Position numbers and translations under genes: made by a program
Shown: piece by piece, positions 1 to 64,000 of the stretch
Layout: every line of letters begins with the position of its first letter
Numbering within the stretch: position 1 is the stretch's first letter
NCBI GenBank assembly: GCA_025267735.1
Contig: CM046294.1
Location: forward strand, 8,528,001-8,592,000
Direction: 5' to 3'
Source of the DNA: Mactra quadrangularis
Lineage: Eukaryota; Mollusca; Bivalvia; Venerida; Mactridae
DNA length: 64,000 nucleotides
Notes under the pieces: model-generated
The model's input: the letters and a program-made list of their open reading frames with translations, nothing else
What the model was told of the DNA's origin: nothing
Databases searched by the model: none

Positions 1-210
1 TTTCTACGGCCATTCTCCCTACTACCAATGATTTTTAATTACGTAGGGCAGTTGTCAGTCACTGACGAAAGTATGTGCTTAGTAGTTGGTTAACAGCTAA
101 ATCCAGAGATTTAGCCTTTCCAGGAGGAGTGAGTAGGTTGACTGACCGCCATTATATGACCTTATATGTGTTGCTACGGCGTTAAACCCAACAAACAAAC
201 AAACAACAAG
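1..210 (+). mobile_element. tRNA-derived SINE (family S1), left part outside window
   Basis: This is the body and 3' end of a SINE seen at least seven times in the window. It starts at the stretch that follows the tRNA-like head in complete copies (CATTCTCCCT...), continues through the GTTGTCAGTCACTGACGAAA segment, and ends in ACAAACAAACAAAC. The head lies before base 1. Family membership comes from direct comparison with the complete copy at 29390-29697. Confidence 0.85.
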
Positions 211-736
211 CAAGATCAAGTTTGTTTAAGGGCCACATATTTTTTAGGCAAGTTACCTTCCAGCTAAACCTACAAAATAGGAAATGAAGTATTGTGCCTT
301 GTGTGATAAAGACATTGGCTATGATATGCTCCACCCATTTACCCAACCTTCCCCCACAGAAAATCCCTTAATTTTCCCCCATAACATTTGTCTTTACTAG
401 ATAAAATAATATAAAACTCGACAAGCCAGCAAGAATACAAATAATAGTGATCAAAGCGTTCCGAACCTTAATGCAGGGGGTAATGAAGCCAATGGCTCTT
501 AAAAACCCTAACAAACCAAACCCTCTACATGGCGGGGATGGGACAACTGGGATGGGATATGCATGCAGGGACCAGAGATATAGGTGCAAATCTCTGGTCA
601 GACATGGGACAATTGAAGCAAAATGAAAACAAATATTGCATAAAATAAATAAACAGAAAATGCAAGAAATAAATGAACTAAAAATGTCATTTGTCAATAA
701 ACGAAGTACGTACATGCCCTACCAGTACATTCATTA
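211..736. other. AT-rich DNA, no feature recognised
   Basis: Nothing coding or repetitive could be supported here. The open frame on the minus strand from 715 to 368 is hydrophobic, low in complexity and without splice or homology support. Confidence 0.4.
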
Positions 737-970
737 GGCCACAACAAGATGATCATATGTTCTACGGACTTTTCTGAAAAACAAAATGGGGCGAGCGAGC
801 GAAGAAAAAAAAATTAAAAAGTCTTTATTCAATTGCTTAATATAGCGGTTTGACCAAATTTTTATGAGCGAGCGAGGAAATAAAAATATTTTTTTTGTAA
901 AAAGTACTAAAAACTGTCAAAATTAAGGAGCGTGCGAATCCATAGAACATATGATCAATTTGTTGTGGCC
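737..970. mobile_element. PIF/Harbinger-type MITE with TTA target duplication
   Basis: A 234-bp element with roughly 33-bp inverted termini beginning GGCCACAACAA at both ends. Arm-to-arm differences are few (about 3). It is flanked by TTA at 734-736 and 971-973, the 3-bp TWA-type duplication expected for PIF/Harbinger transposition. The interior is AT-rich with GAGCGAGCGAG-like runs near 793 and 868, and it has no coding capacity, so this is a non-autonomous copy. Confidence 0.8.
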
Positions 971-1194
971 TTAGATAATGAATAAGTCTTTTATTAATTA
1001 ATAATGGGTTAAATGCTGTGTCAATGCAATTTTTAGGTTATTTTACGGCATCAAGTACACTTAACCTAGCTTTCCTGGACCCTTGTCAATAACCAGTACT
1101 AACCTTTCCTTCCATAAGGCCAGAAACTTCTCCATATACCTTAACAATGGAGGAAAATAGACATTATTGTCATGAAAGGGTAAAATCTTCCCAG

Positions 1195-1290
1195 GTGGGA
1201 TTCGAACCCGTACCCCCTTAGGGACACTGATATGTAATTCATATAACCTGCAGACTGGCACACTCTCACAAATCCCCATTTCACACACAC
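1195..1290 (-). repeat. tRNA-like fragment, probable SINE head
   Basis: On the minus strand a good B-box (GGGTTCGAATCCCAC) follows a degenerate tRNA-like stretch. There is no intact cloverleaf, so it is read as a decayed SINE head rather than a tRNA gene. The family is uncertain. Confidence 0.4.
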
Positions 1291-1627
1291 AAACAATAAA
1301 ATGACTTATTCAATAACCAAATGAATGTGCTATGTACAGCTGACAAATATCTAAGTTTATGAACAAATGACATACCTAGAAAATAAAATAAATAAAAACT
1401 TACCAAATTGTACTGTCAAAATGTCTTCCAGTGTGCTGAATCGTAACCATGGGTTTTATTTACTTTTTAAATCTTAAGGAAGTCATAACATATATAACAG
1501 GGTTTTAATAAAACATCTTTGATAAATACTTAACTTTAAACATCATGCCTCAACATCCAGGAGCTGAAAAGATAAAAGAAATTTTAAAATATATCACAGA
1601 AGTATCTCCAGAACCTTGATCCACTTT
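1291..1627. other. AT-rich DNA, no feature recognised
   Basis: No repeat partner, gene signal or structured motif could be identified in this interval. Confidence 0.4.
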
Positions 1628-2440
1628 AAAAGAGCTCTGCTGGGCGGGGCATTATACGCTGTTCATGCTGTGTTCAGTCCCATATGAAGTACCAGTGACT
1701 TTGACCTATGACCCTGGGAACTCAAAGTAAACACATCCTTGACTGGAAGGCTATCCAAAGGAAAGATTTCATGAACCTAGGTATAGCTGTTGGCGAGTTA
1801 TCACCGGCACAAGTTTCCAATATAAACTTCCAGTGACCTTGACCTTTGACACCAGGGCCTCTGAACCAATAGTGCACATCCCAGACCCATGGGCTATCCA
1901 CACATAAAATTTAGTGAACCTGGGTAAAGCAGTTGTTGAGTTATTGATCCAACAAAGTTTTCTATATGATGTCCCAGTGACCATAATCATTGACCCCTGG
2001 GCCACAGATTCAATAGGGCACATACTTGACACAAGGACTATACACTAAATTTGGTAAACCTAAGTAAATCAGTTGTTGAGCTATTGTCTAGACAATGTTT
2101 TTCCATGTGAAGTCTCAGCAACATTGACCTTTGACCCCGGAACCTCAGAACCAAATGGGTACACCCTTTACACAAAGGCTATCCTCATATAAAATTTGGT
2201 GAACCTAAATGAATCTGTTGTCAAGTTATTGTCCAGACAAAATTTTCCAATATGAATCCCAGTGACCTTGACCCAGAGCTCCAGAGCACACCTTCTACCC
2301 AAGGGATATCCACACATAAAATTTGGGGAACCTAGATTCATCATTTGTTGAGTTATCATCAGGATAAGCATTAGTCCACAGACAGACAGACAGAAGGACA
2401 ATGTCATAAATAATATGTCCCGTAAACGGGATTTTAATAA
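1628..2440 (-). mobile_element. A-family tandem-repeat element, reverse orientation
   Basis: About five units of about 142 bp, each with a 'gtcaaaggtcaaggtcac'-like core read on the minus strand, lie between two characteristic ends. The 3' end (1628-1660) reads GCCCCGCCCAGC, then AGAG, then CTCTTTT. The 5' end near 2440 has a short CCCGTTT/AAACGGG hairpin followed by CTGTCTGTCTG runs. The same architecture occurs at 29779-31611 and 34698-35360. Short open frames inside are by-products of the repeat. Probably a non-autonomous element; see the finding on shared 3' ends. Confidence 0.75.
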
Positions 2441-2732
2441 TGAAAAGGACTTTGAACAAGCTTAAAGAAGCACAATTTTTTTTTCTCCAGACCATATAAA
2501 ATAATTTGAGTCAGGGCAATTTCCATGAGTCGGTCACATCCAGACATTCCGAAAAGTGCCGGTCTGACAGACCTGACCAGTGTAAATCCAGGAAAAAATC
2601 TGTCGTAGCCAGTCAGAATGCAGACAACTATCTGCCCTTTTATGTTATTTATGGGTATGTATTGAACTAAGTTTGATGTTTATCTTAGTAAAAACAGTTA
2701 AAAGTTATTGTAATGACTGATTAGCAACCAGA

Positions 2733-3229
2733 AGTGTTGAACCGATGATCGGGAATAATCGATTAATCATTAGTTGAAAGCTTCCGATTCTGATAATCGA
2801 TTAAAGTTTATCAGAATTGATCATCAGCATGAAAGGAGGATAGGCTATCTCAGGACAATAACATGTTTTCAGGTTTCTAAACAGTTATGAATAATGCTTT
2901 TAATACATGCCATTTGTGTCTGACTTGCATTGGACACTGATAAATTTTGTTTAAACGCCAGAGGTACAGCTACTACACTAGTCAAGAGAACTAGTCAATT
3001 GATCATTTATTTTTAGAAGTTTCTTTGATTTTTTTGTTTTTGACACATTTGATTAAAAGATAGCTTATTTCCTAGTCCATAGTACATGAATTTTATAAGT
3101 ATTCACAGTGAGACATGCATGCAAAAGCAAACTTATCAGGACCGATTATAATCGGAAGAATCGCATTGACAACAGTAACCAAATTCCAACTAATGATGGA
3201 TTACGATTTTCAGCCGATGTTCAACCACT
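2733..3229. mobile_element. hAT-like MITE with CGATTAATCG palindromes
   Basis: A 497-bp element with imperfect inverted ends of about 45 bp: AGTGTTGAACCGATGATCGG on the left, and AGTGGTTGAACATCGGCTGA read inward from the right. Subterminal palindromes such as CGATTAATCG and CCGATTATAATCGG are typical of hAT-type ends. A clean 8-bp target duplication could not be seen, so the superfamily is tentative. No coding capacity. Confidence 0.6.
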
Positions 3230-3235
3230 ACCAAC

Positions 3236-3423
3236 TAGTAAGCGCATACTTTCGTCAGTGACTAACAACTGCCTTACATAATTAAGAATCATTGGTAGGA
3301 GGGAGAATAGCTGTAGAAATAATAAGACCGAGCTCCACAAAAGTATGCCCCGCCAAGGAATCAAACCTACGACCCCTCAATCAGTAGACTTGTGTGCTAC
3401 CAACTAAGCTAGCCGGGCAGCTT
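3236..3423 (-). mobile_element. SINE S1, reverse, lacking its 3' end
   Basis: The tRNA-like head (with A box TAGCTTAGTTGG and a degenerate B box) and the first part of the body are present on the minus strand. The last part of the family consensus, with the ACAAAC tail, is missing, and the break lies only 6 bp from the end of the hAT-like MITE at 3229. Confidence 0.8.
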
Positions 3424-3474
3424 ACACATTGTATGTAACAGTTTTACTGGCCTGCTCACATTGTATGTAGAGAA

Positions 3475-3600
3475 GGATAAGTAAGCAGCCAGATAGCATA
3501 GTCAGGAGATCACTTCACCTTGTAATTGAGCGGTCTTGGGTTCAAGTTCAAGTCAGACTGCTTATTTTTCTTACCCTGTGACATAATTCATTATAATTAT
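3475..3600 (+). mobile_element. tRNA-derived SINE head (Thr-like), separate family
   Basis: The stretch reads as a degenerate tRNA with a CTTGTAATT anticodon-loop region (TGT-like) and a B box GGGTTCAAGTTC, followed by a non-tRNA tail (TTTTTCTTACCCTGTGAC). The D-arm is degraded, so it is a SINE head, not a functional tRNA. Confidence 0.5.
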
Positions 3601-3699
3601 GTGACAATCAAGAATCAAATTTTATGATATACAAGAAATATAATGTGGAAACCACATTTAAGTCGAAATTTTCCGCAGATGGGGAAATTTTAGATCAAG

Positions 3700-4150
3700 T
3701 TTATGATCGACATGTTGTAACAAAAGCAAGTCATATTTAATGAATTCCTTATGGACAGGTATACCAAGGGCAAAAAATTCATCATGATGGAAAAAAGAGT
3801 TGTTTTTTTATCCTTTAAGTATTTGACTAGAGGCATGACAGAAAAAAAAATACTGCAAAAAATACTAAGGAAAATAATCCAAACTTAAGCCAGATAGAGT
3901 TGCAGTTTCCCTCTAATTCTGTTCATCAAAGGGTATGCTATCATTGTATAAAATTTCATTAGGATATATATGGCAGAGATTTGAAACTAATTTAAAACTA
4001 ACGCAAAAATTACAAAGGGAAATAATCCATAATAAAGCTAGGTAGAGTTGCAGTTACTTTCTTATTCTGTTCATCACATGGTATGTTACCATTGTATGAA
4101 GTTTTGTAATGATCTGACAATAAATAGAAGAAATATATGGTAAATTGAAA
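3700..4150 (+). repeat. Diverged tandem pair, about 148-bp unit
   Basis: Two related segments each contain GAGTTGCAGTT (TGCAG at 3901 and 4049, 148 bp apart), TTCTGTTCATCA, and 'ggtatg' followed by 'ccattgtat'. They look like units of another tandem-repeat-bearing dispersed element. The ends of the element are not clear. Confidence 0.55.
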
Positions 4151-4185
4151 ACTTTCTGCCTGGATTTCGCCAAACTATTAGCCAA

Positions 4186-4390
4186 TAGACTTAATTCGGA
4201 ACTCAAATTTGTGGGTTTTTCCGTCCGTGTGCTGTAGGTACAAACAAAGTTTGTTACACATTCTTGATGAAAATCACGAAATATGGATTAAATCCTATTA
4301 TTCTTTGTAAACATGTTTTCATTGTGGCAGTGAAAGTTTGTTTGTACCTACAAGGAAAAACCCAAATATTTGAATTCTGGATATAGTCTA
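4186..4390. mobile_element. Foldback element, about 65-bp inverted arms
   Basis: The left arm from TAGACT at 4186 contains GGGTTTTTCC and GTAGGTACAAACAAA. The right arm contains the complements in reverse order and ends AGTCTA at 4390. The arms are imperfect and the loop is about 80 bp. No coding capacity; no clear target duplication. Confidence 0.65.
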
Positions 4391-5503
4391 TTTTTGTCTG
4401 GCTAAAAATAAATCATTATCAGTATAACTGGAGATAACAATTAAACTTACCACTACCAATGAATATGTTTCTATTCTCTAAACATTCCAGTGTTTTAGTT
4501 GTGTTATGCTGTGATGAGCAGTTTCAATTTTTACCAATATCCAATGACTAAAATCTCATCTACCAATTCCTACAAAATTACAATGAAATATTAACACACA
4601 ACTGTAGACCTAGAAAATGTAAACTATCAATCAATGTAGTTAAAAAGAAATTACTAAATAATTTTAACCTCAATTCAGCTATATTCAATATATATTCTTA
4701 GCTTAAGGCCTTAAGCGTATCCATGTCAGTAAATTGTAATGAATGTCTACTGTGGCATCAAATGAAAAACAAAATGTTAAAAAGCAGCTTATTAAGTTCT
4801 GAAAGCTTACATGAAATAGATTCTAACTTGTGATTGTATCAATTGCAATTGAAAACTTTCAAATGAAAACATTTTGATCTCACAATATCATTATAGAGTG
4901 ACGTTATGCTCGGTCATTTATATATCAAATTTGATTTTGGTATAGAGATTTCTAATAGTTCAGTTAAAGTTCCGATGGTAAAAGCGTAAAAGCATCTTCA
5001 TGTTTGCTAACTTCCGTTTCCAAAAAAACAAGCGTCTTAAGAACCCGGATGTTGGATAAAATCAGCACGGGGCACCATAGGTAAAACATGACATATTTAG
5101 AAAAAATCGGACCAGCGCTCGGTCACCTTACCTTGTTTTTAAGTAAAATAGAAGTAAATATGTGAAAGTTTTGTTGTAAACAGGTAAATTATTGATTAAA
5201 TATTATGGATATATGTAAATATGATATATCTTAAATTATTTTACTAATTACAAGTGAATAAGATGGAGCTGTGCAAACACAATTTTCTAGCGATAACAGC
5301 AGGTGCTATCCGCATATTTTGTCTGCAAAAACAATCAAGTGTTTAGATGATCATGATTTTGGGTTTCCACGAGGGTTTGACAGATAGCCCTAAAAATAGA
5401 CAAAAATCACGAGGTTTCCATTTTTATTTACTGAAATTTAGATGGGGTGACCGAGCCTTGGTAGTGACCGAGCATAGGTAGTTGACTCGACACGAATAAA
5501 ATC
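4391..5503. other. AT-rich DNA with recurring GCTCGGTCA motif
   Basis: No gene recognised. The 9-mer GCTCGGTCA appears near 4908 and 5115 on the plus strand; near 5447 and 5467 its 8-mer complement GACCGAGC appears. This hints at an old inverted-repeat element with ends near 4900 and 5480. A potential splice donor (ACAAG then GTAAGG) lies on the minus strand near 5131, but no coding exon goes with it. Confidence 0.35.
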
Positions 5504-5690
5504 AAGCGAGCTGAGTGGTAACAATGTTGGACAACTTATCGTGAGATAGCCAGCTCGGGAGGCTCCGCCTTTAATCTTAAGTCCGAATCCCATCCAAACT
5601 AACTCGTAGTTTTCTTGAGCAAGAAAAATCCTATTCCTACTGGCTCAGTACTGGAAGTGGCAAAGAAAGTGGAATCCTAAGTGATTAATG
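5504..5690 (+). mobile_element. SINE S2, degenerate copy
   Basis: A tRNA-like head (GCTGAGTGGTAACAATG... with B-box remnant CGAATCCCATCC) is followed by TTTTCTTGAGCAAGAAAA and then CTACTGGCTCAGTACTGG. The same order of blocks occurs at 22356, 50034 and, reversed, 57010. The TTGAGCAAG block resembles the conserved central domain shared by several animal SINE families. That link is from memory and unverified. Confidence 0.6.
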
Positions 5691-6044
5691 TAAGTTTTCG
5701 GAACTTTCATAATCGAGCATAAATTAGAATAAACTAATGTACCCGGTATAAAAAATTAAAACAAACCACCTGAACATAGCAGAATTTCGCGCTCGGGTTT
5801 CCCGAATTTGAACAATCTGATTGGCTGATACTCAGGTCTACCCTAAGGACTTCATTACAAGATAAAAACCATACAAACCGGTTCCGTTCCGTATCATGAA
5901 AAACTAGCACATTGACTGCCAAATAATGCTTAAAGTCTACCTCTTACTCTGCAGCGAGTTGAGATTCTAGTCTGCAAATATAGACAAAAGACGCAGACAT
6001 ACAATAGAATGTGAGACAAGAAAAGAGTAAACGTTTACACATGT
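5691..6044. other. Unassigned DNA
   Basis: No repeat partner or credible exon was found. Open frames on the minus strand here lack splice support and recognisable domains. Confidence 0.35.
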
Positions 6045-6548
6045 ACGGTAGCACGGTATGTGACCAACTGCTACACAGACCGAACACCTGGATGTGTATC
6101 CCAGATGATTGCTGATCTAGATTGGCAGTCATTACAGCACCGCAGATACTTGGCACGCATACCATGCTGTTCAAGATTCATACTGGAGTTGTTGTGGTGC
6201 CAGATAGCCCACTCTCCACAAGTGTCTAACGGACCAGAGGCGAAAACCGTTTCTATCAAATCCGGTCTTCAGTAAACATCTAAAAGAATACCTTCTTTCC
6301 ACGTACCATCAGTGACTGGAATAGGTAACCAACCAAGTTTACGAACTGCCATATCATAGAGGGGTTCAGGGCGGAAGTCGTGAACATCCAACCGATCCAG
6401 TAGCCAACCAGGCTGTATACTTTGTAAATAGTTTTAATATTAAATCAATTTTAATCAGTTGTTTTGTGCGGCAACACAGTTTTAATCAGGGTACTAGACA
6501 ATCCAGTAGGTTTCCTACCCTATAATTGGAAGAAGAAGGAAGAAGAAC
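6045..6548 (+). mobile_element. 5'-truncated, decayed LINE 3' end
   Basis: The plus strand encodes, with frameshifts, the C-terminal tail typical of non-LTR retrotransposon reverse transcriptases. ARYVTN, DLDWQSLQHRR and LAR are read from 6050-6170. After a break, FFPRTISDWN is read at about 6295-6325. Stops and frame changes follow to about 6430. The 3' UTR runs to 6548 and ends in a GAAGAAG-type simple tail, as LINEs of the CR1/Jockey group often do. Endonuclease and RT catalytic domains are absent (5' truncation). The copy is dead. Confidence 0.75.
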
Positions 6549-6787
6549 TGACTGTGGGCATTGACCGCCATGGCCGGTCCATGCTGACAATGGTGGCAAT
6601 GTCACGTGCTCCAACAATGGCAAAATTTAAATTGAAAATGCATAAAACATAACGAATAGCATCAATAACAAAGCAATGCAAAATGAATAATAGACACATA
6701 TAAATAACTACAAAACATAAGTACCTGCAAATATGCGCAAAATATGCAACAATTAAAGAAAATGTAAGGCACTTGAATTCATGCCAA

Positions 6788-7018
6788 TGTAGTGATACCG
6801 GGATTTGGGGCGAAATCCGGATCATAGACCCAACCGTTCGGTCGACTGCGCATGCGCACGAAGAAGAGTTCTCTTCCCGTTTCGTCTTGGAGCAACGGAG
6901 ACGCGTCCTGGAAAGTCGAGTGGAATCCGAGCCAGGGATTCGGTTGTCATTCCTATCGGAGCACAGAGCCGACGATTATCGTGAGTACGCAGCTTTTGAT
7001 ACCCCTTAAAACACAATA
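6788..7018 (+). repeat. 5' LTR of the LARD-like element
   Basis: 231 bp, beginning TGTAGTGATACC and ending AACACAATA. It differs from the 3' LTR at three sites: G/A in the GGGGC(G/A)AAATCC stretch, C/A in GTCATT(C/A)CTATC and A/T in TACGC(A/T)GCTTTT. The ends are TG...TA rather than the usual TG...CA. The LTR is markedly CpG-rich compared with its surroundings and carries the palindrome described separately. Confidence 0.95.
6847..6858. promoter_or_regulatory. NRF-1-like palindrome TGCGCATGCGCA in LTR
   Basis: The 12-bp palindrome matches the known animal NRF-1 consensus (YGCGCAYGCGCR). It is repeated at 11945-11956 in the 3' LTR. Its position in the 5' half of the LTR suits a promoter element driving Pol II transcription of the retrotransposon. 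Function is inferred from motif identity only. Confidence 0.5.
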
Positions 7019-7019
7019 T

Positions 7020-7030
7020 TGGTGGCAGCG
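7020..7030 (+). other. Primer-binding site, tRNA-Leu type
   Basis: TGGTGGCAGCG begins one base after the 5' LTR. Its complement equals CCA plus the last bases of animal tRNA-Leu (...CGCTGCCA), the usual primer arrangement for Ty3/Gypsy-type elements. The match covers 11 bases and then fails, so the PBS is short. Confidence 0.8.
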
Positions 7031-10000
7031 ATAATGGGATATGGATATTTTCGGACGAATATGCGAACCGGCGTCTGCCGGCCGTAAATCGCCATCTTCC
7101 TTTTGAGTGATTTTCATGCAAGATGAGACATTGTTTGAGAATTGGTTGTGTTCAGGGGAGGTTGCCCGATCGCGTTCAGAGAAATATTAATCCCGGGATC
7201 TCTGTTCGGCGGATGTGGGTTCAGTGGTTGGTTGGTCTCATGCGTCACGATGATTGTTGTTGTGTCTGGTGCATTTCCGGTTGACGGCGGTCGACGCGCA
7301 TCCTTGCAGTGTCTATTATGGCACTGTAGAGGGAGTAGAGTTAGCTAAAGCTTCTCTGCTGCGTGACCGGCCGTGTGTAGAGGTGCCAGTGTAATGGGGT
7401 GCAGTGTGTGCAGGGCTCAGGGGCTCTGGATCAGCAAAGTGGTATTCGCTCTCTGGTTTAGCGGGACAGCTGTGGGTCTAAGTCTTGACTCAGGAGGTGC
7501 CAGCTTATGGCATCCAGCAGAGAGGTAGGTGGTTTTTGCTGTGTTTTGTCAGGAAGTGACATGGTGGCTAACTAGGTTTGTGGTTAGGCCACGGTGGAAG
7601 AACACCTGTGATCTGGCATAGGTGGGGCAGGACTGTTGCTGAAGGGAATGGAGTGTTTCTAGCAACAGTGGTTTGATGACCTTGACTTGAAGTGGCATTT
7701 GAGTTTCTACGAACCCCAGGGGCAGGGGAAAAGATGATTGAAAGACATCATCGGGGTTACTAATGCTGCAGCATTGGGCAGGTTGTGTGCATGAAATGGC
7801 AGGTACCTTGTCATTGGTTGGACAGGGGGGGATGCCTGTGGAGGTTTCATGTGGATGCACACCTGGATTTACTGCCATGTGAATGATGCCGGTATTGCAT
7901 TTGGCGGGGAAGGGATTTCTGGGGGTCCTGTGAGATGGTTGTTGACAACCTAGTGCCATTGGTGATATGCGGACCATAGCTATCAACCAGGGGTTGGTGC
8001 GGTAAAGTTGTCTTCGGTGTAACTGGTAGTAATTCAGGTGTCATGGATGGTCAAGGTGGTCATGGTCACTTTGTGCTGAGAAAGTGGAAATGGAACCCGT
8101 AGGGGTGGTGGTAGTACCTATGAGAACTTTTATTTGAGTGTTTTGGTGGCAAATGTAACATTCTGTTCTACAGATTTCACTAGATTTTTAAGTTATTTGT
8201 TGAAAATTTTAGAAATTTGAATATTTGAGTTAATTTTAGGACATTTTGGCCGGTTTCATTGTATTAATATATTAAAGCTAGCTTTGAATTTTGACATCCA
8301 GTCTAGTGTGAGTCATCATCTGTAGGACCATGGTATGGTGTGTGTTGTTTGCCATTGAAACATCAAAAGTCGCTTCAGGATGTGTTACAAACCTTGGGAA
8401 CTCATAGGCCCAGGAGACACATGACTGAAGTGGGTGTGTGCTGTCCAGCTTGATTGCTTGCGATAGGCACATTACCAGGCCGGAGAATTGAGAAGAGCAC
8501 TGGTCTGAGTGACGGGGTAGTTTTTTGGTCTCTGTTGTTTATTGGAGTCCTATTCTCTGCTTCGTCAAAGGACCAGCGTCAGTGATGGTGTTCTGCAAAT
8601 CATTTTGGTTTGGTCGCAGGATGGTTAGATTCCGGAGTCTGCCTTCTTGTTAATGCTTGTTGGATCCACTTGTTGTGTTTGCAAAATGATGTGCGGTTCA
8701 CTCATTGCAGGCCGGGTCATGTTTATTCATGATCCATGGAATTTTAGTGATTTTTCTAGATCCTGTTTTATCATTTAAAGCAGGGGGGTTGGGAAAGATC
8801 ATGTATAGGTAACTGTTGATCATCTAAGAATGTGGGATAGATATGGACGGGTGAGGGTTTAAGTTTTGGTAAGGGTTGGGCTGGGACAGGCTAATAACCA
8901 AAAGTCAGATTGACCAGGCAATGGTCATCTGAGGGAGTACCAGACTGGTTCACCCAGTGTTGAAGTCTCATGGCCTTATTAGATTTTCTAAATCTTAAGG
9001 ACATGAGATGGTTAAGTGATTTGTGGCTCAGGTCACAATGAATGTTGTACATCTCTTTTTGATCAACAGGGCTGTATTCACAGCACAGGGGCCTGTAGAT
9101 GGGGTTTGGTTCAGCCAAAGGTTATATTAAGTTTAATATATAGGGGTTGGTTCAGCCAAAGGGGTATCTTAAGTATAAGTTATCTACAGGGGCAGTAGGC
9201 AAGTAGAATTTTGGGCCGGTATTACTGGAAATTACTGTCTGCTAATGGCATGGCTAAATTCAAGGTAAAGGGGATTATGTCATTAGGAGCTACATGTTAA
9301 TGGGTATGTCTTGGATTGTTATAAAAAGACTAGCATTGGTTATTTAAATGTAGGTGTGGGGTATCCTCATTGAACAGTTTTAAAATGTGTTCATGCCAAT
9401 AGAATAATTGGGGGGAGAGGATTGGTAGGTACTTGGTAACTAAAGGACCTATGGGTATTGTCGGTCGCAGTGATAGTAAAGTCTGCGAGGTGACATTGAT
9501 TGAAACTATTGACCTAAGTATTGGGAATAGTTGTCGGGGGAGGTTATCGCAAGGTATAATTTTGGTTTAATTTGGTTGCGATGTTGGAAGGGGAGCTATG
9601 TGTTTAGCATAGCTAAGGTAATTACAAGTCACTAGGTGAACATTTTAGTGAACGGTAATGGTTCTTCCATGAAGTTCTGGATTATAGTGGTTGCTATTGT
9701 CATGTTTCAAAATCATGGCTATCCTGTCTGATATCAGTTGTTTATGATCAGACGGTAGAGCATCTGATTGTCAGATTCTGTGGTTCCCATGGAGGGAATG
9801 TTTAGATGTTGATTTTGATAGGTCAGTTAACGGGGAAGCTAGTTCAGCTGTGGTAAGCGTGCTTAACTGTGAGTGGTTTTATGTCAGAGGTTTTCTGGGT
9901 CTAGGTCCTGGTCCTGTATTTGGGAAGTGCATATTTGTTGATTCCCAGTGTCTATAGGTTTCAGGGGCCTAGTGTAAGCTTAAGCTCTTTTAAGCTGGTC

Positions 10001-10440
10001 AATGTGGTGTCATTGTAGGTCATTGATAGCTGTGAGGGGGACTATAGGAGAATAGATATTGGTCTATTAGTAGTTTATAGGGACTTCTGTGAAAGCTTGA
10101 CAGAAATAGCTAAGTCAAGATTTTAGTTTTCTGACAGATTGGGTCTGATCACTTGAGTAAAGCAAGTGACTGCCACTGTGGAGAAAATTAGTCAAATCAT
10201 GTTGATTGATTTGTGGTGTTGAAGACAGTAGGGTATACTTCTAGTGTTGGAAAGTATTGTCATTGTTGTCTGTCTGCTGAGTGGGTCTAATCTCAGGGAC
10301 TTCACTAGTGTGATTTGGCTTGTGATGGTTATAAGGGAAAAAATAAACAAGTCTGGTGTATGTTGCCTGACTAGGTCAGGGCTGTTCTTGTATGCCTGAC
10401 AAGGTCAGAGTTGTTTTTGGGTTTCTGAGGAGGTCAGGTA
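7031..10440 (+). other. Non-coding interior of the LARD-like element
   Basis: G/T-rich, C-poor plus strand with many GGT and TTGG runs. A 24-codon frame starts at 7116 near the usual gag position but ends at 7190. No zinc knuckle, protease, RT or integrase motif could be recognised in any frame. From about 10370 diffuse repeats of 'cctgacaaggtcag' lead into the minisatellite blocks. Confidence 0.7.
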
Positions 10441-10680
10441 GTTAGTGTTACTGACAAGGTCGGGGTGATTCTAGTGTTATTGACAAGGTCGGGGTGGTTC
10501 TAGTGTTATTGACAAGGTCGGGGTGATTCTAGTGTTATTGACAAGGTCGGGGTGGTTCTAGTGTTATTGACAAGGTCGGGGTGGTTCTAGTGTTATTGAC
10601 AAGGTCGGGGTGATTCTAGTGTTATTGACAAGGTCGGGGTGGTTCTAGTGTTATTGACAAGGTCGGGGTGGTTCTAGGGT
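10441..10680 (+). repeat. Minisatellite, 29-bp unit, about 8 copies
   Basis: The unit is TGTTATTGACAAGGTCGGGG followed by TGATTCTAG (or TGGTTCTAG). Eight near-identical copies can be counted, the GACAAGG core recurring every 29 bp. Diverged copies (CCTGACAAGGTCAG) flank the block on both sides, showing that the array grew from a pre-existing motif of the element. Confidence 0.95.
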
Positions 10681-10763
10681 GCCTGACAAGGTCAGAGAGG
10701 CTCTTGTGTGATTAACAAGGGTCAGGTTGATTCTAGTGTGCCGGTAAGGGCAGGTTGATTTTA

Positions 10764-11297
10764 GTGTGCCTGGTAGGGCAGGGTTGTTCTAGAGAGCCTG
10801 GTAGGGCAGGGTTGTTCTAGTGTGCCTGGTAGGGCAGGGTTGTTCTAATGTGCCTGGTAAGGTAGGGTTGTTCTAATGTGCCTGGTAAGGCAGGGTTGTT
10901 CTAGTGTGCCTGGTAGGGCAGGGTTGTTCTAGTGTGCCTGGTAGGGCAGGGTTGTTCTAGTGTGCCTGGTAGGGCAGGGTTGTTCTAGAGAGCCTGGTAG
11001 GGCAGGGTTGTTCTAGAGAGCCTGGTAGGGCAGGGTTGTTCTAGTGTGCCTGGTAGGGCAGGGTTGTTCTAATGTGCCTGGTAAGGTAGGGTTGTTCTAA
11101 TGTGCCTGGTAAGGCAGGGTTGTTCTAGTGTGCCTGGTAGGGCAGGGTTGTTCTAGTGTGCCTGGTAGGGCAGGGTTGTTCTAGTGTGCCTGGTAGGGCA
11201 GGGTTGTTCTAGAGAGCCTGGTAGGGCAGGGTTGTTCTAGAGAGCCTGGTAGGGCAGGGTTGTTCTAGTGTGCCTGGTAGGGCAGGGTTGTTCTAGT
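10764..11297 (+). repeat. Minisatellite, 28-bp unit, 19 copies with higher-order period
   Basis: The unit is TGTGCCTGGTAGGGCAGGGT followed by TGTTCTAG. Nineteen copies were counted. Variants (AGAG-start, AATG-start with AAGGTAG, AATG-start with AAGGCAG) follow a fixed order that repeats after eight units (224 bp), so the array expanded in blocks of eight. Confidence 0.95.
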
Positions 11298-11871
11298 ATG
11301 TCTGACAAGGTCAGGGTGGCTTTTGTGAGCCTGATTAGGTTGGAGAGGTCAGGATTCTCCTGTTATTGAAGATTTGCCTGTTAGTGGCGCTGTGTCTGAC
11401 TGGTAGTATGGTCAGAGTCCTCCTTTTATGGAAGGATTTCAATGCATGCTGTGTGGGTTGTTGAACAATTGGTAATAGAGTTGTTCCGTTGACTATGCTG
11501 TCTGGGTTTGAATCCCAGGGGTGGCAGCTGGATGTATAGATCTGGTGAATGGCTGGTATGAATTGATCATAACAAACTCCAGAGGTTTTTGTTAGTTAGT
11601 ACTGGTTAGAATTAAGTATGTCCAGGAAAACTGGGTGTTGCTTGGTGTATGGCCTGAAAGTTGCAACACTGTTAGGGAGACTGCATTGACCTGGGCTCGT
11701 GTTAGAGTGTCAATGTAAAACTAATTTAGGCAGAATTGGCTTAAATGGTTTCAGGTTTAGAGAAAGCATGGCAGAAACGGTCTGGGGGTAAGATAGCACT
11801 GGCTGGTTTCAAGTAGTAGTGATGGCTGGGGGTTAGCCAGTGGCCCACTTGTTTCTCCCAAGGCCTTATTT

Positions 11872-11885
11872 AAGGTGGGGAGAAG
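11872..11885 (+). other. Polypurine tract of the LARD-like element
   Basis: AAGGTGGGGAGAAG (one T in 14) lies immediately before the 3' LTR, where the plus-strand primer of an LTR retrotransposon is expected. Confidence 0.85.
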
Positions 11886-12116
11886 TGTAGTGATACCGGG
11901 ATTTGGGGCAAAATCCGGATCATAGACCCAACCGTTCGGTCGACTGCGCATGCGCACGAAGAAGAGTTCTCTTCCCGTTTCGTCTTGGAGCAACGGAGAC
12001 GCGTCCTGGAAAGTCGAGTGGAATCCGAGCCAGGGATTCGGTTGTCATTACTATCGGAGCACAGAGCCGACGATTATCGTGAGTACGCTGCTTTTGATAC
12101 CCCTTAAAACACAATA
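11886..12116 (+). repeat. 3' LTR of the LARD-like element
   Basis: 231 bp, same ends as the 5' LTR and about 98.7% identical to it. Its NRF-1-like palindrome is at 11945-11956. It is followed by the CCAA target duplication. Confidence 0.95.
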
Positions 12117-12131
12117 CCAACATGGCCAACT

Positions 12132-12170
12132 TTCACGTGCACTTTTTAGGCTAAATGCGCATGCGTGATG
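12132..12170. promoter_or_regulatory. E-box and NRF-1-like sites beside the insertion
   Basis: CACGTG at about 12135-12140 and TGCGCATGCGTG at 12156-12167 sit just right of the LTR element, in host DNA. Together with an ATGGCC 12120-12130 in a good start context (ten codons, then stop), this looks like a promoter-like patch that the retrotransposon landed in. Weak evidence. Confidence 0.3.
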
Positions 12171-12259
12171 TAAGAGTAAAAAAAACAACGACTGAATGAA
12201 GCACCGTTGTCGTCACATATAAGCGTGAAATAAAAATGAACTTAAAACTCATCACGAGG

Positions 12260-12320
12260 CATTCTTGTACCCAGAGTCTAGTAGTATTCAGAATCCTACT
12301 AGACTCTGGGAACGAGAATG
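12260..12320. mobile_element. Palindromic foldback element, family P, copy 1
   Basis: A 61-bp near-perfect palindrome beginning CATTCTTGTACCCAGAG and ending CTCTGGGAACGAGAATG, with arms of about 28 bp and three mismatches. The flanking 9-mers agree at 6 of 9 positions. The same termini occur at 12776, 53626 and 57499. Confidence 0.8.
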
Positions 12321-12775
12321 AACAGAAGGGCGCGATAAATGAATAATGATAAAAGATAAATGATTATAATAAAAAACATAAATGCCCTTTATAACCAGAT
12401 ATATTTGCACACTCATACAAAAGAGACACACATCTCAATCATGCACAGGAACAGTGTCTTATGACTACTAGTTATTAAACATCAATTAAAACTCCATTTC
12501 TCCACTGCATACTCCATTTCGCTCAAAACTCTTTATTGCGTATTTTAGTCAGTATTTTTGTCGTCTCATTTAAGGTCGTTTTCAGTGGTGAATAAATGGC
12601 GAATTCTCATTTTATAACGGGAATTGATACCATCGAAAAAATTTACGTAAAATTGTATTAAGCTGTTTGAAATAATCTGGTTGCTTTAGGCCATTGACCG
12701 AAAATGAAAATTTGAATTATCTCCCTTTTGGCTGAAAACTAAATCTGAATTATCCCCCTTTAAAGGTTTTAAGGT

Positions 12776-12848
12776 ATTCTCCTAACCAGAGTCTAGTAGG
12801 ATTCTAGATACTAGATCGAGAATCTTGATAACATCGGGGTACGAGAAT
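12776..12848. mobile_element. Palindromic foldback element, family P, copy 2 (chimeric)
   Basis: The left arm matches copy 1 (AGAGTCTAGTAGGATTCTAG). The right arm matches copies 3 and 4 (GATCGAGAATCTTGATAAC). The ends are ATTCTC...ACGAGAAT. The arms therefore no longer pair well, suggesting recombination or gene conversion between family members. Confidence 0.7.
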
Positions 12849-14553
12849 GGTCTAGAGGCAGCTGAGGCTTAGAGTTTGTTGCAAGAAAGACATTGTTTTG
12901 AAAGATATTTAATAATCGGAAACTTATCCAGTAGCGGACAAAATTTCGAGAGAAAGTCTATCTTGTGGCGGGCATATCAGCTTATTTCTATCAATTGAAA
13001 TGTTGTAAGTGTTGGTTTGTTATAAATCAATAATTATAATTCAGGGATTGTTGAATTCATCGCCGAGCAATTAAATGCAATTTGTGTCTTGAAAACTTGG
13101 CAGAGACAGATACAAATGTATAGGATAAATTATAGAAATCTTTAACTGGTTTAAGACATTGGCAAAACTTGCATTTTTTCATTTTATGCGATAAGGCTAC
13201 TTCATATGGTCTTACTTCATTACCTTATTGACTGACAGAGAAAATCGTTCTAATTATTCCCTGGGCGCTTGTCTTTTGGAAAACATACACTTATTTTGAA
13301 CATTAACGGAGCAAATAGGAAAATGCATTTTTTGGTATTCAACACTAAGTTGCAATTAATTCAAGAGTATATTTTATACTCAGAATGAGATATTACTTGC
13401 TACTATTTTTCAGACACAGAAAATATGCTATTCTTTCACTGTTTTTGTCGTTAATGCTACACTTAATGATCCCGACATTTTTATAGCGATGAAGGGGACC
13501 CAACAACAAAGGGAAACACATCTCCTTTGGGGCCCTCATAAGGTATATTTTGGTGGAGAAGGCTTGTGAAATCTTTCCTTTAGGAAAGACATCAAACCCA
13601 GTTTAAAGAAGCACCATTTTTAAGTCCTTTGAGCGATAATTGTGTTGTGGGGGGGTCAAACACGGAAACACATTGGATTAACCAGTACAGGGTGAATGGA
13701 TGACTATGAAGCCCACAAGTTGAAACCCTCAATCAAAACATATATTTTCTTTCTAGCACTTAATTTTACAGACACCAGTTACTTCCTCGTCCTATATACT
13801 TTATTTAGTCTTCACATTACCTTAGTACGGTTGTAACCAGACTTAAGCCTTTACTCACGTTATCATATTCGTAATAAAACGAGATTTTACGTTGACAGAC
13901 GACAAACTATAAGAGTTTTATCAATAAATATGTTTTATTATAAAACAATGATTTATAACGAATATCATGTCATAATTTCACACGTTTCGATTTTACTACT
14001 CTACGTTTTTATTTTCTGTCAGAAACGTGAGTTTTTGTCTTAGACAATATTGCAAGCAATTGAAGTATTTTTTTTTACATTTGATAAAAACATAAAACTA
14101 TATTACATTTCTCAGATTTGATACAAATTTTGTTGGAAAGGTTGAGATTTTTTAGGTATATTTTGATACATTTATTGTACTTTAGGACATGCAATCTACA
14201 GAATTTCAATTTTTCATTTTTATTTAATTTTCACGTATATTTTTAACAGTATGTTTTTGTTTGAGTATGATTTATGTTGTTCGTTTTATTTTAAGGTGTT
14301 TAAAAACTGTGTCTGGAATACGTTAGATTTTATTATTATGTATTTATTTCTTGGTTGACAAAAATAAAACTGCGTGGGTTATGAAATCAGCTGATCAGCG
14401 CAACTTTTTTCATGTATGGAAACAGAACAGCGTTAGTCTTTGTTTACATTGTATGGGTAATTTCAATAGTATTATGAGTTTATCTGGTCCATTATCTAGT
14501 GATAAACAAAGACATTCATGATGTTTTTGCCAGTGAGTGAGTGCAATGTTTTA
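12849..14553. other. AT-rich DNA, no gene recognised
   Basis: A long AT-rich stretch with poly-T and poly-A runs and only short open frames. A GGGGCCCTC-containing patch near 13490-13545 resembles one near 54270-54325 but is too short to define a family. Confidence 0.4.
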
Positions 14554-14838
14554 GGCCACCGGCTAGCTCAGTCTTCTATAAATCGAGGGATCGTAGGTTC
14601 GATTGTGGGCTGGGTATACTTTAGTTGAGTTTGGTCATGTAATTATTTCTACGTCCAATATTTGACTCCTACTACTGATTCTAAATCATGCAGGACAGTT
14701 GTCAATCACTGGCGGAAGTATGCGCCTGGTAAAACTGGTAAACAGATTAATCTAAAAATTAAGCCTTTCCAGGAGCAGTGAGTAGGTTGACTAACCACCG
14801 TGATTAAACTTTATGTTGTTATACGGCGTTATCCCAAA
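14554..14838 (+). mobile_element. SINE S1, full-length but diverged
   Basis: tRNA-like head (GGCTAGCTCAGTC..., B box GGTTCGATTGT), body and 3' GTTATACGGCGTTA are present. The ACAAAC tail is decayed. More diverged from the other copies than the 29390 copy. Confidence 0.8.
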
Positions 14839-15110
14839 ACCTACATTGTTTTGAGCATTTACAACAGTTACACTCCCCGGTCAGTTCCATTGCCAGGTTA
14901 ATGTTTAGGAACACGGGATAAATACATGTACTATAATACTTTACAATGCATCTTTCACAAAGTGGGTACACTATCGTACAACCCTGCTTGCTAGTTGTAG
15001 ATTGTCCACTTCAGGTGAGTGGAGTTGTGATTAAAACCCATACCCTTCCTTACTCGGCATTTAGCATAAAAGGATAGTACATGTACTAGAAAGATAAAAT
15101 GTGACAATAA

Positions 15111-15295
15111 GGGATATTAGTCAATTTATCACAGTTGTTAATATCTTAATAAACAAGAAAGATATTACATGAAATATTTTATTATCCTTACATAAAACTT
15201 CAATGATAAAATCCGAGGATTCGAACTGATAGGACCTTCTTAACAATTGGTTTGCTTTAGATTTTATCAAGGAAAGATAACTGACAAGTCTCTCT
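15111..15295 (+). mobile_element. Harbinger-type MITE (family H), internally deleted
   Basis: The left end GGGATATTAGTCAATTTATC is preceded by TAA (15108-15110) and the right end is GATAACTGACAAGTCTCTC. The interior matches 44265-44409, but about 150 bp present in the 361-bp copies is missing. Confidence 0.7.
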
Positions 15296-16155
15296 CATTA
15301 AAAACTACACGATTACAAAACATGAAAATTCCGTATTGTATTAAATTGTTCCATAATAATTCAAATCATTACAAAATTAAAATCCAATATAATTCCAGTG
15401 GGTGGGTGGTTTTAAAATAAAATAAACAATACAATGGAACTTGAAATTATCACCATGGCAACATCTCAGAGGTTTGATTGGACGACAACAACCAATTGTC
15501 ACCGATTAATTATGTCTCTTTTCTTAAAAAATATTTGAACTATTAATTGCGGTCTTAGAACAGGATATTTGAAGTCGCGACCAGATTACGACATCTAATG
15601 CCTTGTTTACTGATGTCGTAAAACTGTCTTGATTTAGAACACTCAATGATATCTCAATTTGTAATGAATTATATTCAAACACAAGCATATGGTGACAATT
15701 TCTAAGTCAATACGTAGATGACACTTTTCTGCTACTCAATGGACGAGTTATTAGTCTCCCCAGCTTCTGCCGGGGACTAGTTATTGAAATCAACATAGAA
15801 TCCTAATCTCGCGTGGATGAGACTGGCGCCTGAGATCTTATCATTTTCCAATTATCAAAGCGTCACGTGACCCCAACAACCAAGTTTAGTTGTTTTATTA
15901 GTTTAAAAGAGGAACTCGAAACAAATAGATACTTAAATAAGTTAAAGTAAGTTGTTAGAGGGGGGATTAAGCGTTAAACAAAATCACGCAACTCATATTG
16001 TCAAGAACTGTTTTTAGAGTACAATGTATCTAGTGTTTTACTGAGAAATAACTCTGTTGCCAATGTGATGATCCCAATTGTTTCAAATCAATTTCTAATT
16101 GACTTATAAACAACAAAATCATTAATTCTTACAGTGATGTGCTGAAATTTTATAA
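15296..16155. other. AT-rich DNA, no gene recognised
   Basis: One GC-rich patch (15740-15870) contains a CCCCAGCTTCTGCCGGGG hairpin, and a TCACGTGAC-like E-box follows near 15865. No exon structure could be supported. Confidence 0.35.
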
Positions 16156-16290
16156 TGCTCTAAAGTAGACAGATAGATATATTTATTCGGTTAACAAATA
16201 TACAATATACAATATATTACACTCCCCTCGCAGCTCAATGAATACATTACGTTGAACGAGTACGAGTGAATCTTTCGAACCGATGCAATG
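16156..16290 (-). repeat. Probable 3' end of a dispersed retroelement
   Basis: Read on the minus strand, a segment with TGAGCTGCGAGGGGAGTGTA leads into TATTGTATATTG and an AATATATCTATC tail. The GAGCTGCGAG...GGAGTGTA part recurs at 42809-42860. The family is unknown. Confidence 0.4.
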
Positions 16291-16612
16291 GGGAGTAACA
16301 ATATATATATCAAGCATGATTAAAACCATGAATAGGATCAATTATGAAAAGCAAAGATCTATGTCAAAGAACATAAATATCCTGGATGACGCACACACAA
16401 AAACGGAAGCCCTTATTTGAATATTTCCATTTTGGAAGTACGATTCAGATCATTTAATTATGTTTATCACTTTACAGTAACTTTGTCAACCAAACAATAA
16501 ATGAAAATAGACGAACATTGTACACACTTTTAATAAGAGCAAGAAATATTTCTAGACTGTTAGTTCTATTTTTTTTCTGGAACAAAACTAATATAATACA
16601 ACTGATCGCGTG

Positions 16613-16736
16613 TTAAGTTATATAAATGGCAATCTCCGTAAACAGATATCCTGTAGTGCGTTGTCGTACAGGATCTCTACTGTCTCCGTGGAAGGTCACG
16701 TCGAGATGAACTTTGTGTCGACCAATCAATGCGTAG
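16613..16736 (-). CDS. Terminal exon of an unknown small gene (gene G1)
   Basis: On the minus strand this exon reads YALIGRHKVHLDVTFHGDS, then RDPVRQRTTGYLFTEIAIYI, then T and stop (TAA 16615-16613), with the mixed, CpG-containing codon use of real coding DNA. An acceptor ending AAAG at 16737 joins in phase (phase 2) to the donor of the exon at 17326-17486. A stronger-looking acceptor TTTATAG at 16757 is out of phase with that donor, so an extra exon in between remains possible. An ATTAAA poly(A) signal lies about 80 bp downstream (16534-16529). Product unknown. The joined product would be 94 residues, without an evident signal peptide or membrane segment. Coding nature is inferred from codon pattern, phase and signals. 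Confidence 0.55.
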
Positions 16737-17325
16737 CTTTCATCTTGACGAAAACACTATAAATCAAATTTTGATTTCGTAATTTCTATTTTTAGACAAA
16801 GGTTTGCATGCTTATTTAACAGCGGTATTATTCACAGTCTGCAATAGGGCGGCGCATTTCAAATTGCGTGACGTAAACGATGTAAACAAGTTACGTATCA
16901 TAACAACTTCGTCATGAATATTATGATGAGAAAAGGTCACCTGAACGTGACCTTCGTTTGAAAAAGGCCAGATTTAAATTAGCGAGTTGGCGAGCGGAAA
17001 ATTTTAGATCGGGGTTTAATCAGATTGTATAAATGGGTACTGATTGTTTGGGAACTAAGCCAGCAAGAGAACATAACGATTACATGTATGTTATCCACAG
17101 TTCAGGTTGGGTTTGTCATGCGATTATGAATCAATTATCAATAAGTTAAAACGATTCGGAACTTTTTTTATAAATGCTATTTTACACCCTTTAAAGTCCG
17201 AAATGACTAATGCCTCTGTCCCATAAATCGTGGTTTGTTGCGAAACCCGTAAGTGCAGACAGCCGTAGGCCGTGGGAAGCCTTGCGTATTAAGATGACGG
17301 TACGAACATGGCAAAAACAACACAC

Positions 17326-17486
17326 CTGGACGGGGCCCTAGTTGGAAGATGCAAGTTTAATCCATACTCGGCTACGATTTTGTTCACGATTTGACTTTGA
17401 AACTGATACGTGTATCCCGGCTCATCTAACGGACCCTGGTAAAAAGTAACAGTCCGTACGGGTACGCAATAGTTCTTACGAGTCAT
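17326..17486 (-). CDS. First exon of the same unknown small gene (gene G1)
   Basis: It starts at ATG 17486 in a strong start context (GCCGCAATGA) and encodes 53 residues plus two bases, including NYCVPVRTVTFYQGPLDEPG and IVAEYGLNLHLPTRAPS. It ends at a good donor (CCAG then GTGTGT). The exon lies in a locally CpG-rich patch (17220-17480) about 160 bp downstream of a tRNA-Ile gene on the same strand. The peptide is soluble-looking and I recognise no family. If the splice is missed, the frame would run to 65 residues and stop at 17289. Confidence 0.6.
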
Positions 17487-17642
17487 TGCGGCTATTTTTA
17501 TGTTTATGGGACTGTAGCATAAGGTGACAAAAATGCATTAATAACATTTGAGAGAAGAAATTTGTGATCTGTGTTGTAATCGTTTGTAACGACATATGCC
17601 GCTTTGAAGTTTAGTTAAAATGTGAATAAAAAAACTTACTTA

Positions 17643-17716
17643 TGGCCAGTGTGGGGGTCGAACCCACGACATTCGCGTTATTAGCACGACGCTCTGACCG
17701 ACTGAGCTAACCGGCC
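17643..17716 (-). tRNA. trnI-AAU: tRNA-Ile (AAT), copy 1
   Basis: A 74-nt cloverleaf on the minus strand. The acceptor stem starts GGCCGGT, the A box is TAGCTCAGTCGG, the anticodon loop CTAATAA gives AAT, the B box is GGTTCGACCC, and the discriminator is A. A T-run downstream on its strand serves as Pol III terminator. No intron. Confidence 0.97.
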
Positions 17717-17846
17717 ATCACAATGTCGTAAGTTGGCTTTATCAATAGTTTATCTTCTATTTATAATTCAGTGATGTCCAGGGAATATTGCATCAGACAA
17801 CTTTATTTTGATTTATATTATTTTACAAAGTGTGTCACCAATGTAA

Positions 17847-17918
17847 AGCAGAGTGGCGCAGTGGAAGCGTGCTGGGCCCATAACCCAGAGGTCCGAGGAT
17901 CGAAACCTCGCTCTGCTA
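17847..17918 (+). tRNA. trni-CAU: Initiator tRNA-Met (CAT), copy 1
   Basis: 72 nt, starting AGCAGAG and ending CTCTGCTA. Initiator hallmarks are the A1:U72-type acceptor pair, three G:C pairs beside the anticodon loop (GGG CCCATAA CCC) and AUCGAAA in the T-loop. A TTTTTT terminator follows directly. Confidence 0.97.
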
Positions 17919-18082
17919 AGATTTTTTATTATTGTTTTTAAAACCACTGTATTTGGATATATTTATGATTAGCAGAAATGAAAACTATCTTACACTTTTG
18001 GAGACATAAAATTACTATATGCATAAGAGACACGATAAACAGTGATGACCATTTTGCTTTCTAAATTTAAGATATCGACGCG

Positions 18083-18134
18083 ATATGACCTTTTTGTGTT
18101 GGTGCGCCGTAAAACCCAAACAAACAAACAAATT
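18083..18134 (+). repeat. Orphan SINE S1 3' tail
   Basis: GCGATATGACC...GTGTTGG...CGCCGTAAAACCC followed by ACAAACAAACAAA matches only the last 50 bp of SINE S1. Either a very short 5'-truncated SINE copy or the 3' end of the LINE that mobilises S1. Confidence 0.6.
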
Positions 18135-18309
18135 TAAGATATATATAGTGTTTTTATTTTCAAAGTGGGTTCATTTATAAGAGCACATTTTATTCTTATT
18201 ATCTAAACGTTGATTTTTTTACCTCATAAGATTTAAGAGCTGCTAATATATATCGGAGAAAGTTTTTATTACAGTTCTATTAAAAATGTAAATAAACAAA
18301 ACAAAATCA

Positions 18310-18383
18310 TGGCCAGTGTGGGGGTCGAACCCACGACATTCGCGTTATTAGCACGACGCTCTAACCGACTGAGCTAACCGGCC
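18310..18383 (-). tRNA. trnI-AAU: tRNA-Ile (AAT), copy 2
   Basis: Identical to copy 1 except for one base in the D arm (GGTTAGAGC instead of GGTCAGAGC), which restores the usual animal sequence. Anticodon AAT. A TTTT stretch follows on its strand. Confidence 0.97.
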
Positions 18384-18526
18384 ATCACAATGTCGTATTT
18401 TGGCTTTATCAATATTTCATGTTCTATCTATAATTTCGTGATAGACACTAAGTGCCCTGAGGACATTGCATCAGACAACTTAATTTTAAATATATTTATA
18501 TAAAACAGGAATATTTAAAGCTGTAA

Positions 18527-18598
18527 AGCAGAGTGGCGCAGTGGAAGCGTGCTGGGCCCATAACCCAGAGGTCCGAGGATCGAAACCTCGCTCTGCTA
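18527..18598 (+). tRNA. trni-CAU: Initiator tRNA-Met (CAT), copy 2
   Basis: All 72 bases identical to copy 1, including the initiator-specific anticodon stem and T-loop. A long T-run terminator follows. Arranged divergently from tRNA-Ile copy 2, as in the first unit. Confidence 0.97.
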
Positions 18599-18960
18599 AA
18601 ATATTTTTTTTTCTTTTATAAAAGCCACAATATGGAGATATGTTCATAGACATTAATCTTACAACAGTGAAGTTATTAAAATAGGCATTAGAAACATGCC
18701 AAACCATTTCGTTTTTTACGTTTAAATTTGACAGAGTGACCATATTAAAACGGTCCTTTCTAAGAGCGCACAATATTCATATTTTGTTAACATAAACTAT
18801 AAATGATTCAAAATGAATTTAGACCTTACTCTAGTGATTTGAAGGAAGTTGTCATCAAATCAACTTCTGATTTTTAGTACTGACAACCAAATTCTATCAA
18901 AATGGCGACCCCGTAAGGTGCTCTACTCTTTTTAGTGATTGTAGTAATCACTGTAGACTG

Positions 18961-19152
18961 CAGCGTGTTCAATTACCATGAACGTTCCGTAACGTTAAGT
19001 TCGGTACAACTCAACCCAAAGACAACTCAACCCGAGAAAACTCGATACCTCACTAACGGTTTGAGCTGTCCAAACTTTGGGTTGAGATGTCTACGGATTG
19101 AGTTGTCCCGTATCCGTGACGTTCGCTATCAGTCGTTACTAAACACGCTACT
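18961..19152 (+). mobile_element. Foldback family E (ACAACTCAACC), copy 1
   Basis: About 190 bp. The left end CAGCGTGTTCAAT is mirrored by AAACACGCTACTG on the right. Inside, ACAACTCAACCC units on the left face GAGTTGTCC and GGGTTGAG units on the right. Three more copies are at 41936, 44759 and 59031. Confidence 0.8.
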
Positions 19153-22100
19153 GATAAAGGCGAGCCTTAATTGTAATACAAGCATTTCGATGCATGCATA
19201 CATCGAATTTATCATAAGTCTTAAATTACTGAAGGCAAACTATTTAACACAGCTCTTATTCGGAGACAGTTAACAGATAGAATTTCGTTATTTTTTATCA
19301 AAGTTCACCAAGAGTGACACGTATTACACGGACGAACGAAGTTAACAAAAGATATATTTCATGAAACCAACAGCGGAGGCGCCATCTTTGTAAGACATTG
19401 TCACGTGACTCTGCATTCCATGTCACGCGGAGCTCCTTAGATATGTTCGCCTCATTTCATTCCTGAAGTATTAATGTCAACATTGCATGTACGGACATTT
19501 AATTCGTCTGCAACTGAACTTCATAAAAAATGATATGATTTAACCCCTAGTTGATTGAGTAGCCCAGAAGAATTAAAAACGTCATACTGGTGCAAAAAGG
19601 GCCACTTGCTACTCGAGATGTGCTAATGAGGGACAAAATAAGGTTTATGCCACATTGATTTCTTTATATGACACACGCTATGTCTCACCCCTCTTAAATA
19701 TAATTGGGTTGCGGGACACCTAACTTCAATTGAAATCTACGGCCGTGCTACATATAATACTGATTCGTTGTAAAACACTTTAAAATAGTTTAAATATGTT
19801 CATATTATAGGCTAGGATAAAAAAACCCTCAATTTGATATTCAGAATGTCACGATTAAATAAATCATACGATCAATTTGCAGCTTTTTTATTGTTGTGGG
19901 GCAGACGTGTAAATGAGAAATGCAGTGTCTTGAAACCAGGCCTACAATATTAGTTCATTTAAGTTCCATTAATAAGACCATCAAAGCCGTTTATGTAAAT
20001 AGCGGACAGGTCTTAATAAAGCTTTTTAATAATATATACCTTTTTATTCTCAAATTAATTATTTTTACTTACCAAAATGGTCATTATAACGGACTTTTAC
20101 TGTATATTGAAATCATTCTATACGCTTTAGATATCGGCGTGCACATTTGAGTAAGACGGTCTCCTGAAATGCAGTCTCCTATCATTTGTTGTGAGCCTTT
20201 ATGTTCTTGGAAATCATCTTATCTTATTGCAACATATTATATGGATATATAAATCCAGTCGATGCAGATGCATGTCTTTACTCATAACACATAACGAGTA
20301 CTATTATGTATTCATCGAACTGTTTCCTACATGCATTTGTTTGATGTTAATTCACTTAAAAAACTCAAATGCATATGCATGTATAAACATTTGCAAATAT
20401 AAATGAGCATTTATATACCGTTATATGAATATATGTTTTATGAGTGATAGAAGTTAGTTCAAATAAATATCGGAAGGCCGTATGCCCAAGTGGTCACAAC
20501 ACTGTTTACGAGGGCTGTTAAAAACGTATCCGGGAAGGTTTTACAACTGTTTAATTTACAAACATATCTAGATAAAATATTCAACGCTGTTATTTAGGAG
20601 AATTATGCTTATGATATGGTTGATATAAAATCACCATTTGCACTAAACATAATTGTAAAAGATACAGAATAATGATATTGCAATGCATTACATAAATTGC
20701 ATATCTATATTAACTTATTTTATTGTTAATCCAGACCCACATATTTGTCTGGTTCCTAGTCGTACTTTGATAGGTAAAAGTACTTCAGGCAAAGCATGAT
20801 AGTGGCCGCGCCAGATGTAATGAATAAGGTATTGGATAATTATGTTTTCAAATGAACATTTCTCACTACACAGGCTTAAATCAAAGGATCATTGTACAAT
20901 AATTATATTGGATACCTTTTTAGTTGTTGGGTTACATTTATGCTAAATAAAGTATCCGAAAGTCTAACGATACTAATCCACGACCGAATTGTGTTCACTT
21001 CGAGACATGGTTTTGTTCTATCGTTCGCTAAATATACGAGCAATCAAAAAAAATAACTTCATATGACTTTTATAGGACCGAACTCCTAATAATTTACTAT
21101 TGTCAGCAAATGATCATGCAAAATTAAGAAAACAAAAATTTTGATACCTGGATATTGACTGAAGGGGCAGCCATGACCGTGCTTTGCCTGACAGATAACG
21201 ATAGTAGTAAGGAGCAGGTCAGTCAGACTAACCCACATATATGTTTGAACAACTTTATAGAGTATACGTGCAAATTGCGATGTTGTTTTGAAACAGAATC
21301 TGGAAGTTGAAAGGTTCAATCAAGTCGCGTGCCATTTAAATCAAAATTAGTAAGTAATATATTGTTAAATTCGATATGCAACTTGTACATGTCAAGTGGT
21401 ACTTAACAGAAAATTTGTTATTGTAAGTCGTAATAATTAACTTGTTTTAGTTCCTTTGTTCTATAGAGAAAAAAAGGTATCAAAAGGTTATAATGTTTGA
21501 CATTGAAATTGTGATGTCTAAAATGACATTGTTTAGAGTATAAACATAATTAACTCATAGATAAGAACATGGCTTTTTGTGATTACCATAGAACAATGTT
21601 AATTTCATTAAAACAATTTACACAATTTTCGATAAAAATCATTCTAAGATATTTGTATTGACAAGTTCAATTGTCAATTATTTGACATCGCGTGTCTATC
21701 GTTCAAAACTATTCCACACCTGCTTGCCTGTTATATTGCTAACTATGCTCAGACAATGGCATTCCTAATTGACGCAGTAATAATTAAAAAAAGAAATGGA
21801 AATTAAATTTGTACTAAATTGTCTATTGTGCAAAGTAACTGTTAATGCGTTAATTTTCAATTGTTTATTCAAAGAGTACAATAGAAAGTTTGTTAAATGA
21901 TCATGAACCGAGCGCTATTAAAATTTTGAAAAGTACCGTTGATAAAATTGGATAAATGGATAAACTTAAGGATACTTTAATGACTTGTTTGTCAGTGAGT
22001 GAGTAAGTCTTTTAATTAAGACATCGCACGCATTGTAAACTTATGAATAAAGAAAATGAAGTCCAATCTTCCATGCTCACTAGCTCGAGGAATGTTTTCA

Positions 22101-22355
22101 GAGTTTTCGTGACTAAATGTGATTGTCACCCATGTTAGGAAATTCACGCCAATGGTTCAGTTCCCACGCACTCAAGTTTAGTATATTTTCAGCGTACTAT
22201 GATTCATACAGCTCAGAGGTTAAGGCTAAAATGTATTATTTTTTTTGTTTAGATGGCATTTGTTGTCTTTTCGATATGAATCAGACCATTGTACGTCTAT
22301 TTTCCTTTATTGCATTGTATTGCCAAAAATAGGACATCACTCATGTTGTATATTT
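19153..22355. other. AT-rich DNA, no gene supported
   Basis: No repeat family with a partner elsewhere in the window and no convincing exon. A small GC-rich patch near 19375-19435 carries TCACGTGAC and, on the minus strand, AAAGATGGCGCC (YY1-like), as often seen at animal promoters, but no gene could be attached to it. Short open frames at 19920, 20191 and 22123 are AT-rich and unsupported. Confidence 0.4.
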
Positions 22356-22520
22356 GGAGCGGGCGTGTCCCATTGGTTACGACATTGAATTGGTATTTAT
22401 TGGATTGCCAGCGGCGTGTTCATTCGATTCATTCTCATCAAAACATATCCAGTTGTTTCCTTCAGCAAGATACTTTATCCTACTATTTCAGTACTGAGGA
22501 CCAAGAAGCGGACTTGAAAG
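22356..22520 (+). mobile_element. SINE S2, old copy
   Basis: GAGCGGGCGTGTCCCATTGG (head), a B-box remnant TTCGATTCATTC, then TTTCCTTCAGCAAGATACTT, then CTATTTCAGTACTGAGG follow the S2 order. The 94-codon open frame across it is a by-product of the SINE. Confidence 0.55.
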
Positions 22521-23738
22521 GGATAAATCTAAGTTGTAAGAACTTGTTTCATAATCAAGCTAAAATAAACTAGTATATTATCTCTAGTATAAATTACATT
22601 ATGAGTCTTATTAAAATTATTAATTCTGTACTCTTGGTTTTTATGAACGCAGCTCATGAAGCTGTATTGATTTTGTCCGGTTTGAGAATGCATATCAGTC
22701 ACACGTTTAATATCAACCGTCCTATTATCATTATATGTGTGAAGTGTTTTTTACTTGGAACCGTCCCGGCCGCCAATGGGTTAAATTACATAACCGCTTT
22801 GTCTTGTGTCGCATATAGATATAATCTATTTTCATGGAACATGATTCAATTTCTAAATACTTTCACCTTCATGGTCTTGGTCTTATGAATGGGTGCCACG
22901 ATAAATTAAACAAAGGAATAACATGTCTATGTGGTGTTTTGGCCTCATTGACCCTTATTTCGTAAAACTCTTGATTAGCCATGGCATTCTATAATAACAT
23001 GAGAAACAAATTAAATCATCGCCTGACCTTAACAGCACACAGTGTTAAATAAGTAGGCTAAGTCCTCAGATGACCTCTGTCTGTGAATAAAGACTTTAAA
23101 CCCCTCATCTAGCCAATGTTCCAAAGACGTTACTAGGTCAAAGGACTTAACATCCAAAACTCACGACCAACACTAAAATAGTGACTCAATGTTGCAACAG
23201 TAAGTCTGCCACAAGAGTTATCTAATTACTCTGATAATGCATGCACAATTGACAGGAATCAAAATTCAAAGTATATAAATGATAATTATCTAGCGTAATA
23301 GCGACAAATTTGTCATGAAAACCCTTGTAAGCCACTTTGACGAGGCTAAATACGTATCCAGTATTTTTTCATTCAGCAGTCATATTTGAAAAGCAATTAA
23401 GTAGTTTTCTATTCGATGATAAGCCGCTAATTGGTGTATGAACTGAATTGACCTTTACTAAGGTCAAGTGAGGTCACGTGATATGAAAGGCATGATGGGT
23501 AAGAACAATAGTGTCAACGAATTCTCTGATAGCTGTCAAACTATTGTTCAATGTTTTAGGGGAATCTTAGTCATTTATACAGTTAACTGTTTGGACATTC
23601 TTTATTTTACATCGATTTAGTGAAGTTTAATTTTAATTAGCCTACTTCACTTTTCTTGCTTATAATCATGAGTTAAAGGTATACATTTCTTCTATAATTT
23701 ATGATTTGTGGACTCAAATAACTTCGACAGTGTTCTAT
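22521..23738. other. AT-rich DNA, no gene recognised
   Basis: Only short open frames. GTCACGTGA near 23475 is a lone E-box. Nothing else could be supported. Confidence 0.4.
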
Positions 23739-24000
23739 GATAAGATAAGATAAGATAAATTTTATTTTAAGTCGGCAAGTTTAAATAACAATAAACATAA
23801 CCTTAATCAAGCTTTTACAGCCGACTATAACATATTTTAAAATATGAGTTAAACAAAATGAATACAAGTTAAAACAAATTTAAATATGGATAAATTAAAA
23901 GGCACGATACAATTATTTTAAACTAAAATTGATTGAAGATCACTTACAACAAATGATATAGATATAAAACATTAAACATAATGAATAAATATATAAATAC
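23739..24000 (-). repeat. (GATAA)4 microsatellite and probable retroelement 3' end
   Basis: The pure GATAA repeat at 23739-23759 sits next to AATTTTATTTTAAGTCGGC. Read on the minus strand, this is an A/T-rich tail ending in TTATC repeats, as LINE 3' ends often are. No reverse-transcriptase remnant was seen next to it. Confidence 0.4.
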
Positions 24001-24707
24001 AGTTCTATAAAATATTGTCTTTAAAATCGGGATCTTTCATAACTATACAAATATACTCGACACTTATCGAACAATCGCTGTGGAAATACAACAAATGACC
24101 ATCAGTCTACAAAATTAGGATATGAAAGTGGTTGCCCAAACAGGTCAGCTAGCACTGTATCTTGTTTGTAGATTTTTTGTCGCCCAAAATAAATTTTTGG
24201 TTGCCCGAACTAACAATTGCTTGTCTTGGGCAACCGTACAACCACTAATTTCGTAGACTGGACTATTGTCCATAATTTGCTATGCCATTTGAAAGAAGCA
24301 TTGTCATGCAATGGATACCTTTAATACCACGATTAAAGGTAAAAAGTGTACACTTCGTTCCATACTATGAAACGATATAACTCCAAACTAGTAAAAAACC
24401 AAGACAAAAAATAACAAATCCCTATGGAAACAGACACACATCTAAATCGTTCTGTAACAGAGAGGAATCTCCAACATAAGATTAAGATAACGCCCCTAGA
24501 CAAACAGTTCCTATATTATCCCAGAATTTGAAATTCATCCACGTTTTCTAAACGATTCCAAATAACCAATAAAATGTAATCTAGGAGGATTTAGAATCAA
24601 TTTTCGCTGACAATTGACGGGATAAACAGTCAAAGAACCAATAAACTGTTGACAAGATAAGACAAAATGAAGAGCCGCGTATTAATATCTGACTTAACGG
24701 ACTATTT

Positions 24708-25010
24708 ACACAAAAACCGGAAGTGCGTTCATCACATTTGCATAAACGACCGTGATGTTTTCAATATCTGCAGTTTTTGCATTCATGGAGGGAATTGATC
24801 ACTTAATACATCGATTTTGAGAATAGCAAACGATATTAACATGTTGGGGGAAGATTGAAACGAAGAATCCTGTATTTTCTAGCTGCTCCCGACTGAAGTT
24901 GTCTAGTTTAAATGAGTAATAGTCAATGAAATACAGTCTAAAATGATAATTGATTCCTGTTGGTATAAGCTGGGCACCGAATCTCCGATCACATGTTGTA
25001 TCGGACACTA
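24708..25010 (-). pseudogene. Possible decayed coding segment, one in-frame TGA
   Basis: On the minus strand about 69 codons (including SDTTCDRRFGAQ and SREQLENTGFF) run to a TGA. The same frame then stays open for about 30 more codons (MNAKTADIENITVVYANV... to TAA). Two adjacent open blocks in one frame in AT-rich DNA suggest a broken exon or gene remnant. No family is recognised. A slight resemblance of LENTGFF...VCYSQ to BIR domains is not enough for a call. Confidence 0.25.
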
Positions 25011-25833
25011 TTTAGCTAAAAATGTTTTTAAGTTAAAATTTTTGATAAGATTGTTTAAAGTTTTGAAAGAGCCGACCGAATCGTTTCAATTTGCTACAAG
25101 ATGAAATAAAAGCCTACAAGAGGGATGGGCCCTGTTCTAAGACACGACCTTAAACCAATTAAAGCTTCATACAATATTGAGTCAAACTGTTTCACTCCCA
25201 GTTTGAACAGCAGTGACCACAGAGTGTAGTACAAATAGATGCGTACATGCAAAATGAATGCATTTCTAACCAGTGTCTTAAAGACTGAAAGTACATTAAA
25301 CTATTTTGTGGCAGACATAAGTAGAATCTATTTCGTCATTCTGGTTAAAGTGTAAGGATGCCTTAAGAACACTATGACCTTAAGTGAAGTAGTGTTTCTA
25401 ATTAACTGACAAAAATTATCTGATCTATGGTGTAACAGATGTAAATATGGTGTAATTATTATAATTAAGGGAAGAAAAACTTGAAATAAAAGTGTCTGAA
25501 TTGTTTCGGGATGTGGCGTGATAGAGTTAAGAGATAGTTGCCTTACTCGCCTTCATTTACTGGTTGTGTGTCTCTTAAGATTTCTCCGTTCTGTCCTCCT
25601 TCACTGTCACTTCAATGTTCGTGAGAAAAAAAGCATCATTTGCGAGCTATCCAAACATGTACATTCGTATGTAACTAGTGTTGTTTACAGTTTCCATGAA
25701 AAGTTTGGAGACTATGAAAAATGAGTTAAGCTCTTAATGTTAATGATTATTTCTGTAGGACCATTATTTTTAATATACATTTATTTAGAAAGTGGTGTCG
25801 TTGTACAAAGGTTGAAATTAGTTTAGAATTAAC

Positions 25834-25848
25834 GGGGGGGGGGGGGGG
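25834..25848 (+). repeat. Poly-G run (15 bp)
   Basis: Fifteen consecutive G in an otherwise AT-rich region, close to the left of the mariner-type element at 25908. Length may be affected by sequencing. Confidence 0.9.
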
Positions 25849-25907
25849 TTAAAAGTGGCACTGTAGAGAGTGTGGCGTTGTGGGAGGTTGGACTATATTT
25901 AGTATGT

Positions 25908-26181
25908 GTTTTGATAAAATGAAAACAAATTTTTATTACTGCATCACATTCAAGATTCAGTATCTGACATACCAAAAGTCTCCAATACCATGTTCTATGT
26001 AATTATTTTCTAAAGCATATTTTAAGCTACTTATGTAGTCTTAATATGGAATCATAACATAAAAATAAAGCAAAACTAAAAAAGCATTCGGAAAAAAACA
26101 GTTATCGAGGTATTAAATATTATCAAACCTATCCAGTAAGTCTACAAATAAAAAATGCCACCAAACTTTTAATGGACACTG
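25908..26181 (+). mobile_element. Tc1/mariner-type MITE (family M), left-truncated
   Basis: Matches the complete copy at 37624-37990 from CATCACATT...CAGTATCTGACATACC onward. It retains the right end (ACTTTTAATGGACACTG followed by TA). The left inverted end is not recognisable. Confidence 0.65.
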
Positions 26182-26989
26182 TAGTTATACAGCCAGTGCA
26201 TGAATGTTTTATTTACTAGTCATTTTGAGTAATGTTTAAGGGTTGGCTTTAAGTGGAATACATTTCCATATATCATATATCAAATGCAACATTAGAAGCT
26301 GATTTGAGTTGTTGCAGTTACTCCTTTGTGTTAAAAGTGCATTTGGTTGTCAAAATTTTGCACCGCTTCAAATATTAGTTTCCAGTATTATTATAATGGC
26401 CGTTGGTCAATTAGTCAAGATTATTCAATTAGTCAAGATTTATAAGAAACTTTATCATTTGTGGACAGTATTGACGTACTATATGATAGCTGAATAATTC
26501 TTTAAATATGTTTGCTTTCCAACGTAACTCAAATGTGTTCGTAGCCAGTCTCACAATTGTCTAGTGCGCATATCATGCCTAAAGCACCTGGCTTTGATCC
26601 GAGAGCTGTTTTGAGTATTTGGACAAAATGGTAAGTATACATGTAGTTGTAACAATGTTTTGTAATAAATTGTAATTCACATGTGCATGTGTTTATTGTT
26701 GTCGCCGCCAACTGACGACAGAAAAGCACATTTGTTATTAATTGCTTATTTGTTTTTGTTTTGAATATCTTCAAATTATCAATGGATACTTAAAGTTGGT
26801 CTATGCGCATATTTTCACATTATTACTATGCTCTGTATGCTAAAATCAACATAATAACCTTATAAAAGATCCAAAGCAATAGTCCTGAAGCTATATTAAA
26901 TCTCCCTTAACTAACGCTGTCATTTAAATAAAGCGATTTAAAATTTTATTTTTTAAAAAAACTGCCAGTTTTTTTAAGCCGACCGGAAA
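26182..26989. other. AT-rich DNA, no gene recognised
   Basis: Upstream flank of the candidate gene starting near 27 kb. Short open frames only. Confidence 0.35.
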
Positions 26990-27081
26990 AATCCGAGCGT
27001 ACACGAAGCGAAACGAAGACAGCCGACTACTCCGTGACCTTTCGTGACACGCATAAATTACAGTATACGTGTGTTTACAAA
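26990..27081 (+). promoter_or_regulatory. CpG-rich 5' flank of candidate gene G2
   Basis: A sharp change from AT-rich DNA to a CpG-rich stretch (ACCGGAAAAATCCGAGCG, CGAAGCGAAACGAAG, CTCCGTGACC) directly before an ATG in a good context (AAAATGGTGG). This fits a promoter and 5' UTR. No TATA box is obvious. Confidence 0.45.
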
Positions 27082-27206
27082 ATGGTGGAAGCGGGGCATA
27101 TAAGAGAGCGTCACTTTAAAATTACTGAATCTGTGAAAAAGCGACAAAACAAAGTCGATATACGAGATTTAATGTGCACAAAAACTGAGTTTGTGAGATG
27201 GCACCA
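27082..27206 (+). CDS. Candidate first coding exon, gene G2 (unknown)
   Basis: ATG at 27082 opens 41 codons plus two bases, charged and protein-like (MVEAGHIRERHFKITESVKK, then RQNKVDIRDLMCTKTEFVRW and H). A donor CACCA then GTAAAA at 27207 joins in phase to the exon at 28502, giving an 89-residue product over three exons. If instead the better-looking donor AAAG then GTAAGG near 27271 is used, the frame ends at TAA 27208 as a 42-residue peptide. No domain is recognised. Existence of a transcript is better supported than its exact protein. Confidence 0.4.
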
Positions 27207-27719
27207 GTAAAAGCTCAATATGGCTGTAAAGACGAGTGAATAGCCAGCAAAATTGATGCTTGAAAATGAAAGGTAAGGCTTTGTCGAATTCTGAACTAAG
27301 AATAAGAACGATTTTTTATAAACGAGTAAAAGCATTATGCTGTTCGTGGTTATGTTAATTTTTGCCATTTGTTTAGTTTATATTTGACTGTACGAAGCAG
27401 ACTAGACGGCGGTAATGTAGGTCGTCGAAATCGTAGCGCTTCGTCCCAAAACATGTCGACCCTGTCATTGTTTACTTGAGAAAAATTACGTGACTTATTA
27501 TCCGTATTTTAGGTTTTGTAATATATGTTTTAAGTTATTTTATTTTTTATGCTTTTATTTGCTGTGTACGCGGTCTCAATATATTCCATTACTAGTGTGA
27601 AAACCCAAAATATTTAGGTTCCAGTTATTGACCTCGTTTACAGTCAATCCGTCAAATTAGCACTTCTTGAGATGGTCTGGTTTGTTACTGTTTCCATAAA
27701 CCCTTTACATATTCATATA

Positions 27720-27890
27720 ATTAGCCCTTGGCCTTGTTGTTCATGAGTAATGTTCCATTTATTGAAATGTACTTAGTAAAATAATCTACTTTTATAAAAG
27801 TAAAATAATCTACTTTTATAAAGAGCCCTTGCTGTTCATGAGTAATGTTCCAGTTATTGAAATGTACTTAGTAAAATAATCTACTTTAAG
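27720..27890 (+). repeat. Local direct duplication, about 100-bp period
   Basis: CATGAGTAATGTTCCA, then TTATTGAAATGTACTTAG, then TAAAATAATCTACTTT occurs at about 27740-27805 and again at 27835-27890. Between them ATAATCTACTTTTATAAA is itself doubled. This lies in the first intron of G2. Confidence 0.9.
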
Positions 27891-28501
27891 TACTTATAAG
27901 CATTTGATAAATTTTGACTGAATTGTAGCACTTTTTAATTCATTTTGAGAAATGTCTAAGAAAAGGGTAAATTGTTGTTACATTTTATGTTCAAACAACT
28001 AATGGATTCAATTGAAACATTGCATACAATGTATGTCTTCTGTACAGGGTTTATAATAAAAGCAGATATATATCATTTTGCATAACTCTCTCATACATTC
28101 TGCATGCACATTTTATCATATGACGGTATCCACTGTAAATTTCTTTCATCTCAGTATGATTGCATATCTATCAATAAGGAAAAGCATCCCAATTAGTTGG
28201 GTGGGCTATCCATGGAATAGTAAAAGTACACAAGATTCACAGGTACTGTTTATTAACAGTTCTGTTTTAGAAGAGGCACTGGAACAAGCACTGTTATTTT
28301 CCTTGACTACTAACTTAGTGCCGTAGAGAAGATAAAAACATGTACTTGCATACAAATACAAGTACAATGCCCTTTCATGTCTTATGATAGTGATAGTGCA
28401 TATTACATTTACAGACATAATGTTGTTTGATGGAATGTTTATTAAAATATTTTTGTATGACCATGTAATAAATAATGTTTTATTTAACTTACATTCTTCA
28501 G

Positions 28502-28587
28502 ACTGGAGGGAGGTGAAACTATGAAACTATTTATAATTGTGAGAGTTACTGGGAGAAGATGTCATCATCATTTGTTGATCTATTTGA
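28502..28587 (+). CDS. Candidate second exon, gene G2
   Basis: An 86-bp exon with a strong acceptor (TTACATTCTTCAG) and a strong donor (TTGA then GTAAGTATG). Only one frame is open through it, and it is the frame that joins in phase with both neighbours: CA+A gives Gln, then LEGGETMKLFIIVRVTGRRC and HHHLLIYL. This phase agreement across three exons is the main argument for coding. A short peptide starting at the internal MKLF is an alternative. Confidence 0.45.
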
Positions 28588-29389
28588 GTAAGTATGCCTA
28601 CAACTTTTATTTGCTGTTTAATAAAGACTGTATTATGTCACGGTGTTGTCAGTCTTCAACAGCTGTATCTTGGTCCACCAAGTATTAACTGTGGATAGGT
28701 CTAGGGTCAAGGATTGCCAGCTGATTTTGAGGTTTCAGGGTAAGTGGGAATTCACATGGAAATACCTTGTGCAGATGATTACTCATTAAAAATGCACTTA
28801 GTTTCACCCAATCATTACAGTGTATAGCATATATTGTTGACTTCTGATTGAATAGAATAGCACGCTGTGCATACTAAATGTTGAGCAGATTGTGAGTTGA
28901 ATTCCAAGTATTAGTGTATATGATTCTTTATCCCTCTATCATGATGTAAATGTATTGTCATTTTGAATAGAGCTTATATGATAGTAGTTAAAATCAATTA
29001 GAGAAATCAAGTTTGTTTTTCAATGAGGTAAAAGTCATATGATGTGGACAGTTTACCCCACATTTTTAATAAATCATTATTTCAATAGCATGTGCCTTTT
29101 ACAGGGTTTATGGTGAGGTGTCTTGATAGTTGACACAAATGAACATGAATGGATTCTGTGGAATAATGATGGTACAATTTCTTGTTTGCATGAACCACAT
29201 TGAGATCAGAAGATATATGGGACAAATCATGGTTGAATACTTCTTCAGATGTCCAGTTAATAAAAAATCTAAATGCTGTTTTTTACAAGAGATCTTTGAA
29301 TAAAATCAGTTACTATATCAATTGCAGGTAATTTAATTTCATTTAAGTAATTTTTGAATTATATTTTTGTGAATACTTCTGGCTATAAA

Positions 29390-29697
29390 GCCACCCCGCT
29401 AGCTCAGTTGGTAGCACGAAAGTCTACTGATCGAGGTAGATACCATTTGATTCTCAGGCGGGGCATACTTTCGTGGAGCTTAGTCATGAAATTATTTCTA
29501 CAGCCATTCTCCCTCCTACCAATGATTTTAATTATGTAGGGCAGTTGTCAGTCACTGACAAAAGTATGTGCTTAGTAATTAGGTGACAGTTGAATCCAGA
29601 GATTTAGCCTCTTCTGGAAGAGTGAGTAGGTTGACTGACAACCATTATATGACCTATACAATGTGTTGCTACCGCGTAAGACCAAACTAACAAATAA
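29390..29697 (+). mobile_element. SINE S1, complete copy
   Basis: The best reference copy in the window. The tRNA-like head has A box GCTAGCTCAGTTGG and a degraded B box. A body of about 230 bp includes TTGTCAGTCACTGAC and GGTTGACTGACA. The 3' end has GTGTTGCTACCGCGTAAGACC and a short ACTAACAAATAAAC tail. In an intron of G2. Confidence 0.9.
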
Positions 29698-29778
29698 ACT
29701 TCTGGCTACATGAATATAGACAATAATAGTACTGCATACATTTTTTATTTGATAAATTGTAAATCTAAAAATGACTAG

Positions 29779-31611
29779 TTATACGCCCGTTTTGAAAAAA
29801 CGGTCGTATTATGTTATGCTGTTGTCCGTCTGTCAGTCTGTCAGTCTGTCCGGTCTGTCCGTGGACAATTGCTTGTCCGGATGATAACTCAAGAAGGGAT
29901 GCACCTAGGTTTCTCAAATTTTATGTGTGGATAGCCCTTGGGTGGAGGAGGTTCCCTATTGATTTTGAGACCCCAGGGTCAAAGGTCAATGTCACTGGGA
30001 CTTAAAATAGGTCAAACTTGTCCGGACAATAACTGAACCACCAATGTACCTAAGGTCACCAAATTTTATGTAAGAGTAGGCCATGTGTCAAAGATGTTAC
30101 CTATTGGTTTTGGGGCCCCTGGGTCAAAGGTCAAGGTCACAGTGGCATCATATGGGAAAAAAACTTGTCATGACAATAACTGAACAACCAATCTACCAAG
30201 GTTCACCAAATTTGTTGTGAGAGTAGCCCATGTGTCAAGGATGTTCCCAATTGGTTTTGGGGCCCCTGGGTCAAAGGTCAAGGTCACAGGGACATCATAT
30301 TGAAAAAACTTGTCCGGACGATAACTCAACAACGACTGTACCTAGGTTCACCAAATTTTATGTGAAGGTAGCCCATGCGTCAAGGATGTGCCCTATAGGT
30401 TTTTGGGCCCCAGGTTCAAAGGTCAAGGTCACAGTGGCATCATTTTGAAAAACCTTGTCCGGACAATAACTGAACCACCAATGTACCTAGGTTCACCAAA
30501 TGTTATGTGAGAGTAGCCCATGTGTCAAGGATATACCCTATTGATTTTGGAACCCCTGGGTCAAAGGTCAAGGTCACAGGGGCATCTTATTAAAAAACAT
30601 TGTCCGGGTAATAACTCAACAACGACTGTACCTAGGTTCACCAAATTTCATTTGAGGGTAGCCCATGTGTCAAGGATGTGCCTTATCAGTTTTGGGGAAA
30701 CAGGGTCAAGTTTAAACGTTCAACCAGAAGATATCAAATTAACAAGCAGTGAATTCAAATGTTCAATCCAAATGTTAATAAAGTCAAAATGGCAAACACT
30801 GGAAATAATGCTATATTTAATAAGTAACATGAATTTAGTTCACCAAATTTTATGTGAGGGTAGCCTATGTGTCAAGGATGTTCCCTATTGGTTTTGGGTC
30901 AAAACTAGGTCAAAGGTCAAGGTCACAGAGGCATCATATGGAAAAACCTTGTCCGGACAATAACTAAACAATGATTGTACCTAGGTTAACCAAATATTTA
31001 TGTGGATCAGCCTATTTGTCAGGATGTAATGTGTTGATAGCTCTTTTGTAGAGGATGTTCCCTTTTGATTTGGAGACCCAAGGGCCAAAAGTCAAAGTCA
31101 CTGGGACTTAATTTATATTGAAACATTTTTCGGACAATAACTCGATAATGATTGTACCTAGGTTTACCAAATTTTATTTAAGGGTAGCCTAAATGTCTAG
31201 CATAATTATGCCCCTTTGGTTTTAGGCCCCTTGGTTAAAGGTCAAAGTCACAAGGAAATCATGAGGAAAACCTTGTCCAACAACCAACTTTGATCTAAGA
31301 TCTAAGATCACCTAATTTTATGTATCAATACTCTTTTACTCTTTGGGTCAAGGGTGAGAACTTTTGGTTCTGAGGCCCCAGGGTCAAGGTCACTGGAAGT
31401 TTGTATGGGGAAAACTTTGTGCCGGTGATAACTCAACCATGGCTGTACCTAGGTTCTCAAAATCTTTACTTTGGATAGCCCTCCAGTTAAGAGTGGGACC
31501 TATTCTGAGATCCTGGGGTCATTGGTCAAGGTCACAGAGACTTCATATGAGATAGAACACAGCATGGACTGCACACGGGCGTATAATGCCCCGCCCAGCG
31601 GAGCTCTTGTT
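29779..31611 (+). mobile_element. A-family tandem-repeat element, complete
   Basis: Begins TTATACGCCC, which forms a hairpin with the following AAAACGGTCGTAT. A (CTGT)-rich leader follows, then about eleven units of about 145 bp, each with CTTGTCCGGACAATAACTC, CCTAGGTTCACCAAATTTTA and GGTCAAAGGTCAAGGTCAC. It ends with GGGCGTATAA (31577-31586, inverse of the start), a CCGC-CCA-GCGG hairpin and CTCTTGTT (31604-31611). An unrelated segment of about 110 bp interrupts the array near 30725-30840. Long open frames inside are repeat artefacts. Lies in the second intron of G2. Confidence 0.85.
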
Positions 31612-31840
31612 GCTAATATGACTATGATACTGTGATAATTTTTTAATTGGTTTCCTAATCCTTGTTTGTGATTCTTTTACCATTGAATAAACTGTCTTGT
31701 CATAATTCAGTTTCATCTTTTAAAACTATTGACAAGTTCATACAGTGTAATTATTTTAGGTTTCTAAATTGTTTAACTTGCAGATGTACAGCTGAATTGT
31801 AAGGCAATCACTATCATCTTTTTATGTGTTGTTTCAACAG

Positions 31841-31918
31841 ATGTGCTTATTTATCAACCATGTACAGAGTGTGAAATGTGCTGGCTGATAAATTGCTGAA
31901 CAAGGATGGATCAGAAAG
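31841..31918 (+). CDS. Candidate third exon, gene G2, with stop
   Basis: The acceptor TGTTGTTTCAACAG is strong. The frame carried from exon 2 gives NVLIYQPCTECEMCWLINC and a TGA at 31897-31899. The exon ends at a donor (AGAAAG then GTATCA). The stop is only 19 nt before that junction, so the transcript would escape the usual 50-nt decay rule. The C-rich end (C-x2-C-x2-C) is notable, but no family is recognised. Confidence 0.4.
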
Positions 31919-32296
31919 GTATCACGTTTCGTTGAGCTTAATTTTATGAACTATTTACATGATTTACATCCCTGCTAGTCCCACAAGATATCCTGTTTAA
32001 TTTGGATCCAATATACTATACATGTATATGAATTAGTCTGGCATATGTAGAATTACTCTTGCTCACTCACATTGGGGCCTCCAGATACTCTGAATGTCCA
32101 TGCAAGGCTTATAATAATTTTTCAGACATTTAATTACTATTTATTAAAACTAATTTAACTAATCACGAGTATATAAATGGGTAACACGCACATTCTCAGT
32201 GCATCTTTTAGACATGGAAACTATCAGTTGATGTTATATATAATGAAGCATGTATTATTGCATATTGGCTTATATCTATTTTGTTATATCTTTCAG

Positions 32297-32924
32297 CCTC
32301 CAGATATTGTACATAAGAAGTGGAAGGTTGACATCACATAGTACAGTTTAAAAATACAGTGTAGCAAAATATCAGATATGAACATCTATTGGTTGATCAT
32401 ATTGTTGTTCTCATAAAATACATTTGAACTTATATGTTTTAAACATATGACTACAGATTGATAGTAACATCACCTCCATAGATATAGCTTACATTATAAA
32501 CCATGAAATATTGTAAAACAACTACATGTACATGGAAAATGTAACTTCATAGAAGTCATGGAAATTCTGGAAGATCTATTTGTTTTATATTTCCATCATG
32601 TCAAATTTTTTTATGTAGTAATCATTTTCATGTGCTTATTTGTTGGACATTGGTATGACAAGTCTACGTATAGTGCTCCTTTTGACTATGTATCGGGAAT
32701 TAACATTTATTATTAAACAGCAGAAGCTGTAGATTGTTTTAATGATGAGCCTCATTTTGTGTTAGTAGCTCGACTTTTCTAAGAAAATTAGGGCCTATGC
32801 TATCACTTTTGTGTTCGCATTGGTGTGGCTTGTGAAGGGTTAAGAAAGTATTATATACATTTAATAGTATCCATGGTATTTATGTATAAGTTGGTATTTT
32901 TACATGAAAGAACATAACTCTGAC
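32297..32924 (+). other. Possible 3'-terminal exon of gene G2
   Basis: A strong acceptor (TTATATCTTTCAG) opens at 32297, and no coding frame is needed because the stop lies in the previous exon. The end is undefined; a CAAAATAAATGG poly(A)-like signal occurs near 33047. Confidence 0.3.
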
Positions 32925-33000
32925 TATGTTTTTATTGTATGTTATGTGTCGGAGGCCAGGGCCTATACCTCAATGAACCAATTTGATTTGATTTGATTTG
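32925..33000 (+). repeat. Probable LINE 3' end with (TTTGA)n tail
   Basis: GGAGGCCAGGGCCTATACC, then TCAATGAACCAA, then (TTTGA)3-4. The form (unique 3' UTR plus a short simple repeat) is that of CR1/L2-like LINE ends. No coding part remains. Confidence 0.5.
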
Positions 33001-33199
33001 AATGGAGTATCTATGGATGTGTTGCCCTTTTATACTTAAAACTGCAAAATAAATGGTAAAATATTTTAAAGAAGATATAGAGATCATCTTCAATAATAAT
33101 CAAATTCAATGTATTTGTATTTGACCTGACATTTGCATACTTTTTGTCCATACTGTATCTACAGGAAAATGAAGGAACATAACACTGGATGAATAATTT

Positions 33200-33310
33200 T
33201 TAGCTCGACTTTACAAAGTAAATGGCTAGCTCTCCTACTCGCCCTAGCCTCAGCGTCCGCGTCCATATTTCTGATTAAAGTTTTGTGCAGTAACATATTT
33301 TTACAATAAC
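33200..33310 (+). repeat. B-family element, 5' end fragment
   Basis: TAGCTCGACTTTACAAAGTA, then TCCTACTCGCC..., then AGCGTCCGCGTCC is a second 5' end of the B family lying directly before the full copy. A third, weaker one (TAGCTCGACTTTTCTAAG) is at about 32766. Confidence 0.5.
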
Positions 33311-33315
33311 TTTCT

Positions 33316-34253
33316 GGCTTGACTATTCAAAGAATAGTGGGGCTATCCTACTCAGCTGCGTGTCGGCGTAACACTTCTTGGTTAATTTTTTAGGTGCAAC
33401 ATTTTTGTTTCTTTTATATCTTTGCAAGTACTGGAGGGATTCACTTAAACTTTATTTGTGTTCACGGGGTTACCATTGGAGTTTAAATACCAAGTTACAT
33501 AACTCTTGGATGAATTTGGACTGAATTATGGCACTTTTATACTTATAAAATTTCTTGGTTAAGTTTTTAGGTGCAACATTTTTTCGTGGCAACTACTGAA
33601 AGGATTTGCTTGAAACTTTACACATGTCTACGGGATTACTATTGGAGGTCAACTACCAAGGTGCATAACTCTAGATTAACTTATGACTGGATTATGGCCC
33701 TTTTATACTTATAAAATTTCTTGGTTAAGTTTTTAGGTGCAACATTTTATCTTTGAAACTACTGAAGGGATTCACTTGAAACTTTACACATGTCTACGGG
33801 ATAACTATTGGAGGTCAACTACCAAGGTGCATAACTCTAGATTAACTTTTGACTGGATTATGGCCCTTTTATACTTATAAAATTTCTTGGTTAAGTTTTT
33901 GGATGCAACATTTTATCTTTGAAACTACTGAAGGGATTCACATGAAACTTCACACATGTCTATAGGGGTACTTATTGCCGTCAAATATCAAGTTGCATAA
34001 CTCTAGCAAGAATTTTGACTGGATAATGACCCTCTAATACTTAGATTTTTTTTGTTAAACTTTTTGGTGCAACATTTTATTTTTGAACCAACTGAAGGGA
34101 TTCTCTTGAAACTTCACTCATGTCAATGGGGTTATAGTAATGAAGGTCAAATACTGAGTTGCATAACTCCAGCATGAGTTTTGATTGGTTGTTGCTGTCG
34201 TTTACACAAATACCCAGAATAGTTGAGCCCGCTGTCAGTGGACTGCTCTTGTT
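33316..34253 (+). mobile_element. B-family tandem-repeat element, complete
   Basis: Begins with the hairpin GACTATTC-AAA-GAATAGT. It continues with five units of about 170 bp, each containing TTCTTGGTTAAGTTTTTAGG, TGCAACATTTT and CATAACTCTAG. It ends GCTGTC-AGTG-GACTGC (stem 5 of 6) followed by CTCTTGTT at 34246-34253. Units share no obvious similarity with A units, yet the overall plan is the same. A further degenerate unit-like stretch continues to about 34420. Confidence 0.8.
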
Positions 34254-34697
34254 TATTTCTGAAGGTATCAACTAAAAAAATGTTTGTTTTCTGCAACTGT
34301 TTTATTTCTCTAGGTATTGACTTTAAACTTTTAATATATGTTCGTTATTATCAACCACATCTCATGTGACAAGGTTCATAACTCCAAATACATTTTTTTC
34401 CAAAATTATCTCCCATGAACATTAAAATTTCTTTAAACACATATTTATTTTGTTTACTTTAGATTTGTTAAAGTTATATTTTCATATTTTAAAATATGTA
34501 TGTTCCTTATCATCAACCAATAAATATTTTTGGCATTATGTCGTATATATATATAAACTTTTATTAAGGTAAAATAATGTCAAAATGAAATATTTTTAAT
34601 ACTGATCAAGATGTTTGCCTAAGAGTTATTATTCTTATTTACTGATGCTGCATCTATTCTAGTACATATATAAAGGAATACCATTCTTGAAGAATTA

Positions 34698-35360
34698 TTA
34701 TACGCCCGTTTTGAAAAAACAGACATACTATTTTATGATGTTGTCCGTCTTTGCGTCCGTAGACAATTGCTTGTCCGGATGATTATTCAAGAAGAGATGT
34801 ACCTAGGTTCCTTAAATTTTATGTGTGGATAACCCTTGGGTAGGGGGTTCCCATTGATTTTGAAACCCAAAAGTCAAATGTCAAGGTCACTGGGACTTGA
34901 AATATGAAAACCTTGTCCGGATGATAACTCAACAACAACTGTACCTAGGCTCACCAAATTTCATGTGATAATAGCCCATGTGTCAAGAAAGTGCCCTATT
35001 GGTTTTTGGGCCACTGGGTCAAAGGTCACAGGGGCCATCATTTGGAAAAACCTTGTCCAGAGAATAACTCAACAACCACTTTATATGATTCACCAAATTT
35101 TATGAGTTGATACTCTTTGGGTCAAGGGTGTGAGCTTTTGGTTCTGAGGCCCTGGGTCAAGGTCACTGGAAGTTCATATGGAAAAACTTTGTGCTGGTGA
35201 TAACTCGACCATGGCTGTACCTAGATTCTCAAAATCTTTGCTTTGGGTAGCCTTCCAGTTAAGAATGTAACCTAGTCTGAGGTCCTGTGGTCATTGGTCA
35301 AGGTCACGGGACTTCATATGAGATAGAACACAGCATGGACTGCACACTTGCATATCATCA
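34698..35360 (+). mobile_element. A-family tandem-repeat element, 3' end lost
   Basis: Starts TTATACGCCCGTTTTG like the 29779 copy and has about four units. It ends just after TGCACACTTGCATATCAT, where the other copy continues to its hairpin and CTCTTGTT. Confidence 0.8.
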
Positions 35361-35740
35361 GGGTAGGAATTCGGCTTTATTTAGGTTCTCACTCAGTGTT
35401 CTTTGTTTCATTTTGTATGCTCTTCCTGCAAAGTAAATGGCAAATTTGTTTTTCCATAAGTTTTATTTTATAAGCCAGTCTTTCGTTATTATATATCCTG
35501 TTTGTTTGCCAATAAAATATACAATTAAATGATTGTGTTATCTCTTGTATAATAAATTTACACGAGACATGTACTGAGACTTTTCATTTATAATAAACAG
35601 CTGATTGGTACAGTCCCTCTGCAATAATAAGATATAATTTAGCCATAAGTGTATTACAGTGTTGAGCTTCAACTAGGAATTAAATCAATATTGACTGTGC
35701 CATCTGTGGATTTTGGAGCTATATTTCAGCTTGGACACTG

Positions 35741-36046
35741 AGGCCTAGATGGCTAGGTAAGTCAGTAGCACACAAGTCTACTGATCGAGGGGTCGTTGGT
35801 TTGTTTCCAGGTCAGGACATTCTTTCATATAGCTTGGTCATGAATTAATGTATACGGCCATTCTCCCTCCTACCACTGATTCTAAATTATGTAGGGCTGA
35901 AGTCAGTCACTAACGAAAGTGTTCCCTTAGCAGTTGGTTAACAGCTAAATCCAGAGATATGCTCTTTCAAGGAACAGTGCGTAGCTGAACTGACCGCAGT
36001 GATATAACCCATACAATGTGTTGCTACGGGATTCAACCAAACACAA
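35741..36046 (+). mobile_element. SINE S1
   Basis: Head (AGGCCTAGATGGCTAGG..., AAGTCTACTGATCGAGG), body and 3' GTTGCTACGGGATTCAACC are all present and moderately diverged. ACAAAC tail reduced to CAAACACAA. Confidence 0.8.
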
Positions 36047-37435
36047 TTATATTCTGTCAACGACTGGCAATCTTATGAATTTCAAGTTGAAGAATGAGAT
36101 CTTTCTAAACACATTAGCATCTGCTAGGGATTACATTGGCTAAAAGACATAACCAATAATTGGTGTCATTGACAACCATCTGATTCTGTTCAGTGACCAA
36201 CTTGGGTAACAACAAATATTATAACAGTGTCAGTTTCATGAAATAAGATTTGACAAACATTAAAAAGAACAAGGTTTAAATCATTACTGGTTAGAACACA
36301 GTCTTTAAAATAATAGGAAGCAGCAAATATGCACTGCACTGAGACAATAATTTCCTATTTAATTTCTGACTTAAATATTGCTAGTTTAGTTTACTCTAGT
36401 GTACTATCCCAGGGTAGGAAGTACAGGTATAACAAAGATGAATATAAATTCAAACAATTTATTTTGGGAAAATGAGAAAAAAATAATGTACATGTATATG
36501 TATCAACAAGTTGGATAACCAACTAACAAAACAATTGTTGACAACACAAACCCATCATTGGTTTATCAATCCAATAACTTGATGTAAGCATATCTTAAAC
36601 ATATTATGTTTGACTAAATAAATTGAAAACAAAATAATTCATAAAAATGTTTCAAAATGAAATCTTATGAAAGTAAACCCATCCACAGAAAATATTATTG
36701 ACAGCCATATATATGTTTTCGATGAAATGCTTGTTGAGGTTATAAACTGACAATTTTGTACAATTTCTACATGGATTTAATATTGACTAATTATTTGTCA
36801 AGAGTTTCAACTTCTACGCATCAACTTATATGTTAATCATGTAAAAAAATATCAGTACCCTCCTGATGTTTTTAGACAATTTAAATTTAGAAAAAATAAT
36901 ATGACTTCTTGTCTTCATGTAACTGGTGTAGGATACATGTATGTATCCAAACAATCTAAGAAGAAAACAATATTTCTTCATCGCAATTACATTATATAAT
37001 TACACAACACCTTCATTATAAGTAAATTCATGCATCAAATAGATAAATGTTGTGAACAAATCTTCAAATTTGAATTTTCAGATTTCAATACCTAAATCAT
37101 TAGAACCAGAATCACATTTTTCACATTTTAAGCCAACTATATTCATTCCCTTGGCAAAACTTACACATTGAACAAGTTAAAAGAAAATACATATATCATC
37201 ATGCTTATCAAAATATAAAACCTAAAAAAAGCATTTATACAATCATATGTATAGCATACAGGGTGAAAAAGTTTGCCAAGATGATAAAGAAATAGGACTT
37301 TAATCACAAAAAGTATACATACACATATTTATAGCCTGGGTGGATATATACATCTCTATTTTTTTAGTTTATTTAAGAGTAGAATATAACAGTTTTTATG
37401 TAACTTGAAATAATTTTATAGTACTGGGAATTAAG
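36047..37435. other. AT-rich DNA, no feature recognised
   Basis: Very AT-rich with poly-A runs. No exon, repeat partner or structured element could be supported. Confidence 0.4.
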
Positions 37436-37560
37436 TAAAGTGAGGAGTAGAATCCTGGGCCTATCCCCACTAGAGGCACCACAAATTTCCTTGAGCAAGA
37501 AATTTACCAACAATGTTCTACTCCACCAAGGTGTTACTGGGTTCTTAGAGGGATCACCTG
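37436..37560 (+). mobile_element. SINE S3 fragment
   Basis: Contains ATTTCCTTGAGCAAGAAATT, CTACTCCACCAAGGTG and TTACTGGGTTC. The same series is at 40049 and, reversed, at 63396. The tRNA-like head is decayed. Confidence 0.6.
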
Positions 37561-37623
37561 CCTTGGGGTGATTCCAATGATATGGGTTTAATGAACAAGA
37601 TTGTAAAGTCAGCGTAACATATA

Positions 37624-37990
37624 CAGTACCTACCAAAAGTTTGGAAACAACAATTCTTGAATTTTGATGATTATTTTTGTACAATCATTATTTTTAATAC
37701 GATTATGTATGCCTTGTGATAAATTAAAAACAAATTTCATGAATAAAATACATTAATAAGATTCAGCATCTGGCATCCTAAAACCTCCAAAACCATGTTT
37801 ACTGTATTCATTTCTATTACATAGATTTTGTGTTAATTTTGTAGTCTCAGTTAAATTTGTAAAGATAACAAAAAAAATTAAAGGTTAACTAAAAAGCATT
37901 TAAAAAAAACAACCAGTCATCACATTTTAGATAAAAGCTATTCAGTAGGCCTACAAAGTAAAAATGTCTCAGAACTTTTGGTGGGTACTG
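37624..37990 (+). mobile_element. Tc1/mariner-type MITE (family M), complete
   Basis: 367 bp with inverted ends CAGTACCTACCAAAAGTTTG and, from the right, CAGTACCCACCAAAAGTTCT, flanked by TA on both sides (37622-37623, 37991-37992). This is the Tc1/mariner signature. No transposase frame. Confidence 0.85.
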
Positions 37991-39372
37991 TATACGGAAG
38001 AAGGCTTAAAACCACATATTATTAAAACTTTAAAGTTACAAACAGAATGAAAAATTATACATGATCAAATGAATATCTACAGAACTGATACTAGAACTGT
38101 CACAGTTATTTCCATCTATGTACGTGTATAAGTAAAAATAAGCATTTAATGTGAAATTCAGTCCTTAAACATTAAGAAAAAAGACATAAAATATTAGCCT
38201 TCTATTTAAAAAAAACCTCTGAAATTTAAGCACTTTTGTGGATTCAGTCAATAATTCACTGCCTCATTTCAAAGAAAAATATATTCATCACAAATCCAAA
38301 AAGAGACAGTAACATAGGCTAGCGCAGTATTAAAATGCAAGAATATAATTAAAATAAAATATAGAGAATGTATAGATAAAAATCATAATTACATAATCTA
38401 AATATAAAAACATAATTCTTTGAACAATGATAGTAAGTAAAAGGGCTTGAGAACAATCTCCAAGACTGAAACTAAGGTCCCTTCTCAATTTGCATTTTTT
38501 AAAAAAAAATAACTGATAGAATTACCTATGAACAAGGTATTTTGAATGCTGCTTTTTAAAATAAATGAGTTACTACAAAGCAGTGCTCTTTACTAGCACA
38601 GAAATAAATTTTTTAGATTAAACAATTGAGAACAGAGTTTTCTCTCAAACTTGATAACACAGATCACATTTTATCTTCTGTATGCCATTTATTACTAGTA
38701 AAAAAATAAGACATACTTAGCAGACCAAGATTTATTTGAATAACATTACTACAAATACTCATGTCTAATTGGAATTATTTGAGTCTACATGTGACAAGGG
38801 CACTGAGTAGTTGCTACAGTCAACAATGATTCAAAATGATGTCTAGGATAGCAATACATAGAAATCATATAATATTACATATTTGGTATATGTATCAGTT
38901 GTTAATCATTTTACATAAGAATTTACCATTTATTAATAGTTGAACAAAAAAAACTGCCAATGAATAACAATAGAGTTAGTAAGCAGTGAGCACTAGTTCC
39001 AAGTTTTTGCATTATTAAATGAGTAAGATTTAACTTCAATATCAAATTGTTAACTTTTTGCATACAAACAGATCACAAAAGTTCTTTTATATGAATAGAC
39101 ATTTTATTAATAATGAAAATCACTGTATTTTTTATATCTTCATCATATCTTTTGATTTCTCAAGCATGATTACATATCTATCTTCCAGCATCTTCCATCT
39201 TGATTTGCCCAGTGAGTAACTCGTTGAGAATGAAGTGTGTAAGTCAAACTTTTGAAGTATATGGTACATGTCAGGGATAAATCCATTGTGTTGTGCTTCA
39301 TAGCTTTAGCTAATACCTTACAAGTTTTCTATTTAATATATTTATAGCCAGATAATGGTTGGCCAGTCTAAA
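37991..39372. other. AT-rich DNA, possible 3' UTR of gene G3
   Basis: No coding or repeat signal was recognised. Part may be the 3' untranslated region of the minus-strand gene ending at 39485 or 39373; the transcript end cannot be placed. Confidence 0.3.
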
Positions 39373-39516
39373 TTATTGTCCCAAGATGTGTTTCGCTACA
39401 GTATGTACACAGGCCAGGGGAAGATTATTTTCTGAAAGGTTATCTCGCTGCTGGTCTACTTCCATAATCAGAGGTGTGCATTTCTCAACTTTCCAATAAT
39501 GTGCTTTTACATTCAT
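39373..39516 (-). CDS. Alternative reading frame in last exon of gene G3
   Basis: A 47-codon frame starting MNVKAHYWKVEKCTPLIMEV and including LPLACVHTVAKHILGQ overlaps the last G3 exon in another frame. It looks at least as protein-like as the G3 frame. If this is the true C-terminus, exon 2 must be spliced or read in another phase. Not reconcilable from sequence alone. Confidence 0.3.
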   Translation of the reverse strand: MNVKAHYWKVEKCTPLIMEVDQQRDNLSENNLPLACVHTVAKHILGQ

Positions 39517-39541
39517 TATGGTTCATACCATCTACCTCAGA
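39485..39541 (-). CDS. Candidate third exon, gene G3
   Basis: The acceptor TTTTTTATTGCAG at 39542 is strong. The frame carried from exon 2 (phase 0) gives SEVDGMNHNECKSTLLES and a TGA stop at 39487-39485. Confidence 0.35.
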   Translation of the reverse strand, partial: SEVDGMNHNECKSTLLES

Positions 39542-39832
39542 CTGCAATAAAAAACATAATATGAATATAATATAAAGTACTTTGTACTTAAACTCTAGTC
39601 GAGCTTTACTATTGATATACCATCTTTACATTATTAATGTTACATTGTATTTCAGTTTGTAAGACAAGCAGTCTCTTCAAAATCAATTCAAGACAAAATT
39701 CATATTTCTAGTCTTGACACCTATAAAAAAACTATTTCAGATCTGCTTGTTTGCTTGGAGTCCAACAGAGTAACAAAACACTACCTAGCCTTGCATTTGC
39801 ATTTATTGAAATACAAAGTTGTTTATATTTAC

Positions 39833-40012
39833 CTCAATACTATTTAATATTTCATTAGCTCCTACACTCTCTCCGCAGGTGTCTGGAGCAGTTTTTCTTG
39901 ATGAAGCACTTCTTTCAATAGAACTAATGCTCCTATGACTATGTCACATTTCTCTCCCACACACTCTAACAAGTATCAGAGGACTCGATGACTTGAAAGT
40001 AAGATCCATGTC
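39833..40012 (-). CDS. Candidate second exon, gene G3, in-frame TGA
   Basis: 180 bp between a good acceptor (ACTTTAATTTCAG) and a donor (GAG then GTAAATA). Read in phase from exon 1 it gives DMDLTFKSSSPLILVRVCG, then REM, then a TGA. The same frame then stays open for 37 codons to the donor (HSHRSISSIERSASSRK and on). So either the protein is 36 residues long, the gene is damaged here, or the TGA is read through. A different frame in the same exon (CDIVIGALVLLKEVLHQE) is open for 31 codons. Family not recognised. Confidence 0.35.
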
Positions 40013-40048
40013 CTGAAATTAAAGTAACTATATCATATACTCTATAAC

Positions 40049-40262
40049 AGAAGTAGGCCAGTGGTAGGACGCACACTTAGGGAACAAGAGGTCCCAGGTC
40101 CAAATTTACCAGGGGCACTGCTAATTTCCTTGAGCAAGAAATCTACCTTCCTCTGCTTCACCTCACCTAGGTGTAAATGGGTACCTGCGAGGGTAAACCG
40201 TCAGCTGCACTAAGCAGAGTTAAAACACTTCATAGAAAGATTGATAGATAGATACCAGAAGC
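40049..40262 (+). mobile_element. SINE S3, nearly complete
   Basis: tRNA-like head (GGCCAGTGGTAGGACGC, B-box remnant CCCAGGTCCAAAT), central block TTTCCTTGAGCAAGAAATCT, then CACCTAGGTGTAAATGGGTA and a tail ending in GATTGATAGATAGATA. The central block resembles the conserved SINE domain found across animals; that assignment is from memory. Lies in the first intron of G3. Confidence 0.7.
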
Positions 40263-40475
40263 CTGATGACCCTGGGTTAAATAGCTATAAATTTGGTGAA
40301 CATGTGTATGCATGAAACCTCAATTTACCTAGTCTATAAAATGCAACTTTTTTACTTTTTACTTTTATTTTTGTCACATGCACTGTACATAGGACCAAGT
40401 ATTTCAATCAAATATTCCAAAGCTGTCACTAGTAAAGTGGGACCAACTAAGAACCCTATATAAATATGGTCCTTG

Positions 40476-40774
40476 TTTGGTAGCAAGCAAGTTTCTTTTC
40501 GAGGGGTCGTGGGTTCGATTCCCGGGCTAAGTATACTTTAGTGGAGCCTTGTCATGAAATTATTTCAACAGCCATTCTCCCTCCTACTAATGATTTTTAA
40601 TTATGTAAGGCAGTTGTCAGTCACTGACAAAAGTATGTGCCTAGTAGTCGGTTAACAGCTAAATCCAGAGACTTAGCCTTTCCAGAAGGGGTGAAGAGGT
40701 TGACTGACCTCCGTTTTATGTCCTGTACCATGTGTTGCAACAGCGTTTTAAACTAACCATACAAACAAATAAAC
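40476..40774 (+). mobile_element. SINE S1
   Basis: From TTGGTAGCAAGCAAG through GTGGGTTCGATTCCCGG (intact B box) to the CAAACAAATAAAC tail; the first bases of the head are lost. In the first intron of G3. Confidence 0.85.
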
Positions 40775-40799
40775 TTAACTTAATACCAACATCACAAAT

Positions 40800-41536
40800 A
40801 AGATTTAGTATAGCAGTAGGCTCCTTATAGCAGGCCCGTAGGCTAAGCCCCCCCCCCCATATTTTCTGCAGTTTTAGTGATTGAGGATCTTTCTTTAATC
40901 TGTCACACTAAATTGATTCATACATGAGTGCTTTTTCAACAATATTAATATTGCAAACACTTTTTATGGAACAAAATGCTCAAATGCAGGGTATCTTTAT
41001 CTTATAATAAATCTCAACAAATTAGCTCCCCCCAAAATCTGAAAATGCTTCCTACATGCCGTTTAAAGACATATGTCTCTGCCTCCTAAGTAGGGCATAA
41101 CAATCAACATACTTAGCCTATCACGCCTAACACAAGACACATTGCATTTCTTTATCCTTTAGCACTATTGAATGCAGTATAAAAATGTCACCATGTCATG
41201 TTACATTCAACTAGAATGAATGCAATTTGAACGCTCACTGTGAGTGTTATCCAGCAGTGAGGAACCCTACATGCATCGGACAGATATGTAGGAAACCTAT
41301 TACGTGACAAATTCATTAAACAAAAGTTAATAATGCAACACAGATCCTTTCAAAACTAAGATCAATGCAAAAGAACAATGTTTAGATCTACTTTCATTTC
41401 AACACAGTGACATATGCCGTACACGCAGTCGACTTTACACGCCTTATTTTGGAATTATAAACTACATAACTGAGTTTTCTTTACTCAGTAAACAGCACAT
41501 TATATTATTTAAACGGAATACCATGATCTCAAATTA
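40800..41536. other. Intronic DNA with C11 run, no gene recognised
   Basis: The run of C at 40848-40858 follows GCAGGCCCGTAGGCTAAG, which resembles decayed hAT-element ends. No second end was found. Otherwise plain intron sequence of the candidate gene G3. Confidence 0.35.
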
Positions 41537-41556
41537 TAACAATTAACTTTACTTAC

Positions 41557-41598
41557 ATTATCTATCAGGAATCGGTAGATAAACGCAGCTTCCGTCAT
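41557..41598 (-). CDS. Candidate first exon, gene G3
   Basis: ATG at 41598 gives MTEAAFIYRFLIDN and then a near-ideal donor (AAT then GTAAGTAAAG), phase 0. It lies directly downstream, on the minus strand, of a CpG-rich patch with an E-box. This first exon is the best-supported part of G3. Protein family not recognised. Confidence 0.5.
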
Positions 41599-41599
41599 G

Positions 41600-41780
41600 A
41601 TTTGTTTACTTGTCGTGAAAATCTCGCTAACCACGTGACCTGCGCGTAGCGACCTCTCGTGAATTCATTAAAAGGTCAAATGAATATATTTAGCATCGGG
41701 TAATGTCGGTTGTTCGAGAGGCAGTCAAAATGCGCTATTTTCAGTCGCTCGTTACTCGGCTTTCTGTGGCCTGTTGACTG
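41600..41780 (-). promoter_or_regulatory. CpG-rich promoter of gene G3 with E-box
   Basis: Read on the minus strand: GCGCAGGTCACGTGGTTAGC, a CACGTG E-box of the USF/MITF type at about 41633-41638, within a CpG-rich patch. On the plus strand a 15-codon frame (MRYFQSLVTRLSVAC) begins near 41729, so divergent transcription is possible. Confidence 0.5.
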
Positions 41781-41935
41781 CTATTATATTTTGATCGGCT
41801 ACATTATTACATAGATACTATGTGGGAAAGAAGAGCAACTAAGGGTTATTTTGCTTTTGGATGCGCATAATATATCTTTAATAAGCTAAGCTGATGTTCT
41901 TATTTTATGCTTCGCATAACATATACTACCTGTAG

Positions 41936-42148
41936 CCTGTTCAATTATCCCGAACGTTCCAAAACGTTTCGTGTCGTAACAACTCAACCCAAAGACAACT
42001 CAACCAGAGATAACTCAATCTCCTACTAACGGGTCGAGTTGTTCCAATTTTGAGTTGAGTTATCCACGAATTGAGTTGTCTTCGGGTAGAGTTGTCCCGT
42101 ACCCGTAACGTTCGCTAACAGACGTTACTGAAAACGCTGCTGTACAGG
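41936..42148 (+). mobile_element. Foldback family E, copy 2
   Basis: Bounded by CCTGTTCAATTA and TGCTGTACAGG. Left half: three ACAACTCAACC-like units. Right half: three GAGTTGTC-like units, giving an imperfect hairpin. Confidence 0.85.
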
Positions 42149-42412
42149 TTTGAATCAACAACTTGAGTGGTACAAGTAATAAATAGAGATGTAACTGTCA
42201 GTGAGAGGTATCTAACCTTTTGTCAATCAAATCGTCTTTCAATTTTAGTAGACCACACCAAAAACTACTGAATGAAAATATACAGTAAATAAATCAAAAT
42301 ATTGCGGTGATAAATGACAAAAGTAAACCACGTATTGACAAATGGTACAAGCAGGCGTCTTGTCAGTGTTTTAGATATAACCGCGATAATGCAATGATAC
42401 CATCAAAACCGG

Positions 42413-42445
42413 GGTGTTCCGTAATCTTCTCTATTGCGGAACACC
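42413..42445. repeat. Short palindrome GGTGTTCCG/CGGAACACC
   Basis: 13-bp arms (GGTGTTCCGTAAT and ATTGCGGAACACC, one mismatch) with a 7-bp loop. The GGAACACC core recurs in the foldback element at 44466. Confidence 0.75.
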
Positions 42446-42808
42446 TTTTATAATATCGCATGACATAAAGCAATGATCTTAAGTTAAGAGGACAGATTTA
42501 AAATGTCTATATTATGGCATCTTCAATATCCCATGTCATCTGTACGTGGATTGTTATTGTACGACCATTTTGAATGACATACAAATTAATGAGAGTGAAT
42601 GTAGTATTAAAGAGGCTTTGTCGAATATTGTAAAATAAATCAATATGAATTTTTTTCATATTTAAAAAAATAAAAAAATAACACAAACAAATTATACATT
42701 CAGTCAAAAGTTGAGGTTATGGTAAAGATGCAGTCGAAGTGAACTCGACTCTGAACCCGGCGATCTGGGTTTGACATACTCTCCTTTGCATCCCTCAAAA
42801 TTTCACAC

Positions 42809-42860
42809 GTTCACTTAGTGAATGCGGTATATTCACTGAGCTGCGAGCGGAGTGTAGATT
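42809..42860 (+). repeat. Fragment of dispersed repeat also at 16156-16290
   Basis: TATTCACTGAGCTGCGAGCG, then GAGTGTAG matches the minus strand near 16205-16275. Confidence 0.45.
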
Positions 42861-42871
42861 TGATACAGAGC

Positions 42872-43020
42872 ACTGTAAAATTCAACTACAAACCTACCTT
42901 GGCTATTACAAAATCATGCAATTCTGGTCGATTTTTAGTCCGGGATGCTTAATTTTAAGAAGAAACTAAAAATGTCCCTTTATCCGCTATTTACATCATC
43001 GATTTTGATGGTCCTAACAG
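42872..43020 (-). repeat. Dispersed repeat R6, copy 1
   Basis: Contains, on the minus strand, GGACCATCAAAATCGATG, then GTAAATAGCGGA, then TTTTGTAATAGCCAAGGTAG. Partners at 49330-49990 (split by a hAT MITE) and 60480-60610. Confidence 0.6.
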
Positions 43021-43034
43021 TGGAAATTTTATCC

Positions 43035-43560
43035 ACTTTTATCAAAAGTAACACTGCTTTTGGACTGCAAATAAAATAGACATTTATCTATTTTAAACAC
43101 CTCTAAGGAACAAGATTTATTAATAAAATGCAAATACAAATGTACTTTGTATTGCATAAATATGTTCATATTATTTATTACATTTCAACGTGACAGTAGT
43201 TCGAAACCGAAAGTAAATCTGGGTTGTCAATACTTAAAACAATAGTTTTGATAATAAAATATTTAAGATAAAGTTTAGTTATAAAAAAAGTCTTTTCCAA
43301 ATAACATAATTAAGCTCTAAAACTATTTTGAATTAGGTTTATTAGTGAATAGATGAATATAGTGTGCTCTTCTAAAAGTATCCCACTTTTTTAAGAAATG
43401 GACACTTCGTCAAACTGAAATTTAGAAAGCATAATGGTTTGAACTGTTTATTGTGTCGCTAGTAATGCATGTTATATTCTGATAACTTCATGTCTGTAAT
43501 TTAACAGTTTTCAAGTCTACTGTTGATGAATATATTTTCATTAAGTGGCTTTTAGTGTAC
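43035..43560 (+). repeat. Dispersed repeat D, longest copy
   Basis: About 500 bp, starting AAAGTAACACTGCTTTTGG and including AATTAAGCTCTAAAACTATT and CCCACTTTTTTAAGAAAT. Two more copies at 46285 and 56470 in the same orientation. No coding capacity or clear terminal repeats, so its class is unknown. Confidence 0.8.
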
Positions 43561-44048
43561 TTGAGTTTAGTAACAAACGTCATGGAATTAAGTTTTATAC
43601 ATTATTTGAGACGATTTCTTTAAAGAAAATAATAATTATAGAATACAAAGATATAAAGTGATAGTACGACGACACGCAATAGTAAGTTTACATATTTCTA
43701 TGAGAAGAAATGTCACATATTATTACCAGTGTCATCTGTAATGTGACGGTTATATTTGTTGATCGTTTAGAGTCACCGTCAATTGAACTAATATGATAAT
43801 AACATGTTATGGTTAAATTTCATTCAACTGTCAGTGATGCATACATTAACCCTGTCAATTTAAATCGAATACATATACAGAAGGACTGTAGTGAATATTT
43901 AAATCAGTGGGGTTAATTAATGCGCCACTGACTGTTCAATAAAATCGAACAATTACTTGTAGTGATTTAATACATGGCTGGTACATGATATACTATTATG
44001 GTGGCATGTGTCTGCTGCCTAATAACCCCATAACTAACAAGTTAATAA

Positions 44049-44409
44049 GGGACTTTAGTCAGTTATTTCCCCTTGTTTACTCTTTAAAAAGGTAGGTACA
44101 ATTAGTTGGATTACTCGGATTTTACCCTTACAATTCAATGACAATTTGCCAATATTAATCTTAAATAACTTTTTTTGTGAATCTTTAAATTTGTTTGAAA
44201 ATCAAGCTAAATATTGTTAGGGTTAAGAACTATCTTATTTTAATCCATTCATTTAATATCTTAATCAACAAGAAAGATATTAGATGAAATATTTTGTTAT
44301 TCTTACATAGGAACTCAATGATAAAATCCGACAATTCCAACGGTAGGGACCTACTTACCAATTGGATTGCGTCAGATTTTATCAGTGAAAGATAACTGAC
44401 TAAAGTCCC
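44049..44409 (+). mobile_element. Harbinger-type MITE (family H), complete
   Basis: 361 bp with inverted ends GGGACTTTAGTCAGTTAT and perfect TAA target duplications (44046-44048, 44410-44412). A GATAAAATCCGACAATTCC subterminal block and its partner CTCGGATTTTACCC form inner inverted repeats. Confidence 0.85.
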
Positions 44410-44465
44410 TAATTACAACTAAAACACCTTTTAGTGTATGCTTATTTTCAACTTGCCAAGAAATG

Positions 44466-44534
44466 CATTCGGAACACCTCGACCTTTCATGAATTATTAT
44501 TATTCGTCGCGAATGGCCGAGGAGTTCCGAATGT
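44466..44534. mobile_element. Short foldback element
   Basis: Arms CATTCGGAACACCTCGACC and GGCCGAGGAGTTCCGAATG (about 20 bp, three mismatches) around an AT-rich loop, 33 bp upstream of tRNA-Arg. Confidence 0.65.
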
Positions 44535-44566
44535 AAGTAATGGTGGGTAAATACTATTATGCAGAT

Positions 44567-44639
44567 GTCCCCGTAGCGCAGTGGATAGCGCGCTGGACTT
44601 CTAATCCAGAGGTCGTGGGTTCGAATCCCACCGGGGATG
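44567..44639 (+). tRNA. trnR-UCU: tRNA-Arg (TCT)
   Basis: 73-nt cloverleaf with A box TAGCGCAGTGG, anticodon stem CTGGA/TCCAG around loop CTTCTAA (TCT) and B box GGTTCGAATCC. The 5' GTCCCCG pairs with 3' CGGGGAT through one G:U pair, and the discriminator is G. No intron. A TTTT terminator lies about 10 bp downstream. Confidence 0.95.
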
Positions 44640-44758
44640 CATTAAATTTTATTTAACATATATACAATTAAATATATTTAATTAATTAGATATTATTTTT
44701 TACCTAATGTGGTATTAAAATGATTTTTTCATTGGAGATTTGATTTGAACTTAATTTG

Positions 44759-44976
44759 TCAGCAGTGCGTTCAGTAACGACAGTTAGCGAACGTTACGGG
44801 TACAGGACAACTCAACCCGAAGACAACTCAGCTCGTGGCTAGCTCAACGTAAAGTTGGGACAACTCGCCCGTTAGTAGGGGATTGAGTTGTCTCGGATTG
44901 AGTTGCCTTTGGGTTAAGATGTTCCGACCCTAACGTTACGGAACGTTTTAGAACGTTTGGGGTAATTGAACAGGCT
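44759..44976 (-). mobile_element. Foldback family E, copy 3
   Basis: Reverse orientation: starts CAGCAGTGCGTTCAGTAAC and ends TAATTGAACAGGCT. Interior ACAACTCAACCCGAAGACAA and GATTGAGTTGTC as in the other copies. Confidence 0.85.
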
Positions 44977-44999
44977 TTTTGTTTTTTTGTTTTATCTCC

Positions 45000-46284
45000 A
45001 GTTACATAGTTATGAAGATCACTTTATTCACACAGTTCACAGAGATTTTACTGCTTCAAACGAAAGAAAAGCAAGAACAGTGAAATCATTTTTGTAATCA
45101 GCACATCCACAGGCGGCCGGTACGGTTCTGAATCCAAAACACAACATGTTCTGTATGTAGAGTTTTGTCTCGAAACCGTGCCGACTACCTGTAGCATCAT
45201 CAATATTGAGTCATAGGAGACTGGCACGGTCCCGAATAAAAGCACTATATATACATGTATACGAAGTGTTTTTGATTAGGGACCTGTGTTGAGAGTGATC
45301 TCGACTTAACTTTGAAATGGTCTTCTGTAGACCCTAATCTTCAAATCACTAGCTAATGTGGTAGGATCGTACTAAATTTTGCTGAATAAGGGATTTTCAC
45401 TCGTGATCTCAATTAAACGTAAGTTTATAAAAGAGCCTGTGAAGATAAACATCTGTTAAGCCGAGGTGATTATATCAATCAAGGTTTTAAGTCACACTGT
45501 CTGTCGTAGTTGTCTCCCTTTCTATGTAATGAAATCAATTTTGAAGTGACTTTTATTTGCGTACCTTTTACTCGTAAGCAGTGCACTTTAATGTCAGTTT
45601 AAGAGTTTTTGAGCAGATAATAAAACATCGACTACGTAATAATACTAAAATGTTTGTTCCAATTGGTAAATTTGTCATTGACTTAAGCGATTTGAAACAA
45701 AATAAGAACATGTAAAGATTTCGTTGTGGAAATGAGACATTCCACATTTTATTTGAGGATTTGTTTCTCATTTATGACACTTCTGTTGCCTCGTCTTATT
45801 TCATCAATAAATGAGACATTGTTGGCATGACGCTTGCATCCGTGTGTCTAATTCCGCCTCTCGCATAATTCCGCGTTATTTACGCATGGGTTTAATCACA
45901 AACGGTGCTGTGGTACTAACTAACCGTGGCAATTTTACAGCGTAACGCATGTTTCTTCATCCTTGTTTTTAGTAAGTGATTATTTGTTTCTAATTGTTTT
46001 ACAGCAGGAAAGAATTGTCGGCTACATTGTACTTGAGAAAAGTGAAATATGAGACTCGCTTTCTCATGAACTTGCTAGCTTGATTTTCATTCCAGAATTA
46101 CCGTTTGAAAATTAGCGTAAAGTTGAAAGTTTGAAAAATAAGACTTGAGCATCCGTGACTGATAAAGATTAAGATCTTTCCGTGTAAATAAAGTATCACA
46201 TAAACTGTTTAGATGGACATGATAAATGCAAACTCACGCACGGTGATGTTCTTATGTATTTGGAGTAAAACCGACGGGAATAAA
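45000..46284. other. No gene supported; a CpG-containing patch at 45790-45980
   Basis: Mostly AT-rich. The patch TCTCGCATAATTCCGCGTTA and following bases is CpG-bearing and ends near TTTTTAGTAAGTG, but no exon fits. Minus-strand frames at 45048 and 45568 are unsupported. Confidence 0.35.
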
Positions 46285-46646
46285 GCCCCATTATCAATGG
46301 TAACACTGTTTTTGGACTGCAAACACTACATTATCAATCATAAACACTTCTAATAAACACGATTTTTTTTTATTAAATACAAATGGTGTTTTAATATGTT
46401 TATGTTATTTATTGCATTTCACAGTAATGATAGATCGAAATCAAAAGAAGAATTTGGTTTTCACTACTTGGAACAATAGGATAAACATAGTACGTTTAAG
46501 ATAAAGTCTTGTTATAGAAAGAAAAACTGCTCCAATTTACACAATTAAGCTCTAAAACTATTTTGGATCAGGTATATTGAATATTAACATACAAATGAAT
46601 ATATTGTGTTCTAAACGTACCCCACATTTTTAAGAAATAAACAATC
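46285..46646 (+). repeat. Dispersed repeat D, copy 2, cut by a LINE
   Basis: Matches the 43035 copy from GTAACACTGTTTTTGG to TTTTTAAGAAATAAAC, then stops where the LINE fragment begins. Confidence 0.75.
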
Positions 46647-46649
46647 TTT

Positions 46650-47362
46650 GCATGGAAAAAGATTTGCATGCGTGCTATACAAAAGTGTGAAGAAAACAAG
46701 TGGTCTGGTCGTCTTGAGCTCAGTACAGACTTTACTCTATTTAGACGCTGTCACTTACAATTATGTGAATATACCCTATGGACTTTTGCTAGGACTAACC
46801 CACATTGTCTTTCTTCAGTGAAATATTTGACGTCTGTTTTATGCAGTCGTCCCTCAAATAATACTTGTCTTCGTTGTTTACAGCCATGCAGTATCGAGGT
46901 TGAGCGTAAGTTATTATATTGCACATATACAAATGCAAAAACCTTGTTAGCAAAATATTTTGAGGACATTAGTGCTTTAAGCTGTTCCTTATCAACTCTG
47001 CTGCGTGGTTGTAGCAAGGAAGATATCTTTGCTTACTTTTGTAACTGTATTGACATTAATCTGTACCCAAGATACCTGTCATTATGTCATGTTCTTATTA
47101 GATCTGTTCTTTATAATGATATTTAACTTTTCTGTAACTATCATGTAAACTGATATCCTTTGCGAATGGATTCGTTTTCGTTTCGCGCTATCCATTTGCT
47201 TCTTGGATTAATTCATTTACAACTGTATTTGTTACATTTTCAATTTATTGTACATAACATTTACTGTATTTCTACTTACATACATGTACTTTTCTCTTAT
47301 ATTCTATTTGTTCACTATATATATATATATATGTTTGGAGGCAATAAAGATATATATATAGT
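46650..47362 (+). mobile_element. 5'-truncated LINE with 3' UTR and (ATATAT) tail
   Basis: It contains the C-terminal end of a non-LTR retrotransposon polyprotein, about 200 bp of 3' UTR, and a 3' end GGAGGCAATAAAGATATATA. The AATAAAG plus short simple repeat ending is typical of CR1/L2-like LINEs. Inserted into repeat D. No RT catalytic domain remains. Confidence 0.75.
46668..47126 (+). CDS. LINE reverse-transcriptase C-terminal fragment
   Basis: 152 codons in one open frame. The recognisable part is the post-RT cysteine motif: NTCLRCLQPCSIEVERKLLY, then C, giving C-x2-C...C as in the C-terminal zinc-knuckle-like region of CR1/L2-type ORF2 proteins (usually followed by a helix, here TNAKTLLAKYFEDI). 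Upstream WTFARTNPHCLSSVKYL fits the thumb/connection region. The start is not a real start: the frame begins at the truncation point. Intact frame despite truncation suggests a fairly young copy. Confidence 0.65.
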   Translation: MRAIQKCEENKWSGRLELSTDFTLFRRCHLQLCEYTLWTFARTNPHCLSSVKYLTSVLCSRPSNNTCLRCLQPCSIEVERKLLYCTYTNAKTLLAKYFEDISALSCSLSTLLRGCSKEDIFAYFCNCIDINLYPRYLSLCHVLIRSVLYNDI

Positions 47363-48624
47363 TCAGAAAAGACCACGCCCATTTATCCAAGACAGTTTCA
47401 TTAAAACTTTTACAGAGTCAATTAAATAATAAATTTCCCAAGAGAAATAGATAATGTTATCTTTGTCTCTGATTTCTTAAAAATAAAATTGAGAAAAAAA
47501 TCAAAATATTTGAGTCCGGATTCCGGATGTCTTTTATTATCAACCGAAAGCTTTACTCTCCTTAACTTTGGCTTACAGCACGAGTGGATTACCTTAACAA
47601 GGTCTTAAGTCTACACTAAATACATTAAGCCAAGAGTAAGTCGAGTTGTGAAAGGAAAGGCAAAAATGCCTAAACAAAATTAATGATGTTGTTTGACAAG
47701 TGATTGCAATACAAATGTATTGTGTTTAAGATGAGGTGGGTGGGGTACATTTGATACATTGTTCCATATACTTAATAAACGTCACACCAAGATTGTTTTA
47801 ATACATGTATCATAGTGTTGGTTTAAAAGATTTACGAACAGTATAGTACGTATGTTTATTTAATCATTAGTTCTTCATTTGTTTAAGTTGATACAATTAT
47901 CTAAGTTATTATCATTGATATTGACACGGTAGTAAGGTTTACATATAAGCAAACATTGCTCTTCAATACGTTTTACTTATCGGCCTATCAATGTACAGCC
48001 CTCTTCAAACACAAGTGTCCGAAGCCATTGAAACGTTGATAGAACACTTAAATAGATTGGAATTTATCTATTTGACTAATGCAGTATTCTTCAACTTTTG
48101 TCATTTTTCTCTTTCTTTGGGTTTAACACATGAGATTATCAATTAAATGGTACTGAAGTATTTTATGGAGTTCAAATATTTTATTGAGGCCCGGTCGGTA
48201 GAACTTGGGTCTTGGGTAGCCTGATTGATTTGAGATAAGGGAAGAAGTTGCAAATGAGTATTTTGCATAAATTTAGTTTTATAAGCCAGTTTTTGGGAAT
48301 AGAATCGGAGTCTGATGACCTTGGTGTAGAATTCCAATAATGCCAATTTACAGTCTGTATTGAATCTGGAAACTATCATTATATTCATACAAAATATAAT
48401 ACTTCCATTAATTACATATGCATGCATATTTTTTTTGCATGGAATGAATTTATCAAATCATATACTGTAGTCAATTTTTTTCTGAAAACTTTGATAAAGT
48501 AATTTGTCATCTCCATATGAGATAAAAAATACTGTACTTTAGTTTGATCGAACAGAAATAAAATAACAATCTGACATTGTGAAAACATTAGAAATACAGG
48601 CTACAAGTAAATACCAGATCTAAG
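47363..48624. other. AT-rich DNA, no feature recognised
   Basis: No gene or repeat partner could be identified. The 94-codon minus-strand frame at 48143-48427 has no splice or domain support. Confidence 0.35.
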
Positions 48625-48900
48625 TTTTTCATGGGACACCGACGTAATGACGGCGTTTAGCACCAAATCCAGCCGTAGCCGATCCTTAGCACAGTTAAGA
48701 TATGGAGAGGGCGATCTTCAACGTTGAAGACAGATGATCAGCAAAGGAAGAACCTTCTTCCGATGAAATGTCTTCTAGGCACTTGAATGCACTTAAGTTT
48801 CTAGCCAGTGTCTGCACACATAATGCACCCTTTAGGTGCGAACAGACCCTGGTTTAAAACTAAACGCCAAACATCATCATCACCCTTAAGCACCGTACTG
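48625..48900 (+). repeat. Possible retroelement 3' end with (ATC)n tail
   Basis: ACGGCGTTTAGCACCAAATC on the left and AACTAAACGCCAAACATCAT with a CATCATCATCACC tail on the right. GCGTTTAG and CTAAACGC are inverse of each other. The class is unclear. Confidence 0.35.
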
Positions 48901-49329
48901 AACAGAACATAACCTCCCCGAGTACAATACATTAATTTTAAGAATAATTTCTGTATCTGAATAATTTCTGTTTTAACCTCATGACGGGCCTCCCTATTCC
49001 ATTTATAGGAAGCGACGAAGACTACTAGAGGGTAAAATAAACAGACAAATAGAAGTGTATCATTGAAATTTCATTAACAGATGTATATTTGATTGGTTTA
49101 AAAAGATTGTTTGACGACAAAAATATAAATAGAATAGAGAGAGTGAAATTATACATCCCTTAACTTAAATGACATGTAAACTTGTTCATATCACCGTCTG
49201 TCATTGAAAGTAATCTTATCAACCATATTTATTACCTTTTACATGAGAAAAATGCATCTTAATGTACAATGTACAACCAATCAACGAGAGCGACCTACTG
49301 CGTATAAGATATACAGTAAAGTTTCACTA

Positions 49330-49990
49330 CTAGGACCATCAAAATCGATGGTCCTCATAGGCGGATCCAGGATTTTTAATTAAAGGAGCGGAGATTTTAG
49401 TTAGAGGGAGCGTAAAGTGAACAAGCAGAGTAGGGTTTCAAGGCCGGGACGTAAGGGCCCCGAATGGTCCAGGACAAAGCCCTGACCAGGGGTCTAGGTG
49501 ACCGGCGACACCCGAAATTCCTGAGTCAGTTTGGTTATTTCTAAGGGATTTAGGCACATTTCGAGAGCCTCAACTATCCTTTCTCAGGGTATACAATATA
49601 AAGCATCTAGATATATGCTAGATATAATTTTCTAACAGCCGTTGGATGAATGTTATATTCTTACAAAAATGAGAAGGAATTGTTTTAAATTGTAAAAATT
49701 AGTTTATTGTATTTCTGTACTACCTGTCTCGTAACTTATTGCAAAAAATGACATATATATATATATATATATATATTTATAAATATCATATTCTTGATTG
49801 AAAAAGAAACCTTTGCTTGGGCAATTTTAGGGAAGCGTACGCCGGGTCCGCCCCCCCCCCCTTGGATCCGCCTATGGTCCTGATAGCGGAATGGTCTTAA
49901 TATAAAGATTTTTATCGTCAAATTAAGCATTTGGGAATTACAAATTGTCAAAAGTCGCTTTATTTTGTAATAGCCAATATGGTCTTTATA
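49330..49990 (+). repeat. Dispersed repeat R6, copy 2, split by a hAT MITE
   Basis: GGACCATCAAAATCGATGGTC before 49358 and ATAGCGGAATGGTCTTA...TTTTGTAATAGCCAATATGG after 49874 together match R6 at 42872-43020. Confidence 0.65.
49358..49874. mobile_element. hAT-type MITE
   Basis: 517 bp with inverted ends TAGGCGGATCC(A) and (T)GGATCCGCCTA. The flanks TGGTCCTCA (49349-49357) and TGGTCCTGA (49875-49883) are a near-perfect target duplication. A C11-12 run and an (AT)n run lie inside. The uninterrupted R6 partner supports the boundaries. The 176-codon minus-strand frame crossing its right end is spurious. Confidence 0.8.
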
Positions 49991-50033
49991 CAGGAACTTT
50001 ACCATATTATCATGCGTATTATAGAAAATATTG

Positions 50034-50125
50034 AGGGTTGTGTGGAAAATAATTTGGGTTGAATCCCATCTAAAACTCACTAAGTTGTTTCTTTGAGCAA
50101 GAAAATTAAAATGTAAGTGTGGGAT
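50034..50125 (+). mobile_element. SINE S2 fragment
   Basis: GGTTGAATCCCATCTAAAAC, then TTTCTTTGAGCAAGAAAA follow the S2 order; head and tail are missing. Confidence 0.5.
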
Positions 50126-50847
50126 CTGGAGAGATCCATTTAATATGTTAGAAAAGAATAGAAGCTTAAATATATTTATTACAAGCTTAAAGTATGGGTC
50201 TAACCTGTGGCCAATGGGGGTTTCTGACACCTTGATATTCTGGAACCCATCAGACCCTAAAACCACTAATAAATGATGAAAACAGACATGTCGATACTAA
50301 GTAAGTTTTGAAAAATATATTGAAAAGAGGATGATTATGATAAAATAAGTGGATATGAAAGACGCTGATAAAAACAGAAAGCAGCACAATGACCCCTAAA
50401 ATGCAGAAAAGGGCGACGTTTAGTTGCATCAAATTAGGCACGTACGTGACAGTCGATGTGTGGAATTGTTTTAAGCTAGAATGTAATAATTGTCGTATGT
50501 CAAATATCTACTATGTACAAATATGAATTAATGAATGACAAATAATTGATAAATTATCATAATAATCCTCTGTCATTATGATACTGGATGGATATGATAT
50601 TTATATATATTATGAAGTTGTAATAACAGATATTATATCCTGACTTTCATGAGATTTAACGAACTTAAAGCTTCTTGCTTGCATATTTGGTTATTGTTTT
50701 ACATTTTAAAATAACCAAGAAATTTTTTTAAAAAAATGATAGAAAACTTTTGTAATTTGGTTAAAAATGAAATTGAAATAGTTTATTATCCAATTTGTGA
50801 GATATATAAAAATACAAGTCCCCAAATCGCACCTACTCACTAAATGA

Positions 50848-51208
50848 GGGACTTTAGTCAGTTATATTTCCCTGATAAAATCTGAAGCAATCCAATTGGT
50901 AAGTAGATCCTTACAGTTGGAATCCTCGGATTTTATCAGTGAAGTCCTATGTAAGGATAACGAACTATTTCATCTAATATCTTTCTTGTTAATGAAGCTT
51001 TTAACAAACACGATGAAATTTAGACAGTTCTTTACCTTAAAAATACTTAGCTTGGATTTCAAACAAATTAAATGATTTACAAAAGAGTTATATAAGATTA
51101 ATTTTGGCAGATTGGCATTGAAAATTTAGGGTAAAATCCGAGTAATCCAACTAATTGGACCTATACCTATTTGAAGAGTATACAAGGAAAATAACTGACT
51201 AAAGTCCC
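50848..51208 (-). mobile_element. Harbinger-type MITE (family H), complete, reverse
   Basis: Exactly 361 bp, as the 44049 copy, with ends GGGACTTTAGTCAGTTAT. Flanks are TGA on the left and TTA on the right, a mutated TTA duplication. Confidence 0.85.
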
Positions 51209-53625
51209 TTATTAAGCTATACTACCGAAACTAACACGGTTGGTTCTTGTACATAAGATCGTCATCTTTAACAGGAGTCCGTATTATCAAGAGTCTTACG
51301 ACTGATTAAGTCGTAAATCATTTTATACTGCATTGTTAAATTATCGTAAGATTATTTATGATATGATGCCAAGCTGAATGTCAATTTGTCACAAACTAAA
51401 ATTTATTATCAGAACACTGCTTTACTTCTTCCAAACTGTTTCTATACAAATTTGATTTTTACATAAGTTGATATTGAAGGTAAAATCTATTAACAAGCAG
51501 ATTTATGAATAAAGATGACCCGGATTATACTTGAGTAGGTCAGTTAAAAAAGTAAAATCGCTGAGGTCAGCAGTCGAGGAGTAGTTATTGAAAGTGTTTT
51601 AATTTGACTTTCTGATAAGTATGTTCTATAAGGGACACTAAATTAAAAAGAGTTAACAATAAATCAAAGTTAAAGAGTATAATGTTCACACCATTTAAAA
51701 TCTAACATCAGTTTTTATACCCACAATTCCTAACACCGGATGTGACGTCTGTCAAAAGACCGTCCTTACCGGTGATACCGTAAAAATAAATTACTCGTTA
51801 AAAATGTTGACGACGTACGCATCTAATCACCCAGCAACAAAAATGATGTAAACATCGTTAAAAAGGTGTTACTCTACTAAATTTAAGGGTTTCAATAAAA
51901 ACCCTTAAGGAGTCACCGGGGACAATATGGCCACATACTTGTAATGTGGTTTGGTCTTAATTTTAAACCATATTATTTTGATAACAACTTTGTGCATGGT
52001 CAACGGTAATGAGTACAAATCACGATGGCAACTTAACCCCAAACCATAGATTGGCTTTGAAAAACAAAATTGCATAACGGGTCAGTACCTATCTGGAATT
52101 TTGTTTATTTTGATATTAAGCTTTCTAGCCAGTGCGCTTGTTTTTGATGAGAGATCTTTTGAATCAATTAAACATAATTACAAAATTATAGATTATTCCG
52201 AATGAATTGCTTAAATAGAAACCACGACGATGTTCTACGACAAAACTACACGCCTCCGCGCATCTTAAGACAAAACCGTACACAAACATGACGGAAATTT
52301 AATACAAATTATTTCAAACTTAAATTAATAAGCTAAAAAATCGTAGGGGTACAATTTATATTGCAAAAGGTTAAACCAATTGACGATTGCCCATCAAAAT
52401 GCATATACGCTTACTACTAAAGACTTGACTTAGACATCTTATAATCGTTGGTGATGCTAAAATCCTTGAATGTACATTTATTTATAACAAGGACATTAAA
52501 TAAACATGCGTTGTTTTTTTAATATTGGTGGAGAGGATTTAGAGTGTATTAATTTTGTACTTACATCACTTCTAGTGTGCCCTTTTGGTAAGTATTGTAT
52601 ATAGGATCCATGTTTATGACTATCATGGTATCAATGCACTCCGTCGCTGATATCTGGGTTTGTTCTTCTCAAAAATGCAATCTGCATAAAAAAAACTTTA
52701 ACCACTGACTAAATTAGAAATATAATACGATGTCCACTTGTAAGCCAGTGGAGACGCACTTTCTGGGTTAAGAGGGAATGTAGAAAAAATCAACATTGCT
52801 TTAAAGGTAAGAGTCAACGCTCATCGTAAAATATTTTAGCCTAGACTTTTACAGCCTACTTACAGCCACCCAGTGTTATGTGTGATACTCTGGATATTAA
52901 TCAATAAGACTTCGCCTTATTAAAATTATGTTCTGCTCTGTTCTTTTATGTATCTATAGTGCGTACAAAATAACAAAACGTGTTTGGGTAAACAAAAAAC
53001 GAATGAAGCAATCCATTAAATTTTCAGAGGTAGGCAGTATTGAAAATAAAAGTCGTATAATTCATTTTAACAAAATTAGCATGGCGGATGAACCACCACT
53101 GCTTGGTCAAACACGCTAGTAATGGTAGACCATGCTTTACAATTACACCAACAAGACATTCATAAAACATATTGAAATTATATATGTTATTGTCATCCTG
53201 AGCATCCCCTGTGGTGGATTATTTCATTGTATTGTTTATATAAACAGGGTTTGTGTTTTTTGTACGAACTATCACTGAGGAACATTGTATTATAAACAAT
53301 GCCAAGTTTGATGTAAACAATCCGTGTACACCGTACGTGATGTAAAATTAGCAACGAGATTTGTCATTCCCTTCACTTTTTGCTGCAGTCTTCTACTGTA
53401 ATGTCCATTTTAATATGGAAAAGGCATTTACGATATCGCATGAGTTTGGCGGATTAGTTTCTGAGTGACGATATATTAGTTTTCTTGTTACCTCCCTTTG
53501 GTCCTGCTATAAATCAACTAGAAGGGAGATAACATATCCTCAATTTTTTTTCGAACTAAATTTGCACGTTCGTAACGCTTCTTGTTCTTACAATTTGCTG
53601 CATAGTTATGCGGTATGACTAAAAC
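51209..53625. other. AT-rich DNA; one perfect hairpin at 51883-51908
   Basis: TTAAGGGTTT-CAATAA-AAACCCTTAA is a perfect 10-bp stem. It is not the histone stem-loop sequence. Around 52220-52300 all three plus frames are open and CpG is raised, but no exon can be fixed. A 63-codon frame at 52928-53119 ends with ADEPPLLGQTR and is unsupported. Confidence 0.35.
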
Positions 53626-53704
53626 CATTCTCGTACCCAAAGGTTATCAAGATTCTCGATCTAGCTAGTATCAAGAATCTTGATAGCCTCTGGGAACGAG
53701 AATG
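53626..53704. mobile_element. Palindromic foldback element, family P, copy 3
   Basis: 79 bp, CATTCTCGTACCCAAAGG...CCTCTGGGAACGAGAATG. Arms of about 35 bp pair almost fully. Perfect 9-bp target duplication GACTAAAAC on both sides (53617-53625, 53705-53713). Confidence 0.88.
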
Positions 53705-54738
53705 GACTAAAACACGCAATGGAGATTTTTGGTCGAAATGAAGCAGACATTGACGAAGTGGAGATTGAATTGTTCAGATAAATATTCTTTACGACCAACC
53801 TAACTACATCACTAAGTTGGGTGTTTTTTTCCATCAATTGACCGTGCCTATTATTATATTAAGTTTTAAATTCTTTTCAAAAATGTATTATTCTAGATGC
53901 ATCAGGGTGGTATATGGAGCAGGCGTCTAATGATCGTCTGTAAATTTGTTTACAAAGACATCGCTGACAGGGGATTAACTTTTACGATTGACATCAACGG
54001 ATCCCTTAAAAATAGGGAGCTGATAATGTACCCAGTCTCTGTCGGCGGGCATCCTTGTATTTTCATTCATCAGCCTGTTACACGTTTTTATGAATGAACC
54101 AAATAACAATGGAGATAAAGGCAATCACAAAGATGGAGTCATCGTGTTATCGACATTATCTTGTTGAAGTTCATTCATACTATTTTACGCTTATTTGACC
54201 TTGCTCTAATGTTACAAATTAAATCAACTTATTATGAGATAATGCAAAGACGGATATTCAGTTAAAAGGGGACATATTTAGTCGTCCCCTAATCTGGCGA
54301 CTTTTTGGGGCCCTCAACACGATATGTTAGCCGGATGAGGACATAATGTTTTAATGTAAGTCAATCCTTAACCACTTTAAAGGCGGTGATAATGACTCAA
54401 AGGTTATCCCTCTCTTTTTACTTCATTTCATAATGAGTTATAAGAGTATTAAGTAAGCAGACTACATAATATTATTGTTAAATTCTATTTAACTCTCAGC
54501 GGCGCAAAATTCCCTCCGCTGAGTTAGATACTCGATACATGTAATCCATAGTGAGTGCAGATATACTGTAGCCTGAGTATCCCGGTGTATTATACAATGT
54601 CACAAGTTGCAAATAGGCAATAAAAAAAATACTATACCCAAATGAGTTGGACCCAAAGTTATTACAGCAATATCAAGGGTTCCCCCAAACAAACAAACAA
54701 GAAATGTCTTTTAAAAAGACAAACGGCGTCGATTTAAA
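53705..54738. other. No feature recognised
   Basis: Contains short open frames only (one of 66 codons at 53897) and a CCCCCAAACAAACAAACAAG stretch near 54683 that resembles a SINE S1 tail. Confidence 0.35.
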
Positions 54739-54739
54739 A

Positions 54740-55048
54740 ACAAGAGGGCCCAAAGGGCCCTGGGTGCTCACCTGAAGAAAAGGTCAAAGGTCACAGAAGA
54801 GCCATTTACATAGGACCACTAATGTTAAAACCTATTTTTTGACGTGGTGATGGATTGCCAGATTCCGTTAGTATTTGCTCATACAAGTTGTGACCACGCA
54901 TCATCACTTCATCAACAACATTTGCAGACCAGTTTCGCAGACTTGGCACATGATTGCCTACCGTAAACAATATGACAGCCAATGCAATTGCCGTACACTG
55001 ATAACCACAGGGAATTGTCAAGTTACCTCCCTTTGATTTTTCCAACAT
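54740..55048 (-). mobile_element. C-family element, 3' part with hairpin and CTCTTGT end
   Basis: On the minus strand the element ends TTCAGGTGAGCACCCAG, then GGGCCC-TTT-GGGCCC, then TCTTGTT (the last C of the stem is shared). The perfect GGGCCC hairpin is at 54746-54760. Upstream on the same strand lies a coding fragment described next. Only the 3' part is recognised; the 5' end is unknown. Confidence 0.6.
54806..55048 (-). CDS. Fragment resembling a transposon-borne cysteine peptidase
   Basis: 80 codons. The stretch CGYQCTAIALAVILF followed by W...VVDEVMMRGHNLYEQI fits the pattern G-x-QC-x-A-x-AL ... W ... (L/V)D-x-(I/V) ... G-x-x-LY. I associate that pattern with the N-terminal catalytic-cysteine part of papain/OTU-like peptidase domains seen in large eukaryotic DNA transposons. 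The catalytic His/Asp part is absent: the frame stops at 54806, about 45 bp before the element's 3' terminal region. Function is inferred from a remembered pattern; treat as a broken fragment. Confidence 0.4.
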   Translation of the reverse strand: MLEKSKGGNLTIPCGYQCTAIALAVILFTVGNHVPSLRNWSANVVDEVMMRGHNLYEQILTESGNPSPRQKIGFNISGPM

Positions 55049-55789
55049 ACCTTTAATATACTTATATACAAGGGGTACAACTGCGTTTACTAGACCGATT
55101 CATCTAGATTTCTTATTTTGTGGCTCACAAAAAATACTGATACCCTAGTAGCACTTTAACCGCACGATTAAATTGATTAAACATAACTCTTCGAGCTATG
55201 AATATTAAATGTTTCATAAGGCAGATCATTAAAACACTCGCCAACAAAAAACAATTCTTTTTGACAAATAATTTTTAGATATTCAAAATATGAATTTCAA
55301 GACCTTTCTAGTGATATAAAATGCAAAATTGTTTGATGAAAAATGACTTAGTAATTGCAATTTTAAAATTACTGTGTTTTCATTGTATTTACTCGCTATC
55401 ATTTCTTGCCAACCAGCGAACGGTTACCTGTAGTCTTTATCAGCTCATTGTTACTATTTATAGACATCATAACAATAACAATGAACTGGTCTATGTGTGG
55501 AGCTGTGACTCTCAAAGTGTAAACCCCGGAAACTGGACGTAGTGAGGCTAATTTAATAATTATTGGGTAATATGTCAGACTTTTTACTAGAAACCGGTTC
55601 ACATCTGGAGACGTAATTCATTTTACCCATAAAATATTGTGTTTGACACGTAACTTTTTATTGTTACAAAATAAAAAAACACTTTGGAAAGCAATAGAAG
55701 TCTACCAAAAAAAAAATAATCTACGAACGAAGCAAAATTTCGTAAAACACTGCATTACAATAGTGTGGCCTTTATTTTTTCGCGCGTGT
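55049..55789. other. AT-rich DNA, no feature recognised
   Basis: Open frames at 55321 and 55637 are AT-rich and unsupported. Confidence 0.35.
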
Positions 55790-55925
55790 CAGGGCCATCC
55801 AATCGAAGAGGGGGTTTTCTCTGTTTCCCCCGTACGTCATTCTCAGTGCTTATAAAATCATCCAATAGAACGGCGGATTTCCGAAATCCCAGAGACGTCA
55901 TTATACAGAAATGTAGATCAAAATC
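55790..55925 (+). promoter_or_regulatory. Promoter-like cluster: CCAAT, CRE half-sites, TATAAA
   Basis: Within 130 bp: CATCCAATCG, TACGTCATTC, TTATAAAATC, CATCCAATAG, then GACGTCATTA. Two CCAAT boxes and two (T)ACGTCA sites with regular spacing is unusual in this AT-rich region. No gene was recognised downstream on either strand within about 300 bp. Confidence 0.35.
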
Positions 55926-56057
55926 CAGCTTAGACAGCTACGCCGAAAAATAAAACAATATTAATATTATTGAGTACAATTTTTTTTCAACTTGTACATG
56001 CATTATTATAATATTTTCTCTTATATATCAGTCAAAGACATATTTCATTCTCGTACA

Positions 56058-56306
56058 GTTTGTTTGTTTGTTTGTTGGATTTAACGCCGTAGCAACACAT
56101 TTTATAGGTCATATAACGGCGGTCAGTCAACCTACTCACTCCTCCTGGAAAGGCTAAATCTCTGGATTTAGCTGTTAACAAACTACTGAGCGCCTACTTT
56201 CGTCAGTGACTGACAACTGCCCTACAGTATGCCCCGCCCGGGAATCGAACCCACGACCCCTCGATCAGTAGACTTGCGTGCTACCAACTGAGCTTGACGG
56301 GTGGCT
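56058..56306 (-). mobile_element. SINE S1, reverse, internally deleted
   Basis: It has a perfect GTTTGTTTGTTTGTTGG tail and a good head (B box GGGTTCGATTCCCGGGC). About 80 bp of the body (the CATTCTCCCTCCTACC region) is missing between 56225 and 56228. Confidence 0.85.
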
Positions 56307-56469
56307 TTCATTCTCGACAAAAGAAGCTTTTATAATCATTTGTATGATCAATAGTTTACATTTTTGCTACCTCATTATGGACAGCATTGGTATTATTTGG
56401 ATAAATCAATATCCTCAATGTTAAACTTGCCTGGCTAATTACTTGACCTCTAGAATTTAATGCCTCATT

Positions 56470-56945
56470 ATCTAAAGTAACACTGTTTTTTGGACTGCAA
56501 AGAAAATAGACATTTATCTATTTCAAACACCAGAATTACTTAAATAAATGCAAATATTGCTTTAATATGTTTATTTTGTTTATTGCATTTCAAAGTGAAA
56601 GTAGATCGAACCCGAAAGTAGAATTTGGTTGTCAATACTTGAAACAATAGTTTTGATCACAGTATGTTTAAGATGAAGTCTTGTTATAGAAAAAACTCCC
56701 AATTACATTATCATTAATCAAGCTCTAAAACTATTGTGCATCAGTTATATTAAGCATTTGCGTATATATGAATATAGTGTGCTCTCATTAAAGTACCCCA
56801 CTTTTTTAAGAAATAGACACTTTGTCAAACTCGAATTTAGAAAGCTGAATGGTTTAAACTGTTTATTGTGTCCATAATGCATGTTATATTTTGATAACTT
56901 CATGGTTGTAAACCAGATTTCAATTCTACTGTTCATTAATATGTT
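56470..56945 (+). repeat. Dispersed repeat D, copy 3
   Basis: Colinear with 43035-43560 from GTAACACTGTTTTTTGGAC to TCAATTCTACTGTTCATTAA. Confidence 0.8.
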
Positions 56946-57009
56946 ATGCTAATATATTTTAGCTCGATTGTGAAACAAGTTCTGACAACTTAAATTTATC
57001 ACGTTTGAG

Positions 57010-57160
57010 TCCGCTTCCTTGTTCCCAAGTACTGAGCTAGTAGGATGTTTCTAGCTCAAGGAAAAAACTGGATAGGTTTTGAATGGGATTCGAACCTACT
57101 CGGAGCTGGCTATCCAATGATTACCAGTCCAGCGTCTTAACCGCTCGGCCTCGCCCGCTC
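57010..57160 (-). mobile_element. SINE S2, best copy, reverse
   Basis: On the minus strand: a tRNA-like head (GCGAGGCCGAGCGGTTAAGA with a good A box, GTTCGAATCCCAT B box), then TTTTCCTTGAGCTAGAAA, then CCTACTAGCTCAGTACTTGG. The GCCGAGCGGTTAA arm is of the Leu/Ser class, but the cloverleaf is not intact. Confidence 0.7.
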
Positions 57161-57498
57161 ATGAATATATCTTCATATGGTGGCTTTAAATTCACCAGCT
57201 GACTAAGACTGGACAAATATATATCATTTAACCAGTCATTAGATAGTGACCATGCAAAATTCAACTTTCAAACACCTTCTGAACTATTAGGCTATATATG
57301 GTGGCCAGCTCTTTCAGCTTGGTTTCGTTGAGTATTTTTTAATGTCGCTATCCGGTAACTCTTTTTCGAGGAACTGACAGTTTCATTCTCTTTCTCCCAA
57401 TATAAAGCAATGCATATGGTATTGTATAAATTTCTTCCTATGGTCGTCGTATTCGAAAACCGTCGTATACATGTATGTACTCGACCATAGACTAAATG

Positions 57499-57682
57499 CA
57501 TTTTCGTACCCAAAGGTTAGTAAGATTCTCGATATAGCCCCTGGCATCACCTGGCGAAAATTGAGAACGCGCATGCGTATTTGATGTTTTTAACACACCA
57601 ATAAAAATACGCGTTACGAAAATTTCGCGAAACGACGCCATTACAAGATCGAGAATCTTGATAACCTCTGGGTACGAGAATG
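57499..57682. mobile_element. Palindromic foldback element, family P, copy 4 (long loop)
   Basis: 184 bp with the same arms (CATTTTCGTACCCAAAGG / CCTCTGGGTACGAGAATG) around an extra loop of about 110 bp that is CpG-rich (CGCGCATGCGTA, ACGCGTTACG). Flanking 9-mers GACTAAATG and GACCAAAGG agree at 7 of 9. Confidence 0.82.
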
Positions 57683-57699
57683 GACCAAAGGACACCGCT

Positions 57700-58757
57700 G
57701 TTCAAACTGATATCTCAATTAATTCTCTAGTCACCTCTATCTATTATAAATCATTTTTAAATTTTATATCAAATACAAAGTGTCACATTTTTGCTTTTAA
57801 AACCTTCACTTCTAAAATAAATATAGATAATTCAATGGAACGGATATTATTTTTATGTTGGGTCTTTTTCGTACTGACATTAGAATCTGAAACAGGAAAT
57901 TCGTTGACGGACCATCCGCAAAAGGGATTTCAACCATAGAGTACAAGAGATCGAAAAACAAGCAAACTTCAAAGACAGTAGCACAAAACTTTTGCTACTT
58001 TTTACACCCAAGGGCTGACAAATGACAATCAATTATTTGCATATCCCCTAAGTGTCTATTTACCAAGTCAATATTAGCTAAATGTTTATTATGTTTGAAA
58101 TGGACATCTGTATTTAATACCTAGTGAAGTCAATTACTGGCTTCATTCTTTGTCAGTTTAGTCATTATTATCATAGCCTTCTTAGTTCGCTGATGTTGAA
58201 CAACTTTCGATCTTTTAGGGAAATGTCCATTATCTAAACGAATCGCGCTAATTTAATTTTTCATTTGCCTCAAAAGAAATACAGTGTATCGATAATAGGT
58301 CACATGGTCAAACCGTACTGGACAAACTGTCCGGTTTGTTTATTCAGGGTAACTATAAGTAAATTTATATATTGATACCCGTATCTTTTTATTTGTAAGA
58401 TCCATACCGTCTTTTATTTCAATGTTTGAAGAATTCCATTCATTAATATCACTATGGACAATAATTGTTATCTAAAGAAAGACCAAAGGTGTTAAAGGGA
58501 AGACCGCTGACGGCCAAAAGGTTACTGTAACGTCAATGATATTGAAACAAGTCTTCACAGGTAGATTGTATCTGTTCAAAGATATCTGACATTATCCTGG
58601 GTCCGTAGTCAAGTGATCAGCAACAACAAGTAAGGAGTCGTATAAAAATAAGTTCCTCTCGCCGATTTCCATCGGTGTCTCATCTATCTCATGAAAATTA
58701 ATTGTATGCCAACAAATAGCGCATAATTATATACAATGCACATGTTCTACATTTCGT
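57700..58757. other. AT-rich DNA, no feature recognised
   Basis: No repeat partner or exon could be supported; the 93-codon frame from 57658 begins inside the foldback element. Confidence 0.35.
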
Positions 58758-58915
58758 TCCCAAAAATCCTAATTGATTAATTCCGTGAATTTTGATCGTT
58801 AGCTCCAAATCCCCATCACTAAAATTGTATAAGGCCGTAATATAAGCCATGCGCAATATATTTTGTGCGAAGGATTCAGAGTTAGCAATTACAACTCTTA
58901 AGCTAATGAGTGAAT
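58758..58915 (+). repeat. Repeat R5, copy 1
   Basis: Shares GATCGTTAGCTC, CATGCGCAA(T/A)ATATTTTGTGC and GGATTCAGAGT in order with 60103-60255. About 150 bp, function unknown. Confidence 0.75.
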
Positions 58916-59030
58916 TTCAGACAAAGAAATGTTATAGCTATTCCATGTACTCTTTTTCCCTTTGTTTTGGTTGCTGCAAGAATTTGTGTTTGTCGACAGT
59001 CATAAGATCACGTGACAATATACCCTGGTA

Positions 59031-59253
59031 TCAGCAGCGTGTTCTGGTACCTTGAACGTTCCAAAACGTTCCGTAATGGAAGTGTCGGAACAACTCTACC
59101 CAAAGACAACTCAACCCGAGACAACTCAATCTGCTACTAACGGATTGAATTGTCCCAACTTTGAGTTGAGTATTGCACGGGTTGAGTTGTCTTCGGGTTG
59201 AGTTCTCCCGTATCCATAACGTTAGCTAACAGAAGTTACTGAACACGGGGCAG
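59031..59253 (+). mobile_element. Foldback family E, copy 4
   Basis: CAGCAGCGTGTTC at the left, GAACACGGGGCAG at the right; interior with three ACAACTC(A)ACCC-like units and three GGGTTGAGTTG-like units. Confidence 0.85.
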
Positions 59254-59756
59254 TATTGTCGAACAATTATTAGACGAACACAAGTGACTGACAACTACTC
59301 TCTTTTTATTCCTGGGTAGTCGGGAGACTGGCCGTTGAAACAAATAGCTAAGCTCTATGAAAGTATATATAAGTCCCGCCCAGGAATGGTGAATGGTAGA
59401 CAATGGTAGGTCTGGTTTAAACGGTTTCATGATTCACCTTAAAGAACTGGATATGTTGCAAGAACGTTCTTGATTGAAATGTTTTCATAATAATCTGAAT
59501 GAAGTAATTGTTGACATCACCAATGCAGCCAGCCACATAATCAAAAACATTTAACATCCCCCCCAAAAAACAAGTTAAATCAAGCAGATTTGATTTTACT
59601 GATCAAGAAAGAAGCTGATACGTTGTCATTAAATTACAATATCATTTCTATCGTGTAATATAACGGTATTTAATGTGAGCTATAATAACAATTTGTTGTA
59701 ACAGAATGGTGATTAGCTGAATTACCTTCTCTCATATAAATTGTCAAAATTGAAAG

Positions 59757-59915
59757 ATGACACCAGACGAGTGCGAACATGACGTCCGTATCGCGCATGA
59801 ATCAGCCGTATCACCGCCGCGGAGGAATCTTGATAGTGTATTAATACGCGGATTAAACATCTCCAATTTTAACGCCATTAAAATCGAACTGTTATCAATC
59901 GAACTATTGTTATAA
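59757..59915 (+). CDS. Isolated CpG-rich open frame, unknown
   Basis: 52 codons starting MTPDECEHDVRIAHESAVSP, CpG-rich for the first 30 codons, then AT-rich to the stop. The minus strand is also open across it (89 codons from 60013). The base composition stands out from the surroundings, as an exon or CpG-rich promoter patch would, but no splice site or family is evident. Confidence 0.25.
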   Translation: MTPDECEHDVRIAHESAVSPPRRNLDSVLIRGLNISNFNAIKIELLSIELLL

Positions 59916-60102
59916 AGATGTAATATATAAAATACATATACTACAATGTTAATAACGGTTATATTACACGCAATAATTGAAAGTATTTTACAGAAACATA
60001 CTTGTTTCATCAAGCAAATTTAAGCACAGGGGTACAAATAAAACCTATCGTGATGAAGTTGTCCTTCAATTAAACGCATAAAATAACTATTACGTTATAC
60101 TC

Positions 60103-60255
60103 GAAAAATCCCAATTAACTTGTGAGTTTGGATCGTTAGCTCATAATTTTCTGCACAAAAATTGAATCTAGTCATAAACTTGGTCATGCGCAAAATATTT
60201 TGTGCAGAGGATTCAGAGTCAACAATTATAACAATTCAAAGGCTAATGTAGGCAC
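60103..60255 (+). repeat. Repeat R5, copy 2
   Basis: See 58758-58915; same orientation, 1.3 kb apart. Confidence 0.75.
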
Positions 60256-60479
60256 TTTCGAAATCCGAGCCTTAAGAAAATCAGAATTCTTCCAAAATGA
60301 AGAGCTTGCAGAATTTCAACTTTATGATAAATGCCAAAGGTTTCTTAGATCAAAACTGACTTAGACATAACCTTTACTATTTTAGAAAAGAATACATTCC
60401 CTTTATACCAACTGATTAAAAAATGTATAATGATAATTTATGTATGAGAAATTATTATACAGTTCAGCTATTAATCCTT

Positions 60480-60610
60480 CGAAATTGATGATCTTAATAT
60501 AGCGAAATAGTCATACTTTTGCGACTTAAGGCTGCTTAATAAAGCACTGCGTCTTAGAAATCGTCAAAATCAAAGATAACCAAGGTGGTCTTTATAGCAG
60601 ATTTATATGA
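60480..60610 (+). repeat. Dispersed repeat R6, copy 3
   Basis: CGAAATTGATGATCTTAATATAGCG, split here as CGAAATTGATG and ATCTTAATATAGCG, then ACCAAGGTGGTCTTTATAGC, in the R6 order. Confidence 0.5.
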
Positions 60611-60821
60611 GGTATAATCTAATTTGGTACGACAATTCAAGGAGCTTACATGAATGTGTTCACATAGTCCTGAAATGATGAACCATTGATGTGTTAGTAA
60701 TGTAAAATTATAAAATGTTTTAATTTATGTTTTAAATGACGCCTTACTGTACTCAACGCCACTTTCATATGATCTATATGATTGTCAGTCACTGTTACCG
60801 GAGAGGCTTTGATCGTTGGAG

Positions 60822-60868
60822 CAGAACAGAACAGAACAGAACAGAACAGAACAGAACAGAACAGAACA
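60822..60868 (+). repeat. (CAGAA)n microsatellite, about 9 copies
   Basis: Pure CAGAA repeat of about 46 bp. It gives low-complexity NRTEQ frames on the plus strand that are not genes. Confidence 0.97.
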
Positions 60869-61865
60869 ATCATAAAGTCTTTAACCAGCACTCGTGGTCA
60901 ACAGGGACTGAAAACTGTCCTAAATAATGGAATAAATAGGCATTAAACATCAATTGCAATTGAGAAAGACAAATGCAAAATCTTCAATTTCTTCCTGCGA
61001 TACATTTGGATTAATGTTTAGCAACTTTTGGACGATTGAAACGTATCAATAAAAAGCTATATAGTCAAAGATTAAACTCTTTTTTCTTGTTATCATTTTC
61101 ACTGATATGTTAAAATTCAATCACATTCGAGTACACAATAAAAAGAACCCGATCAAAAGGAGTTTTATCAAAACATACATGTACTGCAATGCATAAGCAC
61201 ATGTACATAAAATAAACCTCCCAAAAATACGCCATAATATGTGTTTTACTTTATTTTTTCAAACTTTTCCGAATGCCCCTGTTTCACTCAACATCTTCTC
61301 AATTTTTGTTGAAAAATAAAAATGCCATAAAAAATAAATACAGTCTTCTTTTTTCGGCCATAAAGAACCCTATTATACGGATTAATATCGTCTGTATGGG
61401 CTGTAAGCGATAGATCGAATCGCCTAATCAATTGAATATTAGATTAAGAATGAAAGTCATTTGTAACCGTATTCGACCACTATCCATTGAAAAGACGGGA
61501 TTTGTATCAATAAGTAGCTGATACATTAAACTTAGTTTTTAATGAGACATTTTCAAAGTCATAGACAATGTAGAAGTCGTTTATTTGAATAAAAGAAGTC
61601 AGATATTATATTCATCATAGATTTTTTAGTGTTTTTCAATTAACTTTATCAACAATAAGGAAAGTGAATTCTATTTACGATTCAGCGTTCGTGTGTATTC
61701 TTAACTAATATAGGGACAATTTTTGGCACGGTCATTACACAAAGACAAAGTTATTTTTGGAACATATGTGCTGACTCGAGACTGAGACATTGCAACGTTG
61801 AATTTTATCCTGCGTCTGATACTTCAAAAGGTACCGAACAAGGCGGTGACATCAACTCATAGTAT
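60869..61865. other. AT-rich DNA, no feature recognised
   Basis: Upstream flank of the gene at 62 kb; no repeat partner or exon seen. Confidence 0.35.
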
Positions 61866-61996
61866 CGCGCATGCGTGAAGACACACGCGCGGACGTTTCA
61901 AGCTGTTGCTGAGTGGAAGAATTAAATGATTTAATGTCATCATTTCAAGAGACAGATTGTATAAAACTGTTACGTCTTACACCTTAATCTTTAAAG
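61866..61996 (+). promoter_or_regulatory. CpG-rich promoter of gene G4 with NRF-1-like site
   Basis: ATCGCGCATGCGTGAAG is an NRF-1-type site, followed by ACACACGCGCGGACG. The patch stands out against AT-rich DNA and lies about 100 bp before an ATG with a donor. Confidence 0.5.
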
Positions 61997-62033
61997 ATGA
62001 GATCGAAATGTAAAGCCAGGCGAGTAGCGAAAG
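61997..62033 (+). CDS. First coding exon of gene G4, continues right of window
   Basis: AAAGATGAGATCG start, MRSKCKARRVAK plus one base, then a good donor (AAAG then GTAAAC). Very basic N-terminus, as in nucleolar or ribosome-associated proteins, but 12 residues do not identify a family. No further exon was found before 64000. Without splicing the frame would run on into an intronic hydrophobic stretch and stop at 62194. Confidence 0.45.
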
Positions 62034-63395
62034 GTAAACTTTTAACACTTTTTTTGCCTTATCTTTATTTTCTCTTTTGCTTATTTTTTGTCGTATCACA
62101 ACTTTTATTTTCGTCTTTTTACGCATTGTATGACCATACATTGCTGTTGATTGACTTAACGAGCACGGGTTATATGTGTGCATATGTTACTTAAGTGTGT
62201 TCATATGTATATGTGCGGATTGTAAGATTGTATGTCTTTTCCATTGTCATCTATGTATATCTATAGGCATTTTGTTTGATGTCGCTTCACTAATTGAACG
62301 TGTACATTTATTTACTGGTACTATGTACAAAGACTGATAAGCCTTTTAGGCTTTTGTTTATATAATTTCAACTTATAAAATTACTTCTATGATGGAAGAT
62401 CGTAATTCTAATTTTTCAATGTAATGAACCATTATCTATTAAACACGTTGATAACATGGGAATATTGTTGTAGCATTTCTGATAAAATTAATTTGTTTAT
62501 GGTCAGTTCTACTCTTGATTGAAAATGATTAGGTCAATTTTACTTCCAAATCATGTATGTTTTCTGTATGAAGTCACATTGCAATGTTGTTTTATGGGAT
62601 TTTGACTTCATAGATGGTTTGTACTATAAATAATTTTATGAAGTTTTTTGTCTTAAGATTTGATCTCTTAAATAAGAATAAACTATAGGGGCTTCCTCTG
62701 TTAATTGCATACTTCACCTGTGAGACTAATTGTGTAAAATTAAGAATGTGCAACTATGAATTTAAATAGGAAAATGGCCTTAATATATGTTTAATTTCAT
62801 TTTTTGCTTCTGAATAGTTGCATTCTTATTTTGAAGAAAAGTATCATCTAAAGTTTTAGTTGTCTTATCTCAGCAATGACATGTGTAAGCTAATAATTTC
62901 AGCTGCTAGCTTAATGGTTAGCACTGTGTCCCGAGACACAGTTTGCTATGAGTTGTTTTTCGAATCTAGTGTTTTTTTCCAAAGTGGTTGCTGGTTCAAG
63001 TGTCACTGGAGTTGGCTTTACTCTTCCATGATGATTTGATTTAAATGTTGATTTTCATCCATAAGATAACTATTTATGGAGGTATATCAACATTATTATT
63101 AAACAATTATATGGAAAAGTTACAAAAGAAATGCAAAATGGTCAATCCAACCCCCCCATCGAAATTGCTTTCATCAAGTCTGTACCAACATATTGGTTTT
63201 GTGATGTGAGTTACATTAATGGCCAATCTTTCAGAAGCATAAGTACGCTCGTATGTGCCAATGATCAAGCCATAAAGTCTCAAGTTAGATGTCTTACAGT
63301 GTTCTTTTTGCAAAGCAGGTTATTTAAAGTCTGCTTCCATATATATGTTCATTTGAATTTACAATTTTGTAGGATAACCCCAAATCATTAAAATC
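62034..63395. other. Probable intron of gene G4, no exon found
   Basis: AT-rich. A degenerate tRNA-like stretch at 62898-62975 (A box TAGCTTAATGGTTAGC, weak B box TTTTCGAATCT) is a probable old SINE head. Overlapping open frames at 63107-63391 on both strands are unsupported. Confidence 0.35.
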
Positions 63396-63565
63396 ACCTT
63401 CCACAGGTGATCCCTCACAGTACCCATTTACACCTTAGTGGAGTGGAACAACGGTGGTAAATTGCTTGCTCAAGGACTTTGCAATGCCCTTAGCGGGGTT
63501 CAAACCCAGGACCTCTATATCAATTAGAGAGTGCCTTTTCACTGTGCCATTGCTCTAAAAACATG
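63396..63565 (-). mobile_element. SINE S3, reverse
   Basis: On the minus strand: head with B box GGGTTTGAACCCCGC, then GTCCTTGAGCAAGCAATTTA, CACTCCACTAAGGTGTAAAT, then GGGTAC. Same order as 40049-40262. Confidence 0.7.
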
Positions 63566-63587
63566 ACCAAACATAAAAAACATATCA

Positions 63588-63640
63588 TGATCACCAAGCA
63601 AGTGTCCTACCACTGGACCACTGTTCTTAAAACAAGACCA
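63588..63640 (-). repeat. SINE S3 head fragment, next to the full copy
   Basis: GGTCCAGTGGTAGGACACTT on the minus strand repeats the head of S3. ACCAAACATAAAAA follows both heads, suggesting a local duplication of the SINE 5' junction. Confidence 0.5.
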
Positions 63641-64000
63641 AACATAAAAACCAGCTATCATTGTTAGTATTAATTAATAGATCAATAAGTTCTCTTCACA
63701 CCCTACCTCTATATGACAAAACATATATGACAAAGTCTAATATGACAAAGACATTTGATAGAGATCTAAAGATATGGATTAACAAAAATATATTTTAATA
63801 TCCTTTAATCTTTAAGTTCTTCTTAGTCTTTTAGTGAATCCGATTTGAATTGATTTGACAAAATATCATTTGTAGAGGGAGATTAAGCGTTAGATTATGA
63901 CTGCGGGACCTTCTATATATGATAGAGATATAATATAGGGGATTAATGATACATGCCACGGCTTTAATGTTAATAAGTCCTTATCTTTAGAGACAAGAGA
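63641..64000. other. AT-rich DNA, no feature recognised
   Basis: GAGGGAGATTAAGCGTTA near 63877 resembles GAGGGGGGATTAAGCGTTA near 15960; too short to define a family. Confidence 0.35.

Follow-up and report, generated by a model that had tools for sequence, protein, structure and literature searches.

Non-autonomous Helentrons (HINEs) share a plan in which subterminal inverted repeats (subTIRs) lie at both ends; a further inverted repeat and a GTCY microsatellite stand on the 5′ side, tandem repeats form the core, and a palindrome lies near the 3′ end (PMC7492417). None of the oyster HINE families could be linked with an autonomous element (PMC7492417); the HINEs of mites and flies have autonomous partners that possess the same ends and encode Rep, a helicase and an endonuclease (PMC4067079). 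Canonical Helitrons are described as starting with TC, ending in CTRR and inserting between A and T (PMC4067079). The 64-kb window, i.e., the whole stretch of DNA analysed here, holds three families, A, B and C, which end in a GC-rich hairpin and the octamer CTCTTGTT. A and B are built like HINEs and C has a Helentron-type 3′ end, and all three are probably copied by Helentron rolling-circle enzymes.

The octamer is located at 31604-31611 (plus strand) in A, at 34246-34253 (plus strand) in B and at 54746-54739 (minus strand) in C. The sequence TCTTGTT by itself is unremarkable, with 22 occurrences in the window versus 17.4 expected, and a GC-rich hairpin adjoins three of the 22, namely those of the three families. 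Under the identical scoring rule, hairpin-adjoining TCTTGTT sites averaged 0.03 in 150 first-order Markov windows and never exceeded one per window. The three ends thus lie where the initial annotation had placed them. The hairpins listed there are present, except that the A stem is longer than was given, GCCCCGC-CCA-GCGGAGC, with seven pairs and one mismatch; the B hairpin has six pairs and one mismatch, and the seven pairs of the C hairpin are all perfect. Folding as DNA gave the 5′ hairpins of both A1 and B a stability above that of shuffled sequence (z -4.81 and -3.05, respectively), whereas the 3′ end regions do not exceed it in A (z 0.23) or in B (z -1.32; C, z -1.78). The bodies of the families, earlier regarded as having no evident similarity, are not wholly dissimilar: A and C have GGTCAAAGGTCA ... 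CACAG in common, although with respect to the element the sequence points one way in A and the other way in C. A literature search for CTCTTGTT together with Helitron returned no related paper.

Family A is represented by a complete HINE, A1 (29779-31611, plus strand). The 5′ subTIR, TTATACGCCCGT (29779-29790), is the exact inverse, over 12 of 12 positions, of the 3′ subTIR, ACGGGCGTATAA (31575-31586), which precedes the 3′ hairpin; this pairing is equalled by 13 of 100,000 random pairs, and it is a diagnostic feature of A that was absent from the initial annotation. The 5′ inverted repeat (29800-29813) faces the subTIR and is followed by a TGTCCGTC microsatellite (29823-29862) and by a 145-bp tandem core of 5.7 copies, delimited by a repeat finder (29872-30697), after which further, more diverged monomers extend as far as about 31550. 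The 3′ palindrome (31588-31604) and the octamer complete the element. Two other copies in the window are decayed, with neither a matched subTIR pair nor the full HINE plan: A2 (34698-35358, plus strand) has no 3′ hairpin or octamer, and A3 (1630-2433, minus strand), which the initial annotation did not include, is diverged, with a 3′ end of CTCTTTT and a subTIR pairing at chance level (a fraction of 0.17 of random pairs equal it).

The 3′ end of A occurs in 1,888 exact copies in the 979-Mb genome, with 0 for the reversed control, and some copies are identical across the last 400 bp. Two checks had been suggested at the outset. In the first, the alignment of loci around the hairpin and octamer, similarity among A loci ceases directly past CTCTTGTT in 30 of 30 fetched loci. 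At the other end, Ts precede the element in 16 of 20 fetched copies, and the termini read T-run, TATACG ... CTCTTG(TT). The second, a search for empty sites with 16 copies, yielded six paralogous ones for two A insertions other than A1, in which the element had inserted into a T-run with no target duplication and ended at the octamer. The CTCTTGTT tail is therefore the true end of a mobile element in family A. The same data bear on a very improbable reading, in which cut-and-paste transposition or target-primed reverse transcription spreads the elements, and their common 3′ tail resembles the one that a SINE has in common with its LINE. Sharing of a 3′ tail between families is typical of SINEs, and SINE-like repeats do occur nearby; however, the two ends of A match and bear subterminal repeats, its empty sites lack a target duplication, and no poly-A or simple-repeat tail was seen beyond the octamer in the 30 loci.

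The family B HINE (33316-34253, plus strand) has the subTIR GGCTTGACTATTC, which agrees with the 3′ subTIR (34217-34229) at 11 of 13 positions, a match that 1% of random pairs reach. Its 5′ inverted repeat (33332-33339), the 166-bp tandem core delimited by the repeat finder (33417-34188), the 3′ palindrome (34231-34246) and the terminal octamer follow the plan of A1, and the repeat finder gave no clear microsatellite in B. The initial annotation had ascribed to both families a 5′ hairpin and a core of 140-170-bp tandem repeats. A second B-type 5′ end, whose own 3′ end is absent in the window, lies at 33199-33313 (plus strand) and shows 80% identity with that of another complete B-type HINE, found at genomic locus L086 and ending in GCTGTC-TCCTCT-GACAGC plus TCTTGTT. 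A third, weaker B-type 5′ end lies at 32766-32802 (plus strand).

Family C is present as a single copy of a 3′ end only (54739-54775, minus strand), composed of CAGGTGAGC, the palindrome AGGGCCC-TTT-GGGCCCT (54761-54745, minus strand) and CTCTTGTT; a 5′ end, a microsatellite and a tandem array were not seen in the window, and the genome contigs searched gave no match to the C end. From this structure we infer that C belongs among Helentron-type elements. The single copy and the missing 5′ end would also suit an origin of the hairpin before CTCTTGTT by chance or from another kind of repeat, in which case C would be no Helentron end. This is unlikely, given that only 0.03 such sites are expected per window, that the octamer is exact, and that AGGTCAAAGGTCA (54781-54793, plus strand), a block common to the monomers of A, lies 35 bp from the C end. 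Beside C, a frame of 97 codons (54806-55099, minus strand) may resemble the deubiquitinase domains of Helentrons. Such domains are carried by Helentrons, including molluscan ones (PMC9741609). The frame has two close database proteins, but Pfam gave no match, a longer homologue was not found, and the frame and its alignment matched no solved structure, while the protein P0002 gave one hit at chance level; the predicted model is poor (mean pLDDT 53), comparison with the Helentron loci of the genome gave nothing significant, and no match appeared in viral contigs and phages. We therefore treat the frame as a lead only and do not take C for the remnant of an autonomous element.

Helentron-type Rep genes are present at 36 places in the genome, and one of them has an endonuclease at its end. 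Among the Helentron-type loci examined, none proved to be an autonomous element that ends like A, B or C. The family ends gave no match in viral contigs. The window has 26 frames that reach 90 codons or more, and in the 20 compared with Pfam neither Rep nor helicase was detected. The only candidate for an autonomous end, at locus L085, is GCCACTGGTGGCAGTTCTAGTT, in which AGT-TCTAGTT follows a palindrome at a putative boundary. At L086, a Rep/helicase reading frame stops 1.5 kb before the perfect B-type end described above. We rejected it as the terminus of an autonomous partner, since a B-type 5′ end sits between the Rep/helicase gene and the B-type 3′ end, and since in another copy of this gene family the similarity runs 130 bp past the octamer (99.1% over 228 bp); the end thus belongs to a complete nested HINE and is not the Helentron's own. 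A scan of the window for further HINE architecture gave no convincing element; as it required perfect stems and exact subTIRs, even A1 and B escaped it.

In the mechanism that we consider probable, a Helentron enzyme is predicted to cut at the hairpin and the CTCTTG tail, the hairpin may act as a stop signal, and the cut ends would be joined into T-runs; A, B and C would use shared enzymes. As each family has its own subTIRs, recognition would have two layers, i.e., the family-specific inverted repeats and the common terminal CTCTTG beside T. Alternatively, separate Helentron lineages may move A, B and C, with CTCTTG(TT) being an old or convergent end, a serious possibility that we nevertheless rate below an even chance. 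It agrees with the diversity of the Rep loci (at least eight groups and three singles among 30 loci compared), with the subTIRs, which differ from family to family, and with the near-identical tail CTCTAGT that follows the palindrome at the end of an independent HINE from another organism (public contig L002). It has no direct counter-evidence; what weighs against it is that the octamer is exact in all three families, and the ends of transposon DNA usually drift along with their enzyme. If a single tail does serve one kind of enzyme and leaves subTIRs and interiors free to vary, this would explain the spread of unrelated, satellite-carrying HINEs in one genome. The idea of shared enzymes can be tested with the ends mapped here, the 1,888 copies of A and the Rep genes whose frames are open.

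The most unexpected part of these elements is a conserved block that resembles nuclear-receptor sites. The block, GGTCAAAGGTCAAGGTCAC, which contains three half sites of the AGGTCA type, ranks with the most strongly conserved portions of the A monomers and is the sole part that they share with the monomers of the other organism's HINE; it recurs beside the 3′ end of C. Fifteen of 16 full-length A copies carry 10-17 TCAAGGTCA sites each. Single AGGTCA blocks in contigs L001, L003 and L004 (one each) were regarded as matches by chance; in L003 and L004 the repeat finder gave no array containing the block, and viral contigs searched for the block gave no match. From motif content, it is conceivable, though rather doubtful, that the tandem cores are dispersed arrays of putative nuclear-receptor binding sites. 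If so, hormone-receptor sites distributed by the elements would number in the tens of thousands, the block would tie satellite-carrying transposons to hormone-receptor control, and the sites would offer a reason for the persistence of the tandem core. A precedent is provided by ISX, which is a Helitron. In Drosophila, ISX is a mobile element that disperses regulatory sites (PMC4384637).

In sum, the elements were initially annotated as non-autonomous and of Helitron or Helentron type, and the Helentron assignment holds for A and B, by their subTIRs and 5′ inverted repeats and by the microsatellite of A, whereas that to canonical Helitrons does not. SubTIRs at both ends and a 5′ inverted repeat are found in A1 and B, a 3′ palindrome in A1, B and C, a microsatellite together with a central array in A1, the 166-bp array alone in B, and insertion into T-rich sites with no target duplication in A. 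These features support A and B as members of the already known HINE class. Like canonical Helitrons, the present elements have a 3′ palindrome near the end and, in A, no target duplication, but A, B and C differ from them in the 5′ TC, the 3′ CTRR and the A|T target (PMC4067079); the tail of the L002 HINE, read as CTCTAG|T, would fit the canonical CTRR. The HINE/DINE-1 elements and Helentrons of mites and flies likewise have subTIRs, a 3′ palindrome and a T-rich target with ambiguous Ts, and their HINEs have autonomous partners with the same ends (PMC4067079), whereas none was found for A, B and C among the loci examined. Pearl, DTC84 and MgE of bivalves, likened here by description, are similar in architecture, with arrays of ~160-bp repeats (PMC7492417). 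A close counterpart, Cg_HINE of Crassostrea gigas, has subTIRs, an inverted repeat, a GTCY-type microsatellite, a 140-180-bp tandem core and a palindrome in the same plan, and likewise a T-rich target, no duplication and several sequence-unrelated families per genome (PMC7492417). In this comparison by description, the available text on Cg_HINE makes no mention of a terminal sequence common to its families (PMC7492417), such as CTCTTGTT is for A, B and C.

The initial annotation had described three repeat families of the window, A, B and C, as ending in a GC-rich hairpin followed by CTCTTGTT, an octamer that includes TCTTGTT, and all three of these 3' ends are present in the sequence. The heptamer TCTTGTT is itself common, with 22 sites in the window versus 17.4 expected. 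A GC-rich hairpin lies directly 5' of the heptamer at three of the 22 sites, whereas 150 simulated windows averaged 0.03 such sites and never had more than one; the stability of the A and B 3' hairpins is not unusual. Family C is represented by its 3' end only. Just past this end, another hairpin, the AT-rich TGTCTTTTTAAAAGACA, precedes TTTCTTGTT (54690–54725, minus strand), and nearby is a 97-codon frame (54806–55099, minus strand) that we take to resemble a Helentron deubiquitinase fragment and whose two relatives in the databases share 99% and 87% identity with it.

Copy A1 (29779–31611) has the parts of a non-autonomous Helentron (HINE). Its 5' start, TTATACGCCCGT, is the exact inverse of ACGGGCGTATAA, which stands immediately 5' of the 3' palindrome, a subterminal inverted repeat (subTIR) pairing equalled by 13 of 100,000 random sequence pairs. 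The 5' repeat also pairs with an inverted copy; a TGTCCGTC microsatellite and then the tandem core come next. Family B (33316–34253) has its parts in the same order, but their sequences differ, its subTIRs matching at 11 of 13 positions (1% of random pairs are as good). The 5' hairpin and 140–170-bp tandem core attributed to both families were borne out, with fold-back z-scores of −4.81 for A1 and −3.05 for B, and units of 145 and 166 bp, respectively. Copy A2 (34698–35358) has lost its 3' end, and in the diverged copy A3 (2433–1630, minus strand) the subTIR pairing is at chance level.

Elsewhere in the window, a dispersed repeat, 74–85% identical among its copies (29600–29700, 56062–56161, 107–204, 40669–40776 and 35971–36056), adjoins a tRNA-like stretch at about 29390–29465, for which neither ARAGORN nor Rfam gave a call; we read the two together as a SINE. 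Two tRNA-Ile/tRNA-Met pairs of like arrangement, probably a duplicated unit, and a tRNA-Arg lie in 17642–18598 and 44567–44640. Strong GC skew (0.34–0.43 in 8001–12000) surrounds 20.7 tandem copies of a 28-bp unit (10725–11304), and an inverted repeat pair, GGATCCGCCTAT, about 0.5 kb apart and with a perfect 8-bp hairpin (49369–49873, minus strand), is perhaps another DNA transposon.

Throughout the assembly (979 Mb, 447 contigs), there are 1,888 exact matches to the A 3' end pattern (946 forward, 942 reverse), and the same pattern written backward gave no match in this genome. The octamer was required by the search pattern; nothing is conserved beyond it, starting with the first base past CTCTTGTT, in 30 of 30 A loci among the matches listed. 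Twenty copies were retrieved with about 4.8 kb of sequence; 16 of them include the 5' end, at lengths of 1,202–3,801 bp, and four lack it. The four bases 5' of TATACG are T in 16, 16, 15 and 15 of these 16 copies, with no T preference left farther 5'; in A1 they read TAGT. Pairwise identity over the last 400 bp of 18 copies, selected under a looser 5' rule, is 93% at the median and spans 70–100%; some copies are therefore recent.

For 16 A elements (A1 and 15 retrieved copies), the two flanking sequences were joined and searched for in the window and the collected loci. Matches spanning the junction were obtained for two of these elements, L037 at two places and L041 at four. At L041, five Ts precede TATACG and the host resumes directly after CTCTTGTT; three empty sites have five Ts, and the fourth has ten additional bases at the junction. 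At L037, four Ts precede TATACG and one follows the octamer, the empty sites having five Ts and three Ts. The proposed empty-site check thus yielded six sites for two copies, with the junction at the A ends and no target duplication at either insertion. Insertion into a run of Ts makes it uncertain whether the initial T of TATACG and the final TT of the octamer come from host or element; the secure end of A is CTCTTG.

Helitron_like_N (PF14214) occurs at 36 places in this genome and in none of 14 control genomes, the longest open frame being 2,266 aa. The 30 of these loci that were retrieved fall into eight groups at 95.6–99.9% identity and three single loci. By Pfam, DUF6570 and Helitron_like_N are both present in six of six loci (L055, L063, L071, L078, L069 and L080), and PIF1 helicase is over the cut-off in L078 and under it in L069. 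An Exo_endo_phos domain (E 9.2e-10) in L085 lies on the strand and in the frame of the L055 gene, 4,944 bases (1,648 codons) from the locus start, with 1.4 kb in the interval not seen; a candidate end, GCCACTGGTGGC-AGT-TCTAGTT, follows about 0.5 kb 3' of the L085 stop codon. The L078 frame stops shortly after the helicase part, in the adjoining stretch L086, where no endonuclease was found at its end. Herpes_teg_N, a viral-tegument-like deubiquitinase domain, gave weak matches under the curated cut-off in L078 and L080 (residues 60–94).

A perfect B-type end downstream of the L078 gene was considered as the Helentron's own end and rejected. A B-type 5' end lies between the gene and that end, and L088, where the gene family has its second copy, is 99.1% identical through the octamer and 130 bp past it; the element is therefore a nested, complete B-type HINE (L086 557–1771; G000:C1:2779056–2780270), about 0.3 kb downstream of the autonomous Rep/helicase gene. 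It is present in at least two copies of the gene family, and L087, taken from the third copy, carries the same array and stops short of the end. Rep/helicase genes of the kind that the initial annotation proposed to look for are present, but the B-type end beside one of them is not the gene's own.

The tandem cores share an AGGTCA-type block, AGGTCAAAGGTCA. With at most one mismatch it has eight matches in the window, all in A1 (five, 29976–30919), A2 (35016), A3 (2137) and beside the C end (54781), versus 0.05 expected (20 simulations). In 16 A monomers its conservation is 0.88 versus 0.79 overall (204 of 20,000 random column sets are as high), and equally conserved stretches exist, such as TAGGTTCACCAAAT. 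A 20-base block from an A monomer, searched against bacterial and archaeal contigs, matched two records, one of which, PIVJ01000170.1 (L002), is labeled a Bacteroidetes MAG and looks like animal contamination. This contig holds a complete HINE with subTIRs matching 11 of 11, the inverted repeat, GTCC repeats, a core of roughly 150 bp, and a palindrome, GTACC-TTTCA-GGTAC, followed by CTCTAGT; CTCTWGT-type tails are therefore not confined to this genome. The block was the query that retrieved this contig, so its occurrence there follows from the search itself, unlike its repetition (1911–2677) and its conservation in six monomers (0.99 versus 0.78 overall; none of 20,000 column sets as high). 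Beyond the block, the A and L002 monomers have no significant similarity. The block itself, in HINE cores and beside the C end, is nuclear-receptor-like: nuclear receptors presumably bind AGGTCA repeats with one spacer as well as TCAAGGTCA. Among 16 A elements, which are not independent because many are near-duplicates of one another, TCAAGGTCA ranks first of 145 monomer 9-mers (211 versus a median of 79) and the 13-mer GGTCAAAGGTCAA ranks 20th (101 versus 57). Common descent, or a function in transposition, is likewise compatible with these observations.

The main-text passages covered from HINE and Helentron papers make no mention of a tail common to unrelated HINE families, nor did a sequence search find one; an earlier description may exist in figures, supplements or Repbase. 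As for the oyster Cg_HINEs, to which none of ten autonomous elements could be tied (PMC7492417), no autonomous partner was identified for the HINEs described here. The weak Herpes_teg_N matches agree with the deubiquitinases described for Helentrons in PMC9741609, which also takes a C-terminal endonuclease as the criterion for calling such elements Helentrons; the L055/L085 gene would likewise have its endonuclease toward the C-terminus, across the 1.4 kb not seen. Finally, family A resembles the mite HINEs, for which PMC4067079 describes the same ambiguity of Ts at a T-run target.
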